From the NCBI RefSeq assembly GCF_014962245.1, contig NZ_CP063144.1, positions 114,582 through 178,581 on the forward strand: DNA of 64,000 nt, in the 5' to 3' direction. The position numbers and the translations under genes were made by a program. This document shows, in pieces, positions 1 through 64,000 of this stretch (its first letter is position 1; the number at the start of each line of letters is the position of its first letter). The notes beneath the pieces are model-generated. The model was not told the origin of the DNA, did not search any database, and was given only the letters and a program-made list of their open reading frames with translations. The DNA is from Thermosphaera aggregans. GTDB taxonomy: Archaea > Thermoproteota > Thermoprotei_A > Sulfolobales > Desulfurococcaceae.

Positions 1-1
1 A

Positions 2-547
2 GACTTGAAGAGGAGTATTAAAGGAGTGGTGGAGGAGCCTGTCAGGATAACCGGGGAGGTGTACGTGGGAGAAGGCTCCACGGTCCACTCGTTCTCATCG
101 CTGGAGGGGCCGGTTTACATAGACTCTAACGTGGAGGTGGGGCCGAACGCGAGGGTGAGGCCTTTCAGCGTTATATGCAGCGGCTCTAAAGTAGGGTTCA
201 GCGTTGAAGTAAAGGAGAGCGTCTTGTTCGAGAACGTTAGAGCAAGCCACCTCGCTTACATAGGCGACAGCGTCGTATGCGAGAACGTCAACCTGGGGGC
301 GGGCACGATCACTGCGAACCTCAGGTTTGACGAGAAGCCTGTTAAAATGATGGTGAAGGATAGGCTGGAGGATACGGGAAGGGTTAAGCTAGGGGCTGTC
401 ATCGGCGGGTATGTGAAAACAGGCGTTAACGTTTCAATAATGCCGGGGGTTAAGATAGGCTCGTACTCCTGGATCCTGCCGGGGGCTGTTGTCCACAGGG
501 ACGTGCCCTCGAAAACCACATACCCTGAGCAACCGCGCAGGTTATAA
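2..547 (+). CDS. GlmU-like sugar-nucleotide enzyme, C-terminal acyltransferase domain (5' end cut off)
   Basis: Left-handed beta-helix protein: the 180 visible residues show repeated hexapeptide-type turns (GEGSTV, IDSNVEVG, GSKVGFSV, PGVKIGS). The stretch NLGAGTITANLRFDEKPVKM followed by GAVIGGYVKTGVNVSIMPG is typical of the acetyltransferase half of archaeal GlmU-like proteins. In that family an N-terminal nucleotidyltransferase domain of roughly 230 residues makes the sugar-1-phosphate nucleotide and the C-terminal half acetylates the amino sugar (family knowledge). The frame is open to the window edge and the in-frame TTG at 5 has no support as a start, so I read this as the 3' part of a bifunctional gene. 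The exact sugar substrate cannot be told from here. Confidence 0.75.
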   Translation, partial: DLKRSIKGVVEEPVRITGEVYVGEGSTVHSFSSLEGPVYIDSNVEVGPNARVRPFSVICSGSKVGFSVEVKESVLFENVRASHLAYIGDSVVCENVNLGAGTITANLRFDEKPVKMMVKDRLEDTGRVKLGAVIGGYVKTGVNVSIMPGVKIGSYSWILPGAVVHRDVPSKTTYPEQPRRL

Positions 548-582
548 GCCGGGTTGACAAGATATTTTACACGATGATGTAA

Positions 583-951
583 ATGATCCATGATATCGAA
601 GAGTTCAGGAAGAAGTACCCGAACCTCTACAAGGAGCTCGTGGAGGATAAGGGGAAGAGCATAACAGTCGGCTTCGACCCCTCCAGCATAGATCCTTGGA
701 GAGGCTATGTCCCAGGAGTTGTAGACTACATAAGAAGGTGTAGGAGTGTTGAGGAAGCCCTTCGAGTCGTCGACTACCTGAGGGAGCGTGGTGAGATCGG
801 GGAGAAGGAGGCTTCAGAGCTGAAGAATATTCTAGAGGAGAAGGGACTCGGTTTCTTCGGCGGGAGAAAAAGCGACGACTACTACTACAGGGAGGCTTCA
901 AAGTACTGGGAGAGCTTGAGGGCTAGGAGGAGCGATCGGGAAGGGGATTGA
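583..951 (+). CDS. DUF2095-like conserved archaeal protein
   Basis: Small acidic/basic protein of 122 residues beginning with an IEEFRKKYPNLYKEL helix, which recalls the archaeal DUF2095 family; the assignment rests on pattern memory only. No signal peptide, membrane helix or metal motif is visible, so it should be cytosolic. A Tyr-rich segment (SDDYYYREASKYWESL) and a basic tail end the protein. It starts at an ATG 36 bases after the preceding stop and its last base abuts the stop of the converging YchF-type GTPase gene. Function is not known. Confidence 0.6.
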   Translation: MIHDIEEFRKKYPNLYKELVEDKGKSITVGFDPSSIDPWRGYVPGVVDYIRRCRSVEEALRVVDYLRERGEIGEKEASELKNILEEKGLGFFGGRKSDDYYYREASKYWESLRARRSDREGD

Positions 952-2172
952 TCAGGACTTAGTGGACACTATCTTCACCACATCCCCATTCTTCAACACA
1001 TAGCTCTCACCAATCCTCTCCTTCCTCTTAGCGTCGACAGCGTAGAGGAAGCCCTGCCCCAGCTCGGTGTGAACCATGTAGGCTAGCTCCCTGGCCGTCG
1101 TGTTGCCTGGGACAAGGTAGGCGTCCGGGAGGATGTTGCCCGAGTGATCCGTGTACTTGTTCTGATCCTCAACCGGGTAAACCACTATCAGCCCGAGCTT
1201 CCTGAACACTGCGTAGTTTAGAAGCTCCTGCACGCCCGTGGACCCGTATTTCTCGAGAACATTAACCCTCACCAGCTCCAGCGCCCTGGACTGCTCCCTT
1301 GACAGCTCAACCCCTGGCTTCACCGTGAACCCTGGGTCGCCGGGCAGGTAGTCTATGAGGCCTGATTGAGCCGCCTTTCTCAGAATCATCTCCGCGAGGC
1401 CGCTGACAGGCTTCACATCGTCACCATACTTCTCCCTCAGCCTTTTCACATTCTCCTCCGCTACGGGATGGTCCGCCTTGTTAGCAGCTATCACTATGGG
1501 CTTGGCAACCTGCCTAAGCTTGAGAGCGAAAAGCTCGACATCGCTGGTGGACCAGTTCTTGAAGGGCTTCGACTCCAGGCCGGACTCCCTCAACGCCTCG
1601 ATAACATGGTGCTTCCTAATGCTGAGGCCTGACAGGTTCTGCGTCACAAGGTCGAGAGGGGTTGAGGATGATTGAATGCTCTTCGCTATCTTCGCCTCCC
1701 ACACTCTTTTAACAACCGAGGAAAACCACTCGTCAATCTCCCTCCTGATAAGCTCAACCTCCTCCAAAGGATCTTGGGTGCCGGGCTTAACCGGGTTTCC
1801 CTCGAGATCTGTCCCGCCCGATGCATCGACAACGTGTATGAGAACGTCAGCCTGCCTCAGGTCATCCATGAACTTATTACCCAGCCCTCGTCCCCTGCTA
1901 GCTCCTGGTATGAGCCCGGCAACATCCATTAGCTTGACAGGGATAAACCTGAAGCCTCTGGCGCAGAAGCCTGTTCTAGGATTGCACTGCTTGAGGCCGA
2001 GCTCGACGTGGACGCAGGGGGTTCTAACATAGCCTACCCCTATGTTGGGCTCTATGGTTGTAAAAGGGTGGTCGGCTATTTTAACGGGAACCATTGTTAA
2101 AGCGCTGAAAAGGGTTGACTTGCCCACGTTGGTCTTGCCTACGATGCCTATGAGCTTCTCGGGCGGGGGCAT
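952..2172 (-). CDS. YchF/Obg-type GTP-binding protein with TGS domain
   Basis: Translation-factor-class P-loop GTPase of 406 residues. Walker A is GKTNVGKST (12-20), the G3 motif DVAGL is at 83-87 in the Obg/YchF form DVAGLIPGASRGRGLGNKF, and G4 is NKAD (231-234). The last ~80 residues form a TGS domain (PVEDQNKYTDHSG...LVPGNTTARELAYMVH...). The length and layout match archaeal YchF relatives, which bind ribosomes or nucleotides; the cellular role in archaea is not well defined. The ATG start lies 87 bases from the divergent L15e gene, so the two share a short intergenic promoter region (TTTATAAACC-like boxes near 2205-2235). Confidence 0.9.
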   Translation of the reverse strand: MPPPEKLIGIVGKTNVGKSTLFSALTMVPVKIADHPFTTIEPNIGVGYVRTPCVHVELGLKQCNPRTGFCARGFRFIPVKLMDVAGLIPGASRGRGLGNKFMDDLRQADVLIHVVDASGGTDLEGNPVKPGTQDPLEEVELIRREIDEWFSSVVKRVWEAKIAKSIQSSSTPLDLVTQNLSGLSIRKHHVIEALRESGLESKPFKNWSTSDVELFALKLRQVAKPIVIAANKADHPVAEENVKRLREKYGDDVKPVSGLAEMILRKAAQSGLIDYLPGDPGFTVKPGVELSREQSRALELVRVNVLEKYGSTGVQELLNYAVFRKLGLIVVYPVEDQNKYTDHSGNILPDAYLVPGNTTARELAYMVHTELGQGFLYAVDAKRKERIGESYVLKNGDVVKIVSTKS

Positions 2173-2259
2173 TCACAAGGCACCATGAATTTCTTTAAAA
2201 ACCATACTTTATAAACCCCGTATAAAATCATATTAACCCTTAGTAATGGTGCTTAAGCC

Positions 2260-2922
2260 ATGGCTAGAAGCGTCTACCACTATATTGCGGAGCTTTGGAA
2301 GAAGCCTTACGAGGGAGACATGAAGGAGTTGATGAGGCAGAGGCTGATAGAGTGGAGGCGGCAGCCCTCGGTGGTGAGGGTTGAATCCCCGACAAGGCTT
2401 GACAGGGCCAGGGAGCTTGGCTACAAGGCTAAGCCGGGCTTCGTAATCGCAAGGGTAAGGGTTAGGAAGGGAGGTCAGAGAAAGCCGAGGCCTGACAGCG
2501 GTAGAAGGCCGAAGAGAATGGGTGTTTACGGGTACGCCCCGGCGAAGAGTATAAGGCTGATAGCTGAGGAAAGGGCTGCCCGGAAATTCCCCGGTCTCGA
2601 AGTCCTGAACAGCTACTACGTGGGCGAGGACGGCAGGTACAAGTGGTATGAGGTAATACTGGTGGATCCACACCACCCGGCAATATGCAGCGACCCGGAG
2701 ATTAAGTGGATATGTGAGCCGCAGAACAGGGGCAGGGTTTTCAGAGGCTTAACCAGTGCTGGGAAGAAGATGAGAGGGTTGAGGAAGAGCCGCGGGATCA
2801 GCGGCACAACCAACTACAAGTGGAAGAGGAAGCAGAAGGAGAGGTTGCTGAAGAAGAGGCATGAGGCTAGCAGGGGAGCACGCGATCCATGGCAGGTAGC
2901 AGAGAGGATAAACGAAGAGTAG
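2260..2922 (+). CDS. rpl15e: 50S ribosomal protein L15e
   Basis: Structural protein of the large ribosomal subunit found only in archaea and eukaryotes. The 220-residue product starts [19 protein letters not shown] and contains the family signature [20 protein letters not shown] and the basic C-terminal region [19 protein letters not shown]. It is slightly longer than many archaeal L15e proteins because of a basic tail ending in [13 protein letters not shown]. The gene heads an apparent operon with the RNA-binding protein at 2889 and the two RNase P protein genes, linking ribosome structure to RNA processing. A GGTGCTTAA stretch lies just before the ATG. Confidence 0.96.
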
Positions 2923-3356
2923 TTGTTAAGAGCGTGGAGGTAACCACCTCCTGCCACTCAACAGAGGATTGTGAGAAAGTCCGCACAGCTCTTTTAAACC
3001 TGCTTCCCAAAACCCTTCAATCAAGCGTTAAGATTGATTCTGAAACCCTCCACGGCTTCTACGGCAACAGGATCTTGCTGATGAAGGCTGAAGCCGTGGA
3101 CGGTGAGCTACTCCTCAAGCACCTGGCGGAAAACCTTTCTGATACCGAGAAGAGCATTCTATCAGCAAGCTTCAAGCTCAGGTATGATGTTAGAACGGGG
3201 AGGCTCTACTTAAGGTTCAGCAAGCAGGATGCTTACGCGGGAAGCCTCAGGCTTCTCGACTCTGACGACGTGGTGAAAGTAGTCGTCCACTTCTCCAACG
3301 CTAGGAGGGAGGAGGAGGTTAAGGCCCTGCTTAGACAAATAGGCTTAATACGTTGA
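2889..3356 (+). CDS. COG1325-type predicted RNA-binding protein (exosome-operon family)
   Basis: 155-residue protein resembling the archaeal COG1325 family, which is described as a predicted exosome-associated or RNA-binding protein and usually sits beside rpl15e and rnp3. Visible pattern: [19 protein letters not shown] at the N-terminus, then [15 protein letters not shown] and a middle segment ending [20 protein letters not shown], consistent with a compact alpha/beta RNA-binding fold. The ATG at 2889 overlaps the L15e gene by 34 bases; in-frame GTG near 2934 would remove the overlap but lose the basic N-terminus. Placement directly before two RNase P subunits supports a role in stable RNA processing. 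Confidence 0.75.
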
Positions 3357-3406
3357 AGCCGTGAATATCTTAATTGTGTCATAAACTGTTAACCGGCTGG
3401 TAGCTC

Positions 3407-4009
3407 ATGTTCACAGACTTAAACGTTAAAGACTGTAGTAGCGAGCTCCTGGAGAAGGCTGCTGCACTAGGCTACTCCGCGCTCGCCTGCTGGGAGAACC
3501 CTGACGGTGGCGGAGGGGTAAGGGTTGTGGGGAAGAAAGTGCTCTCTCCCAGGAGCCTCGAGGAGTTGAAGCAGGCACTGGCTAAAATCCCTGTTGGTAA
3601 AACCGTGGTGTCGGTCTCCCCACGGGACACTGCGACGGCGAGGTGGAGTGCTCACGATGGAAGAGTTGACACCATAGTTATGACTCTCGAGAACATTGAC
3701 GTGTTCGATAAGAAGCAGTTCTCCACGATGAAGTACTATGGGAAGCCCCTTGAGATCTGGCTGAGCGATCTGAGAAGGGCTGGCAGCGTGCACCTGGCCA
3801 AGTATTATAGGAGGGTGAACCTTGCTTTAAGGATGAAGATCCCGGTTGTAACCGGCTCAGGGGCTTCGGACTGGAGCCAGCTACCCCATCCCAGGGCCGC
3901 AGTATACTTTCTAACACTCCTCCTGGACTTCCCGGAGAAGGAAGCACTCCTCTCCCTGACCAGCCACCCTTACTCGGTGATCGCGGGGAAGGTGGGCTCC
4001 AGTGGCTGA
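3407..4009 (+). CDS. rnp3: RNase P protein component 3 (Rpp30 family)
   Basis: Protein subunit of RNase P, which removes 5' leaders from pre-tRNA. The 200 residues follow the Rpp30/TIM-barrel pattern: start MFTDLNVKDCS, central LEIWLSDLRRAG and RRVNLALRMKIPVVTGSGASD, end HPYSVIAGKVG. The length (200) is a little short of the family norm near 210-220. The stop overlaps the start of the Pop5 gene by 8 bases (4002-4009), so the two subunits, which form a heterotetramer in other archaea, are translationally coupled. A TATA-like TTAATTG lies at about 3370 in the 50-base gap upstream. Confidence 0.9.
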   Translation: MFTDLNVKDCSSELLEKAAALGYSALACWENPDGGGGVRVVGKKVLSPRSLEELKQALAKIPVGKTVVSVSPRDTATARWSAHDGRVDTIVMTLENIDVFDKKQFSTMKYYGKPLEIWLSDLRRAGSVHLAKYYRRVNLALRMKIPVVTGSGASDWSQLPHPRAAVYFLTLLLDFPEKEALLSLTSHPYSVIAGKVGSSG

Positions 4010-4466
4010 CCAGCTCGCAGCAATCCTCATGGTACTGGTTGTAGTACAGGCCGTTGTGCTCGCGGCCACAGTGTATTTTCTTAGAAAGGTTAGAAGAGTG
4101 CTGAGGGTTTGGAAAACCCTGGTTGAGAAGGAGCGGGGCAAGCCTTCGAAGCCTAGGAAGAGGTACGTGGTTTTCACGCTAGCGTGCAATGGGAACCCTT
4201 CTAGAGAAGTGATTGAGAAGCATGTTGAAAACGCTTTCACCACCTACTACGGGAAGGCAGTACTCGCCAAGGCATCCCCCCAGCTCATATTCATGGATGA
4301 GGCGGTGAGGAAAGGTGTTTACAGGGTTAGCCACCTGTACGTTAAACACTTGATCAGCTTGTTCACAATCCCGCTGGAAACCGAGGAGTGCAAATGCCTC
4401 ATAATACCTTTGAAGACAACAGGAACTCTTAAGAAAGCGTTGAAGATTATCGGTAGAGGGCGGTGA
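4002..4466 (+). CDS. rnp2: RNase P protein component 2 (Pop5 family) with N-terminal membrane helix
   Basis: The C-terminal ~105 residues are a Pop5 domain: RYVVFTLACNG, VENAFTTYYGKAVLAKASPQLI, VYRVSHLYVKHLISL and the near-universal end TGTLKKALKIIG. What is odd is the front. From the GTG at 4002, residues 4-27 are strongly hydrophobic (LAAILMVLVVVQAVVLAATVYF) followed by RKVRR, a positive-inside arrangement that would place Pop5 in the cytoplasm on a membrane anchor. An in-frame GTG at 4098, preceded by AAAGGTT at 4085-4091, would give a conventional 122-residue Pop5, so two forms are possible. The 4002 start overlaps rnp3, which favours the long form. Confidence 0.85.
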   Translation: MADQLAAILMVLVVVQAVVLAATVYFLRKVRRVLRVWKTLVEKERGKPSKPRKRYVVFTLACNGNPSREVIEKHVENAFTTYYGKAVLAKASPQLIFMDEAVRKGVYRVSHLYVKHLISLFTIPLETEECKCLIIPLKTTGTLKKALKIIGRGR

Positions 4467-4470
4467 ACCT

Positions 4471-4478
4471 ATTTAATA
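4471..4478 (+). promoter_or_regulatory. TATA-like box for the C/D box RNA candidate
   Basis: ATTTAATA lies directly after the rnp2 stop, centred about 25 bases before the expected 5' end (near 4499) of the guide RNA candidate. This is the usual archaeal TATA-to-start distance, so the RNA could have its own promoter. Confidence 0.45.
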
Positions 4479-4498
4479 GGCTGTTGAAGAGATCTCTA

Positions 4499-4557
4499 CA
4501 ATAGATGATGACGCCGCTCCAAAATGAGAAGTGATTGCTTCGCGACGATCTGATAAC
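4499..4557 (+). ncRNA. C/D box guide sRNA candidate (dual guide)
   Basis: Non-coding stretch between rnp2 and tRNA-Leu with the full archaeal C/D box layout. C box ATGATGA is at 4505-4511; exactly 12 bases follow (CGCCGCTCCAAA); D' is ATGA at 4524-4527; a 3-base spacer; C' is GTGATTG at 4531-4537; exactly 12 bases follow (CTTCGCGACGAT); D is CTGA at 4550-4553. Both guide regions therefore have the canonical 12-nt spacing. D' and C' deviate from consensus, as internal boxes often do. By the D+5 rule the predicted targets contain AUCGUCGCGAAG (methylated at the fifth base, U) and UUUGGAGCGGCG (fifth base, G). Target molecules were not identified. Confidence 0.7.
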
Positions 4558-4602
4558 CTGTAATGTTTTAAACCCTTGATCACAGATAACTTAATGAAAA
4601 GT

Positions 4603-4687
4603 GCGGGGGTGCCCGAGCTTGGTCAAAGGGGGCGGACTTAAGATCCGCTGGCATAGGCCTGCGTGGGTTCAAATCCCACCCCCCGCA
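4603..4687 (+). tRNA. tRNA-Leu (TAA anticodon)
   Basis: Complete 85-nt class II tRNA. Acceptor GCGGGGG (4603-4609) pairs with CCCCCGC (4680-4686), followed by discriminator A. Anticodon stem GCGGA/TCCGC closes the loop CTTAAGA, giving anticodon TAA for UUA codons. The long variable arm (TGGCATAGGCCTGC) and the T arm GTGGG-TTCAAAT-CCCAC are intact. CCA is not encoded. A TATA-like TGTTTTAAAC is about 35 bases upstream. Confidence 0.97.
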
Positions 4688-4732
4688 CTAATTTACTGGT
4701 GTATTCTTGCTTATGTGTGCTGAATTCATGGG

Positions 4733-4924
4733 GTGGTTAGATTTCCCAATTGGGTAAGTAAAATATCGCGAAAACCAAAAAGAACAATCTTAATGGGCCT
4801 GTCTTTGTTGGTATTTGGTATTGCTGGGACATTAGTAAACATAGTTCTTCAGAGAACTATTGACGTAGTTTTATTTGCAAGCATGGCTTTCCTCGGCATT
4901 ATTGTTCTATTTTTCTATGAATGA
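4733..4924 (+). CDS. Small two-helix membrane protein, unknown
   Basis: 63-residue product from a GTG start. Residues ~19-38 (TILMGLSLLVFGIAGTLVNI) and ~43-62 (IDVVLFASMAFLGIIVLFFY) are two membrane helices; the N-terminus is basic (KISRKPKR), so both ends would face the cytoplasm or the short tail would sit at the membrane. It is AT-rich compared with its neighbours and lies immediately downstream of tRNA-Leu in a patch that also holds a decayed gene. I do not recognise a family. The start is uncertain because no good ribosome binding site precedes 4733. Confidence 0.45.
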   Translation: MVRFPNWVSKISRKPKRTILMGLSLLVFGIAGTLVNIVLQRTIDVVLFASMAFLGIIVLFFYE

Positions 4925-5277
4925 TTAATGCGGAACGCTGATAGGTTGTAAAAGCCTTGAAACACAAATTCTGCCTAGAACATGCCGTGGATCAAGCCAG
5001 TAGCCACGTGAAACCTCAGAAACAAGATAAACACTAAAAGAGTTGCCTTCATCAATAAAAACCACACTGGAGCCTAAACCATTCAAACCCGTTGGGAAAA
5101 CCCTGTAAGCACATAAGATAGAACTATTGACCTATGATTTCTCAGAACATGGAAATACTCAATCCTACGTGGAGCTACAATTTCACTGACGACTAACCCA
5201 ATGTCTATAGGATTTGCACAGTCAGCTGATGAGGTTTTGACCGAGATTCCTTTTGACACAGGTGAACTGAAAGAACG
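4925..5277 (-). pseudogene. Decayed RecA/RadA-like ATPase fragment
   Basis: Two minus-strand open frames join through a frameshift near 5085. The upstream piece (5277 down to 5083) reads SADCANPIDIGLVVSEIVAP ... RNHRSIVLSYVLTGFSQ. The downstream piece (about 5095 down to 4925) reads GLGSSVVFIDEGNSFSVYLV followed by SRGYWLDPRHVLGRICVSRL. VVFIDEGNSF...LDP..VL.RI.V.R is the pattern around the sheet strand after Walker A in RecA/Rad51-type proteins (compare VYIDTENTF...RI in RadA). No Walker A motif or start codon is visible, and the frame is broken, so I read it as a remnant. Family assignment is by pattern only. Confidence 0.5.
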
Positions 5278-5403
5278 TCATAGGTTCAGTATGTAATGCA
5301 TCAAACAACAGCAGATGCTAATTTGAAATCAGTGACCATAAACGACAATGTTGAGGAAGCTTTCAACCTGCCCGGATGAATTTACTGGGAAATTCAGCAC
5401 GAA

Positions 5404-5456
5404 TTCCCCCACACTAGCAGGAAAGGCCTAGCTCTTACTATGCCTAGGTGGGGGAA
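5404..5456 (-). terminator. Inverted repeat 3' of the secreted protein gene
   Basis: TTCCCCCAC at 5404-5412 and GTGGGGGAA at 5448-5456 are perfect 9-base arms, with CTAG repeats inside the 35-base loop. It lies 12 bases past the stop of the minus-strand gene at 5468-6466, so it could form an RNA 3' hairpin. Archaeal termination usually needs only T-runs; GTTTTTTCCC precedes the hairpin in the transcript. Confidence 0.45.
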
Positions 5457-5467
5457 GAGGGAAAAAA

Positions 5468-6466
5468 CTACTTCCTCCTCCTGAGAAGGAAGACCATTGC
5501 GAACGCTGAAACCGCTGTGACGGTAACTACCATTAAGCCTGGCTCCGGGATCGGGTAGTGTGGCGGTGTGGTTGCAAAGTACAAGTCAATGTAGTAGTCG
5601 ACATCTCCATCGCTAACCTCTTCCCAGGTGTTACCCGTTACGTTGGTAATCGCGTCCAGCGCATCGCTTGTGCTCGTTCCCCCTATGTCCCAGAAGCCCC
5701 CTCCATTATTATCAAAGTTCGACCACCCCCTGCCAGTGATAAGGGACACTCTGAGGAAGAAGCTCCCGTCGCTCGGCACCCCGCCTATAGTGTCCCATCT
5801 AACCTTAAACTCTATGGCATTATTGCTCACATTGGTTGCGGCTAGGGAATCCTCATCGGTTTTAAAGCTCCACGAGGAGTTAACGATGTAGAATATTCCA
5901 CCCCAGTTTTCCCGTAACACGTCCGATACAAATGTTCGCCCCTGACCTCGGTATCTTGAGTCGGCCAGGTTTACCACTATCTGGTACTGCCATCTAGCAT
6001 CACTACTAACCTTTGTATCTGAGTCACCGGAGAACCACTCCTCGCCGATGGTTTCCCCATTCCTGTTTATGGCTATGGCGACAATAGTGCCGCCGTCCTC
6101 GCCTATGTAGTTAAAGTCCATGTTGTTAACTATTATCAACCCGTACAGGTAGTTCTCATCGCCTGTCACTCTGAACTGTATCAGATCCACCCTTTTATCT
6201 GGGCTTCCCTGAGAGAAATCTGTTCTCTCATCTCCCAGGGGGTCGCACCATATCCACTGCGGTATCTCGTTGACTGTTTCAAGGTATAGGCCCGGGGCTT
6301 TGCCGGTGCAGTCGAATACTCCCCACTCGACCGGGTCTCCGTCAACGCTTATTGATCCTCCTGATAAACCGGCTAACGGTAGTGCCTTGTCAACCGAGCC
6401 TGCTGATGCTGTGAGTGATACGCTGAGAACTAATAGTGTTATGAAAGCTAGTGCGAGAGATCTCAT
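5468..6466 (-). CDS. Secreted surface protein with PEP-CTERM-like C-terminal anchor
   Basis: 332-residue exported protein. A signal peptide is clear (MRSLALAFITLLVLSVSLTA, cleavage after ASA). The body begins with a carbohydrate-enzyme-accessory type pattern (ISVDGDPVEW, then VDLIQFRVTGDENYLYGLII), similar in style to the glucodextranase-C/CBM9-like domains, and is rich in Asn/Asp/Gly and Trp. The C-terminus is IPEPG (306-310), then a hydrophobic helix, then LLRRRK: the order of a PEP-CTERM/archaeosortase sorting signal. Upstream (minus strand) GAAGGTGGG precedes the ATG and a CTTATATAT box lies about 45 bases away. Its partner enzyme and ligand are unknown; it could equally be a simple C-terminal membrane anchor. 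Confidence 0.7.
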   Translation of the reverse strand: MRSLALAFITLLVLSVSLTASAGSVDKALPLAGLSGGSISVDGDPVEWGVFDCTGKAPGLYLETVNEIPQWIWCDPLGDERTDFSQGSPDKRVDLIQFRVTGDENYLYGLIIVNNMDFNYIGEDGGTIVAIAINRNGETIGEEWFSGDSDTKVSSDARWQYQIVVNLADSRYRGQGRTFVSDVLRENWGGIFYIVNSSWSFKTDEDSLAATNVSNNAIEFKVRWDTIGGVPSDGSFFLRVSLITGRGWSNFDNNGGGFWDIGGTSTSDALDAITNVTGNTWEEVSDGDVDYYIDLYFATTPPHYPIPEPGLMVVTVTAVSAFAMVFLLRRRK

Positions 6467-6630
6467 TAACCCACCTTCACATTCATATATATTATTTGCT
6501 AGTGGATCATATATAAGTATTCGCAGGGTTTAAACGCTTGTTGAAAAACTACTCGCTCTAACCTCCCGTGTTCAAACCTGCTACGCTGGTGCTGTCTAAC
6601 CCCTCACTTCTTTACTATAAGGTTTCCCGC

Positions 6631-6828
6631 TCACTGCTTCCTACGTCCTATTCTGAAGTAGAAGTCGCTTTTCTTCCCCGTAGGGGTTGTGCCGTGGTAG
6701 TGGTTCACTCTTCCATGGCATTTCGGGCATTCAAGCATTTCGACAGTGTACCAGCGCATTCTCCACTGCTTTATCTTGAGGAACTCCCCTTCGAAACCGC
6801 AGTAGGGGCATTTCAAGCCTGATCCCAC
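6631..6828 (-). CDS. Small zinc-ribbon protein
   Basis: 65 residues with two CxxC knuckles, CPYC at 7-10 and CPKC at 34-37, separated by about 24 residues rich in Trp and Met; this is a complete C4 zinc ribbon. The tail (GRVNHYHGTTPTGKKSDFYF) carries His and basic residues. Such small archaeal ribbons bind nucleic acid or protein, but nothing in the sequence decides which. It stands alone between the secreted protein and the SDR gene, all three on the minus strand. Confidence 0.75.
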   Translation of the reverse strand: MGSGLKCPYCGFEGEFLKIKQWRMRWYTVEMLECPKCHGRVNHYHGTTPTGKKSDFYFRIGRRKQ

Positions 6829-6868
6829 TATATATCTCCTGCTCCGGAAATATAATAATTTTTCCCAG

Positions 6869-7768
6869 CTAACGCATAAGCATAGACCTTATCTTCTCGA
6901 GAACAGCCTTATCCTCCCTGGCCTTGTAAGCCAGCTTCACAACCAGCTCGCCAAGCCCTGGGTCTCCGAGAAGGGTTGACAAGCCCTGCTTAATCACCTC
7001 CTCGTCAAGGTAGACCATTCTCGACGACACGCCTCCATCTATCACCACGTTAACCCCTGTCATCCACCCAGCCTCGTCCGATGCTAGGAACGCTACCAGT
7101 GATGCAACATCCTCGGGCTTACCGACTCTCCCGGCAGGATGCCATGCATGGTCGAGCGGGGTGAGGGATGGCTTCCTCGGAGGCACCTGCCACTCACTAG
7201 TGTCTATCCAGCCTGGTGAGACAGCTAGCACTCTGATCCCGTACTTGGCTAGGGAGATGGCTAGCGAGTGTGTAAGAGCTAGCAGGCCGCCCTTCGAGGC
7301 TGAGTACGGCTCGGTGTTAGGCTCTGACTGAAGCGCTCTTGTAGAAGCAATGTTCACTATTACCCCGCCGGTTTTCTTCATGTATTTCACAGCGTGCTTG
7401 CTGCACAGCCACGGGCCTGTAAGGTTCACGTCTATTATTCTCCTCCACTCATCAATGCTCTGCTCTTCAATACTTCTGCCGGTGAACCCTATTCCCGCAT
7501 TGTTTACTAGGACGTTGATCCTGCCGAAATCAGCGTAGACGTTTTCAACCCCGGTTGATACCTCATCCTCTCTTGAAACATCAACCCTGTAGAAGCGTGC
7601 TTCAACCCCTGCCTTAGCGAGCTCTCCAACCCTGTAGACACCGGCCTCCTCGTCAATGTCGAAAACCGCTATGCTGCAGCCTTCAACCCCCAGCCTCCAC
7701 GCTATTGCAGCTCCAATACCTCTCGCGCCGCCTGTTACAATGCATGTTTTCCCTTCAAACCTTTTCAC
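6869..7768 (-). CDS. Short-chain dehydrogenase/reductase (SDR family)
   Basis: NAD(P)-dependent oxidoreductase of 299 residues. TGGARGIG (12-19) is the Rossmann cofactor motif, NNAG follows beta-4, and YSASKGG carries the catalytic Tyr and Lys with an upstream Ser (NIAST). FDIDEE after beta-2 has an acidic residue at the position that favours NAD over NADP (inference). The classical SDR core ends near residue 255 (MTGVNVVIDGG); an extra ~45-residue helical tail (LSTLLGDPGLGELVVKLAYK) is unusual. The substrate is unknown; the family spans glucose, ketoacyl and alcohol dehydrogenases. Confidence 0.85.
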   Translation of the reverse strand: MKRFEGKTCIVTGGARGIGAAIAWRLGVEGCSIAVFDIDEEAGVYRVGELAKAGVEARFYRVDVSREDEVSTGVENVYADFGRINVLVNNAGIGFTGRSIEEQSIDEWRRIIDVNLTGPWLCSKHAVKYMKKTGGVIVNIASTRALQSEPNTEPYSASKGGLLALTHSLAISLAKYGIRVLAVSPGWIDTSEWQVPPRKPSLTPLDHAWHPAGRVGKPEDVASLVAFLASDEAGWMTGVNVVIDGGVSSRMVYLDEEVIKQGLSTLLGDPGLGELVVKLAYKAREDKAVLEKIRSMLMR

Positions 7769-7849
7769 GGAGGACTCCCCCTAGGTATAATTGTGCTCCT
7801 CGCGTGTTTTAAACACGGTTTGAATGCGTGAGAAAAAGTCTTATTATTC

Positions 7850-7860
7850 CCTTTAAATGT
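7850..7860 (+). promoter_or_regulatory. TATA-like box of the proteasome/exosome superoperon
   Basis: CTTTAAATG sits about 30-40 bases before the psmA ATG at 7890, after a 70-base gap from the divergent SDR gene. It is the best TATA candidate ahead of the ten-gene cluster that starts with psmA. Confidence 0.4.
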
Positions 7861-7889
7861 AGTTTTTACCTAAAAGAGGGTTGATTGAT

Positions 7890-8642
7890 ATGGGTCTTTC
7901 AATGGCTGCTGCTTATGACAGGGCTATCACCATATTCTCGCCTGACGGCAGGATCTACCAGGTTGAGTATGCTTTCGAAGCGGTTAGAAGAGGCTGGACC
8001 ACCCTAGGCGTTAGAACGAAGAACGCAGCCGTGGTGGTTGCTGAGAAGCAGAAGATCTCGCCTTTAACCGATGAGAAGGCTATTCAGAAAGTGTTTAAAG
8101 TAGACGATCACATCGGGGTAAGCTTCGCCGGCATGGCCGGTGATGGCAGGATCCTGATAGACTACGCTATTCACCAAGCCTTGATACACAAGTTCTACTA
8201 TGATGAGCCAATCCCAGTGGAGTATTTGACGAAGCTGGTGTGCCATGTGAAGCAGGCTTACACCCAGCACGCGGGCGTGAGACCATTCGGCGTCTCAATG
8301 ATATTCGTAGGCGTGGATGAAAAGGGTACCCAGTTATTCATGACGGAGCCGAGCGGTAGGTACCTCAGCTACTACGGTGTTGCAATAGGTGAGAAAAGCG
8401 GTAACGTCACGGAGTTCCTCGAGAAAAACTACAGCTACGACCTCAGCGCCAGGGAAACGATTAAGCTGGGGATTCTCGCAATAGCCTCCATAGTGGAGAG
8501 CAGGCCTCTCCAAGACTATATTGAAGCCGGCTACATAGATGTTGAGACGAAGCAGTTCAGGATCATGGGGAAGAGCGAGATAGAGGAGCTTCTCGCAGAG
8601 CTTGAGAAGGAAGGCCGTCTCAAACAGGAGGGTAGGAAGTAG
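7890..8642 (+). CDS. psmA: Proteasome subunit alpha
   Basis: Alpha subunit of the 20S proteasome, forming the outer gating rings. The product from the ATG at 7890 begins MGLSMAAAYDRAITIFSPDG and contains the alpha-type signature RIYQVEYAFEAVRRG. The catalytic Thr of beta subunits is absent, as expected. A GAGGG Shine-Dalgarno at 7876-7880 supports 7890 rather than the TTG at 7881. The charged tail (AELEKEGRLKQEGRK) fits the family. It is the first gene of the archaeal superoperon coupling the proteasome to RNA exosome and ribosome maturation genes. Confidence 0.97.
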   Translation: MGLSMAAAYDRAITIFSPDGRIYQVEYAFEAVRRGWTTLGVRTKNAAVVVAEKQKISPLTDEKAIQKVFKVDDHIGVSFAGMAGDGRILIDYAIHQALIHKFYYDEPIPVEYLTKLVCHVKQAYTQHAGVRPFGVSMIFVGVDEKGTQLFMTEPSGRYLSYYGVAIGEKSGNVTEFLEKNYSYDLSARETIKLGILAIASIVESRPLQDYIEAGYIDVETKQFRIMGKSEIEELLAELEKEGRLKQEGRK

Positions 8643-8699
8643 CCTGTTTTTCAAGAATCATTTTAATCAAGTCTTTCAATAACTATATCTTATGGATGC

Positions 8700-9413
8700 A
8701 TGGTGGTTTTTGTGAAGGATAAGCTGGTAGTAGCCAAGTATGAGGCTAAGGGGCACAGGTTTGAAATCCTCGTCGACCCCGACCTAGCCCTCAAGGTGAA
8801 GGAGGGGAAGCCGGTCAGCATTGACGAAGTTGTAGCAGGAGACTTCATATATAAGGATGCGAGGAAGGGTTTGAAAGCCTCGCCAGAATCCTTGAAGGCT
8901 GTGTTCGGCACTGACGATCCTAGAGTTGTCGCTATGGAGATTATTAAGAAGGGGGAGCTGCAGTTCACGGCTGAGCAGAGGAGGAAGCTGCTGGAGGATA
9001 AGAAAAACCAGATCGTGAACTTGATAGCGAAGAACGCCGTCGACCCTAAGACAAAGCTCCCCATTCCTGCGAAAAGGATTGAGCTGGCGATGGAGCAGGC
9101 AAGGGTTACGATAGACCCTTACAAGCCTGCTGAGCAGCAGGTTGAGGAGATTGTGTCCAAGATAGCCAGGTTCATACCTATAAAGCTTGCTAAAGCATAT
9201 GTATCGGTTAAAATACCCGCTGAGTATGCTAGCAAGGCATATAAGTCTGTGCAGTCACTCGGGGTTGTGAAGAAGTCTAACTGGGGGAGTGATGGAAGCG
9301 TGAGCGTGGAGCTTGAAATACCTGCCGGTATGCAGCAGGAGTTTATAGATAAGGTGAACGCGTTAACCAAGGGTAGTGCTGAAATAAAGATTGTGAGCGT
9401 GGGGGAGAAATGA
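8700..9413 (+). CDS. sdo1: Ribosome maturation protein SBDS/Sdo1
   Basis: Archaeal orthologue of SBDS, which helps release the anti-association factor from the large ribosomal subunit in eukaryotes. The 237 residues show the N-terminal FYSH domain (KYEAKGHRFEILVDPDLAL), the central three-helix domain (QFTAEQRRKLLEDKKNQIVN, then IPAKRIELAMEQARV) and the ferredoxin-like C-terminal domain (WGSDGSVSVELEIPAG). The ATG at 8700 was chosen because it reads straight into MVVFVKDKLVVAKYEAKG. The stop overlaps the rrp4 start in an ATGA arrangement (9410-9413), so the two are translationally coupled. Confidence 0.95.
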   Translation: MVVFVKDKLVVAKYEAKGHRFEILVDPDLALKVKEGKPVSIDEVVAGDFIYKDARKGLKASPESLKAVFGTDDPRVVAMEIIKKGELQFTAEQRRKLLEDKKNQIVNLIAKNAVDPKTKLPIPAKRIELAMEQARVTIDPYKPAEQQVEEIVSKIARFIPIKLAKAYVSVKIPAEYASKAYKSVQSLGVVKKSNWGSDGSVSVELEIPAGMQQEFIDKVNALTKGSAEIKIVSVGEK

Positions 9414-10156
9414 AGCTCAGGGTAATCGTGGCTGACAGGCAACTGGTCAGGCCCGGGGATACTTTAGCATATATTGAGGAAGCCGGCGAGCTTATCAAGT
9501 TCAAGAAGATCCCTGATAAGCACGTGTACATTTTCGAGAACAAGATCATAAGCGACGTAGTGGGGGTTGTCAGCGTTAACGGTGAGGAAATACAGGTGAT
9601 ACCGCTAGAGGGTGTCTACATCCCTCGGAGAGACGACCTCGTGATAGGTATTGTTGAAAACGTTGGCGTGACAGCGTGGACCCTGGACATAAGAAGCCCC
9701 TACCCGGGCGTGCTGAACGCTGGCGAGGTAATAGAGGGCTTCAACCCTCTAACCCACAACCTGAGAAACTATCTCGACATAGGTGATTTCGTCATAGGGA
9801 AGATAGCGGTGTTTGACAGGACCAGGGACCCTGTAATAACCGTGAAGGGTAAGGGGTTGGGGAAGATAACCGAGGGAGTAGTGGTCGATGTGAAGCCTAG
9901 CAAGGTTCCAAGGCTTATCGGGAAGAAAGGCAGCATGTACAACTTGCTGACAAGCATGAGCGGGTGCGAGATAACCATAGCCCAGAACGGCTTCGTATGG
10001 CTTAAATGCCCTGATGAAAACAGGGCTAAGGTTTTAATACAGGCTATAAAGCTTATTGAGTTAAAAGCCCACATGCGTGGTTTAACAGAGGAGGTTAAAA
10101 TGTTTCTGGAGAGAAAGCTTGGCGGAGGTGTTGGAAGCAGTGAGCAGCAAGCCTAG
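9410..10156 (+). CDS. rrp4: Exosome RNA-binding subunit Rrp4
   Basis: Cap subunit of the archaeal RNA exosome, which binds substrate RNA and feeds it to the Rrp41/Rrp42 ring. Domain order over 248 residues: N-terminal domain (RPGDTLAY...[15 protein letters not shown]), S1 domain ([20 protein letters not shown]...GDFVIGKIA), KH domain ([14 protein letters not shown] with the GxxG-type loop). A short Gly/Ser tail overlaps the start of rrp41. This is a standard arrangement in archaeal exosome operons. Confidence 0.96.
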
Positions 10157-10871
10157 GTTGCTCAGGGAGGATGGCACGAGGCTGGATGGTAGGCGGCTGG
10201 ACGAGCTGCGGCCCGTGAAGATCAGGGTAGGGGTTTTGAAGAACGCTAACGGAAGCGCTCTCGTCGAGTACGGGGGGACTAAGGTGCTGGCAGCGGTCTT
10301 TGGCCCGAGGGAGGCTTTGCCGAGGCATATAGCTCTGCCGGATAGGGCAACGCTGAGGGTTAGATACCACATGGCCCCGTTCTCCACGAGCGAGAGGAAG
10401 TCGCCAGCTCCCTCAAGGAGGGAGATAGAGCTCTCCAAGGTTATCAGGGAGGCTCTCGAATCAGTTGTCTTCTCGGAGCAGTTCCCGAGAACATCTATCG
10501 ACATATTCATTGAGGTTTTACAAGCAGACGGAGGCACCAGGACCGCGGGGTTGACCGCTGCCTCAATAGCTCTAGCAGATGCCGGCATACCTATGAAGGA
10601 CCTGGTAATAGGTGTTGCGGTCGGGAAGATTGAGGGAAGCCTTGCACTAGATATCAACGAGCTCGAGGACGAGTATGGCGAGGCAGACCTGCCCGTTGGG
10701 ATAGCCCCGAATATTGGGGAAATCCTGCTTCTCCAGCTGAACGGTGTCTTAACACCCGAGGAGCTTAAAGCAGGGATCGAGCTTGCGTGGAGAGGTGTTG
10801 AATCCATTTACAAGGTTGCTAAGGAAGCCCTCTACGCTAAGTACATTAAGGCTTTCGAGGAGGTGAAGTAG
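10140..10871 (+). CDS. rrp41: Exosome exonuclease subunit Rrp41
   Basis: Catalytic RNase PH-fold subunit of the exosome; it degrades RNA phosphorolytically from the 3' end. Family features: [19 protein letters not shown] at the start, [39 protein letters not shown] (RNA/phosphate binding) and the catalytic loop [13 protein letters not shown] with the conserved Asp. I place the start at GTG 10140 because GGAGGTG at 10123-10129 is correctly spaced for it; in-frame TTG at 10119 would overlap rrp4 further. It overlaps the end of rrp4 by 17 bases. Confidence 0.95.
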
Positions 10872-11741
10872 GTGAGCATTACACCTGTTAAGGAACCGGT
10901 CCTGCCTAAAGCCCAGGCAGAGGCCATTATCAAGCTGTTGAGGAAGGGGGAGAGGATTGACGGCAGGGGTCTCCTAGACTACAGACCCATCAGCGTCTAC
11001 TTAAACCCGATCGAGAAGGCGGATGGAAGCTCCCACGTCATACTGGGGACGACACAGGTGATAACCGGTGTGAAAATAGAGCTTGGAGAACCCTTCGCCG
11101 ACAGGCCTGATGAAGGAGTTCTACAGGTTCACGCCGAGTTTGTCCCACTGGCGTCGCAGACTTTTGAACCGGGGCCGCCGGATGAGAACTCTATTGAAGT
11201 AGCCAGGGTGGTTGACAGGAGCCTGCGCGAGCCTAAGGCAATAGATTTCAAACAGCTGGTTGTAGCTCCCGGGAAGAAGGTATGGGTAGTGTTCAACGAC
11301 ATATACCTTATAGACCATGGAGGAAACATTGTTGACGCCAGCATGCTGTCCAGCATGCTAGCGCTCGCCACGGCTAAAATACCCTACTACGAGGAGAAGG
11401 AACCAGGGGTTTACGTAGTAGATAATAAGAGGCATGTGTCCTCTCTACCCGTGAACACGCTGGTGGCTACGGTGACAATGGGGGTTCACGAGGACATCAT
11501 AGTTGTTGATCCCTCAATAGAGGAGGAAGTGGTGTTAAACACCTTCCTAACCATAGCTGTTGACGAGAAGGGCAGGGTGTGCGGGATACAGAAGAAAGGT
11601 ATTGCAGGAATCAGCAGGAAGACCCTGGAGCAGGCTGTTGAGATAGCCCTTAAACAGGGAGGCTTCCTTATAGATTTAATAAGGAAAATATTAAATAATC
11701 CCAGTGACTACATGAAACCGTTAGAAACCAACCAGTATTAA
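10872..11741 (+). CDS. rrp42: Exosome subunit Rrp42
   Basis: Non-catalytic RNase PH-fold partner that alternates with Rrp41 in the hexameric exosome ring. The 289 residues include RIDGRGLLDYRPISVYLNPI, GTTQVITGVKIELGEPFADR and a C-terminal GIAGISRKTLEQAVEIALKQ. The GTG start follows the rrp41 stop directly, with GAGGAGGTGAAG as Shine-Dalgarno inside the end of rrp41. No catalytic DLPV-like loop is present, in keeping with its role as scaffold and RNA-binding partner. Confidence 0.95.
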   Translation: MSITPVKEPVLPKAQAEAIIKLLRKGERIDGRGLLDYRPISVYLNPIEKADGSSHVILGTTQVITGVKIELGEPFADRPDEGVLQVHAEFVPLASQTFEPGPPDENSIEVARVVDRSLREPKAIDFKQLVVAPGKKVWVVFNDIYLIDHGGNIVDASMLSSMLALATAKIPYYEEKEPGVYVVDNKRHVSSLPVNTLVATVTMGVHEDIIVVDPSIEEEVVLNTFLTIAVDEKGRVCGIQKKGIAGISRKTLEQAVEIALKQGGFLIDLIRKILNNPSDYMKPLETNQY

Positions 11742-11755
11742 CGTGGTGCTTAGAA

Positions 11756-12016
11756 ATGGGGAGGACTAAAGTAGTTAAGATAGCGGGAAGGTACGGTGCG
11801 AGATACGGGTCTACTTTGAGAAAGAAGGTTAGAGACATCTTAATGAAGCGCTACGCCCCTCACACATGCCCGTTCTGCGGATACCAGGGCAAGGTTGTCA
11901 GGGTTTCAACAGGGCTCTGGATGTGTAGGAAGTGCGGGAACAAATGGGCTGGAGGAGCCTACGTCCCCAGGACCGAGGTGGCCAGGTACTTCCCCAACGT
12001 CATAGTCAGGGAGTAA
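11756..12016 (+). CDS. rpl37ae: 50S ribosomal protein L37Ae
   Basis: Zinc-binding ribosomal protein of archaea and eukaryotes, 86 residues. MGRTKVVKIAGRYGARYGST is the family start, and the zinc ribbon is CPFC...CRKC (about residues 39-42 and 57-60). It lies 14 bases after rrp42 and 4 bases before the Brix gene. In many archaea rpoP (RNA polymerase subunit P) follows L37Ae directly; here there is no room for it. Confidence 0.95.
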   Translation: MGRTKVVKIAGRYGARYGSTLRKKVRDILMKRYAPHTCPFCGYQGKVVRVSTGLWMCRKCGNKWAGGAYVPRTEVARYFPNVIVRE

Positions 12017-12020
12017 GTTT

Positions 12021-12560
12021 TTGATCCTCATAACCACATCTCACAGATCCTCTCAGAGAACAAGGAGTTTTGTGAAAGACCTGTCAAGCATCATCCCCTT
12101 CTCCGAGAAAACTACTAGAGGGAAGAAGACTCTTCAGGAATTGTTCACTGAAGCATACCTCAAGGGTTTTAAATGGCTACTAGTAGTTGATGAGAAAAAC
12201 GGAAACCCTTCACGGCTGAGATTCTACTATGTAGAGTTCAAGAGCGTTAAGCCTGAGGGAAGGGAGATCGGCTGGGTTACTATAAGAGGGGTGAGGCTTG
12301 TCCGGGAAAACCCTAGCGCTGTGAAGATCTCCAATCCTTCAACAATAAGCGTTGACTACGGATCATGCACCAGGGAAGAGTGCTTCAACCTGGCAGACCT
12401 TTTCCTAATGGTGTTCTACAAGGCTTTAAGCAACCGCGCCGACGTTACCGTTAAGCTTGAAGAATGGAAAGGGTTGAGGGTTAGGTTTCTCGGGAAAGGA
12501 GGGGTTGAAATAGGGCCTTGGTTAAAGGTTTCAAGGGTTGTGCTGAATGAACGAGTATAG
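12021..12560 (+). CDS. Brix domain protein (Imp4-like ribosome biogenesis factor)
   Basis: 179-residue single Brix domain protein. The pattern ILITTSHRSSQRTRSFVKDL, RGKKTLQELFTEAYLKGFKW, and later GVRLVRENPSAVKISNPSTI matches archaeal Brix/Imp4 relatives, which bind rRNA during ribosome assembly (role known mainly from eukaryotes). The start is TTG at 12021, directly after the L37Ae stop with GGGAG as a possible Shine-Dalgarno. It overlaps the pcc1 gene by 14 bases. Confidence 0.85.
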   Translation: MILITTSHRSSQRTRSFVKDLSSIIPFSEKTTRGKKTLQELFTEAYLKGFKWLLVVDEKNGNPSRLRFYYVEFKSVKPEGREIGWVTIRGVRLVRENPSAVKISNPSTISVDYGSCTREECFNLADLFLMVFYKALSNRADVTVKLEEWKGLRVRFLGKGGVEIGPWLKVSRVVLNERV

Positions 12561-12867
12561 CGTTGAGTATTCTCTAAACGGCCTACCCCAGCAACTCTGC
12601 ATGTCTCTTGAGAAAGCGTTGAAGCCTGAGGCTGAGTCAGCCCCTAAGAGTGTTGAAATAATAGTGGAGTGCTCGGAGGGTGTTTTAACCTTGAAGATGC
12701 GGTCGACGGAAATAAATATTTTAAGAGCTCTTCACAATAGCTTTATAGGATTAATTATAATGTTGCTGGAGTTGAGCGAGGGGTTAAGGAATGAGCAGGA
12801 AGACGCTTCCGCCCGAGGTTCAGCAGTTAATAGTTCAATACCAGACTTTAAAGGAGACTCACGCTAA
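12547..12867 (+). CDS. KEOPS complex subunit Pcc1
   Basis: Small dimerising subunit of KEOPS, the complex that makes t6A on ANN-decoding tRNAs. The family core covers about the first 80 residues: alternating strands and helices with ALKPEAESAPKS, EIIVECSEGVLTLKMRSTEI and LRALHNSFIGLIIMLLELSE. The remaining ~27 residues read through the first 77 bases of the prefoldin gene in another frame, longer than the usual Pcc1 tail of a few residues. Either the overlap is real or the natural stop was lost. Confidence 0.8.
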   Translation: MNEYSVEYSLNGLPQQLCMSLEKALKPEAESAPKSVEIIVECSEGVLTLKMRSTEINILRALHNSFIGLIIMLLELSEGLRNEQEDASARGSAVNSSIPDFKGDSR

Positions 12868-13162
12868 GATAGACGCCGAGTTAAAGCTCACCGAGGCAGA
12901 GCTGACGGATGTTGACACTGTTTTAAACACTGTGAAGAATCTTGAAGACACAGCCGAGCTCTACAAGGTTGTCGGCCACATACTTGTTAAGAAGGGGAAG
13001 AACGACGTGATCAAGGAGCTGGAGGAGAGGAAGGAGATCCTGTCCTTGAAAAAAGATAAGTATAAGAAGCAGCTGGACTTCCTTGTGAAACAGATAAGCG
13101 AGCTTGAAGCAAAGCTTAAGGAAGCTTTAGGGAGATACGGGATTCCTGTTGGGCAAGCCTAG
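12791..13162 (+). CDS. pfdB: Prefoldin subunit beta
   Basis: Beta subunit of the hexameric chaperone prefoldin, which passes unfolded proteins to the thermosome. The 123 residues form two long coiled-coil helices around a central hairpin: LPPEVQQLIVQYQTLKE and LEERKEILSLKKDKYKKQLD flank VVGHILVKKGKNDVI, the family's beta turn region. The ATG at 12791 follows GAGGGGTTAAGGA, a good Shine-Dalgarno, which is strong support for the start even though it lies inside pcc1. The partner alpha subunit is not in the window; the thermosome gene is at 58279. Confidence 0.93.
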   Translation: MSRKTLPPEVQQLIVQYQTLKETHAKIDAELKLTEAELTDVDTVLNTVKNLEDTAELYKVVGHILVKKGKNDVIKELEERKEILSLKKDKYKKQLDFLVKQISELEAKLKEALGRYGIPVGQA

Positions 13163-13460
13163 AGAGCTTAACTTAAAAATCAACGAGATCACTCCCGAGG
13201 TCATGGAGGAGCTGGCCTCGCTGGCCGAGGAGAAAATCTCCTCCTTCCTCAGCGAGAACCTCCCGTTTAAAGGCGATTTCTCAATCATAGTGAGTGTTGA
13301 AAAAGCCAGCGACTCCTTGAACATCGTGATGGACGTAGGGGTTCGCGGAGGATTCAAGGACATGGTTGACTACAACGAGTATATTGAGAAAGCGATCCAG
13401 TATGCGAGGAAGTTTTTAGAGGAGAAGCTTAAAGAGTACTCCTCCCGGGAGGCCGTGTAA
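13149..13460 (+). CDS. DUF3194 family protein
   Basis: 103-residue protein with the pattern EITPEVMEELASLAEEKISS followed by KGDFSIIVSVEKASDSLNIV and a C-terminal helix rich in Lys and Glu. It matches the DUF3194 family, which in archaea sits after prefoldin beta in this operon. The TTG start overlaps the prefoldin stop by 14 bases. No catalytic or metal motif is visible; a role in the prefoldin or ribosome assembly group is only suggested by context. It closes the superoperon. Confidence 0.75.
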   Translation: MGKPRELNLKINEITPEVMEELASLAEEKISSFLSENLPFKGDFSIIVSVEKASDSLNIVMDVGVRGGFKDMVDYNEYIEKAIQYARKFLEEKLKEYSSREAV

Positions 13461-13475
13461 GGTTTTCAGGCTAAA

Positions 13476-13500
13476 TCTTTATAATTCGTTTATAAAATTA
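13476..13500 (+). promoter_or_regulatory. Promoter region of the EF-2 gene
   Basis: Two TATA-like boxes, CTTTATAA at 13477-13484 and TTTATAAAA at 13490-13498, lie in the 89-base gap before the EF-2 ATG at 13550. Which one is used is not clear. The spacing leaves a leader of about 25-45 bases. Confidence 0.5.
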
Positions 13501-13549
13501 TTGTTTTAAGCATCAAATGCTTATCCATGTGGGTATGGGTTGATAAATC

Positions 13550-15760
13550 ATGGTTAGGTATAAGCAGACGAGCGAAGTGCTCAAGATAATGAAGAATGTT
13601 GAGCAAGTTAGGAACGTGGGTATAACAGCTCATGTTGACCACGGTAAGACAACGCTATCTGACTCGCTACTAGGGGCTGCCGGGCTGATCTCTGAGAAGA
13701 TAGCTGGGCAGGCACTAGCTCTCGACTACCTCGATGTTGAGCAGAAGAGGCAGATGACTGTTAAAGCAGCTAACGTCAGCCTTTACCACGAGTACAAGGG
13801 TAAGCCGTTCGTCATCAACCTTATCGACACACCGGGGCACGTTGACTTCCAGGCTAAGACAACCCGTGCTCTCAGAGTAATAGACGGGGCGATCGTTGTC
13901 GTTGACGCTGTCGAGGGAGTTATGACTCAGACGGAGATGTACCTGCGCGTAGCGCTGGAGGAGAGGGTTAGGCCAATCCTGTTCATCAATAAGATTGACA
14001 GGTTGATCAAGGAGCTGAGGCTGTCCCCTAACGAGATCCAGCAGAGGCTTATACAGATAATAAAGGATGTTAACTCCTTGATAGGCTCATACGCTGACAA
14101 GGAGTTCCAGCAGGCCTGGCAGCTGGACCCTGCTAAGGGGCAGGTAGCGTTCGGCTCTGCAAGGGATAGGTGGGGCTTCACAATCCCCATGGCTCAGCAA
14201 AGGGGTATAAAGTTCTCCGACGTAGTGGACGTGTACACCCGTGGGAAGGAAGCCGTGCCTGAACTGCAGAAGGTTGCACCCCTGCACGAAGCAGTTCTCG
14301 ACATGGTTGTGAAGTTCGTGCCAAACCCGAGGGAGGCTCAGAAGTACAGGATTCCGAAGATCTGGCATGGAGATGTTAACAGCGAGCTCGCCAAGTACAT
14401 GATGGATGCAGACCCGAACGGCCCGTTGATAATGCTCGTCAACGATGTTAGGGTTGACCCGCACGCGGGGCTGGTGGCTACAGGCAGGGTTTACTCCGGC
14501 ACTGTTAGAGCTGGAGAGGAAGTGTGGCTTGTCAACGCGCGCATGCCTCAGAAAATACTCCAGGTCAGCCTCTACATGGGTCTGTACAGGGAGCTGGCTG
14601 ACGAGATAACCGCTGGCAACATAGCAGCAGTGCTGGGAGCTGACAAGGCAAGGTCTGGTGAGACCCTGGTTTCAATGAACTACAAGGACTTGATGACGCC
14701 TTTCGAGAAGCTGAGAATGATCACCGAGTCAGTTGTCACAGTCGCCATAGAGCCGAAGAACCCGTCTCAGCTTACAAAGCTCATAGACTCCCTCCACAAG
14801 CTGAGCATTGAAGACCCGAGCCTTATAATCAAGATCAACGAGGAGACCGGTGAGTACTTGCTCAGCGGTGTTGGAACACTCCACATAGAGATTGCTCTAA
14901 CACTGCTTAAAGACCTCTACGGCCTGGACGTGGTGTCCTCGCAACCCGTCATAGTCTACAGGGAGACTGTCAGGGATAAGAGCCAGGTGTACGAGGGCAA
15001 GTCCCCGAACAAGCACAACAGGTTCTACATCAGCGTCTCCCCGCTGAACGAGGAAACCATTAGGCTGATACAGGACGGGATCATAACGGAGGACATGGAT
15101 GCTAGGGAGAGGGCTAAGATCCTGAGGGATCAGGCTGGCTGGGATGCTGACGAGGCTAGGAGGATATGGGCTATTGACGAGAACATCAACCTGCTGGTTG
15201 ACATGACCTCGGGTGTCCAGTACTTGAGGGAGATAAAGGACACTATTGTGCAAGGCTTCAGGCTGGCCATGAAGGAGGGGCCGCTTGCCAACGAGCCTGT
15301 CAGAGGCGTTAAAGTCGTCCTGCACGACGCAATGGTTCGCGAGGACCCGGCTCACAGGGGTCCAGCCCTGATATTCCCCGCGGTGAGAAACGCCATATTC
15401 CTGGGCTTCCTACCCTCGAGGCCAACCCTGCTCGAGCCTATTATGAAGCTGGATATTAGGAGCCCGATGGAGTACATAGGCAACATCACCACAGTGTTGA
15501 CGAAGAAGAGGGGTAAGCTGATCGACGTTCAACAGTCCGGCGCGCTTGCGAGAGTGATAGCTGAAATACCCGTGGCCGAGTCATTCGACCTTGCAGAACT
15601 CCTGAGAAGCGTGACAGCAGGCAAGGCAATATGGGGCCAGGAGTTCAGCAGGTGGTCCTACATACCGGACAGCATGCTAATGGACTTGATCGCTAAGATA
15701 AGGCAGAGGAAAGGGTTGAAGCCGGAGCCTCCGAGGCCCGAGGACTTCATGAGTCTCTAA
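13550..15760 (+). CDS. fusA: Translation elongation factor 2
   Basis: Ribosomal translocase GTPase, 736 residues, the usual archaeal length. GTPase motifs: AHVDHGKTT (Walker A), the DTPGHVDF G3 motif and NKID. The diphthamide site is in [13 protein letters not shown], where the conserved His is present, so the factor should be modified by the Dph enzymes and be sensitive to ADP-ribosylating toxins (family knowledge). The ATG at 13550 gives the standard [14 protein letters not shown] start. It ends 14 bases inside a converging winged-helix gene. Confidence 0.97.
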
Positions 15761-15983
15761 GACCGGTTCGCTTCACATCCGTTTTCAACAAGTATATTCC
15801 ATTACCCCATTTCTCGAGAAAACCTTTTTCAGCCATCCTTGAAAGCAACCTCCCAGCACTCTTCTCCGAAATGCACAGGTATCCCGCGACCTCGTCAACC
15901 CTTACATGCATCTTGCCCCGCTTCAGAAGCTTCTCGTAAAGCTTCTCAATGTTCACGGAAACAGTGGATCTTCTCATAAACAT
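15747..15983 (-). CDS. Small winged-helix DNA-binding protein
   Basis: 78-residue protein with a helix-turn-helix pattern: [20 protein letters not shown] (about residues 29-48) followed by a wing [17 protein letters not shown]. The N-terminus is basic ([11 protein letters not shown]). This is the size of stand-alone archaeal winged-helix regulators. It converges on EF-2 and overlaps its end by 14 bases. Target unknown. Start could be the ATG at 15983 or 15977. Confidence 0.65.
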
Positions 15984-16079
15984 CCTTTAAGCCTTCCGCC
16001 GGTTTCAAGCAGGGGGAGTGGTAAAACTATTGATTTATTTAGAGTTTATAAACCCGCTAAAGATTTAATCATTAATAGC

Positions 16080-16213
16080 GCCGGGGTAGCTCAGCACGGT
16101 AGAGCGCCGGGCTGTTAAAGGGGGTTGGAAACCAGCCCCCTGCAGAAACCCGTTTCGAAAAGCCTGGTATGGCGGATACCCGGTGGTCCGGGGTTCGAGT
16201 CCCCGCCCCGGCG
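16080..16213 (+). tRNA. tRNA-Asn (GTT anticodon) with 60-nt intron
   Basis: Exon 1 is 16080-16117 and exon 2 is 16178-16213; joined they make a 74-nt tRNA with acceptor GCCGGGG/CCCCGGC, anticodon stem CCGGG/CCCGG and loop CTGTTAA, anticodon GTT. The intron (16118-16177) sits after position 37, the canonical archaeal site for a bulge-helix-bulge cut by the splicing endonuclease; one base of ambiguity remains because A flanks both sides. The intron itself carries a 9-bp hairpin (GGGGGTTGG/CCAGCCCCC). A TTTATAAA box lies about 35 bases upstream. Confidence 0.95.
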
Positions 16214-16225
16214 CTACCCTGCTTC

Positions 16226-17512
16226 TCACGGGCTCAGAACTATCTCGTCACCCGTCCTGGGCGCGATGATGTTGACGTCTCCCCCAAGCCTCTCGCTCAG
16301 CTCCTTCCTGAGGGCTTCCTGGTCGTCGTCTCCCCCGTGGATCAGGACGATGTTTTTCACGCTTGCCTTGTACTTCTCAGCTATCTCCGCGAGGCCGTCC
16401 CTCCCAGCGTGGCTTGAGAAATCATACCACTCAACCCTGGCCTTAACCTCGTTAAGCTCCATCTCCGGGAGCCTGCCCTCCTCGAGGAGCTTGTGACCAT
16501 TGCTCGCTGGTGCTTGATAGCTCACCAGGAGGACAGCGTTCCTCGGGTTATCCGCAATCTTCTTGAAATAGTACACGCTTGGACCGCCCTTCAACATTCC
16601 AGCGGAGGCTATTATCACGCAGGGCTTGTTGACAAGCTTCTTCCTCTCGCTCGCCTTGGTTACGAAGTTAACGTTCTCCACGGTTTTCATGAACAAGCTG
16701 GGGTCTCTAAGGAACTTCCTGTGTTTCAAGTAGATCTCGCTGATGTCTTTAACCATGCCGTCGATGTAGACGTCAACATATGGTAGCTCGCTCGTGAGAA
16801 GGGTCATCAACTCCTGGCTCCTGCCAACGCTGAAGGCAGGTATCAGTACTGTGCCCCCCTTGTCCACAACCTCCTCAACCGTTTCGACAAACCTTTTCTC
16901 CACTAAATGCCTCTTAGGATGGTTCCTCCCGCCGTAGGTTGACTCCATAATAATAGTGTCAACGCTCGCGGGCAGGAAATCAGCTCCGGAGAGTGTCCAG
17001 GTGGAGATATTGTTAACATCTCCCGTGTAAAGGATTCTCTCCCCGGTTGAGGTTTCGAGATAGACCATGGTGCTACCTAAGATGTGGCCCGCGTTTGAAA
17101 ACACTAGTTTGAAACCCTGCTCAACAGACTCCTGGTAGTCGACGAAGACCGTGCTGGAGTACATTTTCTCAAACTCCAGCATGTCGTACTCGATCACCGC
17201 GGCGTTGAGCTTGAGGAAGTCTATTGTTAGAAGCCTAGCTATGTCAAGGGTTGGGCGTGTCGAGTATATCTTTGGCTTACCGGTGATGAACAGGTATGGA
17301 GCTGCACCCACATGGTCTAAGTGGGCGTGCGAGATTACGACAGCGTCAAGGTCGACAGGCCTCACGTGGAGAGGCAGCTGCGGCATATCCTTCTCGTCAA
17401 AGTTTACCCCGTAGTCGAAAAGCACTTTCTCCTTGCCTTCTAGGAGGTATGCAGCCCTGCCTACTTCCCTGCCGCCGCCTAAAATCCTTAGCTTAACCGT
17501 CAAACATATCAC
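16226..17512 (-). CDS. Beta-CASP metallo-beta-lactamase ribonuclease (aCPSF2/RNase J-like)
   Basis: 428-residue RNA nuclease of the CPSF family. The zinc site motif HAHLDHVG is at 62-69, followed by ESTYGGRNHP, and the beta-CASP region by SFSVGRSQE, ASAGMLKGG and the C-terminal metal ligand in LIHGGDDDQ. There is no N-terminal KH domain, so this is the KH-less aCPSF2-like class rather than aCPSF1. It would act in 5' or 3' end processing and RNA decay. The start is GTG at 17512, or TTG nine bases later (MTVKLRILGGG), which is the more usual family start. Confidence 0.9.
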   Translation of the reverse strand: MICLTVKLRILGGGREVGRAAYLLEGKEKVLFDYGVNFDEKDMPQLPLHVRPVDLDAVVISHAHLDHVGAAPYLFITGKPKIYSTRPTLDIARLLTIDFLKLNAAVIEYDMLEFEKMYSSTVFVDYQESVEQGFKLVFSNAGHILGSTMVYLETSTGERILYTGDVNNISTWTLSGADFLPASVDTIIMESTYGGRNHPKRHLVEKRFVETVEEVVDKGGTVLIPAFSVGRSQELMTLLTSELPYVDVYIDGMVKDISEIYLKHRKFLRDPSLFMKTVENVNFVTKASERKKLVNKPCVIIASAGMLKGGPSVYYFKKIADNPRNAVLLVSYQAPASNGHKLLEEGRLPEMELNEVKARVEWYDFSSHAGRDGLAEIAEKYKASVKNIVLIHGGDDDQEALRKELSERLGGDVNIIAPRTGDEIVLSP

Positions 17513-17604
17513 TCACTAACTACTTCTTTGGGAAACCTGGTTGATTAAGATATAAATCACATCTATTATATGTTTGTTTAACCAGTGAGAGAGGTGTTTT
17601 ACAC

Positions 17605-17982
17605 GTGTTTTCCATGAGCCCGAGAGAGCTTAAGCGGATGCTTAAGAAAATGGGTATTGATGTTGAAGAATACGGTGATGTTGACAGGGTTGAGATTTTC
17701 CTGAAGAACAAGAAGCTGGTTATAACCAACCCGCAGGTTGTTGCGTTCAAAACAGGGGGTCAGGTCGCATTCCAAATCTCAGGCGTGGTGAAGGAGGAAG
17801 AGGTTTCAGCGCAGCCGGCTCCTCAGCAACCGGTTGCTGAGGAGGTTAAAATACCTGAGGAAGACATCAAGTTCGTCATGGAGCAGACAGGGGTTTCATA
17901 CGAGGAGGCTCGCAAAGCCCTTGTTAATTCGAAAGGGGATATCATCCAAGCAATACTAGCTATCAAGTCTGCAAAGGGTTAG
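17605..17982 (+). CDS. nac: Nascent polypeptide-associated complex protein
   Basis: Archaeal NAC binds nascent chains at the ribosome as a homodimer. The 125 residues comprise the NAC domain (KMGIDVEEYGDVDRVEIFLK, then NPQVVAFKTGGQVAFQISG), a Pro/Gln-rich linker (QPAPQQPVAEE) and a C-terminal UBA domain (EDIKFVMEQTGVSYEEARKA). GAGGTG at 17591-17596 is spaced 8 bases from the GTG at 17605, which decides the start over the ATG at 17614. It precedes PolB1 by a few bases and is probably co-transcribed. Confidence 0.94.
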   Translation: MFSMSPRELKRMLKKMGIDVEEYGDVDRVEIFLKNKKLVITNPQVVAFKTGGQVAFQISGVVKEEEVSAQPAPQQPVAEEVKIPEEDIKFVMEQTGVSYEEARKALVNSKGDIIQAILAIKSAKG

Positions 17983-17986
17983 GTTG

Positions 17987-20569
17987 ATGAGGATTAGCAA
18001 GATAGGCTATGTTGCATCCCTCCCTTCTGAAACATATGAGAAGGTTTTGAACAAGCCTCACTACCTTCTAGGAGTCTACTATGATGGTAAGATGGAGAAG
18101 GCTATCCTGGAATTCGTTGATGAGAAAGGGGAGAGGCTTGTTAAAATAGCCGACCCCACCAGGCACAAACCATACTTCCTAACATCTGATGACCCGTCGT
18201 TGATAAGAGAGAGGCTGGGGAACCTGGAGAACTCCGGGGTAGACTCTATCGAGGAGGAGTACAAGATCAACCCTCTCACCATGGAGAGGGTTCGCCTGGT
18301 GAAGGTGGTAACCAAGGACCCCTTGGTCGTGAGGAAGATTAGGAGCAAGTTCAACACCGCGTGGGAGGCTAAGATAAAGTATCATGCAAACTACATCTAC
18401 GATAACAAGCTGATACCGGGGATGAGGTATGTCACAGACTTCTCCAACGGTGTCCAGAAGCTCGTAATGGTTAAGCCAGAGATCCCTCAATCCCTTGTTG
18501 AAAAAGTAAGGGAGCTGTTCAGGAACGAGCCCCCTGAAACAGTGAAGCTTGCCGAGGAGCTCCTCCTCCTGTTCGAGGAGTCCCCGCCAAAGGTGAAGCG
18601 TGTAGCAGTTGACATAGAGGTTTTCACCCCGTTCAAAGGACGTGTCCCAAGCCCGAAGCTTGCTGAATACCCTGTCATCAGCATAGCGTTAGCCGGTAGC
18701 GATGGGTTGAAGAAAATACTCCTCCTGGCCAGGGAGTACAAGCATGATTTCGACTACATGATGGAGGACTACCCTGTTGAAGCCGAGGTGGAGGTGTTTG
18801 ACTCTGAGAAAGACATGTTGCTGGAAGCTTTCAGAATAATGGGGGGTTACCCGGTAGTCCTCACCTACAACGGCGATAACTTCGACCTTCAATACCTGTA
18901 CATGAGGGCTTTCAAGCTGGGCATACCGAGAAGCCACATCCCGTTGAAGATAGGGGAGGACATGATCAGGATTGACACGAGCATTCACCTAGACCTTTAC
19001 AAGTTCTTCTCGAACAGGGCTGTTAAAAACTATGCCTTCGGGGGGAAATACCAGGAGGAGAAGCTTGACGCTGTCTCTGGAGCACTGCTCGGAGTGTCGA
19101 AAATAGGTTTCGAGGAAACCATAGGCGACATATCAGCCTCGCTGCTAGTTGCATACAACTATAGGGATGCTGAGATCACGCTGAACCTGACAATGTTCAG
19201 CAATGAACTAGTCTGGAAGCTCATGATCCTTCTAGCCAGGGTTTCAAAGACAAGCATTGAAGACATATGCAGGAGGCAGATATCAAACTGGATTCAAAAC
19301 CTGTTCTTCTGGGAGCACAGGAAGCTCGGCTACCTCATACCTAACAAGGAGGATATTCTGAGACATGTAAGGAGCACTGGGACGAAGGCGATTATTGAGG
19401 GGAAGAAGTATGCTGGAGCCTTAGTGGTGGAGCCTCCGAAGGGAGCCTTCTTCAACGTGGTCGTCCTCGACATAGCCTCCCTGTACCCGAGCATTATTAA
19501 AAAATACAACCTAAGCTACGAGACCGTTGACATGAAATGGTGTAGTAAGACAATAGACATTGTGGATGAAACAGGGAGGAGGCTTCACGAAGTATGCGTG
19601 GACAAGCCCGGGCTGACGGCTCAGCTAACCGGTATTCTAAGGGATTTCAGGGTTGGAATATATAAGAAAAGGTCGAAGGATAAGAGCCTCCCTCCTGAAA
19701 CCCTAGCCTGGTACGAGGTGGTTCAGAGAGCTATCAAGGTCTTCATAAACGCCAGCTACGGTGTCTTCGGGGATGAGAAGTTCTCCCTGTACTCCCCAGC
19801 CGTGGCTGAAAGCGTTACCGCGATGGGCAGGAAGTCTTTCTACACGATTGTGAGGAAGGCTGCGGACCTCGGGGTTAAAACACTGTACGGTGACACAGAT
19901 TCAATATTCGTCTGGGCCCCGACCCAGGAGCAGTTGAAGAAGCTACAGTCATGGATTCTTGAGAAACTAGGGCTTGAGATCGAGATTGACAAGTCCTTCA
20001 CATACGTGGTTTTCACAGGGCTTAAAAAGAACTACCTCGGCAGAACCGTTGACGGCGGCATAGAGATCAAGGGGCTTGTCGCCAAGAAAAGAAACACCCC
20101 GGAGTTCCTCAAGGACCTGTTCGAGAATATTCTTGAAAAACTTAGGAGTGTTGAAAACCCCGCGGGCTTCATAGAGTTTGTCGAGTGGCTGGAGGATCAG
20201 GTGAAGACCATACACCACGATATAAAGAGGAAGGAGATAACGCTCGACCGGCTCGCTATAAGGGTAGCCTTGACGAAAACACCCTCCCTCTACACCAAGA
20301 CCAAGCCGCCTCACGTTAAGGCTGCGATCCAGCTGATGAACTACGGGTACAGCGTGGAGGAGGGAGATATCATAACGTTCGTCAAGGTGAAGAGCAAGGA
20401 GGGGTATAAGGCTATACAGCTGACGAGGCTTCAGGAGGTTGACCCGGATAAATACATTGAGCTGGTTAAAAGCGGGCTTGAGCAGTTCCTCTCAGCCTTC
20501 GGGATAAGGTGGGAGGATATCATAGGCTCGGGCGGGTTATCGGAGCTTTTAAGAAACCATAGGGCGTAG
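17987..20569 (+). CDS. polB1: DNA polymerase B1 (replicative B-family polymerase)
   Basis: High-fidelity DNA polymerase, 860 residues, closest in pattern to Sulfolobus Dpo1: RHKPYFLTSDDP, IPGMRYV, RVAIDIEV-type Exo I (VAVDIEVFTP), Exo II YNGDNFDLQYL and Exo III NYRDAEITL are intact, so proofreading should work. Polymerase motifs A (DIASLYPSII, near residue 493), B (KVFINASYGVFG) and C (LYGDTDS, near 634) are intact. It should be the main replicative polymerase. ATG at 17987 follows AAAGGGTTAGG and is preferred over the TTG at 17984. The neighbouring NAC gene is unrelated by function. Confidence 0.95.
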   Translation: MRISKIGYVASLPSETYEKVLNKPHYLLGVYYDGKMEKAILEFVDEKGERLVKIADPTRHKPYFLTSDDPSLIRERLGNLENSGVDSIEEEYKINPLTMERVRLVKVVTKDPLVVRKIRSKFNTAWEAKIKYHANYIYDNKLIPGMRYVTDFSNGVQKLVMVKPEIPQSLVEKVRELFRNEPPETVKLAEELLLLFEESPPKVKRVAVDIEVFTPFKGRVPSPKLAEYPVISIALAGSDGLKKILLLAREYKHDFDYMMEDYPVEAEVEVFDSEKDMLLEAFRIMGGYPVVLTYNGDNFDLQYLYMRAFKLGIPRSHIPLKIGEDMIRIDTSIHLDLYKFFSNRAVKNYAFGGKYQEEKLDAVSGALLGVSKIGFEETIGDISASLLVAYNYRDAEITLNLTMFSNELVWKLMILLARVSKTSIEDICRRQISNWIQNLFFWEHRKLGYLIPNKEDILRHVRSTGTKAIIEGKKYAGALVVEPPKGAFFNVVVLDIASLYPSIIKKYNLSYETVDMKWCSKTIDIVDETGRRLHEVCVDKPGLTAQLTGILRDFRVGIYKKRSKDKSLPPETLAWYEVVQRAIKVFINASYGVFGDEKFSLYSPAVAESVTAMGRKSFYTIVRKAADLGVKTLYGDTDSIFVWAPTQEQLKKLQSWILEKLGLEIEIDKSFTYVVFTGLKKNYLGRTVDGGIEIKGLVAKKRNTPEFLKDLFENILEKLRSVENPAGFIEFVEWLEDQVKTIHHDIKRKEITLDRLAIRVALTKTPSLYTKTKPPHVKAAIQLMNYGYSVEEGDIITFVKVKSKEGYKAIQLTRLQEVDPDKYIELVKSGLEQFLSAFGIRWEDIIGSGGLSELLRNHRA

Positions 20570-20646
20570 GGAGCGCGGTAGCAATAGTTTTATAACAGTA
20601 TTATTCTATAGATTCAGCAAGATTGCTTAACGAGGTGTTCAAGCAC

Positions 20647-20934
20647 ATGCCTAAGAAAAGAGAGAGCAGGGGTAGGCACAAGGGCGACAAGGGTAAGGTT
20701 GAAATCGTCCAGTGCGACAACTGCGGGAGAAGGGTTCCAAGCGATAAAGCCATATGTGTTACCAGGATGTACAGCCCGGTTCCACCGCAGCTCGCGGAGG
20801 AGTTGGAGAAGAAAGGGGCTGTTATACAGAGGTATCCTGTTACGAAATGCTACTGTGTCTCATGCGCAATCCACTACGGCATTATCAAGGTAAGGGCTGA
20901 GGAGGAGAGGAAGCCTAAGCCCTCGCCAGTGTAG
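20647..20934 (+). CDS. rps26e: 30S ribosomal protein S26e
   Basis: Small-subunit protein near the mRNA exit channel, present in crenarchaea and eukaryotes. The product from ATG 20647 (MPKKRESRGRHKG) has the zinc motif CDNCGRRVP and a second pair CYCVSC, with AICVTRMYSPVPPQL typical of the family. CGAGGTG at 20631-20637 is well spaced for 20647, so the TTG at 20623 is not the start. A TTTTATAAC box lies about 55 bases upstream. Confidence 0.93.
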   Translation: MPKKRESRGRHKGDKGKVEIVQCDNCGRRVPSDKAICVTRMYSPVPPQLAEELEKKGAVIQRYPVTKCYCVSCAIHYGIIKVRAEEERKPKPSPV

Positions 20935-20938
20935 TGGG

Positions 20939-21394
20939 ATGAGACTCCTCTACGTGGAGTTAGCCCCGGGTTTCACGCGCTCAGATATTTTAGATAGAAT
21001 AAGAATGCTTTACGGGAAACTATCCTATGAAAACCTTGAAGTAGGGTTTTTAACCCGGGGAGGCAACGGGCTCGTCCTCGAGAAGCTGGGGAGAGAAGGC
21101 TCCACAGTATCATCCTCCAGGAGTCTCGGAGAACTGGTGAAGGAGTTCTTCCACGACTGTAAAACCATCCATGTTTTAAGAGAGGATGGAGCGGTTTCAA
21201 AGCCTGTTGAAGACTGCTTCATCTCCGGCGTTCACACGGATCCCCCGGAGGAGCTGGAGCAGGTTTTAACAACACTCTCCTACACTGTTTTAAAAACCTC
21301 TCTAGGGCCAACCCCCTACCTGGCGAGCTCGCTGATCCCAATCCTATACCGCTTGAAAAGCCTGGAGCACATATTTAATATGTTTACAGTATAA
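20939..21394 (+). CDS. SPOUT-fold methyltransferase-like protein (TrmY/DUF358-like)
   Basis: 151 residues. The C-terminal half reads TIHVLREDGAVSKPVEDCFI then SGVHTDPPEE and TSLGPTPYLASSLIPILY, which resembles the knotted SAM-binding region of TrmY-type tRNA pseudouridine-54 methyltransferases (HEDG..., GDH.G..EEE, SLGP..Y.A.H). The N-terminal half is not alike. The gene starts 4 bases after S26e and is probably in its operon. I hold the SPOUT call as likely and the TrmY function as only possible. Confidence 0.5.
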   Translation: MRLLYVELAPGFTRSDILDRIRMLYGKLSYENLEVGFLTRGGNGLVLEKLGREGSTVSSSRSLGELVKEFFHDCKTIHVLREDGAVSKPVEDCFISGVHTDPPEELEQVLTTLSYTVLKTSLGPTPYLASSLIPILYRLKSLEHIFNMFTV

Positions 21395-21428
21395 TCTAAA
21401 ACTTGGAATGCGTGGAGGTAGTTGATTA

Positions 21429-21782
21429 ATGGTTAAAATCAAGAAGATCGTGTTGGTTACGGCTAAACACCACCCCTACCATAAAATGTGGGTTAAAATG
21501 GCTGAGGATTTAAGCAAGAGGGTTGGAAGCGAGCTTGAGGTTAAGGAGGAGGATTACGTCTACCTTGTCGAGCACGGGGACAAGGACGAGTTCGGCATGG
21601 CATGGGCGCCGCAAATACTCGTGGAGCTTGATGATGGGAGAGTCCAGTGGATTCTTTCCCAACTACCCTTAAACGAGGCTCTCCAGCCGGATGAGTCCAA
21701 GGCCCAGGAGATAATGCTGGAGAAGATAAGGAGTCTCGGCGTTGAGATTCCTGCTTCACCCATGGAGCATGAGGGAACCTGA
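21429..21782 (+). CDS. Conserved crenarchaeal-type protein, unknown function
   Basis: 117 residues with no recognised family. The beginning IKKIVLVTAKHHPYHKMWVK predicts a beta strand and an amphipathic helix; EFGMAWAPQILVELDDGRVQ in the middle is reminiscent of a cis-Pro strand of the thioredoxin fold, but there is no CxxC. No signal or membrane segment. It follows the SPOUT-like gene and is 3 bases ahead of the lysine methyltransferase gene, so the three are likely one transcript. Confidence 0.6.
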   Translation: MVKIKKIVLVTAKHHPYHKMWVKMAEDLSKRVGSELEVKEEDYVYLVEHGDKDEFGMAWAPQILVELDDGRVQWILSQLPLNEALQPDESKAQEIMLEKIRSLGVEIPASPMEHEGT

Positions 21783-21785
21783 GTT

Positions 21786-22271
21786 TTGACCCCCTACGTA
21801 CCATACGTTCCCTCACCCTACCCTGTGGTAAGGGAGATGCTTAGATTATCGAACGCCGGCCCTGACGACATCCTCTACGACCTGGGATGCGGCGATGGGA
21901 GAATAGTTATCACTGCTGTCAGAGAATTCAACGTTAAGAAGGCTGTAGGGATTGAGAAGGATTCGGAAAGGGTTAAGGAGGCTTCCTTAAAGATAAAGGA
22001 GGCTAATGTCTCCGACAGGGCTTTCATAATCCACGGCGATTTTTTCGAGGTAAGCATTGAGGAGGCAACCATTGTCACCTTATTCCTCCTCACATCCGTT
22101 AATGAAGCGTTGAAACCTAAGTTTGAGAAAGAGTTGAGGGATGGGGCTAGAATAGTCAGCCACGAGTTCAGAATACCCGGGTGGAGGGAGCAACGGGTTG
22201 TAGATGTAAGGGATGATAACGGCTTAACCCACACCATCTACCTGTACGTGAAGGGGAAGCACCGCTTCTAG
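21786..22271 (+). CDS. Protein lysine methyltransferase, aKMT type
   Basis: Class I SAM methyltransferase of 161 residues. YVPYVPSPYPVVREMLRLS then ILYDLGCGDGRIVITA (motif I), VGIEKDSERVKEA (acidic end of beta-2) and VSHEFRIPGWREQRVV match the small crenarchaeal aKMT enzyme (characterised in Sulfolobus), which methylates Cren7 and many other proteins. The start is TTG at 21786. Its stop overlaps the end of the converging TrmI gene by 4 bases. The target set in this organism is unknown but heat-stability lysine methylation is the family role. Confidence 0.85.
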   Translation: MTPYVPYVPSPYPVVREMLRLSNAGPDDILYDLGCGDGRIVITAVREFNVKKAVGIEKDSERVKEASLKIKEANVSDRAFIIHGDFFEVSIEEATIVTLFLLTSVNEALKPKFEKELRDGARIVSHEFRIPGWREQRVVDVRDDNGLTHTIYLYVKGKHRF

Positions 22272-23071
22272 GAAACCATTATCTTCCTCGCAAACACGAT
22301 GAAGCCTGTGTGCCCAACCATGAGGGTGTGGGGTCTAGTAGCACCCTCCTCAACACTGTACTCCCTGAGAAGTGTTTCGTAAGCGTGAACATCTCCGAAG
22401 CCGCCATGCCTCTCCATGGCCAGCACTGTCTTCTCAACCTGGTTAACCGTGGGAACGTATGCTAGAACAGTCCCCGCTGGCTTAACAGCCTGGTAAACAC
22501 TTTCAAGCGCGTTCCAGGGATCAGGCATGTCCAGGAAGAAAGCGTCAAGCCCTGCTACGCCTAGCGGCTCCCTTACATCGTGTTTAACCAGCCTCACCCT
22601 GCTGCTCAAGCCATGTATCTCCAAATGCTCCTTAGCGTTCTCCAAAGCCTTCTCGTTAACGTCGAAACCATATACGAGTCCGCTCTCCCCCACTATCTCA
22701 GCAAGCGAGAGCGTTAAAACCCCTGAGCCAACCCCTGCCTCGCCCACAATGCTACCGGGTTTCACGCCGGAGTAGTAGATCATTAGCGATGCATCCTTGG
22801 GATATATTATCTGGGTAATCCTCCTCACAGTAGATGAGTAATCATGCCTCAGCGGGCGGAGGAGGAGGGCTTTAACCCCTTGGCTCGTGGCAACGGCTTC
22901 ACCGTAAAGCCTCCCTACCAGCTCCTCGTGCTTGATGAAGCCTTTATCCGTCCCAAGGATTTTACCCGGCGTTACTTTCACGACGAACTTTCTAGAATCA
23001 TCTATGTAGACGAGTACCGTGTCCCCGGGTTTTATCGCGTCCATCGTGATCATCTTCAGCACTGGTGTCAA
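22268..23071 (-). CDS. trmI: tRNA (adenine-N1)-methyltransferase TrmI
   Basis: Makes m1A57/58 in the T loop of tRNA, a thermostability modification in archaea. The 267 residues have an N-terminal beta domain (MDAIKPGDTVLVYIDDSRKF) and a Rossmann MTase domain with EAGVGSGVLTLSLAEIVG (motif I) and FLDMPDPWNAL (motif IV, DMPDPW typical of TrmI). The start may be at 23071 (TTG reading MTPVLKMITMDAIKPGD) or at one of the ATGs 18-27 bases later (MITMDAIK). Its 3' end converges on aKMT. Confidence 0.92.
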   Translation of the reverse strand: MTPVLKMITMDAIKPGDTVLVYIDDSRKFVVKVTPGKILGTDKGFIKHEELVGRLYGEAVATSQGVKALLLRPLRHDYSSTVRRITQIIYPKDASLMIYYSGVKPGSIVGEAGVGSGVLTLSLAEIVGESGLVYGFDVNEKALENAKEHLEIHGLSSRVRLVKHDVREPLGVAGLDAFFLDMPDPWNALESVYQAVKPAGTVLAYVPTVNQVEKTVLAMERHGGFGDVHAYETLLREYSVEEGATRPHTLMVGHTGFIVFARKIMVS

Positions 23072-23159
23072 TCATCACTGTTCAGATATACCAACCTTCA
23101 ACATCAAGAATAAATAATTCCAAGCAATCTTATTAAAATACTCGTTGAAAGGTGGTTCA

Positions 23160-23612
23160 TTGGCAATCTACCTCTTCAGCATTAAGCCGGTGTACGCTTA
23201 CAGGATTTTCACAGGCGTGAAGAAGTTTGAGCTGAGGAGGTACATGGGTTTCGAGGTTAGAAGAGGGGACAGGGTCCTCCTGTACGTTAGCGGCCGGGTT
23301 AAATCATTGATGGGCGAGTTCACAGCTGGGAGGGTGATAACCGGCTCGCCCGAGGAGGTTTGGAGAAGGCTGTCCAGAATCCCTGGCACAGGTGTTGGAG
23401 AAGGCGATTACAAATATATCAAGGGTTCGAGACAGGCCATGGCTATCGAGGTGTTGAACCCTTTAGCATACCCTACACCTGTTGATCTTGAAACCCTGAG
23501 GAGAATACTCCCCGATTTCAACCCTCCGTTAAGCATGAGGATGCTTGACGAGGATGATCCATTAATAAAGCTTATAATTAGGAGAATTGAAGAACGGCTT
23601 GAAAAATCATGA
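23160..23612 (+). CDS. ASCH/PUA-like domain protein
   Basis: 150-residue protein with the pattern [49 protein letters not shown], which is the ASCH/PUA-like fold often seen in RNA-binding or small RNA-modifying proteins. The start is placed at TTG 23160 because AAAGGTGG at 23148-23155 is a Shine-Dalgarno for it; the upstream TTG 23145 would lie before that site. It converges on the ribbon-helix-helix gene, overlapping it by 6 bases. No catalytic residue can be named. Confidence 0.7.
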
Positions 23613-23786
23613 AAACTCGCTTTCACTAATCCATAACTCCTTCTTAAGCAAATCCCTTATCGCAACCCTGATAACCTCGCTCCTGCTACTGTACCTCCCT
23701 ATCTTGACGAGCTCGTCTAATCCCTCAACGTAGATCTCAGGCATTTTAACAGTTATCAAGCGCATCCTTGAAATAACGCCAGCCAT
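23607..23786 (-). CDS. Ribbon-helix-helix (CopG-type) small repressor
   Basis: A 59-residue gene, reading [20 protein letters not shown] then [20 protein letters not shown] and a basic helix [10 protein letters not shown]. This is a complete ribbon-helix-helix protein: the RLITVKMP strand would enter the DNA major groove and the [18 protein letters not shown] helix pair forms the dimer core. A perfect 20-bp palindrome lies 17 bases upstream of its ATG and overlaps the TATA box, so it very likely represses itself. No toxin gene is adjacent. The next gene upstream on the same strand is a membrane glycosyltransferase, the converging gene an ASCH protein. Confidence 0.85.
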
Positions 23787-23802
23787 TTTAAGCCCCGTTT
23801 AA

Positions 23803-23822
23803 AAATCGATATATATCGATTT
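23803..23822 (-). promoter_or_regulatory. Perfect 20-bp palindromic operator at the RHH gene promoter
   Basis: AAATCGATATATATCGATTT is identical on both strands and contains the TATATAT of a TATA box. It ends 17 bases before the ATG of the ribbon-helix-helix gene (start at 23786). RHH dimers bind such symmetric sites, so I read it as an autoregulatory operator blocking TBP. The CDS of the mannosyltransferase-like protein ends at 23841, so the site sits in the short gap between them. Confidence 0.75.
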
Positions 23823-23840
23823 AAAAACCCCTGGATATTG

Positions 23841-25295
23841 TTAAGCGATCACTGCTTTAACGATCAGCTCTTTAAACCTCCCCCAGTACTTGAGAGTGTC
23901 AACCAGTAGGTCCCTGTTGAAGATTATGAAGGCGACAGCGTAGGTCAGCGACGAATAGACCAGCGGCGCTAGCTGTATGCTGTAGAAACTGTACTGGCTC
24001 CTACCGCCCATGAGCCATAGTAGGATGAAGCCTGCTAAAACACCCATGTAGAACACCCACAGCCTTCCAAACCTCCTATCCCTGAGGCATGCCGGGGCCA
24101 GTAGTATCGAGAGGGTGAGCGAGGAAATCCAGAAGGGCCAGGTGCCTGAAGCCCTAAGCGCTGAGCCATCAGGGTATATGTAGAGTGGGAAAGAGTTAAC
24201 GTTCATGAACCACTCCCACGGTGCTGAGGAAATAGGGCAGCTAGCCCCGGTGCACTTCACGCTTGCATGCCATGTGAAAGACCCTATCAAAGAGTACTTA
24301 ACCCAGTTTGAAAACCCCATGTAGGAAGCTATAGGTAGAGATGTGAGCGTGGTTAAAACAAGGAATAACACTCCGGACAACGCGATGTTAAGGGTGAGCG
24401 ATGACACCAGCGTGGTGAAGGAGGGTTTGCTCCTCACATCCTTCCTAACCATGAGGAAGACAACGGGTATGAGGAGGAAGAGTGCTGAGAACTTGAACAA
24501 CCCTCCGACGACAGCTACTATCATGGCATGCCTCAGCAAGCCTTTCACAGCTAGTAGAGCTGTTAAAACCGTGAAGAATGCTATGTAGACGTCGAGCAGC
24601 ATTATGCTGGCGAGGGCTTTAGACAACGGGTCCAGCATTAAGAGGAGGCTAGCGGTGAGAGACACTGCTTGATTCCCGGTTAAGCTGAGCATTACAAGGT
24701 ATGTTAAAACAACTGTTAAAGCACCGGCTAGTATTGCTGGAAGCCTCCAGTAGAGCGGGTAATCGCCGAGCAGCCAGATTGATGCTGCAACCAGGTACTT
24801 CCCCATGGGCGGGTGCTCCCAGTTAATGTACTCGTTAACCCTTTCAGCATCAGGCAGCATCCAGCCCGGCACAATATCGGTTACGTTAACATAATCCCTA
24901 ATCCTCGTCAGGTAAGCATTAAACACCTCCTTGGAGGGTGCTACGACGTAGAAGCCTTTGAGCTTTGAATAATCGGTTCTAACCAATACGTTGAAATCCC
25001 TTGCATCTGCTTTAAGCCTGAACGAGTTGACGTATCCCTCGTAGATCACTGTGGCCCCGTAGGAGTTGTTCGAGAGCCTTGGCTCAACGCGGAATATCTT
25101 GTAGAGGATGTTCCTGGCTGATGAAACATACCACACCTCGTCGGAGACATACCCTCTCCCTCCTCTCTCAATCTCAAGGCTCGTAAACTCCCAAGCACTC
25201 TGGTAGAAAATCGCTAGCGAGGATGTGAAGAGCAGGGCTATTACCAGGTAGTGGAAAACTGTTTTCAAATCAATCCTGGGCAAATCTCCCGCCAC
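23841..25295 (-). CDS. Dolichyl-phosphate-mannose-type mannosyltransferase (GT-C membrane protein)
   Basis: 484-residue polytopic membrane protein. After the first membrane helix, DEVWYVSSARNI supplies the acidic residue pair of PMT/GT39-like enzymes and WEHPPMGKYLVAASIWLLGD is the HPP(L/M)GK motif after the large first loop. About ten hydrophobic segments follow. Such proteins transfer a sugar from a lipid-linked donor on the outer face of the membrane, here probably onto surface proteins. The GTG start lies 14 bases from the divergent gene at 25310; in-frame TTG codons allow a slightly shorter product. Confidence 0.8.
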   Translation of the reverse strand: MAGDLPRIDLKTVFHYLVIALLFTSSLAIFYQSAWEFTSLEIERGGRGYVSDEVWYVSSARNILYKIFRVEPRLSNNSYGATVIYEGYVNSFRLKADARDFNVLVRTDYSKLKGFYVVAPSKEVFNAYLTRIRDYVNVTDIVPGWMLPDAERVNEYINWEHPPMGKYLVAASIWLLGDYPLYWRLPAILAGALTVVLTYLVMLSLTGNQAVSLTASLLLMLDPLSKALASIMLLDVYIAFFTVLTALLAVKGLLRHAMIVAVVGGLFKFSALFLLIPVVFLMVRKDVRSKPSFTTLVSSLTLNIALSGVLFLVLTTLTSLPIASYMGFSNWVKYSLIGSFTWHASVKCTGASCPISSAPWEWFMNVNSFPLYIYPDGSALRASGTWPFWISSLTLSILLAPACLRDRRFGRLWVFYMGVLAGFILLWLMGGRSQYSFYSIQLAPLVYSSLTYAVAFIIFNRDLLVDTLKYWGRFKELIVKAVIA

Positions 25296-25309
25296 CGACA
25301 GTATAATTA

Positions 25310-26617
25310 ATGCTCTCCTTCAATATAAAACACAGCATGGTGACCTTTGAAATGAGGTTTAGAATGGTTTTAGCACTATATGTCGCGGTTTTACTGGCAT
25401 CGTTCATCCTGCACATGCCGGTTGAGGTTCAGCGGCATATCTTCCACACTGTTTTAAACCCTAGCCCGCTCTACAACGACTTCTACAGCTCATACTATAA
25501 AGGCATTCTCGCCAACCCTTGCGGGAGCCCGGATAAATGGTTTAACCAGGAGACCAGGGCTACGCTGTGCAGCGGTGGAAGCACCCTACCTATTCCATAC
25601 CTTGACTACAAGCTACCTGAACAACCCTTGGCGGGAATGGCCTTCCTAGGGGTGAGCAGCCTGGCATTCCTGTTCTCCAGCAACATGTCCTCCACAGCTT
25701 ACGCAACCGCTTTCTACATCATCCAGTCATTAGCCTCAAGCATCTCGATCCTGATCGCGCTCGTACTGTTCCATAGGAGGTTTTCAGACAATGTTGATGA
25801 GCGGTGGCTTCCACTAGGGTTCGCCAGCATACTGGTATACGGAGTATACGGCTTCGACTCGCTGATCCTGCCACTGTACATCTTGTTCCTGTCCAGCCTT
25901 CTATCAGGGGAGCATCATAAAGCACTCCTATACGCTGGGCTACTTGCAACATGGAACCCGTTCTTAACAATCCTGCTCGGGCTGAGCCTGATCTACATGC
26001 TGGAGTCATACCACCCGTTGAGACACTATGCTGGATTAATACCTCCCCTCGCAGCCTATGCAGCATTATACCTTGCCAACCCATCCTCACTAGGATTCCT
26101 CGTGTCAAACTACCTTACCCCTGTCTTCAACAGCAGTGTTTACTGGTTGTTCACAGGGGTTGCGGGCTCTCAATTACTGTACGCGGTGGCATGGGGGTTG
26201 TTGTCAACAATAATACTCATCCTCTACGGGCTTAGGCCCCTGGGGAAGCCTACTGCCGTGCACACCGCCCTGCTCATCCTAGCATCCTGGGCTCTGAACC
26301 CTGTGGCCGTTCCCCAGACCATACTGTTCGCAATACCGCTACTCTACCTCTGCAGGGTTGACCCAAGGCTCCGCGCCTCGACAGTAATCTCCGAGCTTTT
26401 AAACGCACTAATAATCGCTCTATGGTTCCAGGACAGGCTTTTGAGAGAGGTTTTAAACAACACCCTGGGGCTGGGACTCCCCGTTGAAAACAACCCTGCC
26501 TCAACATCATCGCCCGTGTTCTGGATAATCCAGCTTAGAAACGTCCTGCTGATAGCGTTAACCGTGAGGATGATTTCAGACTACTGGGAGCTTGTTGTAA
26601 AGCAGTGGAAACATTAA
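25310..26617 (+). CDS. Polytopic membrane protein, GT-C-like, unknown substrate
   Basis: 435 residues with about ten hydrophobic helices (for example YVAVLLASFILHM at ~24-36 and FASILVYGVYGFDSLILPLY near 172-191). The first external loop carries a Cys pair (NPCGSPDKWFNQETRATLCS) and a conserved-looking DFYSSYYKG, resembling the organisation of GT87-like or GT-C transferases, but I cannot name a family. It is divergently arranged with the mannosyltransferase-like gene, sharing a TATAATTAAT promoter region of only a few bases, which suggests a common surface-glycan role. M1 (25310) or M10 (25337) could be the start. Confidence 0.55.
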   Translation: MLSFNIKHSMVTFEMRFRMVLALYVAVLLASFILHMPVEVQRHIFHTVLNPSPLYNDFYSSYYKGILANPCGSPDKWFNQETRATLCSGGSTLPIPYLDYKLPEQPLAGMAFLGVSSLAFLFSSNMSSTAYATAFYIIQSLASSISILIALVLFHRRFSDNVDERWLPLGFASILVYGVYGFDSLILPLYILFLSSLLSGEHHKALLYAGLLATWNPFLTILLGLSLIYMLESYHPLRHYAGLIPPLAAYAALYLANPSSLGFLVSNYLTPVFNSSVYWLFTGVAGSQLLYAVAWGLLSTIILILYGLRPLGKPTAVHTALLILASWALNPVAVPQTILFAIPLLYLCRVDPRLRASTVISELLNALIIALWFQDRLLREVLNNTLGLGLPVENNPASTSSPVFWIIQLRNVLLIALTVRMISDYWELVVKQWKH

Positions 26618-26648
26618 TAAGTTGTGGAAAAGTAATATGAAAACCGGA

Positions 26649-26732
26649 GCCGGGGTCGCCTAGCCTGGTAGGGCGCCGGCCTGCTAAGCCGGTGGGGGAT
26701 TCCCCGCGCGGGTTCAAATCCCGCCCCCGGCG
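26649..26732 (+). tRNA. tRNA-Ser (GCT anticodon)
   Basis: Intact 84-nt class II tRNA. Acceptor GCCGGGG (26649-26655) pairs with CCCCGGC (26725-26731), discriminator G. Anticodon stem CCGGC/GCCGG closes loop CTGCTAA, anticodon GCT for AGC/AGU. The long variable arm TGGGGGATTCCCCGC pairs on itself. CCA is not encoded. It begins 32 bases after the end of the preceding gene. Confidence 0.97.
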
Positions 26733-27053
26733 CGTTCCTTTTTAAAACTTTTGCAACAGCCTAGAGAGGCTCATTCCATCGATGCGGGTGCATATACCTT
26801 CCATATTACCAGACACTATTGAAACAAGGCCAATTTTTCCTGAAAAACTTCGAATCTCTAGTAAGAGGTTACACGATAAAAATACTAACACTCTATAATC
26901 ACTACTTTAAATTCTATTTTTCCTGTGCTTGAAATATTTCTTCATTGACATCTTATTATACTGAATACAGAATTTTAAAAAGTGTAAAAATATGATAAGG
27001 TTTAAATATCTAACATTCATAATGTTAATGTTTTAGATTAGAGATGAAATGCT
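26733..27053 (+). other. AT-rich gap after tRNA-Ser, no gene seen
   Basis: 321 bases far richer in A and T than the neighbouring genes. An open stretch without a start codon runs from 26765 to 26932 (55 codons), which I do not accept as a gene. The 3' part (TTTAAATATCT near 27000-27010) can serve as promoter for the gene at 27054. No copy of the tRNA 3' end, hence no attachment site, was seen. Confidence 0.5.
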
Positions 27054-27977
27054 GTGGCATGGATCAAAAGGAATGCTGGAATGAACCTCGGTAAGTTGCA
27101 GACTGTTATTGTTCTTCTATGGATCCTAATATTATGTATTCCAACCTCTATTTTGCCAAGCAGAGTTCTATACTATTACATTGTTAAGTATTTTAACCTC
27201 TTCGATCCCATTCTACTCAATCCCCTTGGCCCAATGATAATTCTAATAATGATAATGTTGCAGTTCTTATCTTATTCTCTATTATTCTTTTACCTATTGC
27301 GGAAACTCCCCCAACTAAGACGGAAAATTAGGTTAAACCTTCAGCACCAAACAGCTAGTTCTTTCGATGTTCTTACCTCCTTCTTAGCTGTTTTTATAGT
27401 AATGTTCTTACTCGAGACTTCTCTATGTATGACTTTATTCCTTCCCGTGGAGCATGATGTAGCCTCGCTTGTAAATTCTACTCCCATGGCATGCGGGGAT
27501 GATTTTGAATGCTTGGTAAGGAAAGTAGTTGACTATGTTGATGCCAGGCTTAACTCGTCGTGGAACAATCCTATGGCGGTTTTAGAAATTGACAACACCC
27601 TTTCTTCGTTTGATTACTCGTTCTTAAGCGTTTTAGGCTTTACCCGGGCGCATGTTATACTGTGGCAAGGCTGGGGTTCTTGCGGACAGTACGCTATCAC
27701 TGTTGCGTATTTGATGAACAGGCTAGGCTATACCGCTAGAATATCACGGTTTCTAGACATAGACCATATGTGGGCAGAGGTGTTCGCAAACGGTACGTGG
27801 TATATTGTAGACCCTTGGTATATAGGAATCGTCTACGAGAACCAGCACCATGGCAACAGACACCTGGTACCAGCAAACATTTTAGCATCATTGGAAAACT
27901 TTACTGGCTACCATCAGGTCTCATGCGAATATTTTAATGAAACAATCACGAATTGCACTAGCGAACATGGGTATTGA
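27054..27977 (+). CDS. Membrane protein with extracellular transglutaminase-like domain
   Basis: 307 residues. Three membrane helices occupy roughly 16-36, 58-83 and 107-127. The rest faces the outside and shows a transglutaminase/cysteine-protease core: WGSCGQYAITVAYLMNRLGY with the candidate catalytic Cys (about 211), IDHMWAEVFANGTWYIVDPW with candidate His (about 238) and Asp (about 253). Several N-x-S/T sites fit an exported archaeal domain. It could cut or crosslink peptides, or be an inactive relative. The gene is AT-rich, starts with GTG and is isolated between tRNA-Ser and a degraded region, which suggests it was acquired (inference). Confidence 0.7.
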   Translation: MAWIKRNAGMNLGKLQTVIVLLWILILCIPTSILPSRVLYYYIVKYFNLFDPILLNPLGPMIILIMIMLQFLSYSLLFFYLLRKLPQLRRKIRLNLQHQTASSFDVLTSFLAVFIVMFLLETSLCMTLFLPVEHDVASLVNSTPMACGDDFECLVRKVVDYVDARLNSSWNNPMAVLEIDNTLSSFDYSFLSVLGFTRAHVILWQGWGSCGQYAITVAYLMNRLGYTARISRFLDIDHMWAEVFANGTWYIVDPWYIGIVYENQHHGNRHLVPANILASLENFTGYHQVSCEYFNETITNCTSEHGY

Positions 27978-28111
27978 GGAAGAGTTCTTTTAACTGCTCC
28001 ATAATCCCCTGTTCTTATTATTGCTCGCCCAAGGTTTAGCAGTGATTGGTAAACCTCTATTTGAACCGGTATTTCGTTGTTTCTGGTTGCAATATGATGT
28101 TTTTATGGAGC

Positions 28112-28446
28112 ATGCTACGGCATGGTGTTCACACTGAAAGAGTGCTTGTCATCTCGACAAAGGGGAAGCTGAAGTCGTTAGACCTGACTTGCTTGAGAAG
28201 TATGGGAAGAAAACTATCGACATAAACACTGACAAAGTAGTTAACGAATATTTTGAGACTTTGCAGGTTGGACTACTTGAACCCGTTAAACGGGTTAAGC
28301 AAATTCCTGTTGCCACTGTTTATGGCGGATAAGCTGGCGTATCTAGCACTGCAAGACGTACAGATAAAAACACCGTGACAATCTAACCATTTTCATTGCA
28401 TTAGACGACACTTTATGCAACACCCTGAGAATGCAAGGCTCATAGC
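28112..28446 (+). pseudogene. Frameshifted gene remnant of unknown family
   Basis: The 647-base gap 27978-28624 has no intact gene, but plus-strand pieces in different frames line up head to tail: MLRHGVHTERVLVISTKGKL (from 28112), then AEVVRPDLLEKYGKKTIDIN and KVVNEYFETLQVGLLEPVKR (to 28332), then LFMADKLAYLALQDVQIKTP (to 28378), then NLTIFIALDDTLCNTLRMQG (to about 28446). They read like one protein broken by three frameshifts. I could not assign a family. The rest of the gap (28447-28624) shows nothing else; an inexact inverted repeat (CGACAGCTTTTCGG) sits near 28494. Confidence 0.4.
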
Positions 28447-28624
28447 CAAGGTTCAAGGATGATATTGACGAAATGTAACTCCGCCTTTCGCTACCGACAG
28501 CTTTTCGGCAGTATTGGTATTAGGGGTTTCATTGATGATTTGGTTTCGCCTGTTTGCCTATGTGTTAGAATTCTTTAAGCCTGGGTTTTATTAGAGATGG
28601 ATGGTTGTGGAAGGCGGTTGTTGA

Positions 28625-29809
28625 TTGATGCTTGCGTTGGACCCTGTGGTTGTGTTCGCGGTTTCAGTGTGCTTGGCTATAGTTCTTGTGTTGAGGAGAG
28701 TTAATATTGCGTTAGCAATAACTACTGCTTTCCTGGTTTACTCTATCCCGTTGCTGGGTTTGAGCGTTTTCAACGTGGTGGCTGAGTCTTTCAACGCTAC
28801 AATGGTTAACACCGTGGTATCTCTAACCCTTGCAATGGTTCTTGCAAACCTTTACAGGAGCACAAGGGCTTCAAGGGAGATGGTTGAGTCTTTCGAATCC
28901 CTCGGCTGGAGGACTGCTTCAATAGGCGTGCCCGCTGCGATAGGGTTGCTACCGATGCCTGCTGGCGCGTATGTTTCAGCCACAATGATCGACCCGGTCT
29001 ACTCAAAGGCTGGTTTCAACGGGGAGGAGAAAACCTTTCTCAACTACTGGTTTAGACACATATGGGTTTCAACATGGCCTCTCTACCAGAACATCATACT
29101 AGCTTCCGCATTACTCGGGCTAACCTATAGTGAGATCTTCGCTAGGACATGGTTTATAATGGCTTCTTCAGCACTAGCCGGGATCGTATTTTTCGCCTAC
29201 ATCTCCAGGAACAGCGTTGTCAACGCTGGCGGGAAGTACAGGTTGAAAGGGCTGATCCACCTCTGGCCCTTCCCGTTGATAGCGTTCCTCTCCATAACCC
29301 TCAACCTACCGCTCTACCTGGCCCTCTCAACAGTGGTGGTGTTATTCCTGCTACTATACCGTCCCGGCGGAGAAGTGGTTAAGCAATCGGTTAAGAAGTC
29401 TCTCGACCCAACCCTAATAGGCTTGATAATAGTCTCCCTCGTCTTCGGCAACGCTATAAGGGCGAGCGGGCTGGCGGATACCTTAGCTCAGCGCCTAGCA
29501 GGCTACGGTGCCCTTGCAGTTTTCACCGTTCCATTCTCAATAGTCATAGCCACTGGTTTCGAGTTCACGTTCGTAGCGCTAGGCTTCCCTGCTTTGAAAA
29601 CCCTGCTAACAGCAACATGGTACTATACAACCCTTGCATTCCTTGGAGGATTCCTAGGAGCAATGCTCTCCCCCGCGCACGCATGCCTGGTTATGTCTGC
29701 GAAACACTTCAACACACCTATCCACAAGGTGTACAAGTACACGGTGCCCGCGGCCGTGCTAACGCTTTCAACAACCCTGCTCCTTCTCACCCTGGCACGG
29801 ATGATTTAA
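28625..29809 (+). CDS. DUF401 family membrane transporter-like protein
   Basis: 394 residues with about ten membrane helices. GLLPMPAGAYVSATMIDPVY and LNYWFRHIWVSTWPLYQNII are the two motifs that mark DUF401, a branch of the ion transporter superfamily; LGAMLSPAHACLVMSAKHF in the second half mirrors the first repeat, as expected for an inverted-repeat transporter. The substrate is unknown. The start may be TTG 28625 or ATG 28628, after GGAAGGCGG. The next gene, a P-type ATPase, follows after 97 bases on the same strand. Confidence 0.8.
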   Translation: MMLALDPVVVFAVSVCLAIVLVLRRVNIALAITTAFLVYSIPLLGLSVFNVVAESFNATMVNTVVSLTLAMVLANLYRSTRASREMVESFESLGWRTASIGVPAAIGLLPMPAGAYVSATMIDPVYSKAGFNGEEKTFLNYWFRHIWVSTWPLYQNIILASALLGLTYSEIFARTWFIMASSALAGIVFFAYISRNSVVNAGGKYRLKGLIHLWPFPLIAFLSITLNLPLYLALSTVVVLFLLLYRPGGEVVKQSVKKSLDPTLIGLIIVSLVFGNAIRASGLADTLAQRLAGYGALAVFTVPFSIVIATGFEFTFVALGFPALKTLLTATWYYTTLAFLGGFLGAMLSPAHACLVMSAKHFNTPIHKVYKYTVPAAVLTLSTTLLLLTLARMI

Positions 29810-29906
29810 TGCTTCAACACAACAACATGTAACACGCTCCAGGATTCTACCAGGTTAAATATATTATGCGCTTCACTCGTTGATTGTTTACAAGGGGGTT
29901 TAAGCA

Positions 29907-32564
29907 TTGAGCAAGCCATGGCACTCAATGAAGCCTGAGGAAGCCCTGGCACAACTCAACGTTAACCCGGAGACAGGTCTCTCCAGCGAGGAAGCTTCCA
30001 GGAGGCTGACCCAGTACGGGCCTAACGAGATAATTGTTAAGAAGAAGCACCCGGTCTTCCTCCTGCTACACCAGTTCTCCAACTTCCTCATCATAATACT
30101 CTTAATAGCCACCGTGATCTCGGCTGCTCTCGGAGAGATCGTGGACGCTGCAGCCATCATCACCATTGTGATCATAATGGGAGTGATGGGCTTCATCCAG
30201 GAGTACAAGGCTGAGAAAGCTGTTGAAGCATTAAAATCCATGGCAGTCCCCTACTGCACTGTGCTGAGGAATGGTGTTTTAACCGAAATACCTGCTTCAC
30301 AGCTTGTCCCAGGGGACATCCTCATTGTCAAGGAAGGGGATAAGGTTCCTGCTGACGCAAGGATTATTGAGTCAGCAGACCTCCTCGTCGACGAGTCCCC
30401 TTTAACCGGTGAGTCGACACCGGTGGAGAAGGATTCTGAATCATTGCTCCCCCCGGAAACCCCTGTGAGCGATAGGAGGAACATGGTTTTCAGAGGAACC
30501 TATGTTGTCGGAGGGAAGGGGAGGGCTGTAGTAGTCTCAACAGGCTCCTCGACAGAGATAGGGAGGATTGCCAAGGCTATTGCTGAGGCTAAGGAGGAGA
30601 AGACTCTTCTAGAACAGGAGCTTGACTCTTTCGGGAAGAAGATAGGGTTGATAATACTGGGGATAGCGGCCGTGGTCTTCGTGACATCCTTGATAGAGGG
30701 GTATCTGGGAGTTGTAGAAGCCTTCATGGTTTCAGTAGCCCTAGCTGTTGCGGCAATTCCTGAAGGCCTCCCTGCAATAGCCACAGCCCTGCTCGCCATA
30801 GGGGCGTATAGGATGGCGAAGAAGAAAGCACTGGTGAGGAGGCTTGGGGCTGTTGAAACCCTGGGCGCTGTGGACGTTATATGTAGCGATAAAACAGGGA
30901 CAATCACCAAGGGAGAGATGACGGTTAAGATAGTGAAGATGATTGGAAAGCACTGCACGGTTGAAGGGGCAGGTTATGAGCCTCTTGGAAGAGTGGTGTG
31001 CAATCCAGGCGATCCCCGGGATGATTCATTCCTGTACGAGATCCTAGCCGCGCACACAAGCGTTGACGTTGCCTTAACCAGGGATAGCTCCTCGTGGAGG
31101 GTGAAGGGCTCTCCCACTGAGGGAGCAGCCTTAGTGCTCTCGTACAAGGCCCTGGGTGAGGAGGGTGTTAGGAAAGCTGTTGAGAAATACCCGTTGGTGA
31201 AAACATACCCCTTCGACAGGTTCAGGAAGAGGAAGACAACGGTTCACCAGGTAGGGGGTAAATACCTGGTTGTGTCAACCGGGGCCCCGGAGCTCCTGCT
31301 CGATGTTTCAACCAAAGTACGGGGTAGCGGTGAGGAGGAGTTGACGAGAGAGGTGAAGGAGGCCTTGTCAGCGGAGATTGAGAAACTGGCTTCACAGGGC
31401 TACAGGACTTTCGGGGTTGCGTACAAGTGGATGGATAGCTTCAGCGAGGATTACGATGTATCACAGGTTGAAACAAGCCTCGTCTTCTACGCTATCCTAG
31501 GGATAATAGATCCGCCGCGGGAAGAGGTTGTGGAGGCTTTGAAAACAGCGAGCAAGGCTGGTATTAAAACAATCATGGTTACAGGAGACCATAAGCTAAC
31601 AGCTATCGCTGTAGCCAGGATGATTGGCTTGGAAGCCAGTGAGGAAACAGTCCTGGAGGGGAGGGAGCTGGACAGGATGAGCGATGAGGAGCTTGCCAGA
31701 GTAGTTGACAAGATAAACGTTTACGCAAGGGTCACGCCCGAGCACAAGGCAAGGATTGTTAAAGCGTTGAAAGCTAAAGGCTACAAGGTCGCTATGACAG
31801 GGGATGGTGTTAACGACGCCCCGGCTTTAAAGCTCGCTGACGTAGGCGTGGCGATGGGGATAAGGGGGACGGATGTCGCTAAGGAGGCTTCACAGCTCAT
31901 CCTCCTGGACGACAACTACTCCACAATTGTTGAAGCGGTTAAGGAGGGCAGGGTGATATTCGATAATTTGAAGAAGCCTATAAACTACTTGCTAACAGCC
32001 AACATGGGCGAGGTAGGCACTGTTTTCGGCGCTGAACTACTGTACCTTCCGCCCCCGCTGAGACCCATCCATCTGCTATGGGTCAACGTTGTCACTGACG
32101 CTCTCCCCGCAGTAGCCCTAGGCCTTGAGCCGGCTGAGCCAGGCATTATGGAGAAGCCTCCTTCAGAGTACAGAGGAGGGTTGATAACTAAGAGGAAAAT
32201 CCTGTACTACGTCTTGTTCGGAGCACTCATATCCGGTTTCACAATACTAGCTTACACTATGAATTCTCAAACACTGTTAATGGCTCAGACAGCTGCTTTC
32301 ACGACAATAGTGCTCTCAGAGTTCGGCAGGGCTTTAGCATCGAGGAGTGAGAACAAGCCTGTGTGGAGGATAAGGTTTAACAAGTGGCTTATCCCAGCGC
32401 TAGCCACGTCACTAATGCTCCATGTTGTCACCATCTACACGCCGCTGAACCAGGTATTCTACACTACCCCGCTACCTCTGAGCATGTGGGTTTACGGGCT
32501 TGCCGCCTCGCTCTTAATATGGCTTATAGATGAGGCTAGGAAGGTAATCGGGGTTAGGATCTAG
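29907..32564 (+). CDS. Cation-transporting P-type ATPase (P2, Ca2+-ATPase-like)
   Basis: 885-residue ion pump. LTGES (actuator, near residue 166), SDKTGTITKGE (phosphorylated Asp near 327), TGDGVNDAPALK (near 631) and MVTGDHKLTAIAVA are all intact. AVAAIPEGLPAI in helix M4 is the P2-type cation site typical of SERCA/PMR1-like Ca2+ or Mn2+ pumps, and the N-terminal cation-ATPase domain (HSMKPEEALAQLNVNPETGL) is present. The ion is not proven. The start is TTG at 29907. The stop overlaps the converging sufD gene by 11 bases. Confidence 0.93.
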   Translation: MSKPWHSMKPEEALAQLNVNPETGLSSEEASRRLTQYGPNEIIVKKKHPVFLLLHQFSNFLIIILLIATVISAALGEIVDAAAIITIVIIMGVMGFIQEYKAEKAVEALKSMAVPYCTVLRNGVLTEIPASQLVPGDILIVKEGDKVPADARIIESADLLVDESPLTGESTPVEKDSESLLPPETPVSDRRNMVFRGTYVVGGKGRAVVVSTGSSTEIGRIAKAIAEAKEEKTLLEQELDSFGKKIGLIILGIAAVVFVTSLIEGYLGVVEAFMVSVALAVAAIPEGLPAIATALLAIGAYRMAKKKALVRRLGAVETLGAVDVICSDKTGTITKGEMTVKIVKMIGKHCTVEGAGYEPLGRVVCNPGDPRDDSFLYEILAAHTSVDVALTRDSSSWRVKGSPTEGAALVLSYKALGEEGVRKAVEKYPLVKTYPFDRFRKRKTTVHQVGGKYLVVSTGAPELLLDVSTKVRGSGEEELTREVKEALSAEIEKLASQGYRTFGVAYKWMDSFSEDYDVSQVETSLVFYAILGIIDPPREEVVEALKTASKAGIKTIMVTGDHKLTAIAVARMIGLEASEETVLEGRELDRMSDEELARVVDKINVYARVTPEHKARIVKALKAKGYKVAMTGDGVNDAPALKLADVGVAMGIRGTDVAKEASQLILLDDNYSTIVEAVKEGRVIFDNLKKPINYLLTANMGEVGTVFGAELLYLPPPLRPIHLLWVNVVTDALPAVALGLEPAEPGIMEKPPSEYRGGLITKRKILYYVLFGALISGFTILAYTMNSQTLLMAQTAAFTTIVLSEFGRALASRSENKPVWRIRFNKWLIPALATSLMLHVVTIYTPLNQVFYTTPLPLSMWVYGLAASLLIWLIDEARKVIGVRI

Positions 32565-33621
32565 CCCTTGGAAAACCCTTCATCCTCCTCTTTATTTCAC
32601 CGTAGCAGTAGCTCCTAAGCTCCTCCGGCATTAAACTGGTTAACAACCCTGTCAGCACAATGTTCTTAGCCTCCTCGAAGCTCAGCCCTCTCGTAGCCAG
32701 GTAGAAGAGCTTGTCCTGTGTGACCAGGTAGTTTCTAGCGTAGTGCCTAGCCTCCAACACCCTGTTACTGTTAACCTCTAGAAACGGTTGCATGTACGCT
32801 ACAGCCTTCTCCTCAAGGATTGATTCAAACCCGTACACCAGCCTGGCCTCTGAGGCTTTAGGCGATATCGTCCCCCTGCCTCGCACACTACCTGCTGAAT
32901 GCTTGCTCATGTAGAGTGTTGAGTAAAGGTTTAGCGTGGTGTTTAAACCGTCGACAAGCCCGTCGAGCACAGCGTCAATCCTGCTGTTCTCGTTTAAAAC
33001 ACCGGTTAATCTCACAAGCGTGAAGGAGTTGCCGCCGGGCTTGAACAAGCCCTCAATCCTCATCATCCTCCCCGGGTTAACCAGGAAGACAATATTGCCG
33101 ACCGATCCACTCCCGGTCTCCACTCTGAAGTTGACGCTTGAAGCAGACTCAGAGGCTTCCTCTAAATCCACGACTACGTTGGCTTCAACACCGTCGGCTA
33201 CGTTGATATTCAACCCCAGCAGCAATAAGCCATTCGACACTTTGTTCACAACCTTTAACACGAGCGTGCCGGGTGAATCAATCCTCGCTATAAGGTTTCC
33301 AACACTCACGCCTGTCTCAACTGCTGGCTCCACTTTGATAAAGCCCCTTCCCCCGTGGAAGCCGGCGAGGACTGCTTCGCTGTTCAAGATCATGTGGTAT
33401 TTCGGGAGGGCTGAGTTGAGCTCGTAAAGCCTTATCTCGCCGAGGCCTTCTACTCGAGCATTGCCCGATGTTTCAACCACTAGCTTCTTATCCAACCCTA
33501 CCTCGTTGTTGACGAGCTTCTCTAAAACATTCTTGAAAACACTCCAGTCAGTGTAGTGCTTCACTGTTGGCGAGTCTCCGTGCTTCTGGAACCCTTCCCT
33601 AAGCAGCTCCGTGATGCTCAA
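32554..33621 (-). CDS. sufD: SufD-like Fe-S cluster assembly protein
   Basis: 355-residue SufB/SufD-family beta-helix protein, the weaker-conserved partner of SufB in the SufBCD scaffold. The C-terminal segment HYARNYLVTQDKLFYLATRG followed by LSFEEAKNIVLTGLL matches the end of SufB/SufD proteins. It starts at 33621, overlapping the sufB stop by 4 bases, and is the last gene of the sufCBD operon on the minus strand. Cluster assembly on SufBCD needs cysteine sulfur; no SufS or SufE gene is in this window. Confidence 0.88.
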   Translation of the reverse strand: MSITELLREGFQKHGDSPTVKHYTDWSVFKNVLEKLVNNEVGLDKKLVVETSGNARVEGLGEIRLYELNSALPKYHMILNSEAVLAGFHGGRGFIKVEPAVETGVSVGNLIARIDSPGTLVLKVVNKVSNGLLLLGLNINVADGVEANVVVDLEEASESASSVNFRVETGSGSVGNIVFLVNPGRMMRIEGLFKPGGNSFTLVRLTGVLNENSRIDAVLDGLVDGLNTTLNLYSTLYMSKHSAGSVRGRGTISPKASEARLVYGFESILEEKAVAYMQPFLEVNSNRVLEARHYARNYLVTQDKLFYLATRGLSFEEAKNIVLTGLLTSLMPEELRSYCYGEIKRRMKGFPRARS

Positions 33622-35018
33622 CCCACACCACCCATCTCGCTGAACTCTAGTTGGATAACTTTTGTAAGCATTGAAACATATTCGAATGGGAGTCTCGGGA
33701 ATACATCCCTTATGAAGCCAAGTATCATGAGCGATAACGCTTCCCTCTCGGAGAGACCTCTAGACTTCAGGTAAAATAACTGGTCCTCGCTAATCCTAGC
33801 GGTTGTTGCCTCGTGGGCTATGTCAGCATCGTTCTCGTAAGCGTGTATTATAGGGTATGTGTAGCTCTTGCTCTCCTCATCCAGGATCAGGCTCTCACAC
33901 TGGACGAAGCTTTTAGACCCTCTAGCACCCTTGTTAACCTGCACCATACCCCTGTATATGTTAACCCCGCGCTTAGCGCTAATGCTCTTGGAGACCACCC
34001 TACTTGACGTGTAAGGGGCTGCGTGAACTATTTTCGAACCAGTATCCTTGATGAACGGCCCGTTGGCAATCCCTACAACCGTGCTGTTAGTCTTAGCGTA
34101 CTCTCCCTTCAGGATGGTTGAAGGATAGGTTATTGTTATCTTGCTCCCAATGCTTCCCTCTATCCACTCAATAACCGAGTTTTTCTCAGCAATCCCTCTC
34201 TTATTGTTGAAGTTGACAATATCCCTGCTCCAGTTTTGAACGGTTACGAAGCTGAGCTTCGACCCTTCGTGAGCGTAAAGCTCAACCATGCCGTCGTGGA
34301 AGCTGAAGGTTTTAAGCCTCGGCGCGCTACAACCTTCGATGAAGGTTATCTCGCTGTTCACATCTGTTACCACGACAGTGTGTTCAAACTGACCCTCTAG
34401 CTCGCTTCCAATGAAGAAGAATGCTTCAACAGGATAAGGTATTTTAACGTTCCTAGGCACGTACACGAAAACCCCGCCGCTCCACAAGGCGTGGTGGAGG
34501 GCTGCGAACTTGTGATCCGTGTAGGGGAAGACCCTTCCAAAGTATTGTTTAACAAGGTCGGGGTATTTCCGAACAGCCTCCTCCATCGGGACCATGACGA
34601 CTCCCAGGTCTTTCAGCAAATCCTTCATCGCTGTGTAAACGCTCTCACTGTCAAGCACTGTTGTCAAGCCTGCAAGATATTTCGCATAGGTCTCGGGGAG
34701 GTTGAGCTTCTCGTAAATCCTCCTAATCTCCTCGGGGAGGTCCTCCCATTTCTCAACCTTAGCGTGAGCAGGCTTAACATAGTAGGATGATATTTCATCG
34801 AGATCTATGCTCCAAACACCCGTCATCCATTTCGGCATGGGGGCTTTTTCAAAATACTCGAGAGCCCTCAGCCTGTGGCGGGTCATCCACTCAGGCTCCT
34901 TCTTAAGCCTCGAAATCTCCTCGACCAGACCCCTGGAAATCTTCCCCCTTAACTCAACCTCTTTCGGGTAAAACACCCCCTCGAGATAGACTTGCTCGTC
35001 AAGTTCCAGCACCCTCAA
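33618..35018 (-). CDS. sufB: SufB Fe-S cluster assembly protein
   Basis: 466 residues, typical SufB length. Hallmarks: PKWMTGVWSIDLDEISSYYV, FIEGCSAPRLKTFSFHDGMV, VQNWSRDIVNFNNKRGIAEK and the C-terminal HEATTARISEDQLFYLKSRG. The Cys in FVQCESLILD corresponds to the scaffold Cys (C405 in E. coli SufB), so cluster building should be possible. The gene overlaps both neighbours: sufC by 20 bases upstream and sufD by 4 bases downstream, so the three are translated together. Confidence 0.95.
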   Translation of the reverse strand: MRVLELDEQVYLEGVFYPKEVELRGKISRGLVEEISRLKKEPEWMTRHRLRALEYFEKAPMPKWMTGVWSIDLDEISSYYVKPAHAKVEKWEDLPEEIRRIYEKLNLPETYAKYLAGLTTVLDSESVYTAMKDLLKDLGVVMVPMEEAVRKYPDLVKQYFGRVFPYTDHKFAALHHALWSGGVFVYVPRNVKIPYPVEAFFFIGSELEGQFEHTVVVTDVNSEITFIEGCSAPRLKTFSFHDGMVELYAHEGSKLSFVTVQNWSRDIVNFNNKRGIAEKNSVIEWIEGSIGSKITITYPSTILKGEYAKTNSTVVGIANGPFIKDTGSKIVHAAPYTSSRVVSKSISAKRGVNIYRGMVQVNKGARGSKSFVQCESLILDEESKSYTYPIIHAYENDADIAHEATTARISEDQLFYLKSRGLSEREALSLMILGFIRDVFPRLPFEYVSMLTKVIQLEFSEMGGVG

Positions 35019-35769
35019 CGCTCACAGCCTCCAGCCACCTATAGCCCTCCCTGTTGATCTTGTCGATAAGCTCCAAGCCTCCTTCAGCAACGAACCTGCC
35101 CCGGTGCATAACGTAAACCCTGCTTGGGGAAACATACTCTATGACCCTGGGGTAGTGTGTGATCAGTATTATGGAGGAGCCTGCGGACAGCGCTTCCTTA
35201 ATGTAGTCGGCAACGCTCCTGACACCGTCAACATCGAGGCCGCTGTCAGGCTCGTCGAGAATAATGTACTTAGGCCTGATCACCCGTGCCTGCAGGATCT
35301 CCGACCTCTTCTTCTCTCCCCCGCTGAAACCAAGGTTTAAATCCCTTTCAAGCAACTCCTCCTTCAACCCTATTAGAACAGCCTCATTCCTAACCCTCTT
35401 CTCCAATCCTTCAACATACTCTGAAATATCCATCCTCCCCATCTTCTTGTTTAAAACACTCCTGAGAAGCATGAAGAGGTTTACACCAGGGATTTCAACA
35501 GGGTTTTGAAAAGCTAGGAAGAGCCCTGCTAGCGCGCGCTCGTGAGTCGGCCTGGAGGTGTAGTCAACCCCGTCTATTATCACGCTACCGGAGACAACCT
35601 TATACTGGGGGTGACCCATGACAGCGTAGGCCAGGCTACTCTTACCGCTACCGTTAGGGCCCATTATCACAACCAGCTCGCCGGAGTCAACCTTGAAGCT
35701 GACGCCGTTGACAACTCTCCGCTCGGAAACCTCGACGACGAGATCCTTTACCTCAAGCATCGGAAACAC
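34999..35769 (-). CDS. sufC: SufC ABC-type ATPase
   Basis: ATPase of the SufBCD complex, 256 residues. Walker A GPNGSGKSS, SufC-type signature FSGGEKKRSEI, Walker B IILDEPDSGLD and switch His in LITHYPRV are intact. It is the first gene of the operon, with TTTAAAAACC and AATATTGTTATTG upstream (minus strand) and a 134-base divergent gap to the maltodextrin-binding protein gene. Confidence 0.95.
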   Translation of the reverse strand: MFPMLEVKDLVVEVSERRVVNGVSFKVDSGELVVIMGPNGSGKSSLAYAVMGHPQYKVVSGSVIIDGVDYTSRPTHERALAGLFLAFQNPVEIPGVNLFMLLRSVLNKKMGRMDISEYVEGLEKRVRNEAVLIGLKEELLERDLNLGFSGGEKKRSEILQARVIRPKYIILDEPDSGLDVDGVRSVADYIKEALSAGSSIILITHYPRVIEYVSPSRVYVMHRGRFVAEGGLELIDKINREGYRWLEAVSVEGAGT

Positions 35770-35810
35770 CCTTGGATATTAATATTGTTATTGATGTTTA
35801 AAAACCAGTA

Positions 35811-35838
35811 TGAAACAACATGTTGCTTGAAACAAAAA
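35811..35838 (+). promoter_or_regulatory. Palindrome with flanking TGAAACAA repeats between sufC and the maltodextrin operon
   Basis: CAACATGTTG (35816-35825) is a perfect 10-bp palindrome and is flanked by two copies of TGAAACAA (35811 and 35828). It lies in the divergent gap, about 80-90 bases before the binding-protein start. A sugar-responsive regulator such as a TrmB-type protein could bind here, but no such gene is in the window and the palindrome is short. Confidence 0.3.
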
Positions 35839-35903
35839 GTTAAATCGTCTTTGAAAAAGTTTTTTAGAACCACGGTAGAATAGTTTAATTGAAGGTGAAA
35901 CCC

Positions 35904-37445
35904 TTGAGTAAAGCTCTAACGAAGATCCAAGCTGTGATTATAGTTTTAATCGTGGCGGTAGCGGCCATTGCCGGAGCATATCTTATTTCTCAGCAAATAG
36001 GAGCACAGCAAACCACAACAACTCAGACAACAACCCCCACTACCACGCCGACCGGAACAGAAACCACTACAACCCCTACGGGAACAGGTACAACAACCCC
36101 GCCCCCTGCAGGCAACGTGATATTAATCGGTGATTTGTCAATCACTGTTCCAGCCAACTTCAAAGCATTCGTCGACGCAGCCAAGGATGGAAGCATCTCC
36201 GTTACAATATACTTCGGTCACGCATTATCCCAGGACGAGTTCAACGCATTCCAGCAAGTAATCGACATGTTCAAGCAGGAATACCCTGGCATCAACGTTG
36301 TTCCAATACCCTACTCCAGCATGGATGCGTTGAAAACACAGATTTCTGCGATAGCGGCGCTCCCGCCGGAGCAGAGGGAGAGCTTCATAGGCCAGGCGCC
36401 TGATGTTTTCACATGGGCTCACGACTGGATAGGCTCCTTCGCTGATAAGGGATGGATACTGGATCTTGAAACATTTATTGGAACAGAAGCAATTATCAAC
36501 GATATCGCCCCGGCTATACAGCCCTTAGCGATGTCCGCAGTTACCTATAAGCTTAAGACGTATGGACTCCCCTACGCGGGTGAGGCAATCGCCCTCATTG
36601 TTAACAAGCAGTTGGTTCCCAATCCGCCAACCACTTTCGATGAAATGAAGAATATCATGCAGCAGTTCCACAATCCTAGTGCAGGCAAATACGGACTATC
36701 CTACCAGTTTGACCCCTACCACCTCTACCCGTTCATCACCGCGTTCGGCGGATACTACTATGATGAGGAAACGGGATCCGTCGGTGTTAACTCTACTGGG
36801 ACGAAAGATGGTGTTAAATTCTACATTCAAAACGTCCTACCATACCTAGACACCTCGGACCTCGGCTTTAACAACCAGCTGAACAACTTCCTCACAGGTA
36901 AAACACCTATGATAATAACTGGCCCATGGGCCCTGCCCTCAATTAAGAACGCTATTGGGCTGAACAATATTGAAGTAGTACCTATTCCAAACATAGGCAA
37001 CAACGTTCCGAAACCGTTCAGCGGTTTCAGAAACCTCTACCTCACAATCCTAGCTAACTCCGGAGGCGTTCAAAGAACCTACGCGAGCGTCCTTTTCATA
37101 CTGTACATGGCTCTGAACGATAACGCGTTGAAAATACTTGTCGAGCAGAACGGTTACGTACCTGTTAAACAATCAGTAATACAGTACGTCGTCAACAACA
37201 AGTCCCAGTACCCTGTAGTATACGGTTTCATGCAGCAGGTCCTGAGGAGCTCGCCAATGCCTAAAGACCCCAAGATGGACAAGGTGTGGGGAATCGGCAC
37301 CAACCTGAACGCTATAATCGGCGAGTACACTAATGCCTTAGCGGAGGGTAAGACTGTCGAGGAGGCTATTCAGGCTGCTATCGCTGTTGTGGATCCGCAG
37401 CTCGACGAGGCATATGCAACCATAATGCAGAGCATGGGCAGGTGA
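35904..37445 (+). CDS. ABC transporter maltodextrin-binding protein, membrane-tethered
   Basis: 513 residues from TTG 35904, which GAAGGTGAAA at 35891-35900 supports over TTG 35889. A single N-terminal helix (IQAVIIVLIVAVAAIAGAYL) anchors the protein; a Thr/Pro linker (TTTTQTTTPTTTPTG, TETTTTPTG) follows; then a MalE-like extracellular solute-binding fold (VTIYFGHALSQDEFNAFQQV, FQQVIDMFKQEYPGINVV, EWGF-type segment replaced by DVFTWAHDWIGSFADKGWIL). Thr linkers in such archaeal proteins are usually glycosylated. The adjoining permeases and amylopullulanase point to maltodextrins as ligand. Confidence 0.88.
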   Translation: MSKALTKIQAVIIVLIVAVAAIAGAYLISQQIGAQQTTTTQTTTPTTTPTGTETTTTPTGTGTTTPPPAGNVILIGDLSITVPANFKAFVDAAKDGSISVTIYFGHALSQDEFNAFQQVIDMFKQEYPGINVVPIPYSSMDALKTQISAIAALPPEQRESFIGQAPDVFTWAHDWIGSFADKGWILDLETFIGTEAIINDIAPAIQPLAMSAVTYKLKTYGLPYAGEAIALIVNKQLVPNPPTTFDEMKNIMQQFHNPSAGKYGLSYQFDPYHLYPFITAFGGYYYDEETGSVGVNSTGTKDGVKFYIQNVLPYLDTSDLGFNNQLNNFLTGKTPMIITGPWALPSIKNAIGLNNIEVVPIPNIGNNVPKPFSGFRNLYLTILANSGGVQRTYASVLFILYMALNDNALKILVEQNGYVPVKQSVIQYVVNNKSQYPVVYGFMQQVLRSSPMPKDPKMDKVWGIGTNLNAIIGEYTNALAEGKTVEEAIQAAIAVVDPQLDEAYATIMQSMGR

Positions 37446-37520
37446 TAGTTATATCCTACACTTCTTTTTTCCCGCAAATCCCTTTGAGAACCATATTGAT
37501 TGTTTAGAAGGGGTTTTCCC

Positions 37521-38963
37521 ATGAGCGTTAAAAAGATTTTATACCCTTCACGTATCGGAGTCGCGCTTGCCTTAGCGAGCATCATTCTCTACGTTTTCTT
37601 CAGTATTTGGCCTCTTTTCTTCTCCATTGGCATAGCGTTCACAAACGCTACTGAGGAAAACCTTCTCCCAAACCCTGATGTTTTGAAAGAAATAGACAAC
37701 ACGTTAGCATGTATTGAAGCAATTACAACACAGGAGAACCTGTCAACCAGGGCTGAAGCAGTTGTTGAAAGAGTCACCAATACTTTGAGAGAGCTTGAGA
37801 ACGAGTTGATTGCTTTCAAACAGGCTGTCGAGGAGTCAGAGGATCACACCACAGACTTGTACGTTATGTTCAACGCCTCGGCCATATATGTCACAGCTCA
37901 AGGACTCAGGCTTATACCTGAGCAGGTTCAGAAAACGTTCAACTGTACCGAGATAGGTTTCCAGCCGACGAGACCCTTAATCTCTTCGGAAGCCGTTAAC
38001 AACCTTAGCGTGATATACTCCTCGGTATCCCAGCTCTCTTCCCAGTACATCGTGATGGGCAGGGAGGAGTTGTTGAGCAGGATTGACTCAGCAATCCGCT
38101 TGATACGTTCAGCAGAGGAGTACTTCATAGGGATGAGCAGTGATCTACAAGGCTACTTCGACACGGTTTCCCAGAGCCTGATAAACGAGCGAAACAGGTT
38201 GACAATGAGGTTTATAGGGCTTGAGAACTTTCAAAAACTTTTCACGGACCCCAGGTTCGTCTACTCCCTGTACAAGACAGCTGTTTTCGTGGCTACAAGC
38301 GTGCCTCTCAAACTCCTAGCCGGGGTAGCGCTAGCATTCCTCTACTCCTCACCGCTGGTTTGGGGGCGCAAGGTGTTGAGAGGCTTAATACTCGCGCCCT
38401 GGGCGATCCCAATCCTTCTCTCAGGATTGACGTGGAGGTTCCTGTTCAACCCGAACGGCCAGCTCGGGAGGATGCTTGGATTAGACATTTATAACTACGA
38501 GTGGGACGCGTTCCTCGTCTACAACTTGTTCGAAACCTGGCTTGCATACCCGTTCATAATGACGGTTACCATGGGGGCTCTCGCAGGGGTTTCCAAAGAC
38601 CTTGTGGAAGCATCGTACATAGACGGGGCCTCAACCTTCACAAGGCTGAGAAGGGTTGTACTACCCCTCATCTCGAAGCCCTTGATGTTTGCTACAATAC
38701 TTACGACGGGAGCTTCTCTACAAGCATTCATGGTTCCCCTCCTACTCAACGCAGGAGGCCCAACTAAAACCATTTCAATCCCAGGTCTTGGAACACGCTC
38801 AGGAAACGTTAACGAGTTCCTCATACTGTTCGGCTACAACAGGGTGTCGATAGACAAGGACTACGGGTATGCTGCTGCAACATACCTTGTTATAGTCATG
38901 ATACTATTAGTCTACGTTACCATATGGTTTATCTCCTCGAAGAAGCTGAGAGGTGGGCGGTGA
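37521..38963 (+). CDS. malF: Maltodextrin ABC transporter permease, MalF type
   Basis: 480 residues from ATG 37521, preceded by GAAGGGG. The second half is a binding-protein-dependent permease domain with the EAA loop (LVEASYIDGASTFTRLRRVV). Between helix 1 (ALASIILYVFFSIWPLFFSI) and the permease core is an insert of about 190 residues (roughly 37620-38200) that is helical, with NALRELENELIAFKQAV-like heptads. This is in the same place as the periplasmic P2 loop of E. coli MalF, which contacts MalE. The gene ends one base before the MalG ATG. Confidence 0.9.
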   Translation: MSVKKILYPSRIGVALALASIILYVFFSIWPLFFSIGIAFTNATEENLLPNPDVLKEIDNTLACIEAITTQENLSTRAEAVVERVTNTLRELENELIAFKQAVEESEDHTTDLYVMFNASAIYVTAQGLRLIPEQVQKTFNCTEIGFQPTRPLISSEAVNNLSVIYSSVSQLSSQYIVMGREELLSRIDSAIRLIRSAEEYFIGMSSDLQGYFDTVSQSLINERNRLTMRFIGLENFQKLFTDPRFVYSLYKTAVFVATSVPLKLLAGVALAFLYSSPLVWGRKVLRGLILAPWAIPILLSGLTWRFLFNPNGQLGRMLGLDIYNYEWDAFLVYNLFETWLAYPFIMTVTMGALAGVSKDLVEASYIDGASTFTRLRRVVLPLISKPLMFATILTTGASLQAFMVPLLLNAGGPTKTISIPGLGTRSGNVNEFLILFGYNRVSIDKDYGYAAATYLVIVMILLVYVTIWFISSKKLRGGR

Positions 38964-38964
38964 A

Positions 38965-39822
38965 ATGGGCTTCAGCCTTGGTAAATCGGTTTTGAAAATC
39001 TTTGCGACAGTCATGGGGTTTACAGTACTGTTCGCTATGCTGTACCCTGTACTATTCATTGTAATACAGTCTATAACGCCTGAGAAAGGCATTATTCTGA
39101 CAAGCCTAACCCAGGTTTTCGAGTACGGGATGACTTTTGAAAACTACCTGAGGGCTTTCCAGGACCCTCTCTTCTACAACGCGCTGATAAACAGCGCCAT
39201 AATATCGTTCTTAACGATCCTGATATCCGTAGCCGTGATCACGCCTGCAGCCTACAGCTTCTCAAGGTTTAAATTCTTCGGGAAAGACACACTCCTATAC
39301 GTCTACCTTATACTCAGCCAGGTTGGAGGAGGCTTCGGGATCATAGCTGTGATAGCCTTGTTCATGTTCCTAGTAATCCTCAACTCGTGGGGTATACCAA
39401 TATTCAACATGTGGGTTCTACCATTCATATATGCCTCAGGAGCTGTGCCGTTTCAAACCTGGCTTATAAAAACATACTTCGACAACCTCCCCAAGGAGCT
39501 GGATGAGGCAGCCTTCATAGACGGCGCTAGCTGGAGTCAAATCGTCTTCAAAATCGTCCTGCCTGCTTCGAGAAGCGCCATGGTAATTATAACACTCTTC
39601 TCCTTCATGGGGGCCTGGGGCGAGTTCTTCGTGGCTAACCTTCTGAGAATACAGACTCTTGGAGCATATATTTTCCAGACAGCAATAGGTCCAAGAGGTG
39701 AGCAGGCCCCGTCGCTGTTCGCAGCCCTAGCCTTAATCTACGCTATACCCGTCATACTGGTCTACATATTCGCTCAGAAATACATTGGGGAAGCATACAG
39801 GATGGGAGCTGTCAAGGGTTAG
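38965..39822 (+). CDS. malG: Maltodextrin ABC transporter permease, MalG type
   Basis: 286 residues from ATG 38965, next to the malF stop and preceded by GAGGTGGGCGGTGA. Six membrane segments are visible; the EAA loop reads LPKELDEAAFIDGASWSQIV, the coupling helix to MalK. The C-terminal AQKYIGEAYRMGAVKG is typical of MalG-type permeases. It ends 7 bases from the end of the converging ATPase gene. Confidence 0.92.
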   Translation: MGFSLGKSVLKIFATVMGFTVLFAMLYPVLFIVIQSITPEKGIILTSLTQVFEYGMTFENYLRAFQDPLFYNALINSAIISFLTILISVAVITPAAYSFSRFKFFGKDTLLYVYLILSQVGGGFGIIAVIALFMFLVILNSWGIPIFNMWVLPFIYASGAVPFQTWLIKTYFDNLPKELDEAAFIDGASWSQIVFKIVLPASRSAMVIITLFSFMGAWGEFFVANLLRIQTLGAYIFQTAIGPRGEQAPSLFAALALIYAIPVILVYIFAQKYIGEAYRMGAVKG

Positions 39823-39829
39823 AAAACAG

Positions 39830-41002
39830 TTAAGCCAGGAGCCTGCCGCTCTTCCTGCTGAACAGTAACGCCTTCCTCAGGTTAAACTCCAGGTAAACCT
39901 CCTCTCCAGGCTGGAAGGCCAGGCCTGCTGGTTGCCTAATCTTCAACAAGTCCTCGCCCATCTTAATGTTCAATATGGTTTCAGAACCCAGCGGCTCAAC
40001 AACCTCAACCCTTGTTTTCAAAACACCGAGGCCGCTCCTAGCCTCCTTGAAAACCAGCGTATCCTCCGGCCTCACACCCAGGTAGACCTCGGACTCTCCC
40101 TCGCCGAGAAGCTTGGATCCAAGGGAGGGGTCGAGCGGGATGTTCAACCCTTCCCTGCACTCTAGGACAATGCTTGTGGAAACCCTGCCGCTCCCCATGA
40201 CTCCACCCTCGAGCTCAAGGGGGACAACATACTCTAGAGGCTGCTTCTCAACAACAGTGCACTGGATAAGGTTCATGGGCGGGGAGCCTATGAAGGTTGC
40301 GACGAAAGTGTCCGCGGGCCTGGAGTATAGCTCATCCGGTGTTCCAACCTGGGCAACCCTCCCCTTGTTCATTACCGCTATCCTGTCAGCCATCCCCATA
40401 GCCTCAACCTGGTCATGAGTCACGTATATCGTGGTTATCCCGAGCTGCTTTTGAAGCCTCTTCAGCTCACCCCTCATCAGCACCCTAAGCTTAGCGTCCA
40501 GGTTGCTCAAGGGCTCGTCAAGCAGCCAAACCTTCGGCTTCCTCACAAGGGCTCTTGCCAGTGCAACCCTTTGCTGCTGACCCCCGCTCAGCTGGGAGGG
40601 ATACCTGTCAAGCAACTCCTCAATACCCAGGAATTTAGCGATTTCCAACACTCTCTTTTTAATCTCATCCTTCGACAGGTTGAGTGCTTTCCTGCGCGAT
40701 TCAAGCGGGAAGGCTATGTTCTCGAAAACCGTCATGTGAGGGTAGAGAGCGTAGTTTTGGAAAACCATTGCTATATCCCTGTCCTTGGGATGGACATCGT
40801 TGACAACCCTGTCGTCAATGTAGATGAACCCCTCGTCAGGGAATTCTAAGCCTGCTATAAGCCTCAGGGTCGTGGTTTTCCCGCAGCCCGAGGGGCCTAG
40901 GAGGGAGAAGAATTCCCCATCCCTAATGTCGAGGTCTACGCGGTCAACCGCTACTACCTTGCCGTATTTTTTAACAACCTTCTCAAGCCTTACACGTGCC
41001 AA
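39830..41002 (-). CDS. malK: MalK-type ABC transporter ATPase
   Basis: 390-residue sugar importer ATPase. Walker A GPSGCGKTT, signature LSGGQQQRVAL, Walker B VWLLDEPLSNLDAKLR and D-loop/H-loop TTIYVTHDQVEAM are intact. After residue ~235 come the regulatory TOBE/OB-fold domains (GVRPEDTLVFKEARSGLGVL). It should power MalFG and lies on the opposite strand, converging on malG. The gene starts 54 bases downstream of the amylopullulanase, so the two may be co-transcribed. Confidence 0.93.
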   Translation of the reverse strand: MARVRLEKVVKKYGKVVAVDRVDLDIRDGEFFSLLGPSGCGKTTTLRLIAGLEFPDEGFIYIDDRVVNDVHPKDRDIAMVFQNYALYPHMTVFENIAFPLESRRKALNLSKDEIKKRVLEIAKFLGIEELLDRYPSQLSGGQQQRVALARALVRKPKVWLLDEPLSNLDAKLRVLMRGELKRLQKQLGITTIYVTHDQVEAMGMADRIAVMNKGRVAQVGTPDELYSRPADTFVATFIGSPPMNLIQCTVVEKQPLEYVVPLELEGGVMGSGRVSTSIVLECREGLNIPLDPSLGSKLLGEGESEVYLGVRPEDTLVFKEARSGLGVLKTRVEVVEPLGSETILNIKMGEDLLKIRQPAGLAFQPGEEVYLEFNLRKALLFSRKSGRLLA

Positions 41003-41055
41003 GTATCGTCACACCCTAAGAAAATTAATGTGTTTTCAAGGAAAAAAATTATTTC

Positions 41056-44000
41056 CTAAGGCCTCCTCCTCATGAACAGGAAGGCTGTCAATCCTACCAC
41101 TATTAACACGACCACTACGATGATGATTAAGGTGTAATCGAAGGGCTGTGCCGGGGTGGTTGGCTCCGTGGTTGTGGCTGGAGACGTTATTGTAGTTGTC
41201 GGGGCGGTCGTGGTTGTAGTGGGGGTTGTTGTCTCAGTGGTTGTCGTGGTTTCTGTTTCAGTAGTCGTGGTGGTTGTAGTTGTCTCCGTAGGCTGCACGA
41301 CTGCTCCAACACCTCTCACAGTGGCGAGGGTCTTGGCTTCAACACTGTAGCTCCGGAGCATGCTGTACTGGTCCTCCTTAGTCTCCGCCAGCAGGTCGAG
41401 CACGTATGGTAGGACGTTGTTGAGGACTGCTAGAGCATAGTCTGATGGAACCCCTACGACCCATTCTCCGCCGCCGATCTGGAAAGCCCTTATCTTGCTT
41501 GGCGAGTAGCCATCGTGGCTTGTAACCGCGACCGTGTAGATCCACTTATCAATGTTGCCGGCATCGTAAAGCATTGACTTAGGTATCTCCACGATGATCC
41601 TGTTATTGCCTGTGTCAGCGTACACTTTGAAGTCTCCTCCCTGAGCCGTCGGCAACTCCTTATCATAGTAGTATATACCGGTTTTCTCGCCGATTGGAAC
41701 AGGGTCCGAGCCCCAGCCGGGCGCAACGATGAGGGCCATGTGCCATGCGTGCTCCTCAGCTATCTTCACGTTTAAACCGTAGGTATCGGTTTTACCGCCG
41801 CTCATTGTTGTGTGAACGTATATGTGCACCTGCTGCATACTCCACCCATTAGGGCCTCCCCACGGGTTACCGCCCAGGTTTCTGAAAGCAATGGTGAACA
41901 CTACCTTGTCCCCTGCGTCGGTAACCTGGAATTTAACCAGGTCGAACACTCCAGGCGCGAACACGGGGTTGGATGGGTAGGTGTAGCCTCCCGCGCCGTC
42001 GTCGTCGCCCACGGGATCATCCATTTCGAACACTATGGTTCCTGTGACAGCTTCTATTGGAACCTGTAGCTGATGTGTTAAGCCAAGCCTTGAAGACCAC
42101 TCAACCAGCGCGTTATCATAGTAGACTGCTACCACCAGGTAGGTGTACTCTCCCCTGGGTATTCCCAGCAGGTTCCATGGAACAGCTGCTTCGAAGCTTG
42201 TTGAGCCAGCCCCCACGCCGTTGCCCACGCTGATCCATGAGCCGTTCCCGTTCGCAGCATTAACCTTCACCGTTGAGTTAGCCGGGTAGATTAAAACCTC
42301 CCTCACCAGGTACATTCCCAGGTCGACAGGGGTATGCCTCGGGTAGACGTTGTAGCCGGGGTTTAACGGTGACAGGGATGTGTTCGAGGATGTGAAGTAC
42401 ACGGCTACCGCCAGCTTGCCGAGGTCTATCCCTGTTGCCGAAACATTGAAGCCTATGTAGAGCTTGCCAGGGTCGAACAGTATTAGAGCATTCCTAACAT
42501 AGGTGGAACCTACTGTAATGTTTAAGCCTGCGCCGCTGGATATGCTGTTCCACCACAGGCTTTCGAACACGCCGTCAACAGTGACCGGGGTGCTGACGGG
42601 GCTTGGAATATTAGTGTTCAACGAGCCTATTGGCCTGCCGTCAGGGTATGCTTTAACGTTAAGATAGTCCGGGACGGTGAGGCCGGCGAGCTCGTACGCT
42701 GCTTTCAAGTATGCTTTGAAAATCGGGTCGAAGGTCTCAGGGGAGCCTCCCCCATCCCCACCGTACCACCACCACCAGTCGCTTGCCTCTGCTTTCAACA
42801 AGTATTTCGCGATATCAGGCCTCTGCTCATACAGTTGCTTAAAGCTCCCTAATCCCAGCCTCTCCAGTATGCTACTCCTAGCCCTTGCAAGCCACATCCA
42901 AGCCACGTTCTCCTGCCTGTCACCAATCCAAGTGGTTAGCTCTCCGCCCGACCACGAGCCCTCTGGCAGCCTTACCTGCACAGTCTTCCTTGGGAGGTTC
43001 CCGTAATCATCGCCGTAGCCGACTGGAGGGATGTTTGAAATATCCTTACCGGCGAGGTCCAGGTACTGGTAGTTCTGAAGCGGGAGCTGCTTAGCCGTAC
43101 CTGGGAATCTCTCTATAAACTCGCGTGGGGTAACAGTCTCCAGCACTCCCTGCCCCTGGAGCTCTGTGATCCTCTGGTAGAGCGTGTTCAGGAACAGGTC
43201 TCCAAAATTCTCATAGTTCTCCCAGGGGTTCTCACCGTCGAGCGCTACCACCACGAGCCTCGGCCCCGTGGCCTGGTTCCTGAATGACAGGACCTTGTTG
43301 ACGAAATCGTTAACCGCGTCCACATGGTTCCAGTTGCTGTACTGGAAGCTTAAGAGATTGCTCAGCTCCGTGTTCCTGAAGAAGACGTATATCCTGCCGG
43401 ATGGGAAGTCTATGTACCATGGAACGCCCAGGTTGTTTATATCGCTCGTTGATACGCCGGTCTTAGCCAGTATTGACTCATCCGTGATAGTCCATGTGAT
43501 ACCGGCTTTCCTGAAAGCCTCGACAACGTAGGAGTTCACGGCTTGCTCCGCAGGCCACGCCCCAACCGGCGTGTAGTTGAAATGCCTCTTAAACAGCTCT
43601 ATGCTAACGTTAACGTGTACTTCAATATCCTCCGACCAGTCGAAGTCTACAACAATGGGTGCTAGCGGGTGGCTGTACGGTACAGGTATCAGCTCGGCCT
43701 GACCCGTTGAGGAGAGGTTGCGGTAGATCTGGGTTATCCTGGACATCATGTCCTCGTGAACCTCGAGAATCCTCTGCAAGTCGCCAACGGTAAACCCTGG
43801 TGAGCTATACTGTTTTGCACGGTTCATTAACTGGTAGATGTCAGGGTACTGCTCCTCTGCAACACTAGGATCGATCCAGAACAGGTTGAACAATACTGCA
43901 AGGTCAACCACGTTCTGACCAGTCAGGTTTCCGCCTGTGAACTGGTTCACGACACAGTCCACAAGCTCCTGCTCAGTCACCGCTGTAGCCGAGCATGTTG

Positions 44001-44475
44001 AGAAGGCTGACTGGGCAAGGCTCCTGAGCTGGCTGAATCTCGGGATAACGTTGACAATCCTGTTCCAGTTTATGTCGAAGAACCCGCCCGGGGTTCTCAG
44101 CATGGAGAATACTTCAGTCTTGTTCACAGTACCGTTGACAATCTTCCACGATATGATCTGCCTAATATCCATCTTGCCGTTCTCAACATAGTCGACAAGC
44201 ATCTCTAACAGTGAGCCTGAGAACGTGAACGTTGCCTTCACATCCGGGTACTTGCTGAGGATGTAGGCCATCTTGTAGTAGTTTCCAACACTGTGCATCC
44301 TAACCCATGGAAGGGTGAAGTAGGACTCGTCCACGCTGTAATACCATGGCTGATGATAATGCCATACAAGCGCTAGATATATCTTCTGCTCAGCAGACTC
44401 CGCCCTCGGAGGAATTAACGCTAGGCTGAATAGTAACATGGTTAGTAGTAGAATAGAGACTAATCCCCTATACAT
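41056..44475 (-). CDS. Membrane-anchored amylopullulanase (GH57)
   Basis: 1139-residue secreted enzyme cutting alpha-1,4 and alpha-1,6 bonds in starch and pullulan. After a signal peptide (ISILLLTMLLFSLALIPPRA-like) come GH57 motifs: HQPW (41-44), SHPLAP (268-273), GAWPAEQAV with nucleophile E310, ALDGENPWENY with acid/base D413. The 103-residue spacing between these equals the E291/D394 spacing of the Thermococcus amylopullulanase. Further on are CBM9-like and glucodextranase-C-like domains (DDPVGDDDGAGGYTYPSNPV), a Thr-rich linker (encoded by GTGGTTGTAGT-type repeats) and a C-terminal helix with MRRRP, which anchors the enzyme to the membrane. No separate secretion partner is needed. Confidence 0.95.
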   Translation of the reverse strand: MYRGLVSILLLTMLLFSLALIPPRAESAEQKIYLALVWHYHQPWYYSVDESYFTLPWVRMHSVGNYYKMAYILSKYPDVKATFTFSGSLLEMLVDYVENGKMDIRQIISWKIVNGTVNKTEVFSMLRTPGGFFDINWNRIVNVIPRFSQLRSLAQSAFSTCSATAVTEQELVDCVVNQFTGGNLTGQNVVDLAVLFNLFWIDPSVAEEQYPDIYQLMNRAKQYSSPGFTVGDLQRILEVHEDMMSRITQIYRNLSSTGQAELIPVPYSHPLAPIVVDFDWSEDIEVHVNVSIELFKRHFNYTPVGAWPAEQAVNSYVVEAFRKAGITWTITDESILAKTGVSTSDINNLGVPWYIDFPSGRIYVFFRNTELSNLLSFQYSNWNHVDAVNDFVNKVLSFRNQATGPRLVVVALDGENPWENYENFGDLFLNTLYQRITELQGQGVLETVTPREFIERFPGTAKQLPLQNYQYLDLAGKDISNIPPVGYGDDYGNLPRKTVQVRLPEGSWSGGELTTWIGDRQENVAWMWLARARSSILERLGLGSFKQLYEQRPDIAKYLLKAEASDWWWWYGGDGGGSPETFDPIFKAYLKAAYELAGLTVPDYLNVKAYPDGRPIGSLNTNIPSPVSTPVTVDGVFESLWWNSISSGAGLNITVGSTYVRNALILFDPGKLYIGFNVSATGIDLGKLAVAVYFTSSNTSLSPLNPGYNVYPRHTPVDLGMYLVREVLIYPANSTVKVNAANGNGSWISVGNGVGAGSTSFEAAVPWNLLGIPRGEYTYLVVAVYYDNALVEWSSRLGLTHQLQVPIEAVTGTIVFEMDDPVGDDDGAGGYTYPSNPVFAPGVFDLVKFQVTDAGDKVVFTIAFRNLGGNPWGGPNGWSMQQVHIYVHTTMSGGKTDTYGLNVKIAEEHAWHMALIVAPGWGSDPVPIGEKTGIYYYDKELPTAQGGDFKVYADTGNNRIIVEIPKSMLYDAGNIDKWIYTVAVTSHDGYSPSKIRAFQIGGGEWVVGVPSDYALAVLNNVLPYVLDLLAETKEDQYSMLRSYSVEAKTLATVRGVGAVVQPTETTTTTTTTETETTTTTETTTPTTTTTAPTTTITSPATTTEPTTPAQPFDYTLIIIVVVVLIVVGLTAFLFMRRRP

Positions 44476-44534
44476 TCAACCACCATGATCATTAAAATAC
44501 GTCTCCAACGCTTATTAATCTGCCTTCAATCAGT

Positions 44535-44554
44535 GTTTAAACAATTGATTAAAC
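44535..44554. promoter_or_regulatory. Near-perfect 20-bp palindrome between SRP RNA and amylopullulanase
   Basis: GTTTAAACAATTGATTAAAC differs from its own reverse complement at only 2 of 20 positions. It lies between the SRP RNA 3' end (44557) and the amylopullulanase start (44475), about 60 bases upstream of the ATG. It may be an operator for starch control or a transcript-end element of the SRP RNA. Confidence 0.4.
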
Positions 44555-44556
44555 AA

Positions 44557-44848
44557 CCCGCGGGCCGCAGCCCCATGCACAGCGTGGAAGACCCTGCCAG
44601 AGCCCTTCCACGCAGGTCTCAACCCCGGTGACCCATGAACGCTTGCGGCCAGGGTTAGGTTGCTCCCTTCCGGGCCTGGCCGGGTTCCCCTGGCTAAGAC
44701 GGTTCACCCTCCCCCTCCAGGGAGGGCTCCGCCACCGCAAGCCCCATGGGGCGGGGGTCATTGCCTTACGTGGGGGTTGACAGGGCCCTGCCACGCCGTG
44801 CATGGTTGTCTGGCCCAGTAAACTAGGCCCTCCCCACGGCCCGCGGGC
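44557..44848 (-). ncRNA. SRP 7S RNA
   Basis: RNA of the signal recognition particle, read on the minus strand. The helix 8 signature is intact: GGCCAGGCCCGGAAGGGAGCA binding region is visible as CCCGGAAGGGAGCAACC. The ends pair: CCCGCGGGCCG at the 5' side (44848 downwards) with CGGCCCGCGGG at the 3' side (44557 upwards), which is archaeal helix 1. The length is about 290 nt, the family norm. Exact ends are uncertain by a few bases. A TTAATAAT-type TATA candidate lies at 44868-44882. The apparent reading frame inside it is a shadow. Confidence 0.95.
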
Positions 44849-44894
44849 GTTTTAATATTTTATTACAGGAGATTATTAACTATTTTTCCAGCGG

Positions 44895-45977
44895 TTAGAA
44901 CGGGATAGGGGCTATCATAAGCACTAGGATTACGGTGCACATGCTGTTAACGATCAAGCCAAGCTTATTCCCCAGCACCTCGTAGACTATTCTCCCGCCG
45001 TCCGTTATGAATATGGGGGCGGCGTTGATCAATGCTAGGTTGAAGTTTACCAGGTATATCCATGAGAACGCTTTCAACAACCCTGTTGATGATGAGTATC
45101 CGAGGAGCCTTGCTAACCCTTCAGCCGGCACCCTTGTCTCGGTCAGGTTGACCCCGAGCTTCACGGGGGTGCTGTTCTTGTAGAACTGCTTGACAACTAC
45201 TTCCCCGTTAGGCTTCAAAACCTCTAGAACAAGCACGCCCTCGCTACTGCTTGAGAGAATGCTTCTCAAGCTTTCAAAACCCGCCAGCCTGGTCCCGTTA
45301 ATGGTTAGCAGTATGTCACCACTTGAAATCCCCAGGGATTCCGCCAAACCCCCCTGCTCAACCCCTAGCACGTAGAGGGCAGGTGTTGACGAGAGGAGAA
45401 TTATGGCTAGGAAGGCCAGCCCGATGATAAAGTTTACTGCAACGCCTGCTGCTAGAATGCTCGTCTTAGCCTTCAAAGGCGAGGGGTTAAACCTCTCCTC
45501 TGAGACTTCGACAAAGGCTAGTGGAAGGATGAATGCTATCATGAATCCGAAGGACTTAACCTCCACGCCGTTGCTAACAGCTGTTTTAGCGTGGAAGTAT
45601 TCGTGAGTGATTGCCGCAATGCTTACAGCGATTATGAAGTAGAGTATGTCCAAACCCTTTATGTTAACCCCCGGGATCAATAAGACTGCTCCCGGAGCAT
45701 TGCTCACAACTCTTGAAACAACAGTGTTGACGGAGAAGTATAGGAATAGCCCGAGGGAGAGCGCGAACAACCCCGTGAAGACGTAGCTCAGCTTTTTGAA
45801 AACCCTGCTCGTCTCCAAAGCAGATTTCTTCCTAAGGATGAGGATGACCCCGTACTTCAACTCTACACTGCTGCTTCCCGTAAGCTTTTTCGAAAACCTG
45901 AGCAGTGCGTTAAGCACTAGCCACAGCGCTAGGATCGCGGTCAACGCTGTTGCGAACACGTCCATGTATTTAAACAC
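44895..45977 (-). CDS. Site-2 protease (M50) with PDZ domain
   Basis: 360-residue intramembrane zinc metalloprotease. HEYFH (125-129) in a membrane helix gives the two His ligands and catalytic Glu; INAAPIFITDGGRIVYEVLG is the second conserved segment with the third ligand Asp (TDGG). Between lies a PDZ domain (LGISSGDILLTINGTRLAGF). It cleaves membrane-anchored substrates, often regulators; the target here is unknown. It is divergent from the nucleotidyltransferase gene. Confidence 0.92.
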   Translation of the reverse strand: MFKYMDVFATALTAILALWLVLNALLRFSKKLTGSSSVELKYGVILILRKKSALETSRVFKKLSYVFTGLFALSLGLFLYFSVNTVVSRVVSNAPGAVLLIPGVNIKGLDILYFIIAVSIAAITHEYFHAKTAVSNGVEVKSFGFMIAFILPLAFVEVSEERFNPSPLKAKTSILAAGVAVNFIIGLAFLAIILLSSTPALYVLGVEQGGLAESLGISSGDILLTINGTRLAGFESLRSILSSSSEGVLVLEVLKPNGEVVVKQFYKNSTPVKLGVNLTETRVPAEGLARLLGYSSSTGLLKAFSWIYLVNFNLALINAAPIFITDGGRIVYEVLGNKLGLIVNSMCTVILVLMIAPIPF

Positions 45978-46045
45978 ACCAGAGTAGAATATTGTTAAAT
46001 GTGCTTTAAATAATAATTGTCAGTGAAGGGTAGAGGACCCGGGTC

Positions 46046-46759
46046 TTGGTCAGGGAGAAGGTTAAGAAAACGCCGGAGTTCAAGGAGGTTGTTTACAACG
46101 AGGCTCACTGGAGCCTGCTGAGGAGTTTGAGAAGGGAAGCTATTAGAATAGTTGAAGCCTTAGCCGTCACCGGGTTAAACCCCGTGGTGCACGGGAGCGT
46201 TGCAAGAGGCGATGTATGGGAAGGGAGCGACATAGACGTCTTCATCCCCTACCCGGTACCCTCGTACAAGCTGGAGTATGTTCTAGATTTGAGCGGGCTC
46301 CAGGTCAGGAAGAAGTATATTGTGATGGCAACCCCTGCAAACACTCCTAAAGCATACATCGTGCTGGATGATGAGGAGAGGAAAACCGTGAGCTTCCCCC
46401 TCGCGGATTTGAAGCCCCGCGAGTACGAGTTCTACAGGTTTGGGGGACTGCTCGACAAGGATGGATTAGCCAGAGATAGGCGGGTTCCCGGGGTTAACAA
46501 GAAGCTTGTGTTGATCGAGCCGGTTGCTAACGGGCACTTAGAATCTCCAGTGATAGGTTTCGAAAGCGTTGTAGCCGAGAAGCTCGGTATCAGTGTTGAA
46601 ACAGTTCTCGAGAGGGTTAGGGTTCTCAGCAGGAGGGACAGTGTTGGGAGGACAGGGGTTTTCCTCAAACACGTGCTACAGCCTGACGAAACCTTCGAGC
46701 ACGCTATACAGGAGCTTGCGAGAAGGAGCAGTATTGTGCGGAGGGCTCTCCAGCGTTAG
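46046..46759 (+). CDS. Nucleotidyltransferase-fold protein (archaeal COG2413-like)
   Basis: 237 residues. GSVARGDVWEGSDIDVFIPY (50-69) is the pol-beta-type nucleotidyltransferase signature with both metal-binding Asp residues (SDID). The rest contains a substrate-binding region (IVLDDEERKTVSFPLADLKP) and a C-terminal helix pair (GISVETVLERVRVLSRRDSV) resembling DNA-binding helices. It is larger than the MNT/HEPN antitoxin class and has no HEPN partner nearby. The TTG start is taken because GTAGAGGACC lies upstream. It converges on pelA with a 4-base overlap. Confidence 0.75.
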   Translation: MVREKVKKTPEFKEVVYNEAHWSLLRSLRREAIRIVEALAVTGLNPVVHGSVARGDVWEGSDIDVFIPYPVPSYKLEYVLDLSGLQVRKKYIVMATPANTPKAYIVLDDEERKTVSFPLADLKPREYEFYRFGGLLDKDGLARDRRVPGVNKKLVLIEPVANGHLESPVIGFESVVAEKLGISVETVLERVRVLSRRDSVGRTGVFLKHVLQPDETFEHAIQELARRSSIVRRALQR

Positions 46760-47838
46760 CAGGTCTTGCTCTGCAACGGGTATCTTAAAACCGCTATGAT
46801 GCCTCCGAAACCGCTTACTTCAACGCCAACATCCGATCTCCCAGGTATGATCCAAACGTCTGCTTTCGATGAGAATGCTTTGTCAAGGGTTTCGAGAACC
46901 CTGTTCCTAACTCCTTCATCACCGCTCTTAATCAGGTCTGAGACAACGACAAGCCTGTCTACAGCGCTCATCAATGCTGCACAGTAGGCTTCTTCAACCC
47001 CGTAAGCAACCCTCTCAGGCTGCTCAACAACCAGTTTCTTGAAAACCTCGAAAACTTCGCGAGCCCTTATGATTGAAAGCTCTGAGACAGCTTTCTTGAC
47101 AACATCTCTTCGAAGAAGCTCGTTTAAGCCGCTGCAACCCCCTATTGAGGTTGAGTCCACATATACTGGTAAACTCTTCAGCCCTGAGCGTATGAGATCG
47201 GCAAGCGTGTTTTTCAGGTCGCCTGGGCCGGCAACAATGACCGCGTCAACCTTCTCCCTTGAAGCATACTCTGATACAAGCATGAACACTTCTTCCAAGT
47301 AGTTTCTCAGCAAGCCGTCGTACCCGCTAGCGTACATCTTACCCGGCAACCTCCCATAGGCCTCGCTGAGCTGTACAACACCCTGCTCCGTCAACATGGC
47401 TATGCATGCCTCGTCATGATCAATATTCACCAGCATCACCCTCCTCCTCTTCACAGAGCTCCTTCTCAAGGCTTCAAGCTCGCTGGCCGACCACTTCTCC
47501 TTGAACACCACTAGGACGTCGCCGGGGGAGAGGTTGATCGTGTGGTAGTGTCCTTTCACGCCGAACTCCTCGGGCCCCTCCACCACAATACCTCTAACTC
47601 TCAGCCTGTCAGAGAACTCCTGGAACTCAAGCTTCTCCACTCTCAAGCCCAGGGTCATGGAAACCCTCCTGCTCGAGCCCCCCTCCCCCTGCTTCACCTC
47701 GCGGCTCGTCCTCCCGTAGACAATGTCCCCTGGGCTCAGGAGGTTGTACAGGATCCATAGGTCGTCCTCGTCCTCGACGAGTATTTTAATCCATCCCTTC
47801 TTTAAATCCTCCTCAAGTATTTTCAAGCCACACCACAT
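46756..47838 (-). CDS. pelA: Pelota (aPelota, Dom34)
   Basis: 360-residue ribosome rescue factor, related to aRF1, that works with aEF1A or ABCE1 on stalled ribosomes and acts as release factor partner in archaea. The N-terminal Sm-like domain (GWIKILVEDEDDLWILYNLL, PGDIVYGRTSREVK) and the central eRF1-like domain (LVNIDHDEACIAMLTEQGVV, VIVAGPGDLKNTLADLI) are present; the third domain ends IPGRSDVGVEVSGFGGIIAV. No GGQ motif occurs, so it is Pelota, not aRF1. It starts 52 bases from the divergent polB3. Confidence 0.93.
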   Translation of the reverse strand: MWCGLKILEEDLKKGWIKILVEDEDDLWILYNLLSPGDIVYGRTSREVKQGEGGSSRRVSMTLGLRVEKLEFQEFSDRLRVRGIVVEGPEEFGVKGHYHTINLSPGDVLVVFKEKWSASELEALRRSSVKRRRVMLVNIDHDEACIAMLTEQGVVQLSEAYGRLPGKMYASGYDGLLRNYLEEVFMLVSEYASREKVDAVIVAGPGDLKNTLADLIRSGLKSLPVYVDSTSIGGCSGLNELLRRDVVKKAVSELSIIRAREVFEVFKKLVVEQPERVAYGVEEAYCAALMSAVDRLVVVSDLIKSGDEGVRNRVLETLDKAFSSKADVWIIPGRSDVGVEVSGFGGIIAVLRYPLQSKTC

Positions 47839-47890
47839 TTACGAAGCATGTTTATGAGATTGTTTAAACATTATTTTTAAAGGGAAGCGC

Positions 47891-50281
47891 ATGCTGCTGG
47901 ATTTCTACCTGCTGGACGTCAGCTACGAAGTGGTTTCCCAGGAACCCCATATCATAATATGGGGTGTTACAAGGGATGGTAAGAGGGTTCTTTTAAGGGA
48001 CAGGGGGTTTAGGCCGTACTTTTACGCTATTTTACGGGAGAAAGCGAATGCTGAAGCCGTTGCGAGAAGGATTATTGGCTTATCAGAGAGATCCTCGCCC
48101 ATTATAAAGGCTGAGCCTGTTGAGAAAAAATTCTACGGTAAACCCGTTAACGCTTTAAGGATAACGACCGTGATACCGGAGTCTGTTAGAAGGTATAGGG
48201 AGAAGGTTAAGGAGATACCTGAGGTTGCCGAGGTTGTTGAGGCTGACATAAGGTTCAGCCTGAGATACATTCTCGACCATCATTTAAGACCGTGCGGATG
48301 GCACAGGGTGGAGGTTGAGGCCAGGGGTAAGAACCCGGTGTACAGGGTTGAGGAGGAGTACGAGGTTAAAGGAGAGATCACGCCTCTCGAGGACTGGTCG
48401 ACCCCGGAGCTCAGGATCATGGCTTTCGATATCGAAGTCTACAGTGAAACAGGGTCTCCTAAGCCTGACAGAGACCCTGTCATAATAATAGGTGTTCTAA
48501 CAAGTAACGGAGTCTTCAAGCAGTTCCTGGCCGACGGATTCAACGATAAGAACGCTATCATGGAGTTCGCCAGGTTCATCCAGACCTACGACCCGGACAT
48601 CGTCGTAGGGTATAATAGCAACAGGTTTGACTGGCAGTACCTCCTGGAAAGAGCCAGCACGCTGGGCTTGAGACTGGATGTAGGGAGGAAGAGGGATTCT
48701 CCCCCGTCGACAAGCACTTACGGGCACGTCTCCGTGGCCGGGAGGTTGAACGTTGACCTTTACGATTTCGCGGATGAGATACCCGAGATCAAGATCAAAA
48801 GCCTCGACGTTGTCGCAGACTACCTGGGAGTGATGAAGAGGGATTCAAGGGTTTTAATAGACTACGTGGACTTCCCGAAGTACTGGAACGATCCTTCCAA
48901 GAAAGGGTTGCTTTTAAAGTACAACGAGGATGATGTCCGCTCGACGATGGGGTTGGCTGAAAAATTCCTCCCGTTCGCGATGCAGTTATCGAACATTACC
49001 AGGCTCCCGCTTGACCAGGTTGGGGCTGCGAGCGTGGGGTACAGGCTTGAATGGTTCCTGATGCACGAGGCGTTGCTGAATAACGAGCTAATCCCTAACA
49101 GGGAGGAGAAGGAGGCTGAAACATACAAGGGTGCCGTGGTGTTAACGCCTTTGAAAGGAATACATGAGAACATAGCGGTGTTGGATTTCACGAGCATGTA
49201 CCCTAACATAATGATCAAGTATAACGTGGGCCCTGACACCATTGATAGATCAGGCGGGTGCAGCATAGCCAGCCACTACATAGCACCCGAGGTCGGGCAC
49301 TGCTTCAGGAGGGAACCCCCCGGCTTCTTCAAGAACGTTCTCTCAATGCTCCTCGGCTTGAGAAAGCAGTTGAGGAGTGAGATGAAGAAATACCCGCCGA
49401 CAAGCATGGAGTACAGGCTGCTTGATGAGAGGCAGAGAGCGGTTAAAATCCTGGCTAACGCGACATACGGTTACATGGGCTGGCTCGGGGCCAGGTGGTA
49501 CTGCCGCGAGTGCGCTGAAGCTGTCACAGCCTGGGGCAGGACGATGATCACAACAGTGATCAACAGGGCGAGGGAGATGGGTTTGAAAGTAATATACGGC
49601 GACACCGACTCCTTGTTCGTTGAGAACGACCCTGTGAAGGTTAAGAACCTCGTGGAGTACGTTGAGAAGGAGCTGGGCTTCGAGATAAAGATTGACAAGA
49701 TTTATGAGAGAGTCTTCTTCACCGAGGCTAAGAAGCGTTACGCGGGATTGCTCACGGATGGCAGGGTAGATATAGTCGGGTTCGAGGCTGTTAGAGGGGA
49801 TTGGACAGAGCTCGCTAAGGAGGTGCAGGAGAACATTACCAGCATCCTCCTGAGAGAGAAGAACGTGGACAAGGCTGTTGAATACGTGAAAACAGTCATA
49901 GCCGACCTGATGCAGTACAAGATACCGCTTGAGAAGATGGTCATATGGAAAACCCTTACCAAGAAGATTGAAGAATACGATGTGGAATCACCACACGTCT
50001 CTGCTGCGAGAAAGCTTGAGAGGAAAGGGTTAAAGATAGATGTAGGGGATAAGGTAGGGTTCGTCATAGTTAAAGGAGCTGGGAAAATATCGGAGAGAGC
50101 TGAGCCCTTCAGCCTCGTCAAGGATCCAAGACTGGTGGATGTCAACTACTATATTGAACACCAGGTAGTGCCTGCAGCGCTGAGAATACTGGAGTACTTC
50201 GGGATCACGGAGGATGATTTAAAGAAGATTGCTTCAACAGCGGGTAAGAAGAGCTTGTTCGACTACCTTGGGAAACGCTAG
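47891..50281 (+). CDS. polB3: DNA polymerase B3
   Basis: 796-residue B-family polymerase of the crenarchaeal B3 type. The N-terminus LLDFYLLDVSYEVVSQEPHI resembles Sulfolobus Dpo3. Exo I FDIEVYSE, Exo II YNSNRFDWQYL and Exo III YNEDDVRSTMGL are intact; motif A is DFTSMYPNIMIKYN (near residue 430), motif B AVKILANATYGYMGW, motif C IYGDTDSLFVE (near 567). Unlike Sulfolobus Dpo3, where motifs are degenerate, this copy looks fully active. The ATG at 47891 follows AAAGGGAAGCGC. This gives the window two complete replicative-class polymerases about 27 kb apart. Confidence 0.94.
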   Translation: MLLDFYLLDVSYEVVSQEPHIIIWGVTRDGKRVLLRDRGFRPYFYAILREKANAEAVARRIIGLSERSSPIIKAEPVEKKFYGKPVNALRITTVIPESVRRYREKVKEIPEVAEVVEADIRFSLRYILDHHLRPCGWHRVEVEARGKNPVYRVEEEYEVKGEITPLEDWSTPELRIMAFDIEVYSETGSPKPDRDPVIIIGVLTSNGVFKQFLADGFNDKNAIMEFARFIQTYDPDIVVGYNSNRFDWQYLLERASTLGLRLDVGRKRDSPPSTSTYGHVSVAGRLNVDLYDFADEIPEIKIKSLDVVADYLGVMKRDSRVLIDYVDFPKYWNDPSKKGLLLKYNEDDVRSTMGLAEKFLPFAMQLSNITRLPLDQVGAASVGYRLEWFLMHEALLNNELIPNREEKEAETYKGAVVLTPLKGIHENIAVLDFTSMYPNIMIKYNVGPDTIDRSGGCSIASHYIAPEVGHCFRREPPGFFKNVLSMLLGLRKQLRSEMKKYPPTSMEYRLLDERQRAVKILANATYGYMGWLGARWYCRECAEAVTAWGRTMITTVINRAREMGLKVIYGDTDSLFVENDPVKVKNLVEYVEKELGFEIKIDKIYERVFFTEAKKRYAGLLTDGRVDIVGFEAVRGDWTELAKEVQENITSILLREKNVDKAVEYVKTVIADLMQYKIPLEKMVIWKTLTKKIEEYDVESPHVSAARKLERKGLKIDVGDKVGFVIVKGAGKISERAEPFSLVKDPRLVDVNYYIEHQVVPAALRILEYFGITEDDLKKIASTAGKKSLFDYLGKR

Positions 50282-50368
50282 GATTTAATGAGGCAGTGAA
50301 AATATATAAAAATAAGTATTTTACTTACTTCTAAACAATATTTTAGATAGTGGTTAAGAGGTTGGCTT

Positions 50369-51055
50369 ATGCTGGATGGATTATCTACAGAGGTATTGAT
50401 CAGGGAGTCAATCTATACTGCTATTTTATTCATATGGGTGTTGATCGTTGTAATCCCTCTCACGAAATTCACCTACAACATGATGATTAAGAAGAGGACC
50501 ACGCACATCAAGGCCGTGTACTATAACAGGAAGATCATTCACATCCTAGCCGGCGGCGTCGTGTCAATATTAATCCCCCTTCTCGGGTACACCACGCCGT
50601 TAACGATTATCCCAATGCTCGTCCTCCTATTCCTTGCAACATACATCCCGCATAAGACAGGCAAGCTCCTCTACTGGTTCCAGGATCCCGACAATATCAA
50701 CGAGGTGAACTTCGTCATAATGTGGGGTGCTGTAATGATTACCTCCTGGGTCGTGTTCAGGGACTGGGTTTACGGCGTTGTCCCCGTAGCATTCATGTCC
50801 TTCGGCGACGGGATAACCGGGATCGTGAGGAACGCGCTGTATAACAGGAGGAATAAGTCATGGTTCGGCAACCTTGCAATGGCTGTTGTAACAGTGCCCG
50901 TGGGGCAGATCATCCTCGGCCTCCCCGGGGCTTTCGCAGGACTGGTGGCAAGCATTATCGAGCATTTCGAGATACACAGCAAGATCGATGACAACATAAC
51001 GGTTCCATTGGTCAGCTTCCTGATCATTCTAGGCTTCCGGCTCATCGGGGGTTAA
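50369..51055 (+). CDS. Dolichol kinase/phosphatidate cytidylyltransferase-like membrane protein
   Basis: 228 residues with about seven membrane helices. NRKIIHILAGGVVSILIP, SFGDGITGIVRNALYNRRNK and KSWFGNLAMAVVTVPVGQII carry the pattern of the CTP-dependent dolichol kinase / CDP-archaeol family (GDG..G...., KS..G). It may phosphorylate polyprenol used as sugar carrier, which would fit the GT-C proteins near 24-26 kb. It starts 87 bases after polB3 with a TTATTCTA-like box between. Substrate not proven. Confidence 0.75.
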   Translation: MLDGLSTEVLIRESIYTAILFIWVLIVVIPLTKFTYNMMIKKRTTHIKAVYYNRKIIHILAGGVVSILIPLLGYTTPLTIIPMLVLLFLATYIPHKTGKLLYWFQDPDNINEVNFVIMWGAVMITSWVVFRDWVYGVVPVAFMSFGDGITGIVRNALYNRRNKSWFGNLAMAVVTVPVGQIILGLPGAFAGLVASIIEHFEIHSKIDDNITVPLVSFLIILGFRLIGG

Positions 51056-51110
51056 ATTTTCTTCCCCACACCCTGGTTATTACACCGGTTACTAGTTAAC
51101 ACTATCTAGG

Positions 51111-52382
51111 ATGGTGGTGAGCTTGGATTACAGGGTTAAGGATTTAAGCCTCGCGCCCGAGGGAAGCCTCAAGATTGAATGGGCTGAGAAGCACATGCCT
51201 GTTCTCGTGCTCCTGCGTAGGAGAAGCCGTGATGAAAAACCTTTCAAAAACCTCAGGATCGGCGCAGTCCTACACGTTACCAAGGAGACAGCTGTCCTGA
51301 TGAAGGCTTTCAAGGATGCTGGGGCTGAAGAGGTACTACTAGCCGGGAGCAACCCGTTGTCAACACAGGATGATGTCGCCGCCGCCCTGGTCGAGTACGG
51401 GGTAAGGGTTTACGCTTGGAGGGGTCAGTCGCCCGAGGAATACTACTGGTGTTTGAGAAAGATTGCCGAGAGCCAGCCGGACATAGTGCTTGATGATGGA
51501 GCAGACCTCCACGCCCTCCTGCACTCGGAATACCCTGGTTTAGCCGAGAGAATAGTGGGAGGGACTGAGGAGACAACCACCGGTGTGAACAGGCTGGTTG
51601 CCATGGAGAGGGAAGGGGTTCTCAAATACCCTGTGATAGCCGTGAACAACGCCTACACAAAGCACATGTTCGACAACAGGTATGGGACAGGGCAGAGCAC
51701 TTTCGACGGAATACTGAGAGCCACCAACATACTTGTGGCTGGCAAGGTCGTCGTGGTAGCGGGGTATGGATGGGTTGGCAAGGGAATTGCCTCGAGAGCC
51801 CGGGGGCTGGGGGCTAGGAGGGTTATCGTAACCGAGGTTGACCCTATAAGGGCTCTTGAAGCAGTCCACGACGGCTTCGAAGTCATGAAGATGGCTGAGG
51901 CAGCCCCTCTCGGGGACGTGTTCATCACGGCCACGGGCAACAAGGCAGTTATCAGAGGGGAGCATTTCCAGCTCATGAAGGATGGCGCCATACTTGCTAA
52001 CGCAGGCCACTTCAACGTTGAGGTCTGGATACCGGATCTCGAGAAGCTGTCGGTGGGGAAGAGGCTTATCAGGAGCAATGTCGAGGAGTATGTGCTGAGG
52101 GATGGGAGAAGGCTCTACCTGCTCGCAGAGGGCCGTTTGGTAAACCTGGCCGCGGCTGAAGGACACCCAAGCGAGGTAATGGACATGAGCTTCGCCAACC
52201 AGTTCATCGCTGCCAAATACCTTGTAGAGAACAAGCACGCGTTGAAGCCAGCAGTCATGAACCCGCCGCTCGAAGCTGACAAAATGGTCGCGCGCTTGAA
52301 ACTAGAGTCAATGGGTATATCCATTGACGAGCTGACCGCGGAGCAGGAGGAGTATTTGAAGTCGTGGAAGGCTGGCACATAG
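51111..52382 (+). CDS. ahcY: S-adenosylhomocysteine hydrolase
   Basis: Removes the SAH by-product of SAM methylation; useful given the many methyltransferases in this window. 423 residues, normal length. Characteristic stretches: [38 protein letters not shown] (NAD-binding, near residue 217), [33 protein letters not shown] and the C-terminal [10 protein letters not shown]. The TTG/GTG/ATG region at 51111 starts [18 protein letters not shown]. Followed on the opposite strand by a CAT-anticodon tRNA. Confidence 0.95.
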
Positions 52383-52396
52383 GAGGACTGTTTAAA

Positions 52397-52470
<74 letters not shown>

Positions 52471-52595
52471 TCGAAACCCCTCATGATTCTTAACTAGTCT
52501 ATTGGTTTTTTAATCTTAACGCCACGCGGCCGGCTCGAGATTTTTCACTATAGGCGTGTTTCGAAAAAGAGATTCCCCCGGTCCCGCTGTGAGGG

Positions 52596-53627
52596 TTACC
52601 TGGGCGCTGACCCTCCCGCATGCTTTAGGGCGCAGACGTATTTGCAAGCCGCGTCAGCAGCTATCGCCCCATCCGCGGCTGCTGTTATTATCTGTTCAAA
52701 CCTGTACTTGAACGGCCCTCCCGCCGCGTCGCCTGCTACGAATATGCCTGGCAGGTTTGTGCTCCTGTCAACCTTAACCATCACCCTCCCGGTCTCGTCG
52801 AGCTCGAGACCTATCTTCTTGAAGAACTCGACGGGTGGTTGAAGCCCTATCTCAACGAAGACCCCGTCCACGTTTACAACGCTCTCCTCCCCGGTAGCCA
52901 GGTTTAGAACCCTGATCGCTTCAACCCTGTCCCTGCCGATAATCTCCTTGATAACGCTGTCGAGTAAGAATTTGATGTTTGGATTGCTCCTGGCTGCTTC
53001 AACGTAAACGTTGAAAGCCCTGAACTCGCTCCTCCTGTGTATCAAGTATACTTTAGAAGCTATCTTAGCCAGGTATATGGCTGAGGTTAGCGCAGCGTTG
53101 CCTCCTCCAACAACCGCTACCGTTTTACCCTTGAACAATGGCCCGTCACAGGTTGCGCAGTAGGAAACCCCCTTACCAACAAGCTCCTTCTCGCCTGGAA
53201 CACCAAGCTTCTTCTTCTCCGAGCCAACCGCTAGGATTATGGAGTAAGCACACACCTCCTTCTTCAAATCCCTCAGCCTCACACACCAAAGGTTTTCCTC
53301 AGGCTTCCTCACAACGTCGACAACCTCGTCGATGACTATTGGGACATTATACTTCTTCACATGCTTCACAAACTTGTCGGCGAGATCGTTGCCTGAGACA
53401 TCGGGTACTCCAATATAGTCGTCAACCAGGGGTGCCTCCGTGATGTTGCCCCCTAGCAGCTTCGTCACTAAGAGTGTTTTATGCCCGTATCTCACACTGT
53501 ACAGCGCGGCTGTCAAACCTGCCGGTCCTCCCCCGACCACGATGGTCTCATACCTGTCCTCTATCGCGGGAGCGGTTCTCGCCGCGGATAAACCGGTAAT
53601 CCTGAACTTAGTGCTCATTAGGTTCAC
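52596..53627 (-). CDS. trxB: Thioredoxin reductase
   Basis: 343-residue flavoprotein that reduces thioredoxin or related protein disulfides with NAD(P)H. FAD site GGGPAGLTAALY (32-43), redox Cys pair CATC (157-160), NAD(P) site VGGGNAALTSAIYLA and FAD-binding GDAAGG near the end are all intact. The first ~25 residues (MSTKFRITGLSAARTAPAIE) are an extra extension ahead of the usual fold. The true start might be the ATG at 53618 (MSTKF). It runs divergently from the aldo-keto reductase gene. Confidence 0.94.
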   Translation of the reverse strand: MNLMSTKFRITGLSAARTAPAIEDRYETIVVGGGPAGLTAALYSVRYGHKTLLVTKLLGGNITEAPLVDDYIGVPDVSGNDLADKFVKHVKKYNVPIVIDEVVDVVRKPEENLWCVRLRDLKKEVCAYSIILAVGSEKKKLGVPGEKELVGKGVSYCATCDGPLFKGKTVAVVGGGNAALTSAIYLAKIASKVYLIHRRSEFRAFNVYVEAARSNPNIKFLLDSVIKEIIGRDRVEAIRVLNLATGEESVVNVDGVFVEIGLQPPVEFFKKIGLELDETGRVMVKVDRSTNLPGIFVAGDAAGGPFKYRFEQIITAAADGAIAADAACKYVCALKHAGGSAPR

Positions 53628-53687
53628 CTAAACATGGTAATAAGCTTCAAGCGTTTTAAACCATGAAGCACATACTTGTAAACAGGT

Positions 53688-54647
53688 GTGTGGCTCTTGG
53701 AGTACACTACTCTTGGCTGGACTGATTTAAAAGTTTCAAGAATAGGATTGGGCACGTGGCAGTATAGTGAGGCATGGGGGTTAACCGATTACGAGAAGGC
53801 TAAGCAGGTGATCGCTAAAGCGGTTGAGCTAGGCATAAACTTCTTCGACACCGCCATGGTTTACGGGAGAGGGATGAGCGAGGAGTTCCTGGGAAGAGCC
53901 CTTAAGGAGGTTGGTGTTAATAGAGACGAGGTGGTTATCGCTACTAAAATACCTGGCGAGTTCCTGAACCCGCACGACATCTTCAAGTCTGTGGACAAGT
54001 CCCTGAAAAGGCTTGGGGTTGACTCAATAGACCTGCTCCAGCTTCACTGGCCTCCCTGCTGGCACAACTTCCCCACTTCAACCTATGCTAAAACGCTTGA
54101 AAGGCTTGTCCTCCTGGGCAAGGTTAAATACCTTGGAGTCAGCAACTACCCGGTGGTGTTGATCGAGGAGTTGAGATCATCCTTCTCCTTCACCGACATT
54201 GTCAGCATGCAGTACAGGTTCAACCTGGCTGAGAGGTGGGCTGAGGAGGAGCTGATACCTTATGCTGAAGCAAACGACCTCACCTTCATACCCTGGAGCC
54301 CCCTGGCTAAGGGGGCTTTAACAGGGAAGTACTCGCCGGGAGCCCTGCCCGAGTTCAAGGATGTCAGGGGCGGTGAGGCTGTTTTCCACCCTGAGAACTT
54401 TGCGAAGCTTGAGAAGCTGTTGAACACGCTGCGCGATGTGGCTGCAAAATATGGTAAAACTCCTGCCCAGGTCGTGCTGAACTGGATGCTGAAGTACAGT
54501 CCTGTCATACTGCCAATACCGGGTGCTAAGACGCCGGAGCAGGTTGAGGAGCTGGCTGGGGCGCTCGGCTGGGAGCTCTCCTACGAGGATTGGAGAAGGA
54601 TTGACGAGGAGAGCCGTGCTGTAAAGATATCCTACGCTACCTGGTAG
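53688..54647 (+). CDS. Aldo-keto reductase
   Basis: 319-residue TIM-barrel NAD(P)H reductase. FDTAMVYGRGMSEEFLGRAL holds the catalytic Asp and Tyr, VVIATKIPG the Lys and LLQLHWPP the His. The end (LPIPGAKTPEQVEELAGALG) is the family nucleotide-binding segment. Substrate unknown. The GTG at 53688 gives a few extra residues; in-frame TTG (MEYTTLGWTDLKVSRIGLG) is the likelier start, near 53697. It overlaps the converging gene at 54637 by 11 bases. Confidence 0.87.
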   Translation: MWLLEYTTLGWTDLKVSRIGLGTWQYSEAWGLTDYEKAKQVIAKAVELGINFFDTAMVYGRGMSEEFLGRALKEVGVNRDEVVIATKIPGEFLNPHDIFKSVDKSLKRLGVDSIDLLQLHWPPCWHNFPTSTYAKTLERLVLLGKVKYLGVSNYPVVLIEELRSSFSFTDIVSMQYRFNLAERWAEEELIPYAEANDLTFIPWSPLAKGALTGKYSPGALPEFKDVRGGEAVFHPENFAKLEKLLNTLRDVAAKYGKTPAQVVLNWMLKYSPVILPIPGAKTPEQVEELAGALGWELSYEDWRRIDEESRAVKISYATW

Positions 54648-55083
54648 TCCTCAGTAGTAATGCATTGTAGACTATGACGCCGGATAAGGCGGTGGCCGGC
54701 AAGCCCTTAGGGAAGTTCCTAATCCATACTGTTTTAACGTTTTCAAGCTCCTTCCTACTAGGCTCTACATCACCCGCGTTTAGAACCACCGCGGCATTTC
54801 CGCCTGTTGTGAAAACCTCTTCAAACCCCTTTTCCTCGCCTTCATCGCTCAAGTAGTAGACCGGGTCGGCACCCAGGATTCTCGAAACATCTGCCAGCTC
54901 CGGTAGAACTATCAGGGGCTTCCCAGCCTTGTAGGCTATTTTATGAGCCTCCGGCACACCTATCTGTGCCGCTGCCCCTATGGGTTTGACGATCACGGGG
55001 GTGAACCCGTCGACCAGGTACATTGTCTTAAGGAATTCTACAACCTTGTGTATTCCTGTTGGAGAGTAGAGCACAACGTACAT
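54637..55083 (-). CDS. SPOUT-like protein (COG4080 type; sometimes labelled RecB-family nuclease)
   Basis: 148 residues from ATG 55083, reading MYVVLYSPTGIHKVVEFLKT then PVIVKPIGAAAQIGVPEAHK and KPLIVLPELADVSRILGADP. This resembles the archaeal family annotated as RecB-family nuclease or SPOUT methyltransferase (COG4080); no nuclease motif is visible, so a knotted methyltransferase-like fold is preferred. The start is taken at 55083 because the stop of the DNA methyltransferase (TGA) overlaps it closely, with GGGGGTTGA before it. Function is not known. Confidence 0.6.
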   Translation of the reverse strand: MYVVLYSPTGIHKVVEFLKTMYLVDGFTPVIVKPIGAAAQIGVPEAHKIAYKAGKPLIVLPELADVSRILGADPVYYLSDEGEEKGFEEVFTTGGNAAVVLNAGDVEPSRKELENVKTVWIRNFPKGLPATALSGVIVYNALLLRTTR

Positions 55084-55084
55084 T

Positions 55085-56068
55085 TCAACCCCCTTCCTCA
55101 TCCAGCTTATTGGCAACGTATAAACCTATCGCCTTGGCGAGAGGCGGGGGGACCGCCTCACCGATCATATTGTACTGGTCGTCCCTGCCCCCTGTGAAGA
55201 CGAATGAGTCTGGGAAACCCATGAGCCTTGCCTGCTCCCTAACTGTTAGAAACCTGTTCTCGTAGGGATGTATGAAGCGTGAGGATCCCAGCACAGTGGG
55301 GGCTATCCTGCGCGGGTGAAGCCTTATCAGGTTTGGAAGCTCCTTCTCAGCCCCCTGGTAGTGGATCATGGCCTCGCCCCAGTCGAGCATGCTCATCCTT
55401 TTAACCTTTCTACGGGAAGGCTCCTTCGGGGGTTCGTGATTAGGCGGGAAGCCTCCCGGAGGGGGGAGATTGCTGAGCGCCTCCTCAACCGTTACGACCC
55501 TGGGGCTGGGGGGAGGCTGTATTCTAATGTTTGAAACAAACACTCTTCTCCGGTGGCTTGGAGTGCCGTACTCTTCGGCTTCGAGAATGTTGAAGTAAAC
55601 CTTCTCGTACCCGGCTCTTTCAAACTCGCCTAGCAGAGTGTCTTTTAAACCATCCTCGGTTATTGCTGGAACATTCTCCATCACGAAAACCCTGGGCTGG
55701 AGAACCCCCAGGATCCTGATGTAGTGGAGTGTTAGCTGCCCGGCAGGGTCCTTGTACAGCCTGTCCAACGGGTTGCGCTCCCGCCTCGGGTTCGCTCCTG
55801 TGAAAGGCTCGCAGGGAGGGCTCCCTATTAACACATCTATTTTCACATCCTTCAGCGTCTTCCTCAGCAGTGGATCACTAACCTCCTTAATGTCTTCGAG
55901 CAGGACTTTCACTGTTGGAAAGTTCAGCTTGTACGTAAGCCCTGCAGGATTGTAATTGTCCACGGCGAGGATTGTTCTAAACCTGCGTGTCAGGTGGAAG
56001 CCGAGGGAGAATCCTCCTGCCCCGCAGAACAAGTCTACTACGGTGTATTCTTTCAACTCAGAGCTCAC
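55085..56068 (-). CDS. DNA (cytosine-5) methyltransferase
   Basis: 327-residue C5 DNA methyltransferase. Motif I VDLFCGAGGFSLGF (11-24), motif IV IGSPPCEPF with catalytic C86, motif VI ENVP (131-134), motif VIII GTPSHRRRVFV and motif X QARLMGFPDSFVF...GEAVPPPLAKAIG are in order. The loop after the catalytic Cys (CEPFTGANPRRERNPLDRLY) is long. No restriction endonuclease gene is next to it, so it may be a solitary methylase. Its start overlaps the TFE gene by 11 bases and its stop abuts the SPOUT-like gene, making one operon. Confidence 0.93.
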   Translation of the reverse strand: MSSELKEYTVVDLFCGAGGFSLGFHLTRRFRTILAVDNYNPAGLTYKLNFPTVKVLLEDIKEVSDPLLRKTLKDVKIDVLIGSPPCEPFTGANPRRERNPLDRLYKDPAGQLTLHYIRILGVLQPRVFVMENVPAITEDGLKDTLLGEFERAGYEKVYFNILEAEEYGTPSHRRRVFVSNIRIQPPPSPRVVTVEEALSNLPPPGGFPPNHEPPKEPSRRKVKRMSMLDWGEAMIHYQGAEKELPNLIRLHPRRIAPTVLGSSRFIHPYENRFLTVREQARLMGFPDSFVFTGGRDDQYNMIGEAVPPPLAKAIGLYVANKLDEEGG

Positions 56069-56597
56069 TCAGCTCAGCTATTTTCTCATCAAGCTCCTTG
56101 ATTTTCGACTGGAGGAGTGAAACTATCTCGTCATTGTTAGACTCTAGGAGGTCTGCTCCCTCGTTAACGCATTTGAAATCGTTCAGGTAGGCTTCCTCGA
56201 AGGAGTATCTTCTGCCGCACACCGGGCACTCGTAGATAATGTTATCCCTCTCGTAGCTGAGCCTGGCCTCAAGCTTCTCCCTAGCCTTCTTCAACCTGTT
56301 GAGCACGAAGCTCTTAAGCGCAACCTTGTTTAAAACCCATGTGTGAAGGGTTGCATCCCCTGTCTTCAGCTTCCCGGGCACTATTATTGCTTCCTCGGAC
56401 ATTTTCTGAAGAACCTTCCTCCCTTCATTAGACTTGATCCCGGTGTCCTTGGTTAGGGTTTCCTCAGCCACGTACCCGTTGTTCTCCAGCATGTAGTCGA
56501 ATAATTGCAAGGCTATCTCTCCATAAGTCTTACGGATGATGTCCCTGGCAATCCTCATTAAAGCATTATCCTCTTTCCTCGGCAGCGTAACCACCAT
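56058..56597 (-). CDS. tfe: Transcription factor E alpha subunit (TFE)
   Basis: 179-residue archaeal relative of TFIIE-alpha, which helps open the promoter and stabilises the polymerase clamp. Residues ~15-110 form the winged helix (DIIRKTYGEIALQLFDYMLE, LTKDTGIKSNEGRKVLQKMS). The zinc ribbon follows: YECPVCGRRYSFEEAYLNDF then KCVNEGADLL. Three Cys of the ribbon are present but the fourth position (usual F.CP.CG) is Glu (CVNEG), so zinc binding may be weak or lost. A coiled tail ends the protein. Upstream (minus strand) there is a TTTATAAATT box at about 56630. Confidence 0.9.
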   Translation of the reverse strand: MVVTLPRKEDNALMRIARDIIRKTYGEIALQLFDYMLENNGYVAEETLTKDTGIKSNEGRKVLQKMSEEAIIVPGKLKTGDATLHTWVLNKVALKSFVLNRLKKAREKLEARLSYERDNIIYECPVCGRRYSFEEAYLNDFKCVNEGADLLESNNDEIVSLLQSKIKELDEKIAELSEL

Positions 56598-56628
56598 TCC
56601 AAGTCGGCAGAGCCCAGTTCATTTTTTA

Positions 56629-56639
56629 ATTTATAAATA
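56629..56639 (-). promoter_or_regulatory. TATA-like box of the TFE operon
   Basis: ATTTATAAATT (minus strand) lies 32-42 bases before the TFE ATG at 56597 and 76 bases from the end of the second methyltransferase gene. Confidence 0.45.
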
Positions 56640-56715
56640 CCCACTCATAAATTCAACTCTTACCTACGAGCCCTAGCGTGATACTATGAGGGCTGGCGGG
56701 GGTTTCCACTATTGT

Positions 56716-57639
56716 TTAAAGCTTCAGCTCGACGAAGTCTTGCCTACCACTATACCTCAGCCTTGAATCCTTGCCAACAGGCTTCCTGAGTATGAAGAGT
56801 TTTTCATGATATATCAGCAGGAAATCCCTGTTTCTCAAACGGCTCCAAACCTCCCTGGTCGTTTTCATCTTGTGCTGTATTTTAACAACCTCCTCCATCA
56901 GCACGAAGCCGGTGTCTAGAAGTGTTAGCAGGACGTAGTGGGTTAGCGGGACATAGTGCTTCCTAACCCGTGTGTCGCCTACGAGGATTGCTAGGGTCTT
57001 CCCGGGTTTAAGCACCCTGTAAATCTCCCTGGCCACCTCCTTGAACAAGGCCAGGAACTCCTCTAGCCCTCTCACAGCTGAGAGGTCTCCCTCAGACTTC
57101 TCCACGCCATACCTGACTATGTTGAGGTAGGGCGGGTGTGTCGCCACCAAGTCCACGCTATCATCCTGTATCTTATCCAGCCTCCTCGCATCCCCGTGGT
57201 AGATTCTATACCAGCCCCGCGGGGCACCACTGCCCTCTAGTGCTTTAACCAGGTAGTAAAGCCTGTGATGGGTTAGCATTACAGCATGATAGTTTAAATC
57301 CACGCCGATACAGTTCCTCCCGAGCAACACGGCTTCAACACACGTCGTCCCCGAGCCAACCATGGGGTCTAATACAACATCTCCTTCACCAGTGTACTTG
57401 AGGATTAGCGCACGCGGGATTTGGGGAGGCCAGTTTCCCCTGTAATCTCCTTTATGAGTAGCCCAAGAGCCTCGCTTAGGGAAGCTCCAGACAGTGGTTG
57501 AAACATCGGGGAGCTCCTGCGAGGAGGGCTCAAGCCTCGTCACCTTGATAGGTTTAAGCGGGATGATTTGATCATCAATAGTTATGCTAGCGTTCCGGGA
57601 GGCGAAGTCCAAGTACTCCTCAACCAACACCTCTCTCAC
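56716..57639 (-). CDS. N4/N6-type DNA methyltransferase with THPPY motif
   Basis: 307-residue amino-methyltransferase for DNA (N6-adenine or N4-cytosine). Motif I VLDPMVGSGTTCVEA (about 90-104) precedes motif IV VATHPPYLNIV (HPPY 168-171), the gamma-type order. HPPY replaces the usual DPPY/SPPY, which is uncommon but known in archaeal relatives. No restriction gene is nearby. The GTG start at 57639 overlaps the TGA of a 33-codon upstream frame (GTGA). The C-terminus ends with LRYSGRQDFVELKL. Confidence 0.85.
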   Translation of the reverse strand: MREVLVEEYLDFASRNASITIDDQIIPLKPIKVTRLEPSSQELPDVSTTVWSFPKRGSWATHKGDYRGNWPPQIPRALILKYTGEGDVVLDPMVGSGTTCVEAVLLGRNCIGVDLNYHAVMLTHHRLYYLVKALEGSGAPRGWYRIYHGDARRLDKIQDDSVDLVATHPPYLNIVRYGVEKSEGDLSAVRGLEEFLALFKEVAREIYRVLKPGKTLAILVGDTRVRKHYVPLTHYVLLTLLDTGFVLMEEVVKIQHKMKTTREVWSRLRNRDFLLIYHEKLFILRKPVGKDSRLRYSGRQDFVELKL

Positions 57640-57737
57640 ACATACCAGCCTCGGCCAGGGTCTCGGCGGGCCTGCAGGGGTGTGACAACCTTGTAATCCA
57701 TCTTGCTCCTGAACACTGGTGTAACAATCCTCGGCAA
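57636..57737 (-). CDS. 33-codon leader frame coupled to the methyltransferase
   Basis: TTG start at 57737, preceded at 57745-57751 by AAGGAGT and by the AT-rich promoter stretch at 57751-57780. It encodes MPRIVTPVFRSKMDYKVVTP and a basic end, then stops with a TGA that shares bases with the GTG of the methyltransferase (57639). The coupling makes it likely to be translated; whether the peptide matters or only its translation is unclear. It might alternatively be the start of the methyltransferase if the frame is broken. Confidence 0.45.
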   Translation of the reverse strand: MPRIVTPVFRSKMDYKVVTPLQARRDPGRGWYV

Positions 57738-57938
57738 GCCTACTACTCCTTAATTAAATATTAATTACATTTAAACCTGAATTACTCCAGCAACCCCCAG
57801 CTCCTGGAGGAGTGCTGAGTGAACCGTTGCGAAACCACCATGGTAGCGGGAGTGTTTGAAATACCGTGCAGAAGCAACCACCCGCTTAGTTCACGGTTAA
57901 AAGACAGTGTAAGCATAAATTGCTGGAGAGGCCCCCGG

Positions 57939-58211
57939 GTGCTTACTAGGTTGAGCCATAAGCTGTTAAAGCTGAAGGTTAGGAGTAAGGGTTGTGCAAG
58001 CTGCACTCTCACAGCAGTACGCCACCTCCTCAGGATACCTGGCGTGAAAGGCGTGAGGACTGCTGGGGATTACCTGGTCGTTGTAATGGATCCCGGGGCT
58101 GACCACACCCTGGTTTTAAACAATGAGGAGTTGAACCTTTACTACAGGATTGTTGACTGGGAGGTTGCCTTGGAGGCTCCTCCCCAAGGCTTCAAGCTTT
58201 CCAAGGGATAG
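57939..58211 (+). CDS. Small HMA-like protein with CxxC motif
   Basis: About 90 residues if started at GTG 57939, after GGAGAGG at 57925-57931. The pattern VRSKGCASCTLTAVRHLLRI followed by PGVKGVRTAGDYLVVVMDP is that of a heavy-metal-associated fold (GxxCxxC loop, helix, PGV..V strands), so it may bind a soft metal such as copper. Upstream codons to 57819 are open but look non-homologous. It sits alone ahead of the thermosome gene. Confidence 0.55.
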   Translation: MLTRLSHKLLKLKVRSKGCASCTLTAVRHLLRIPGVKGVRTAGDYLVVVMDPGADHTLVLNNEELNLYYRIVDWEVALEAPPQGFKLSKG

Positions 58212-58224
58212 AAAAGTTTATATA
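58211..58224 (+). promoter_or_regulatory. BRE/TATA of the thermosome gene
   Basis: GAAAAG followed by TTTATATA (58217-58224) is one of the clearest BRE/TATA pairs in the window, about 55 bases before the thermosome ATG. A strong, likely heat-regulated promoter (inference). Confidence 0.6.
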
Positions 58225-58278
58225 GAAGCCATTAAATTCACAGATCATTGGATCCTTAGTTTACGAGGGTGAATGAAA

Positions 58279-59925
58279 ATGGCTGTCGAACCAACTGGAA
58301 TACCTGTATTAATACTTAAGGAGGGAACCCAGAGAACCGCTGGTAGGGATGCTTTAAGAACCAACATAATGGCTGCTAGAGCGGTTGCTGAAATGGTTAA
58401 GACAACGTTCGGGCCGAAAGGCATGGACAAGATGCTGGTTGACGCTCTTGGAGACGTCACCATCACCAACGACGGTGCGACAATCCTTGACAAGGCTGAG
58501 ATACAGCACCCAGCCGCTAAAATGCTCGTCCAGGTGGCGAAGAGCCAGGACAGCGAGGTTGGGGATGGAACTAAGAGAGCTGTTGTCTTCTCCGGCGAGC
58601 TGTTGAAGAATGCTGAGGAGTTGCTGGCTAAGAATATTCATCCAACACTCATAATCGCCGGCTACAGGAGGGCGATGGAGGAGGCTTTGAACCTGCTCTA
58701 CCAGCTCTCAGAGCCGATAAGCATTGACGATGAGGAGTCGTTGAAGAAGATTGCCAAGACCTCTCTAACCAGCAAAGCAGTGCACGATGCCAGGGAGTAC
58801 TTTGCCGAGATGGCTGTTAAAGCGGTTAAACAGATCGTTGAGCTGAGAGGAGACAAGTACTATGTCGACCTTGACAACATCCAGATAATCAAGAAGTATG
58901 GAGGCGCCCTGCTCGACTCAATGCTGGTCTACGGCATCGTGCTGGACAAGGAGGTTGTCCACCCTGGAATGCCGAGAAGGGTTAGCGAGGCTAAGATAGC
59001 CCTGCTCGACGCACCCCTCGAGATCGAGAAGCCCGAGATCGATGCTGAGATAAGGATTAACGACCCAAGCCAGCTGAAAGCCTTCCTGCAGCAGGAAGAG
59101 GAAATACTGATGAAGCTTGTGGACAAGATCGTTGAGATAGGTGCTAACGTGGTCATAACTCAGAAGGGTATTGACGAGGTTGCCCAGCACTTCCTCGCTA
59201 AGAAGGGCATCCTCGCTGTGAGAAGGGTTAAGAGGAGCGATCTAGAGAAGTTGGAGAGAGCGACCGGCGGCAGGATCGTGAGCAACATCGACGACTTGAA
59301 GCCCGAGGATCTGGGCTACGCTAAGCTGGTTGAGGAGAGGAAGATTGGAGAGGACAAGATGGTGTTCGTTGAGGGATGCAAGAACCCAAGAGCTGTGAGC
59401 ATTGTGATAAGGGGTGGTTTAGAGAGGCTTGTCGACGAAGCTGAGAGAAGCATGAGGGATGCCCTGTCCGCAGTGGCAGACGCTATCAAGGATGGACGCA
59501 TAGTACCCGGCGGTGGAGCAATAGAGATAGAGCTGGCTAAGCACATCAGGAAGCTAGCGACGAAGGTTGGTGGGAAGGAGCAGCTCGCCATAGAGGCTTT
59601 CGCCAAAGCCCTGGAGGGACTCGTGGTGACTCTGATAGAGAACGCTGGGCTAGACCCTGTCGACATGATAATGAAGCTTAGAGCAGCCCATGAGAAAGAC
59701 GATGGCAAGTACATCGGGGTAAACGTGTTCACCGGCGACATTGACGACATGTACAAGAACGGTGTTATCGAGCCTGTCAGCGTGGTGGCTAACGCTATAA
59801 AGGCTGGCACGGAGGCTTCAACAATAATCCTGAGAATCGATGACTTAATAGCTGCCAGCAAGCTTGAGAAAGGCGCTGAAGCAGGCAAGAAGCCTGGAGA
59901 AGAGGAGAAGAAAGAGGAAGACTAA
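58279..59925 (+). CDS. ths: Thermosome (group II chaperonin) subunit
   Basis: ATP-driven folding chaperonin subunit. From ATG 58279 (after GAGGGTGA at 58265-58272) the product is 548 residues. [41 protein letters not shown] and the C-terminal [13 protein letters not shown] are typical; the last residues are acidic and basic ([12 protein letters not shown]) rather than the GGM repeat of bacteria. Other subunits, which usually exist in crenarchaea, are not in the window. Prefoldin beta at 12791 would deliver substrates. Confidence 0.96.
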
Positions 59926-59939
59926 TCTTTTCAGTCTTC
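59917..59939. terminator. Hairpin between converging thermosome and ATPase genes
   Basis: GAAGACT (59917-59923) and AGTCTTC (59933-59939) form a perfect 7-bp stem around a 9-base T-rich loop that contains the thermosome stop. It lies just before the stop of the converging ATPase (59941), so it may mark both transcript ends. Confidence 0.45.
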
Positions 59940-59940
59940 A

Positions 59941-60951
59941 CTACTCAACCCTTATTAAAACAGGTTTTTTAAGGCTGGGATTGAAGAGGAGTGCTTCTCC
60001 AACATCCATGTAGGGAAGTATCCTAGCTGTTTCCTGGTCTAAGAAGAGGCTTCTCGAAACCACTTCTAAATCCATGTTAGACTTGACCGAGTGGATGATC
60101 TTAGTGTTAGTGTTGACTAGGACCTGGTCAACTATTAGCGAAGGCGACTGTGTTATAACGCAGAAGCCTATATTGTTCTTCCTGATCTCCCCCATCATCC
60201 TGGCTAGGAAGCCGACAGGGTTCTCCCTTCCCAGGTAGTTTTGAGCCTCCTCTACAAGTATCAAATACCTCTTTCTCAAGCCGTAGTTCATGTTAACCAG
60301 TCTGGCGAGAAGCATTGTACCATATATCCTTCTCACGTTAACATTCCGGATCAGTGACAAGTCCACTATCACGGGCTTGCCGGGTTCGGCCGCATCCACC
60401 GGTAGCCTGCTGTTACTGTTGAATAATCTGGCGTAGGGGTTTGAGGCTAGGATTTTCAGCTTTCTATGGAGTGAAAGCCTTGTCTCCCTTACCCAGCTAG
60501 CATCGTCGTAGTAGGCTTCCAGGGCTCTCGCAAGTGATTCAACACTCTCTAGCTTGCTTCCCTTCTCGCTGATGATTCTCCAGAGCAGGTACTCCTGCGG
60601 AGGAGTCAAGCCCAGTACGTCGCTGATAACTTCTACATCGCTCCTGGGGTCGCTGGTGCTGAGGAATTCCACCGGGTTTTCAAACGGGTTGAGCCTCACC
60701 CCTTCAGCCACCAGGTCACCGTACTCGCCGTGCCAGTCGAGAATTATCACTGGGATCCCTTTCAGGCTAACCCTCCACGCTATTCTAGAAGCAGTGTAGG
60801 ACTTGCCTGTCCCGGTCGCCCCGACTATTAGGATATGCCTGTTCAACAGGTTTAAAGGTAGTCTAGCCTCAAGCCTTGGAACAGTGTTAATGGTCCAGCC
60901 TACCACAACATAGTCTCCAACCTGGTTACCGCTCTCCACCCTGTGCTGCAC
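59941..60951 (-). CDS. HerA/DUF87-like ATPase
   Basis: 336-residue DNA-pumping-type ATPase of the HerA/FtsK superfamily. Walker A GATGTGKSYTASRI, LDWHGEYGDLV (typical HerA-type), Walker B RYLILVEEAQNYLG and a downstream arginine-containing GFCVITQSPSL motif are visible. It is shorter than standard HerA (about 500 residues) and no nurA gene is adjacent, so its role in end resection is not assured. No ATG/GTG/TTG lies in frame between an upstream stop and GTG 60951, so that start is used. Confidence 0.82.
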   Translation of the reverse strand: MQHRVESGNQVGDYVVVGWTINTVPRLEARLPLNLLNRHILIVGATGTGKSYTASRIAWRVSLKGIPVIILDWHGEYGDLVAEGVRLNPFENPVEFLSTSDPRSDVEVISDVLGLTPPQEYLLWRIISEKGSKLESVESLARALEAYYDDASWVRETRLSLHRKLKILASNPYARLFNSNSRLPVDAAEPGKPVIVDLSLIRNVNVRRIYGTMLLARLVNMNYGLRKRYLILVEEAQNYLGRENPVGFLARMMGEIRKNNIGFCVITQSPSLIVDQVLVNTNTKIIHSVKSNMDLEVVSRSLFLDQETARILPYMDVGEALLFNPSLKKPVLIRVE

Positions 60952-60995
60952 AGGGTATTTAACCCTGGGTTTTGCAACCGTGAAAGGTATGGTGT

Positions 60996-61340
60996 CTAGC
61001 CGCTTCCTCCGTAGAAAAAACTCCTCAGCCCTGAAGATAATGCTTGCTTCCAGGATTCCTCCTCAACGATTTCGAAATCCAGGGTTTTACAGGAAGCTTT
61101 CAGCAAGTTGTAGATGAGCTCGGATTCCCTGACAACCTCCCCGCTGCTCCCTGCCTCTATCATTATCAGGGAGTCGACGCCGGTGTGGGATATGCTTGTT
61201 AAAACATTGTAGACAACCCCAGGGTTTTCGAGAACCCTTTGCTTGATAAGCTCTTCAATCCTGGAGAGCTCCTTCCTAACCTCTTCCTCACCCGCGTTTA
61301 TGAAGCGGTATATTCTTATAAGCCTGGGAGAATTCTTCAC
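60996..61340 (-). CDS. Unknown small protein upstream of the HerA-like gene
   Basis: 114 residues; long helix with charged residues (FINAGEEEVRKELSRIEELI) then mixed strand/helix (VDSLIMIEAGSSGEVVRESE). No known motif or membrane segment. It lies 44 bases before the HerA-like start on the same strand and could be its partner. I cannot name a family. Confidence 0.55.
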   Translation of the reverse strand: MKNSPRLIRIYRFINAGEEEVRKELSRIEELIKQRVLENPGVVYNVLTSISHTGVDSLIMIEAGSSGEVVRESELIYNLLKASCKTLDFEIVEEESWKQALSSGLRSFFYGGSG

Positions 61341-61391
61341 AACGCCCTTTGAAAAACAGGTTGCTTAAAATGTTTGGTCTTCAAACCTTTT

Positions 61392-61748
61392 TTATTGCTC
61401 GAAATCGGCTCCAACGAACACCTGGTCCATGGGGTTTAAGCCTAGCTGGGACGGGGTTTTCAGCACAACCAGGAATCCGTGTAGCGAAATAACTACTCTC
61501 TGGTTCTCGCCAATCCTGCCCACCGATACCACGTAGCCCTGGCCGCAGAAGTAGTGTTGGAGACAGCTCTCCTTCTCCCTTGAAACCTCAACCCTCATGT
61601 TCTTACCGGTTAGCATTGCCTTAGGGATGATGTCATTATGCAGCTCCAAGTCGAGCTTTGCCTCGCCGCAGGTAGCGTGCACCCTGTAAACCCTGGGCAT
61701 TCTCAGGTCTTCGACCCCGTCAATAACGCATTCCAGCTTAACGCTCAT
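61392..61748 (-). CDS. rpoG: RNA polymerase subunit Rpo8/RpoG
   Basis: 118-residue homologue of eukaryotic RPB8, a subunit found in Crenarchaeota and few other archaea. The strand pattern aligns with RPB8: VYRVHATCGEAKLDLELHND (RPB8 has rVsRlfceSesfkmdLiLdvN) and RVVISLHGFLVVLKTPSQLG (RPB8 has AYVSYGGLLMRLQG). It also keeps FCGQGYVVSVG before the last strands. The gene is divergent from the LSm gene. Confidence rests on this pattern match only. Confidence 0.75.
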   Translation of the reverse strand: MSVKLECVIDGVEDLRMPRVYRVHATCGEAKLDLELHNDIIPKAMLTGKNMRVEVSREKESCLQHYFCGQGYVVSVGRIGENQRVVISLHGFLVVLKTPSQLGLNPMDQVFVGADFEQ

Positions 61749-61835
61749 GGCTATGCACTCTCGTAAACCTATTTAATCTGATTTTTAAGTAAGAATTAAT
61801 AACGTTAAGCTAAATTAAAGCTTTAGGTGATCAAG

Positions 61836-62285
61836 GTGTCCGTGATTGATGCTTCAAGAAAGCTTGTGAGCGAGCTCTCAGGCATGATTGACAAGAAGGT
61901 TAAGGTTATCCTTAGCGATGGGCGGCATTACGAGGGTGTTCTAATCGGCTTCGACCACCCATCACTAAACCTGCTGATTCAAAACGCTGTAGACAATAAC
62001 GGTGTCAAGTTCCCGAAGGTAGTGATAAAGGGGGATAGGGTTTCCGAGATACTTGTTTCCGAGGTCCCCTTGTTCGACCCCGAGGAGTTCAAGGATTTCC
62101 TGCTCCACGAGATGAAGATTGCTGAGCACCTGGTAAGGGTGATCCCGGAGGCCAGGATAGTGGAGGTTCAGGGAAGATACAGGGTTAGCGAGAAGGGTGT
62201 TGAAGGAGTTGGACCAATGGCTGAAACACTGTATAGTCTCTGGAAGAAGTATACTGCTGTTAAAGAAAAGGCTGTAAAGGGATAG
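61836..62285 (+). CDS. LSm-domain protein with C-terminal extension (SmAP3-like)
   Basis: The N-terminal ~70 residues are an Sm fold (GMIDKKVKVILSDGRHYEGV, LNLLIQNAVDNNGVKFPKVV, IKGDRVSEILV); the C-terminal ~75 residues are an extra helix-strand domain, as in crenarchaeal SmAP3. Sm rings bind U-rich or oligoA RNA. Start is GTG 61836 or 61842, after AGGTGATC; the GTG at 61827 lies within that Shine-Dalgarno. Five bases separate its stop from the tgtA gene, so the two are co-transcribed. Confidence 0.82.
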   Translation: MSVIDASRKLVSELSGMIDKKVKVILSDGRHYEGVLIGFDHPSLNLLIQNAVDNNGVKFPKVVIKGDRVSEILVSEVPLFDPEEFKDFLLHEMKIAEHLVRVIPEARIVEVQGRYRVSEKGVEGVGPMAETLYSLWKKYTAVKEKAVKG

Positions 62286-62290
62286 GCGAT

Positions 62291-63337
62291 TTGTACTTTG
62301 AGCCTAGAGAGTACGAGCTCGCGGGGAGGATAGGTAAGCTTAGGACAAGGCATGGAGTGATTGAAACCCCTTTTTTATTCCCTGTTGTAGACCCGGTTAG
62401 GCAGGCTCCTGGCTTAAACGTTCTGCATGAAATAGGCTACGACGGGTTCATCACGAACGCCTACCTTTTCTACAAGAGAAACAATGGAGCTGTAAGAAGC
62501 ATTCACCAAGCCTTGAACTGGAGCAAGCCCATAATGACTGACTCAGGCGGATACCAGGTCCTCGTGTACGGCGATGTCGAGGTAGATAATAAAACCATTG
62601 TCGAGTACGAGAAGAACATAGGGGTTGACATAGGGGTTATACTAGATGTTCCAACAGGTAGCAAGATGACGTGGGAGGAGGCTCTTAAAGCCGTTCGCGA
62701 AACCTATAGGAGGGCTGCTGAAGCCTTGCCCCTCATAATGGATTCAGACCAGGTATGGGTCCTCCCGATCCAGGGGTCGCCCTACAAGGATCTCCTGGTG
62801 AGATCCTCGATCCAGGCGTGGAGGCTTCCCTACCAGATGTACGCTATAGGCTCGCCGACGCTGCTGCTGGAGAAGTATGAGTACAGGGTTATAGTCGAGC
62901 TCACAGCACTGGCTAAGCTACACCTCCCTCCTGACAGGCCCCTGCACGTCTTCGGCGTGGGGCACCCGATGATCATACCGTTCCTCGTAGCCGTGGGGGC
63001 AGACTTCTTCGACTCCGCGAGCTACATACTCTACGCAAGGGATGGAAGATACATGACGGAGACGGGGACGAAGAACATAAGTGATCTAACCTACCTCCCG
63101 TGCAACTGCCCTGTTTGCAGCCGGTACAGTGCTGAGGAGTTGAAGGAGCTGGGTAGCAGGGAGAGGGAGGAGCTTCTGGCAACCCATAACCTGCATGTCT
63201 TAATGAAGGAGTTGAGGAATGTTAAGCAGCATAAAAGGGAGGGCCGTTTATGGGAGCTTCTCGAGTACAGGAGTAAATCCCACCCGAGCTTGAGGAGAGC
63301 CTTCCACGTGGTTAGGAAGTACCGTGATATACTGTAG
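62291..63337 (+). CDS. tgtA: tRNA-guanine transglycosylase (TgtA), catalytic domain only
   Basis: Exchanges G15 for preQ0 in the tRNA D loop, first step of archaeosine synthesis. 348 residues: TDSGGYQVLVYGDVEV carries the catalytic Asp and VFGVGHPMIIPFLVAVGADF the guanine-binding loop; the zinc site is CNCPVC plus His about 22 residues later (ATHNLHVLMKEL). Full-length archaeal TgtA has further C1, C2 and PUA domains to about 500-650 residues; here they are absent. A DUF5591-like protein follows 36 bases later. The start is TTG at 62291. Confidence 0.93.
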   Translation: MYFEPREYELAGRIGKLRTRHGVIETPFLFPVVDPVRQAPGLNVLHEIGYDGFITNAYLFYKRNNGAVRSIHQALNWSKPIMTDSGGYQVLVYGDVEVDNKTIVEYEKNIGVDIGVILDVPTGSKMTWEEALKAVRETYRRAAEALPLIMDSDQVWVLPIQGSPYKDLLVRSSIQAWRLPYQMYAIGSPTLLLEKYEYRVIVELTALAKLHLPPDRPLHVFGVGHPMIIPFLVAVGADFFDSASYILYARDGRYMTETGTKNISDLTYLPCNCPVCSRYSAEELKELGSREREELLATHNLHVLMKELRNVKQHKREGRLWELLEYRSKSHPSLRRAFHVVRKYRDIL

Positions 63338-63373
63338 AAGTATAATCCTCGTTCAAAGCCTGATGGTAGAGCA

Positions 63374-63859
63374 TTGATGATTATTGACAGGGACTCGCTT
63401 GAAAACCCCAGGCTGGCTCACGCTAGGAGGAGGAGCCTCCAGGTTCTAGAGAACCGGGTGAGAGGGAAGAGGGTTATCCTGATCCCGGCTCACTCCAAAC
63501 CCTTCAACCACCAGCCAGAGTACTTGAAGCTAACGGTGGGCCAGGCTGGAGTGGGGGAGGGGTTTGAAGTCTTGTTCATACACCCAGCCCTGGGAGTGTT
63601 CCATCCCTCGCTATCCCCGACGTACCCGTTCTACCAGCATGAGGGCGGGATAACCAGGGATGTTTTAAACCACAAGCACCTTGCAAGGCTCATGGATAAG
63701 CTGGTAGAGAAGGCTGGGGCCCGTGATTTAATAGTCCTGGAGTCCTCGTGGATGAGCAGGGAGCTGTTTGAAAGGATAAGGAAGTATTCAAGACATGGGG
63801 ATAAAATCCTTATATATAGCTTAGGCGAGATTTCTTCTCTGCTAGCTCGCTCTCCATAG
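63374..63859 (+). CDS. DUF5591-like protein (archaeosine synthase domain relative)
   Basis: 161 residues. RGKRVILIPAHSKPFNHQP and FIHPALGVFHPSLSPTYPFY resemble the DUF5591 region of archaeosine synthase ArcS (VLLIPCSAKKPY, SPLGVVPRELEDVYP). Together with the adjacent truncated TgtA it suggests a split arrangement of archaeosine enzymes. Function is inferred from this only. Its last ~50 bases overlap the end of the converging PAC2-like gene, a large convergent overlap. Confidence 0.6.
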   Translation: MMIIDRDSLENPRLAHARRRSLQVLENRVRGKRVILIPAHSKPFNHQPEYLKLTVGQAGVGEGFEVLFIHPALGVFHPSLSPTYPFYQHEGGITRDVLNHKHLARLMDKLVEKAGARDLIVLESSWMSRELFERIRKYSRHGDKILIYSLGEISSLLARSP

Positions 63860-63998
63860 CTTTCTCAATCTTCTCCCTCTCCATCTCTATAGCGTCAATA
63901 ATCTTGGCTTCTTCAAGCAGTGATGAAGTATCTATCTTAGTGTTCAGCAACTCCCCAACGATCTCGACAGCTACAGCACTGGCCCGCGGATCCGGCTT
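63810..63998 (-). CDS. PAC2-type (proteasome assembly chaperone family) protein, C-terminal part
   Basis: Open frame running from the right window edge to a TAA at 63810-63812. The visible 62 residues end in a charged helix (IDTSSLLEEAKIIDAIEMER then KIEKAMESELAEKKSRL), and start DPRASAVAVEIVGELLNTKI, as in the C-terminus of archaeal PAC2-like proteins. The 5' end is outside the window. It overlaps the DUF5591-like gene by 50 bases. Confidence 0.55.
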   Translation of the reverse strand, partial: KPDPRASAVAVEIVGELLNTKIDTSSLLEEAKIIDAIEMEREKIEKAMESELAEKKSRLSYI

Positions 63999-64000
63999 GT

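Follow-up and report, generated by a model that had tools for sequence, protein, structure and literature searches.

Pop5, a protein subunit of the ribozyme RNase P, carries in Thermosphaera aggregans a predicted transmembrane helix at its N-terminus, and the same architecture extends over nearly all examined members of the archaeal class to which this organism belongs. Judging from the sequences compared here, this helix probably serves as a signal anchor that keeps the entire RNase P at the cytoplasmic side of the membrane. RNase P, which trims tRNAs and is of ancient origin, is one of the most thoroughly studied RNA enzymes, and it is regarded as either soluble or nuclear; we know of no RNase P subunit endowed with a membrane anchor of its own. 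The searchable literature contains no report of an archaeal Pop5 or RNase P with a membrane or transmembrane feature, and a protein that passes the Pop5 family tests while displaying an order-wide, predicted membrane helix goes unmentioned there. The words 'membrane' and 'extension' are absent from the main text of a study that compared the RNase P proteins of archaea (PMC4919917).

The Pop5 protein of Thermosphaera aggregans

In the window, that is, the whole stretch of 64,000 nucleotides that was analysed, pop5 (rnp2) occupies positions 4002..4466 of the forward strand, on which rnp3, the upstream L15e and PAB1135-like genes and the downstream genes from psmA to Rrp42 are also located. The open reading frame starts with GTG and encodes 154 aa, beginning VADQLAAILMVLVVVQAVVLAATVYFLRKVRRVLRVWKTLVEKERGKPSKPRKRYVVF..., and was identified through PF01900 and Foldseek. 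Its product consists of a hydrophobic helix (residues 4-27, QLAAILMVLVVVQAVVLAATVYFL; 4011..4082), the best 19-mer of which has a KD value of 2.74 and zero charged residues; a basic extension of this helix followed by a flexible linker (residues 28-52, RKVRRVLRVWK...KPSKPRK; 4083..4157), as judged from the sequence and the AlphaFold model; and an RRM-like Pop5 domain (residues 53-152; 4158..4457) delineated by Pfam, alignments, AlphaFold and Foldseek. The initial annotation had described this open reading frame as a GTG-initiated protein with hydrophobic residues 4-27, the motif RKVRR and a complete Pop5 domain, its start overlapping rnp3; the sequence and Pfam confirm this description, and the overlap amounts to 8 nt.

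By the Pfam family test and by its predicted fold, the product can be assigned to Pop5. The Rpp14/Pop5 family (PF01900) matches residues 54-148 with 42.1 bits against a cut-off of 23. The hit to PRK03717.1, the NCBIfam equivalog for RNase P component 2, has an E-value of 1.1e-8, but its 35 bits fall short of the cut-off of 195; this model, apparently, fits closer relatives only. Alignment places the conserved Pop5 residues at R54, Y55, G84, R108, T140 (Ser to Thr), G141 and T142, the reported positions being R17, Y18, G47, R71, S103, G104 and T105 in Pho numbering (PMC4919917); thus, R17, Y18, G47, R71, G104 and T105 are kept, and the gene adjoins rpp30, as do other archaeal pop5 genes.

The AlphaFold model, built with 19 aligned sequences, has a mean pLDDT of 91 and displays a continuous helix at residues 2-43, the flexible linker and the Pop5 fold, in this order, with pLDDT dropping to ~63 at residues 41-50. 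The best PDB matches found by Foldseek are the archaeal Pop5/Rnp2 structures 2czv and 2av5 (Pyrococcus), 3wz0 and 6k0a (Methanocaldococcus), all with a probability of 1.00, so that archaeal Pop5 proteins are the nearest solved relatives both by sequence and by fold. Whereas the solved proteins comprise about 120 soluble residues, the predicted transmembrane helix and linker add about 50 residues in front of the domain. Searches across the family and the order indicate that pop5 is present in a single copy in this genome. A second, soluble Pop5 encoded elsewhere in the same genome was considered and rejected; G037, the only genome of the order with two hits, is represented by a fragmented assembly that contains 7% contamination.

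Distribution of the helix among archaea

To gauge the spread of the helix, genomes were grouped by the GTDB order and class of their source, and in almost all genera of the order the DNA ahead of a single pop5 gene was read. Pop5 was found in 34 of the 40 genomes of the family, and in 30/30 of the loci read, the Pop5 domain has a hydrophobic stretch in front of it. In the main set, 77 of 79 genomes of the order and class encode the N-terminal helix; 11 and then 2 further genomes bring the tally to 90/92 and include all 11 families of the order along with three sister families of the class. Among the helix-bearing genomes are ones that we take to be Sulfolobus acidocaldarius, Ignicoccus hospitalis, Pyrolobus fumarii and Acidilobus saccharovorans, in addition to Thermosphaera aggregans itself. 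The comparison with close relatives that had been suggested at the outset, therefore, revealed conservation of the hydrophobic stretch, and the predicted membrane-bound Pop5, first put forward for a single gene, is supported on a far wider scale than proposed.

Of about 38 archaeal Pop5 genes from outside the class, none encodes the helix; these comprised sets of 11, 5 and 12, nine loci of the Altiarchaeota/Euryarchaeota type and one Thermoproteaceae-like gene, the last of which gave no match in the sequence search and was recognized by its location behind rpp30. The helix is, therefore, a hallmark of a single class. The sole exceptions among the 92 genomes, L071 and L072 (L189, L190), belong to one genus, in which Pop5 begins 9-12 codons ahead of the domain, and a sister genus retains the helix. 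The anchored Pop5 probably originated once, in the ancestor of the class, and was later lost in this genus. The stretch between the helix and the Pop5 domain ranges from ~20 to 60 residues in L096-L099 and L112-L113, and in family f8 it looks helical or coiled-coil-like.

Hydrophobicity, orientation and selection

The 19-mer KD value of the helix has a median of 2.58 and a minimum of 1.65 (n=77), the lowest value anywhere being 1.44 (G108, from the later set), and the 19-residue cores contain zero or one charged residue. On average, 5.3 lysines and arginines are found in the 20 residues after the helix versus 0.5 in the 12 residues before it (n=77), and the excess lies on the Pop5 side in 75/77 proteins; by the positive-inside rule, the Pop5 domain is therefore predicted to be cytoplasmic. 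Pop5, thus, has the sequence hallmarks of a single-pass signal-anchor (N-out, C-in) membrane protein. Pop5 is predicted to carry two N-terminal helices rather than one in the three sister families (L114, L115, L116, L159, L160, L167). The second helix is added in front and the basic linker still directly precedes the domain, which would therefore remain on the same, positive side.

The N-terminal region also shows the marks of selection. Comparison of synonymous and non-synonymous changes, as proposed in the initial annotation, yielded dN/dS well below 1: in close pairs with a measurable value, two pairs being saturated at synonymous sites, it is 0.09-0.41 for the N-terminal codons and 0.03-0.20 for the Pop5 domain, indicating that the N-terminal codons are under purifying selection. 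Over ten pairs, not all of them independent, 89 replacements were counted in the 19-residue core of the helix, and 0 of these were to D/E/K/R/N/Q/H/P, whereas 31% would be expected from random nonsynonymous changes. Such turnover of residues with hydrophobicity retained is the evolutionary mode of membrane helices, to which the predicted helix conforms. A frame that is hydrophobic by chance is ruled out by the low dN/dS and the 0/89 strongly polar replacements.

The helix might, in principle, be translated and still not anchor the mature enzyme, either because it is cleaved off, for instance after insertion, or because it remains cytoplasmic and packs onto another protein. We regard this as very unlikely: the Pop5 proteins of other archaea are, indeed, soluble, but the uncharged cores, the exclusively non-polar turnover and the positive-inside pattern are the features expected under selection for membrane insertion, the sister families have added a second helix, and no conserved cleavage motif is discernible by eye in the alignments.

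Choice of the start codon

The GTG at 4002 is preceded by a Shine-Dalgarno motif, AGGTGG (3990..3995), with a duplex energy of -7.4 kcal/mol, as against -3.8 kcal/mol for the in-frame GTG at 4098..4100. These energies were calculated with the conserved archaeal 16S tail AUCACCUCAU, an assumed tail that may differ from that of this genome. The same preference holds across the genomes compared: for starts before the helix, the median duplex energy is -6.75, with -5 kcal/mol or better in 68/74, versus -3.35 and 16/70, respectively, for the best internal start. In L073, L078 and L106, there is no standard in-frame start (ATG/GTG/TTG) ahead of the helix, and a strong Shine-Dalgarno motif at the expected place precedes ATA (L073) or CTG (L078, L106); these are, therefore, likely non-canonical start codons. 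It is hardly credible that the start has been mis-called, with translation yielding only a standard soluble Pop5 and leaving out the codons upstream. Although the Pop5 domain by itself would fit the usual 120-residue protein, the upstream frame is open, under purifying selection and hydrophobic throughout the order, and the strongest Shine-Dalgarno motif stands ahead of the helix. The long form is, on this sequence evidence, the conserved Pop5 product.

The initial annotation had also raised the possibility of a dual form, in which the same mRNA would yield a membrane Pop5 from GTG 4002 and a soluble Pop5 from GTG 4098 and, hence, two pools of RNase P. The sequence AAAGGTT does precede GTG 4098, as had been noted, this GTG is also present in the nearest relative, L002, and the 16/70 genomes with a reasonable internal Shine-Dalgarno motif could be viewed in the same light. 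Nevertheless, we find the dual form unlikely and reject it as a conserved mechanism: the motif at 4098 is weak, internal starts occur at differing places in different relatives, with GTG 4098 not conserved across the order, and seven genomes, including one that we take to be S. acidocaldarius, have no ATG, GTG or TTG at all between the helix and the domain. In the source species, a minor short form may conceivably be made from GTG 4098.

Pop5 as the candidate anchor of RNase P

The T. aggregans genome encodes a set of RNase P components into which the long, putatively anchored Pop5 could be incorporated, namely, the RNase P RNA (RF00373, 177 bits), Rpp21 (67 bits), Rpp29 (77 bits) and Rpp30. 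The last of these, encoded by rnp3 (3407..4009), is divergent and weakly recognized by family models (NCBIfam RNaseP3Mthb, 1.8e-5), yet it resides at the conserved position beside pop5, where PF01876 matches in relatives. Rpp30 of the window has no hydrophobic segment (maximum KD 1.05), and none was detected among the Rpp29 and Rpp21 sequences from up to 16 genomes, nor in Rpp30 where examined. Likewise, in the genus with a helix-less Pop5, none of the other subunits examined (Rpp29, Rpp21 and Rpp30) has gained a hydrophobic segment. An anchor on one of these subunits can, thus, be discounted, and Pop5 is the sole candidate.

We propose that Pop5 is held by its single N-terminal signal-anchor helix with the N-terminus outside and the C-terminus inside. 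The helix would enter the cytoplasmic membrane, most likely during translation, and the basic linker of about 25 residues would keep the Pop5 domain at the cytoplasmic face. Through this domain, Rpp30, the RNase P RNA and the other subunits would also be retained at the membrane. We infer that RNA-binding residues would be placed directly beneath the membrane and that each holoenzyme would have as many as two anchors, two being expected if the enzyme is dimeric like that of Methanocaldococcus.

Among bacterial RNases, RNase Y is anchored at the membrane and RNase E is attached to it by an amphipathic helix. The parallel is that a short N-terminal or internal segment binds an RNA-processing enzyme to the cytoplasmic face; by contrast, these are unrelated proteins and enzymes, and the predicted anchor described here belongs to a ribozyme, being located on one of its protein subunits. 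A point against the anchor is that Sulfolobus RNase P has reportedly been purified by classical biochemistry, for which an anchored enzyme would have required detergent or a released form. In the 1990s, the S. solfataricus enzyme is said to have shown an unusually low, protein-like buoyant density, a property that might stem from bound lipid or detergent. The loss of the helix in one genus shows that RNase P does not universally depend on the anchor; the same genus offers a natural control. The retention of the predicted anchor across the order, including the genetically tractable Sulfolobales, makes the proposal directly testable.

Gene neighbourhood and the exosome

Upstream of pop5, the window contains the genes for ribosomal protein L15e (2260..2922) and a PAB1135-like RNA-binding protein (PF01877; 2889..3356). 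Downstream are the genes for the proteasome alpha subunit (psmA; 7881..8642), an SBDS homologue (8700..9413), exosome Rrp4 (9410..10156) and two RNase PH-type exosome subunits, named by gene order Rrp41 (10119..10871) and Rrp42 (10872..11741). This cluster of RNase P and exosome genes is interrupted at 4467-7880 by tRNA-Leu along with other genes spanning about 3.4 kb. In the genome that we take to be S. acidocaldarius, psmA, SBDS and rrp4 come immediately after pop5, the genes being named by their likeness to those of the window.

The exosome of Sulfolobus solfataricus is reported to be membrane-localised (Roppelt 2010, FEBS Lett 584:2791, cited in PMC7613921). It represents membrane RNA-processing machinery from the same order, and exosome genes follow pop5 in one cluster; however, the exosome would need another route to the membrane, and its association with RNase P is hypothetical. 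The function of the anchor could be to concentrate tRNA maturation close to the membrane-localised exosome, and an RNase P at the membrane would be in keeping with a membrane site of RNA processing. If so, 5' tRNA maturation would sit at the membrane, in cells whose exosome has been reported there too. A more far-reaching possibility, which we put forward only tentatively and regard as somewhat doubtful, is that an order-wide, permanently membrane-bound RNase P and the membrane exosome of the same cluster form a centre of RNA processing and decay, an archaeal counterpart of the bacterial degradosome.

The interval between pop5 and psmA contains a small membrane ORF (4733-4924) with a weak match to DUF7860. 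On the reverse strand, 5468-6466 encodes a secreted protein without a Pfam match, the end of which, PIPEPGLMVVTVTAVSAFAMVFLLRRRK, resembles an archaeosortase-type C-terminal sorting tail.
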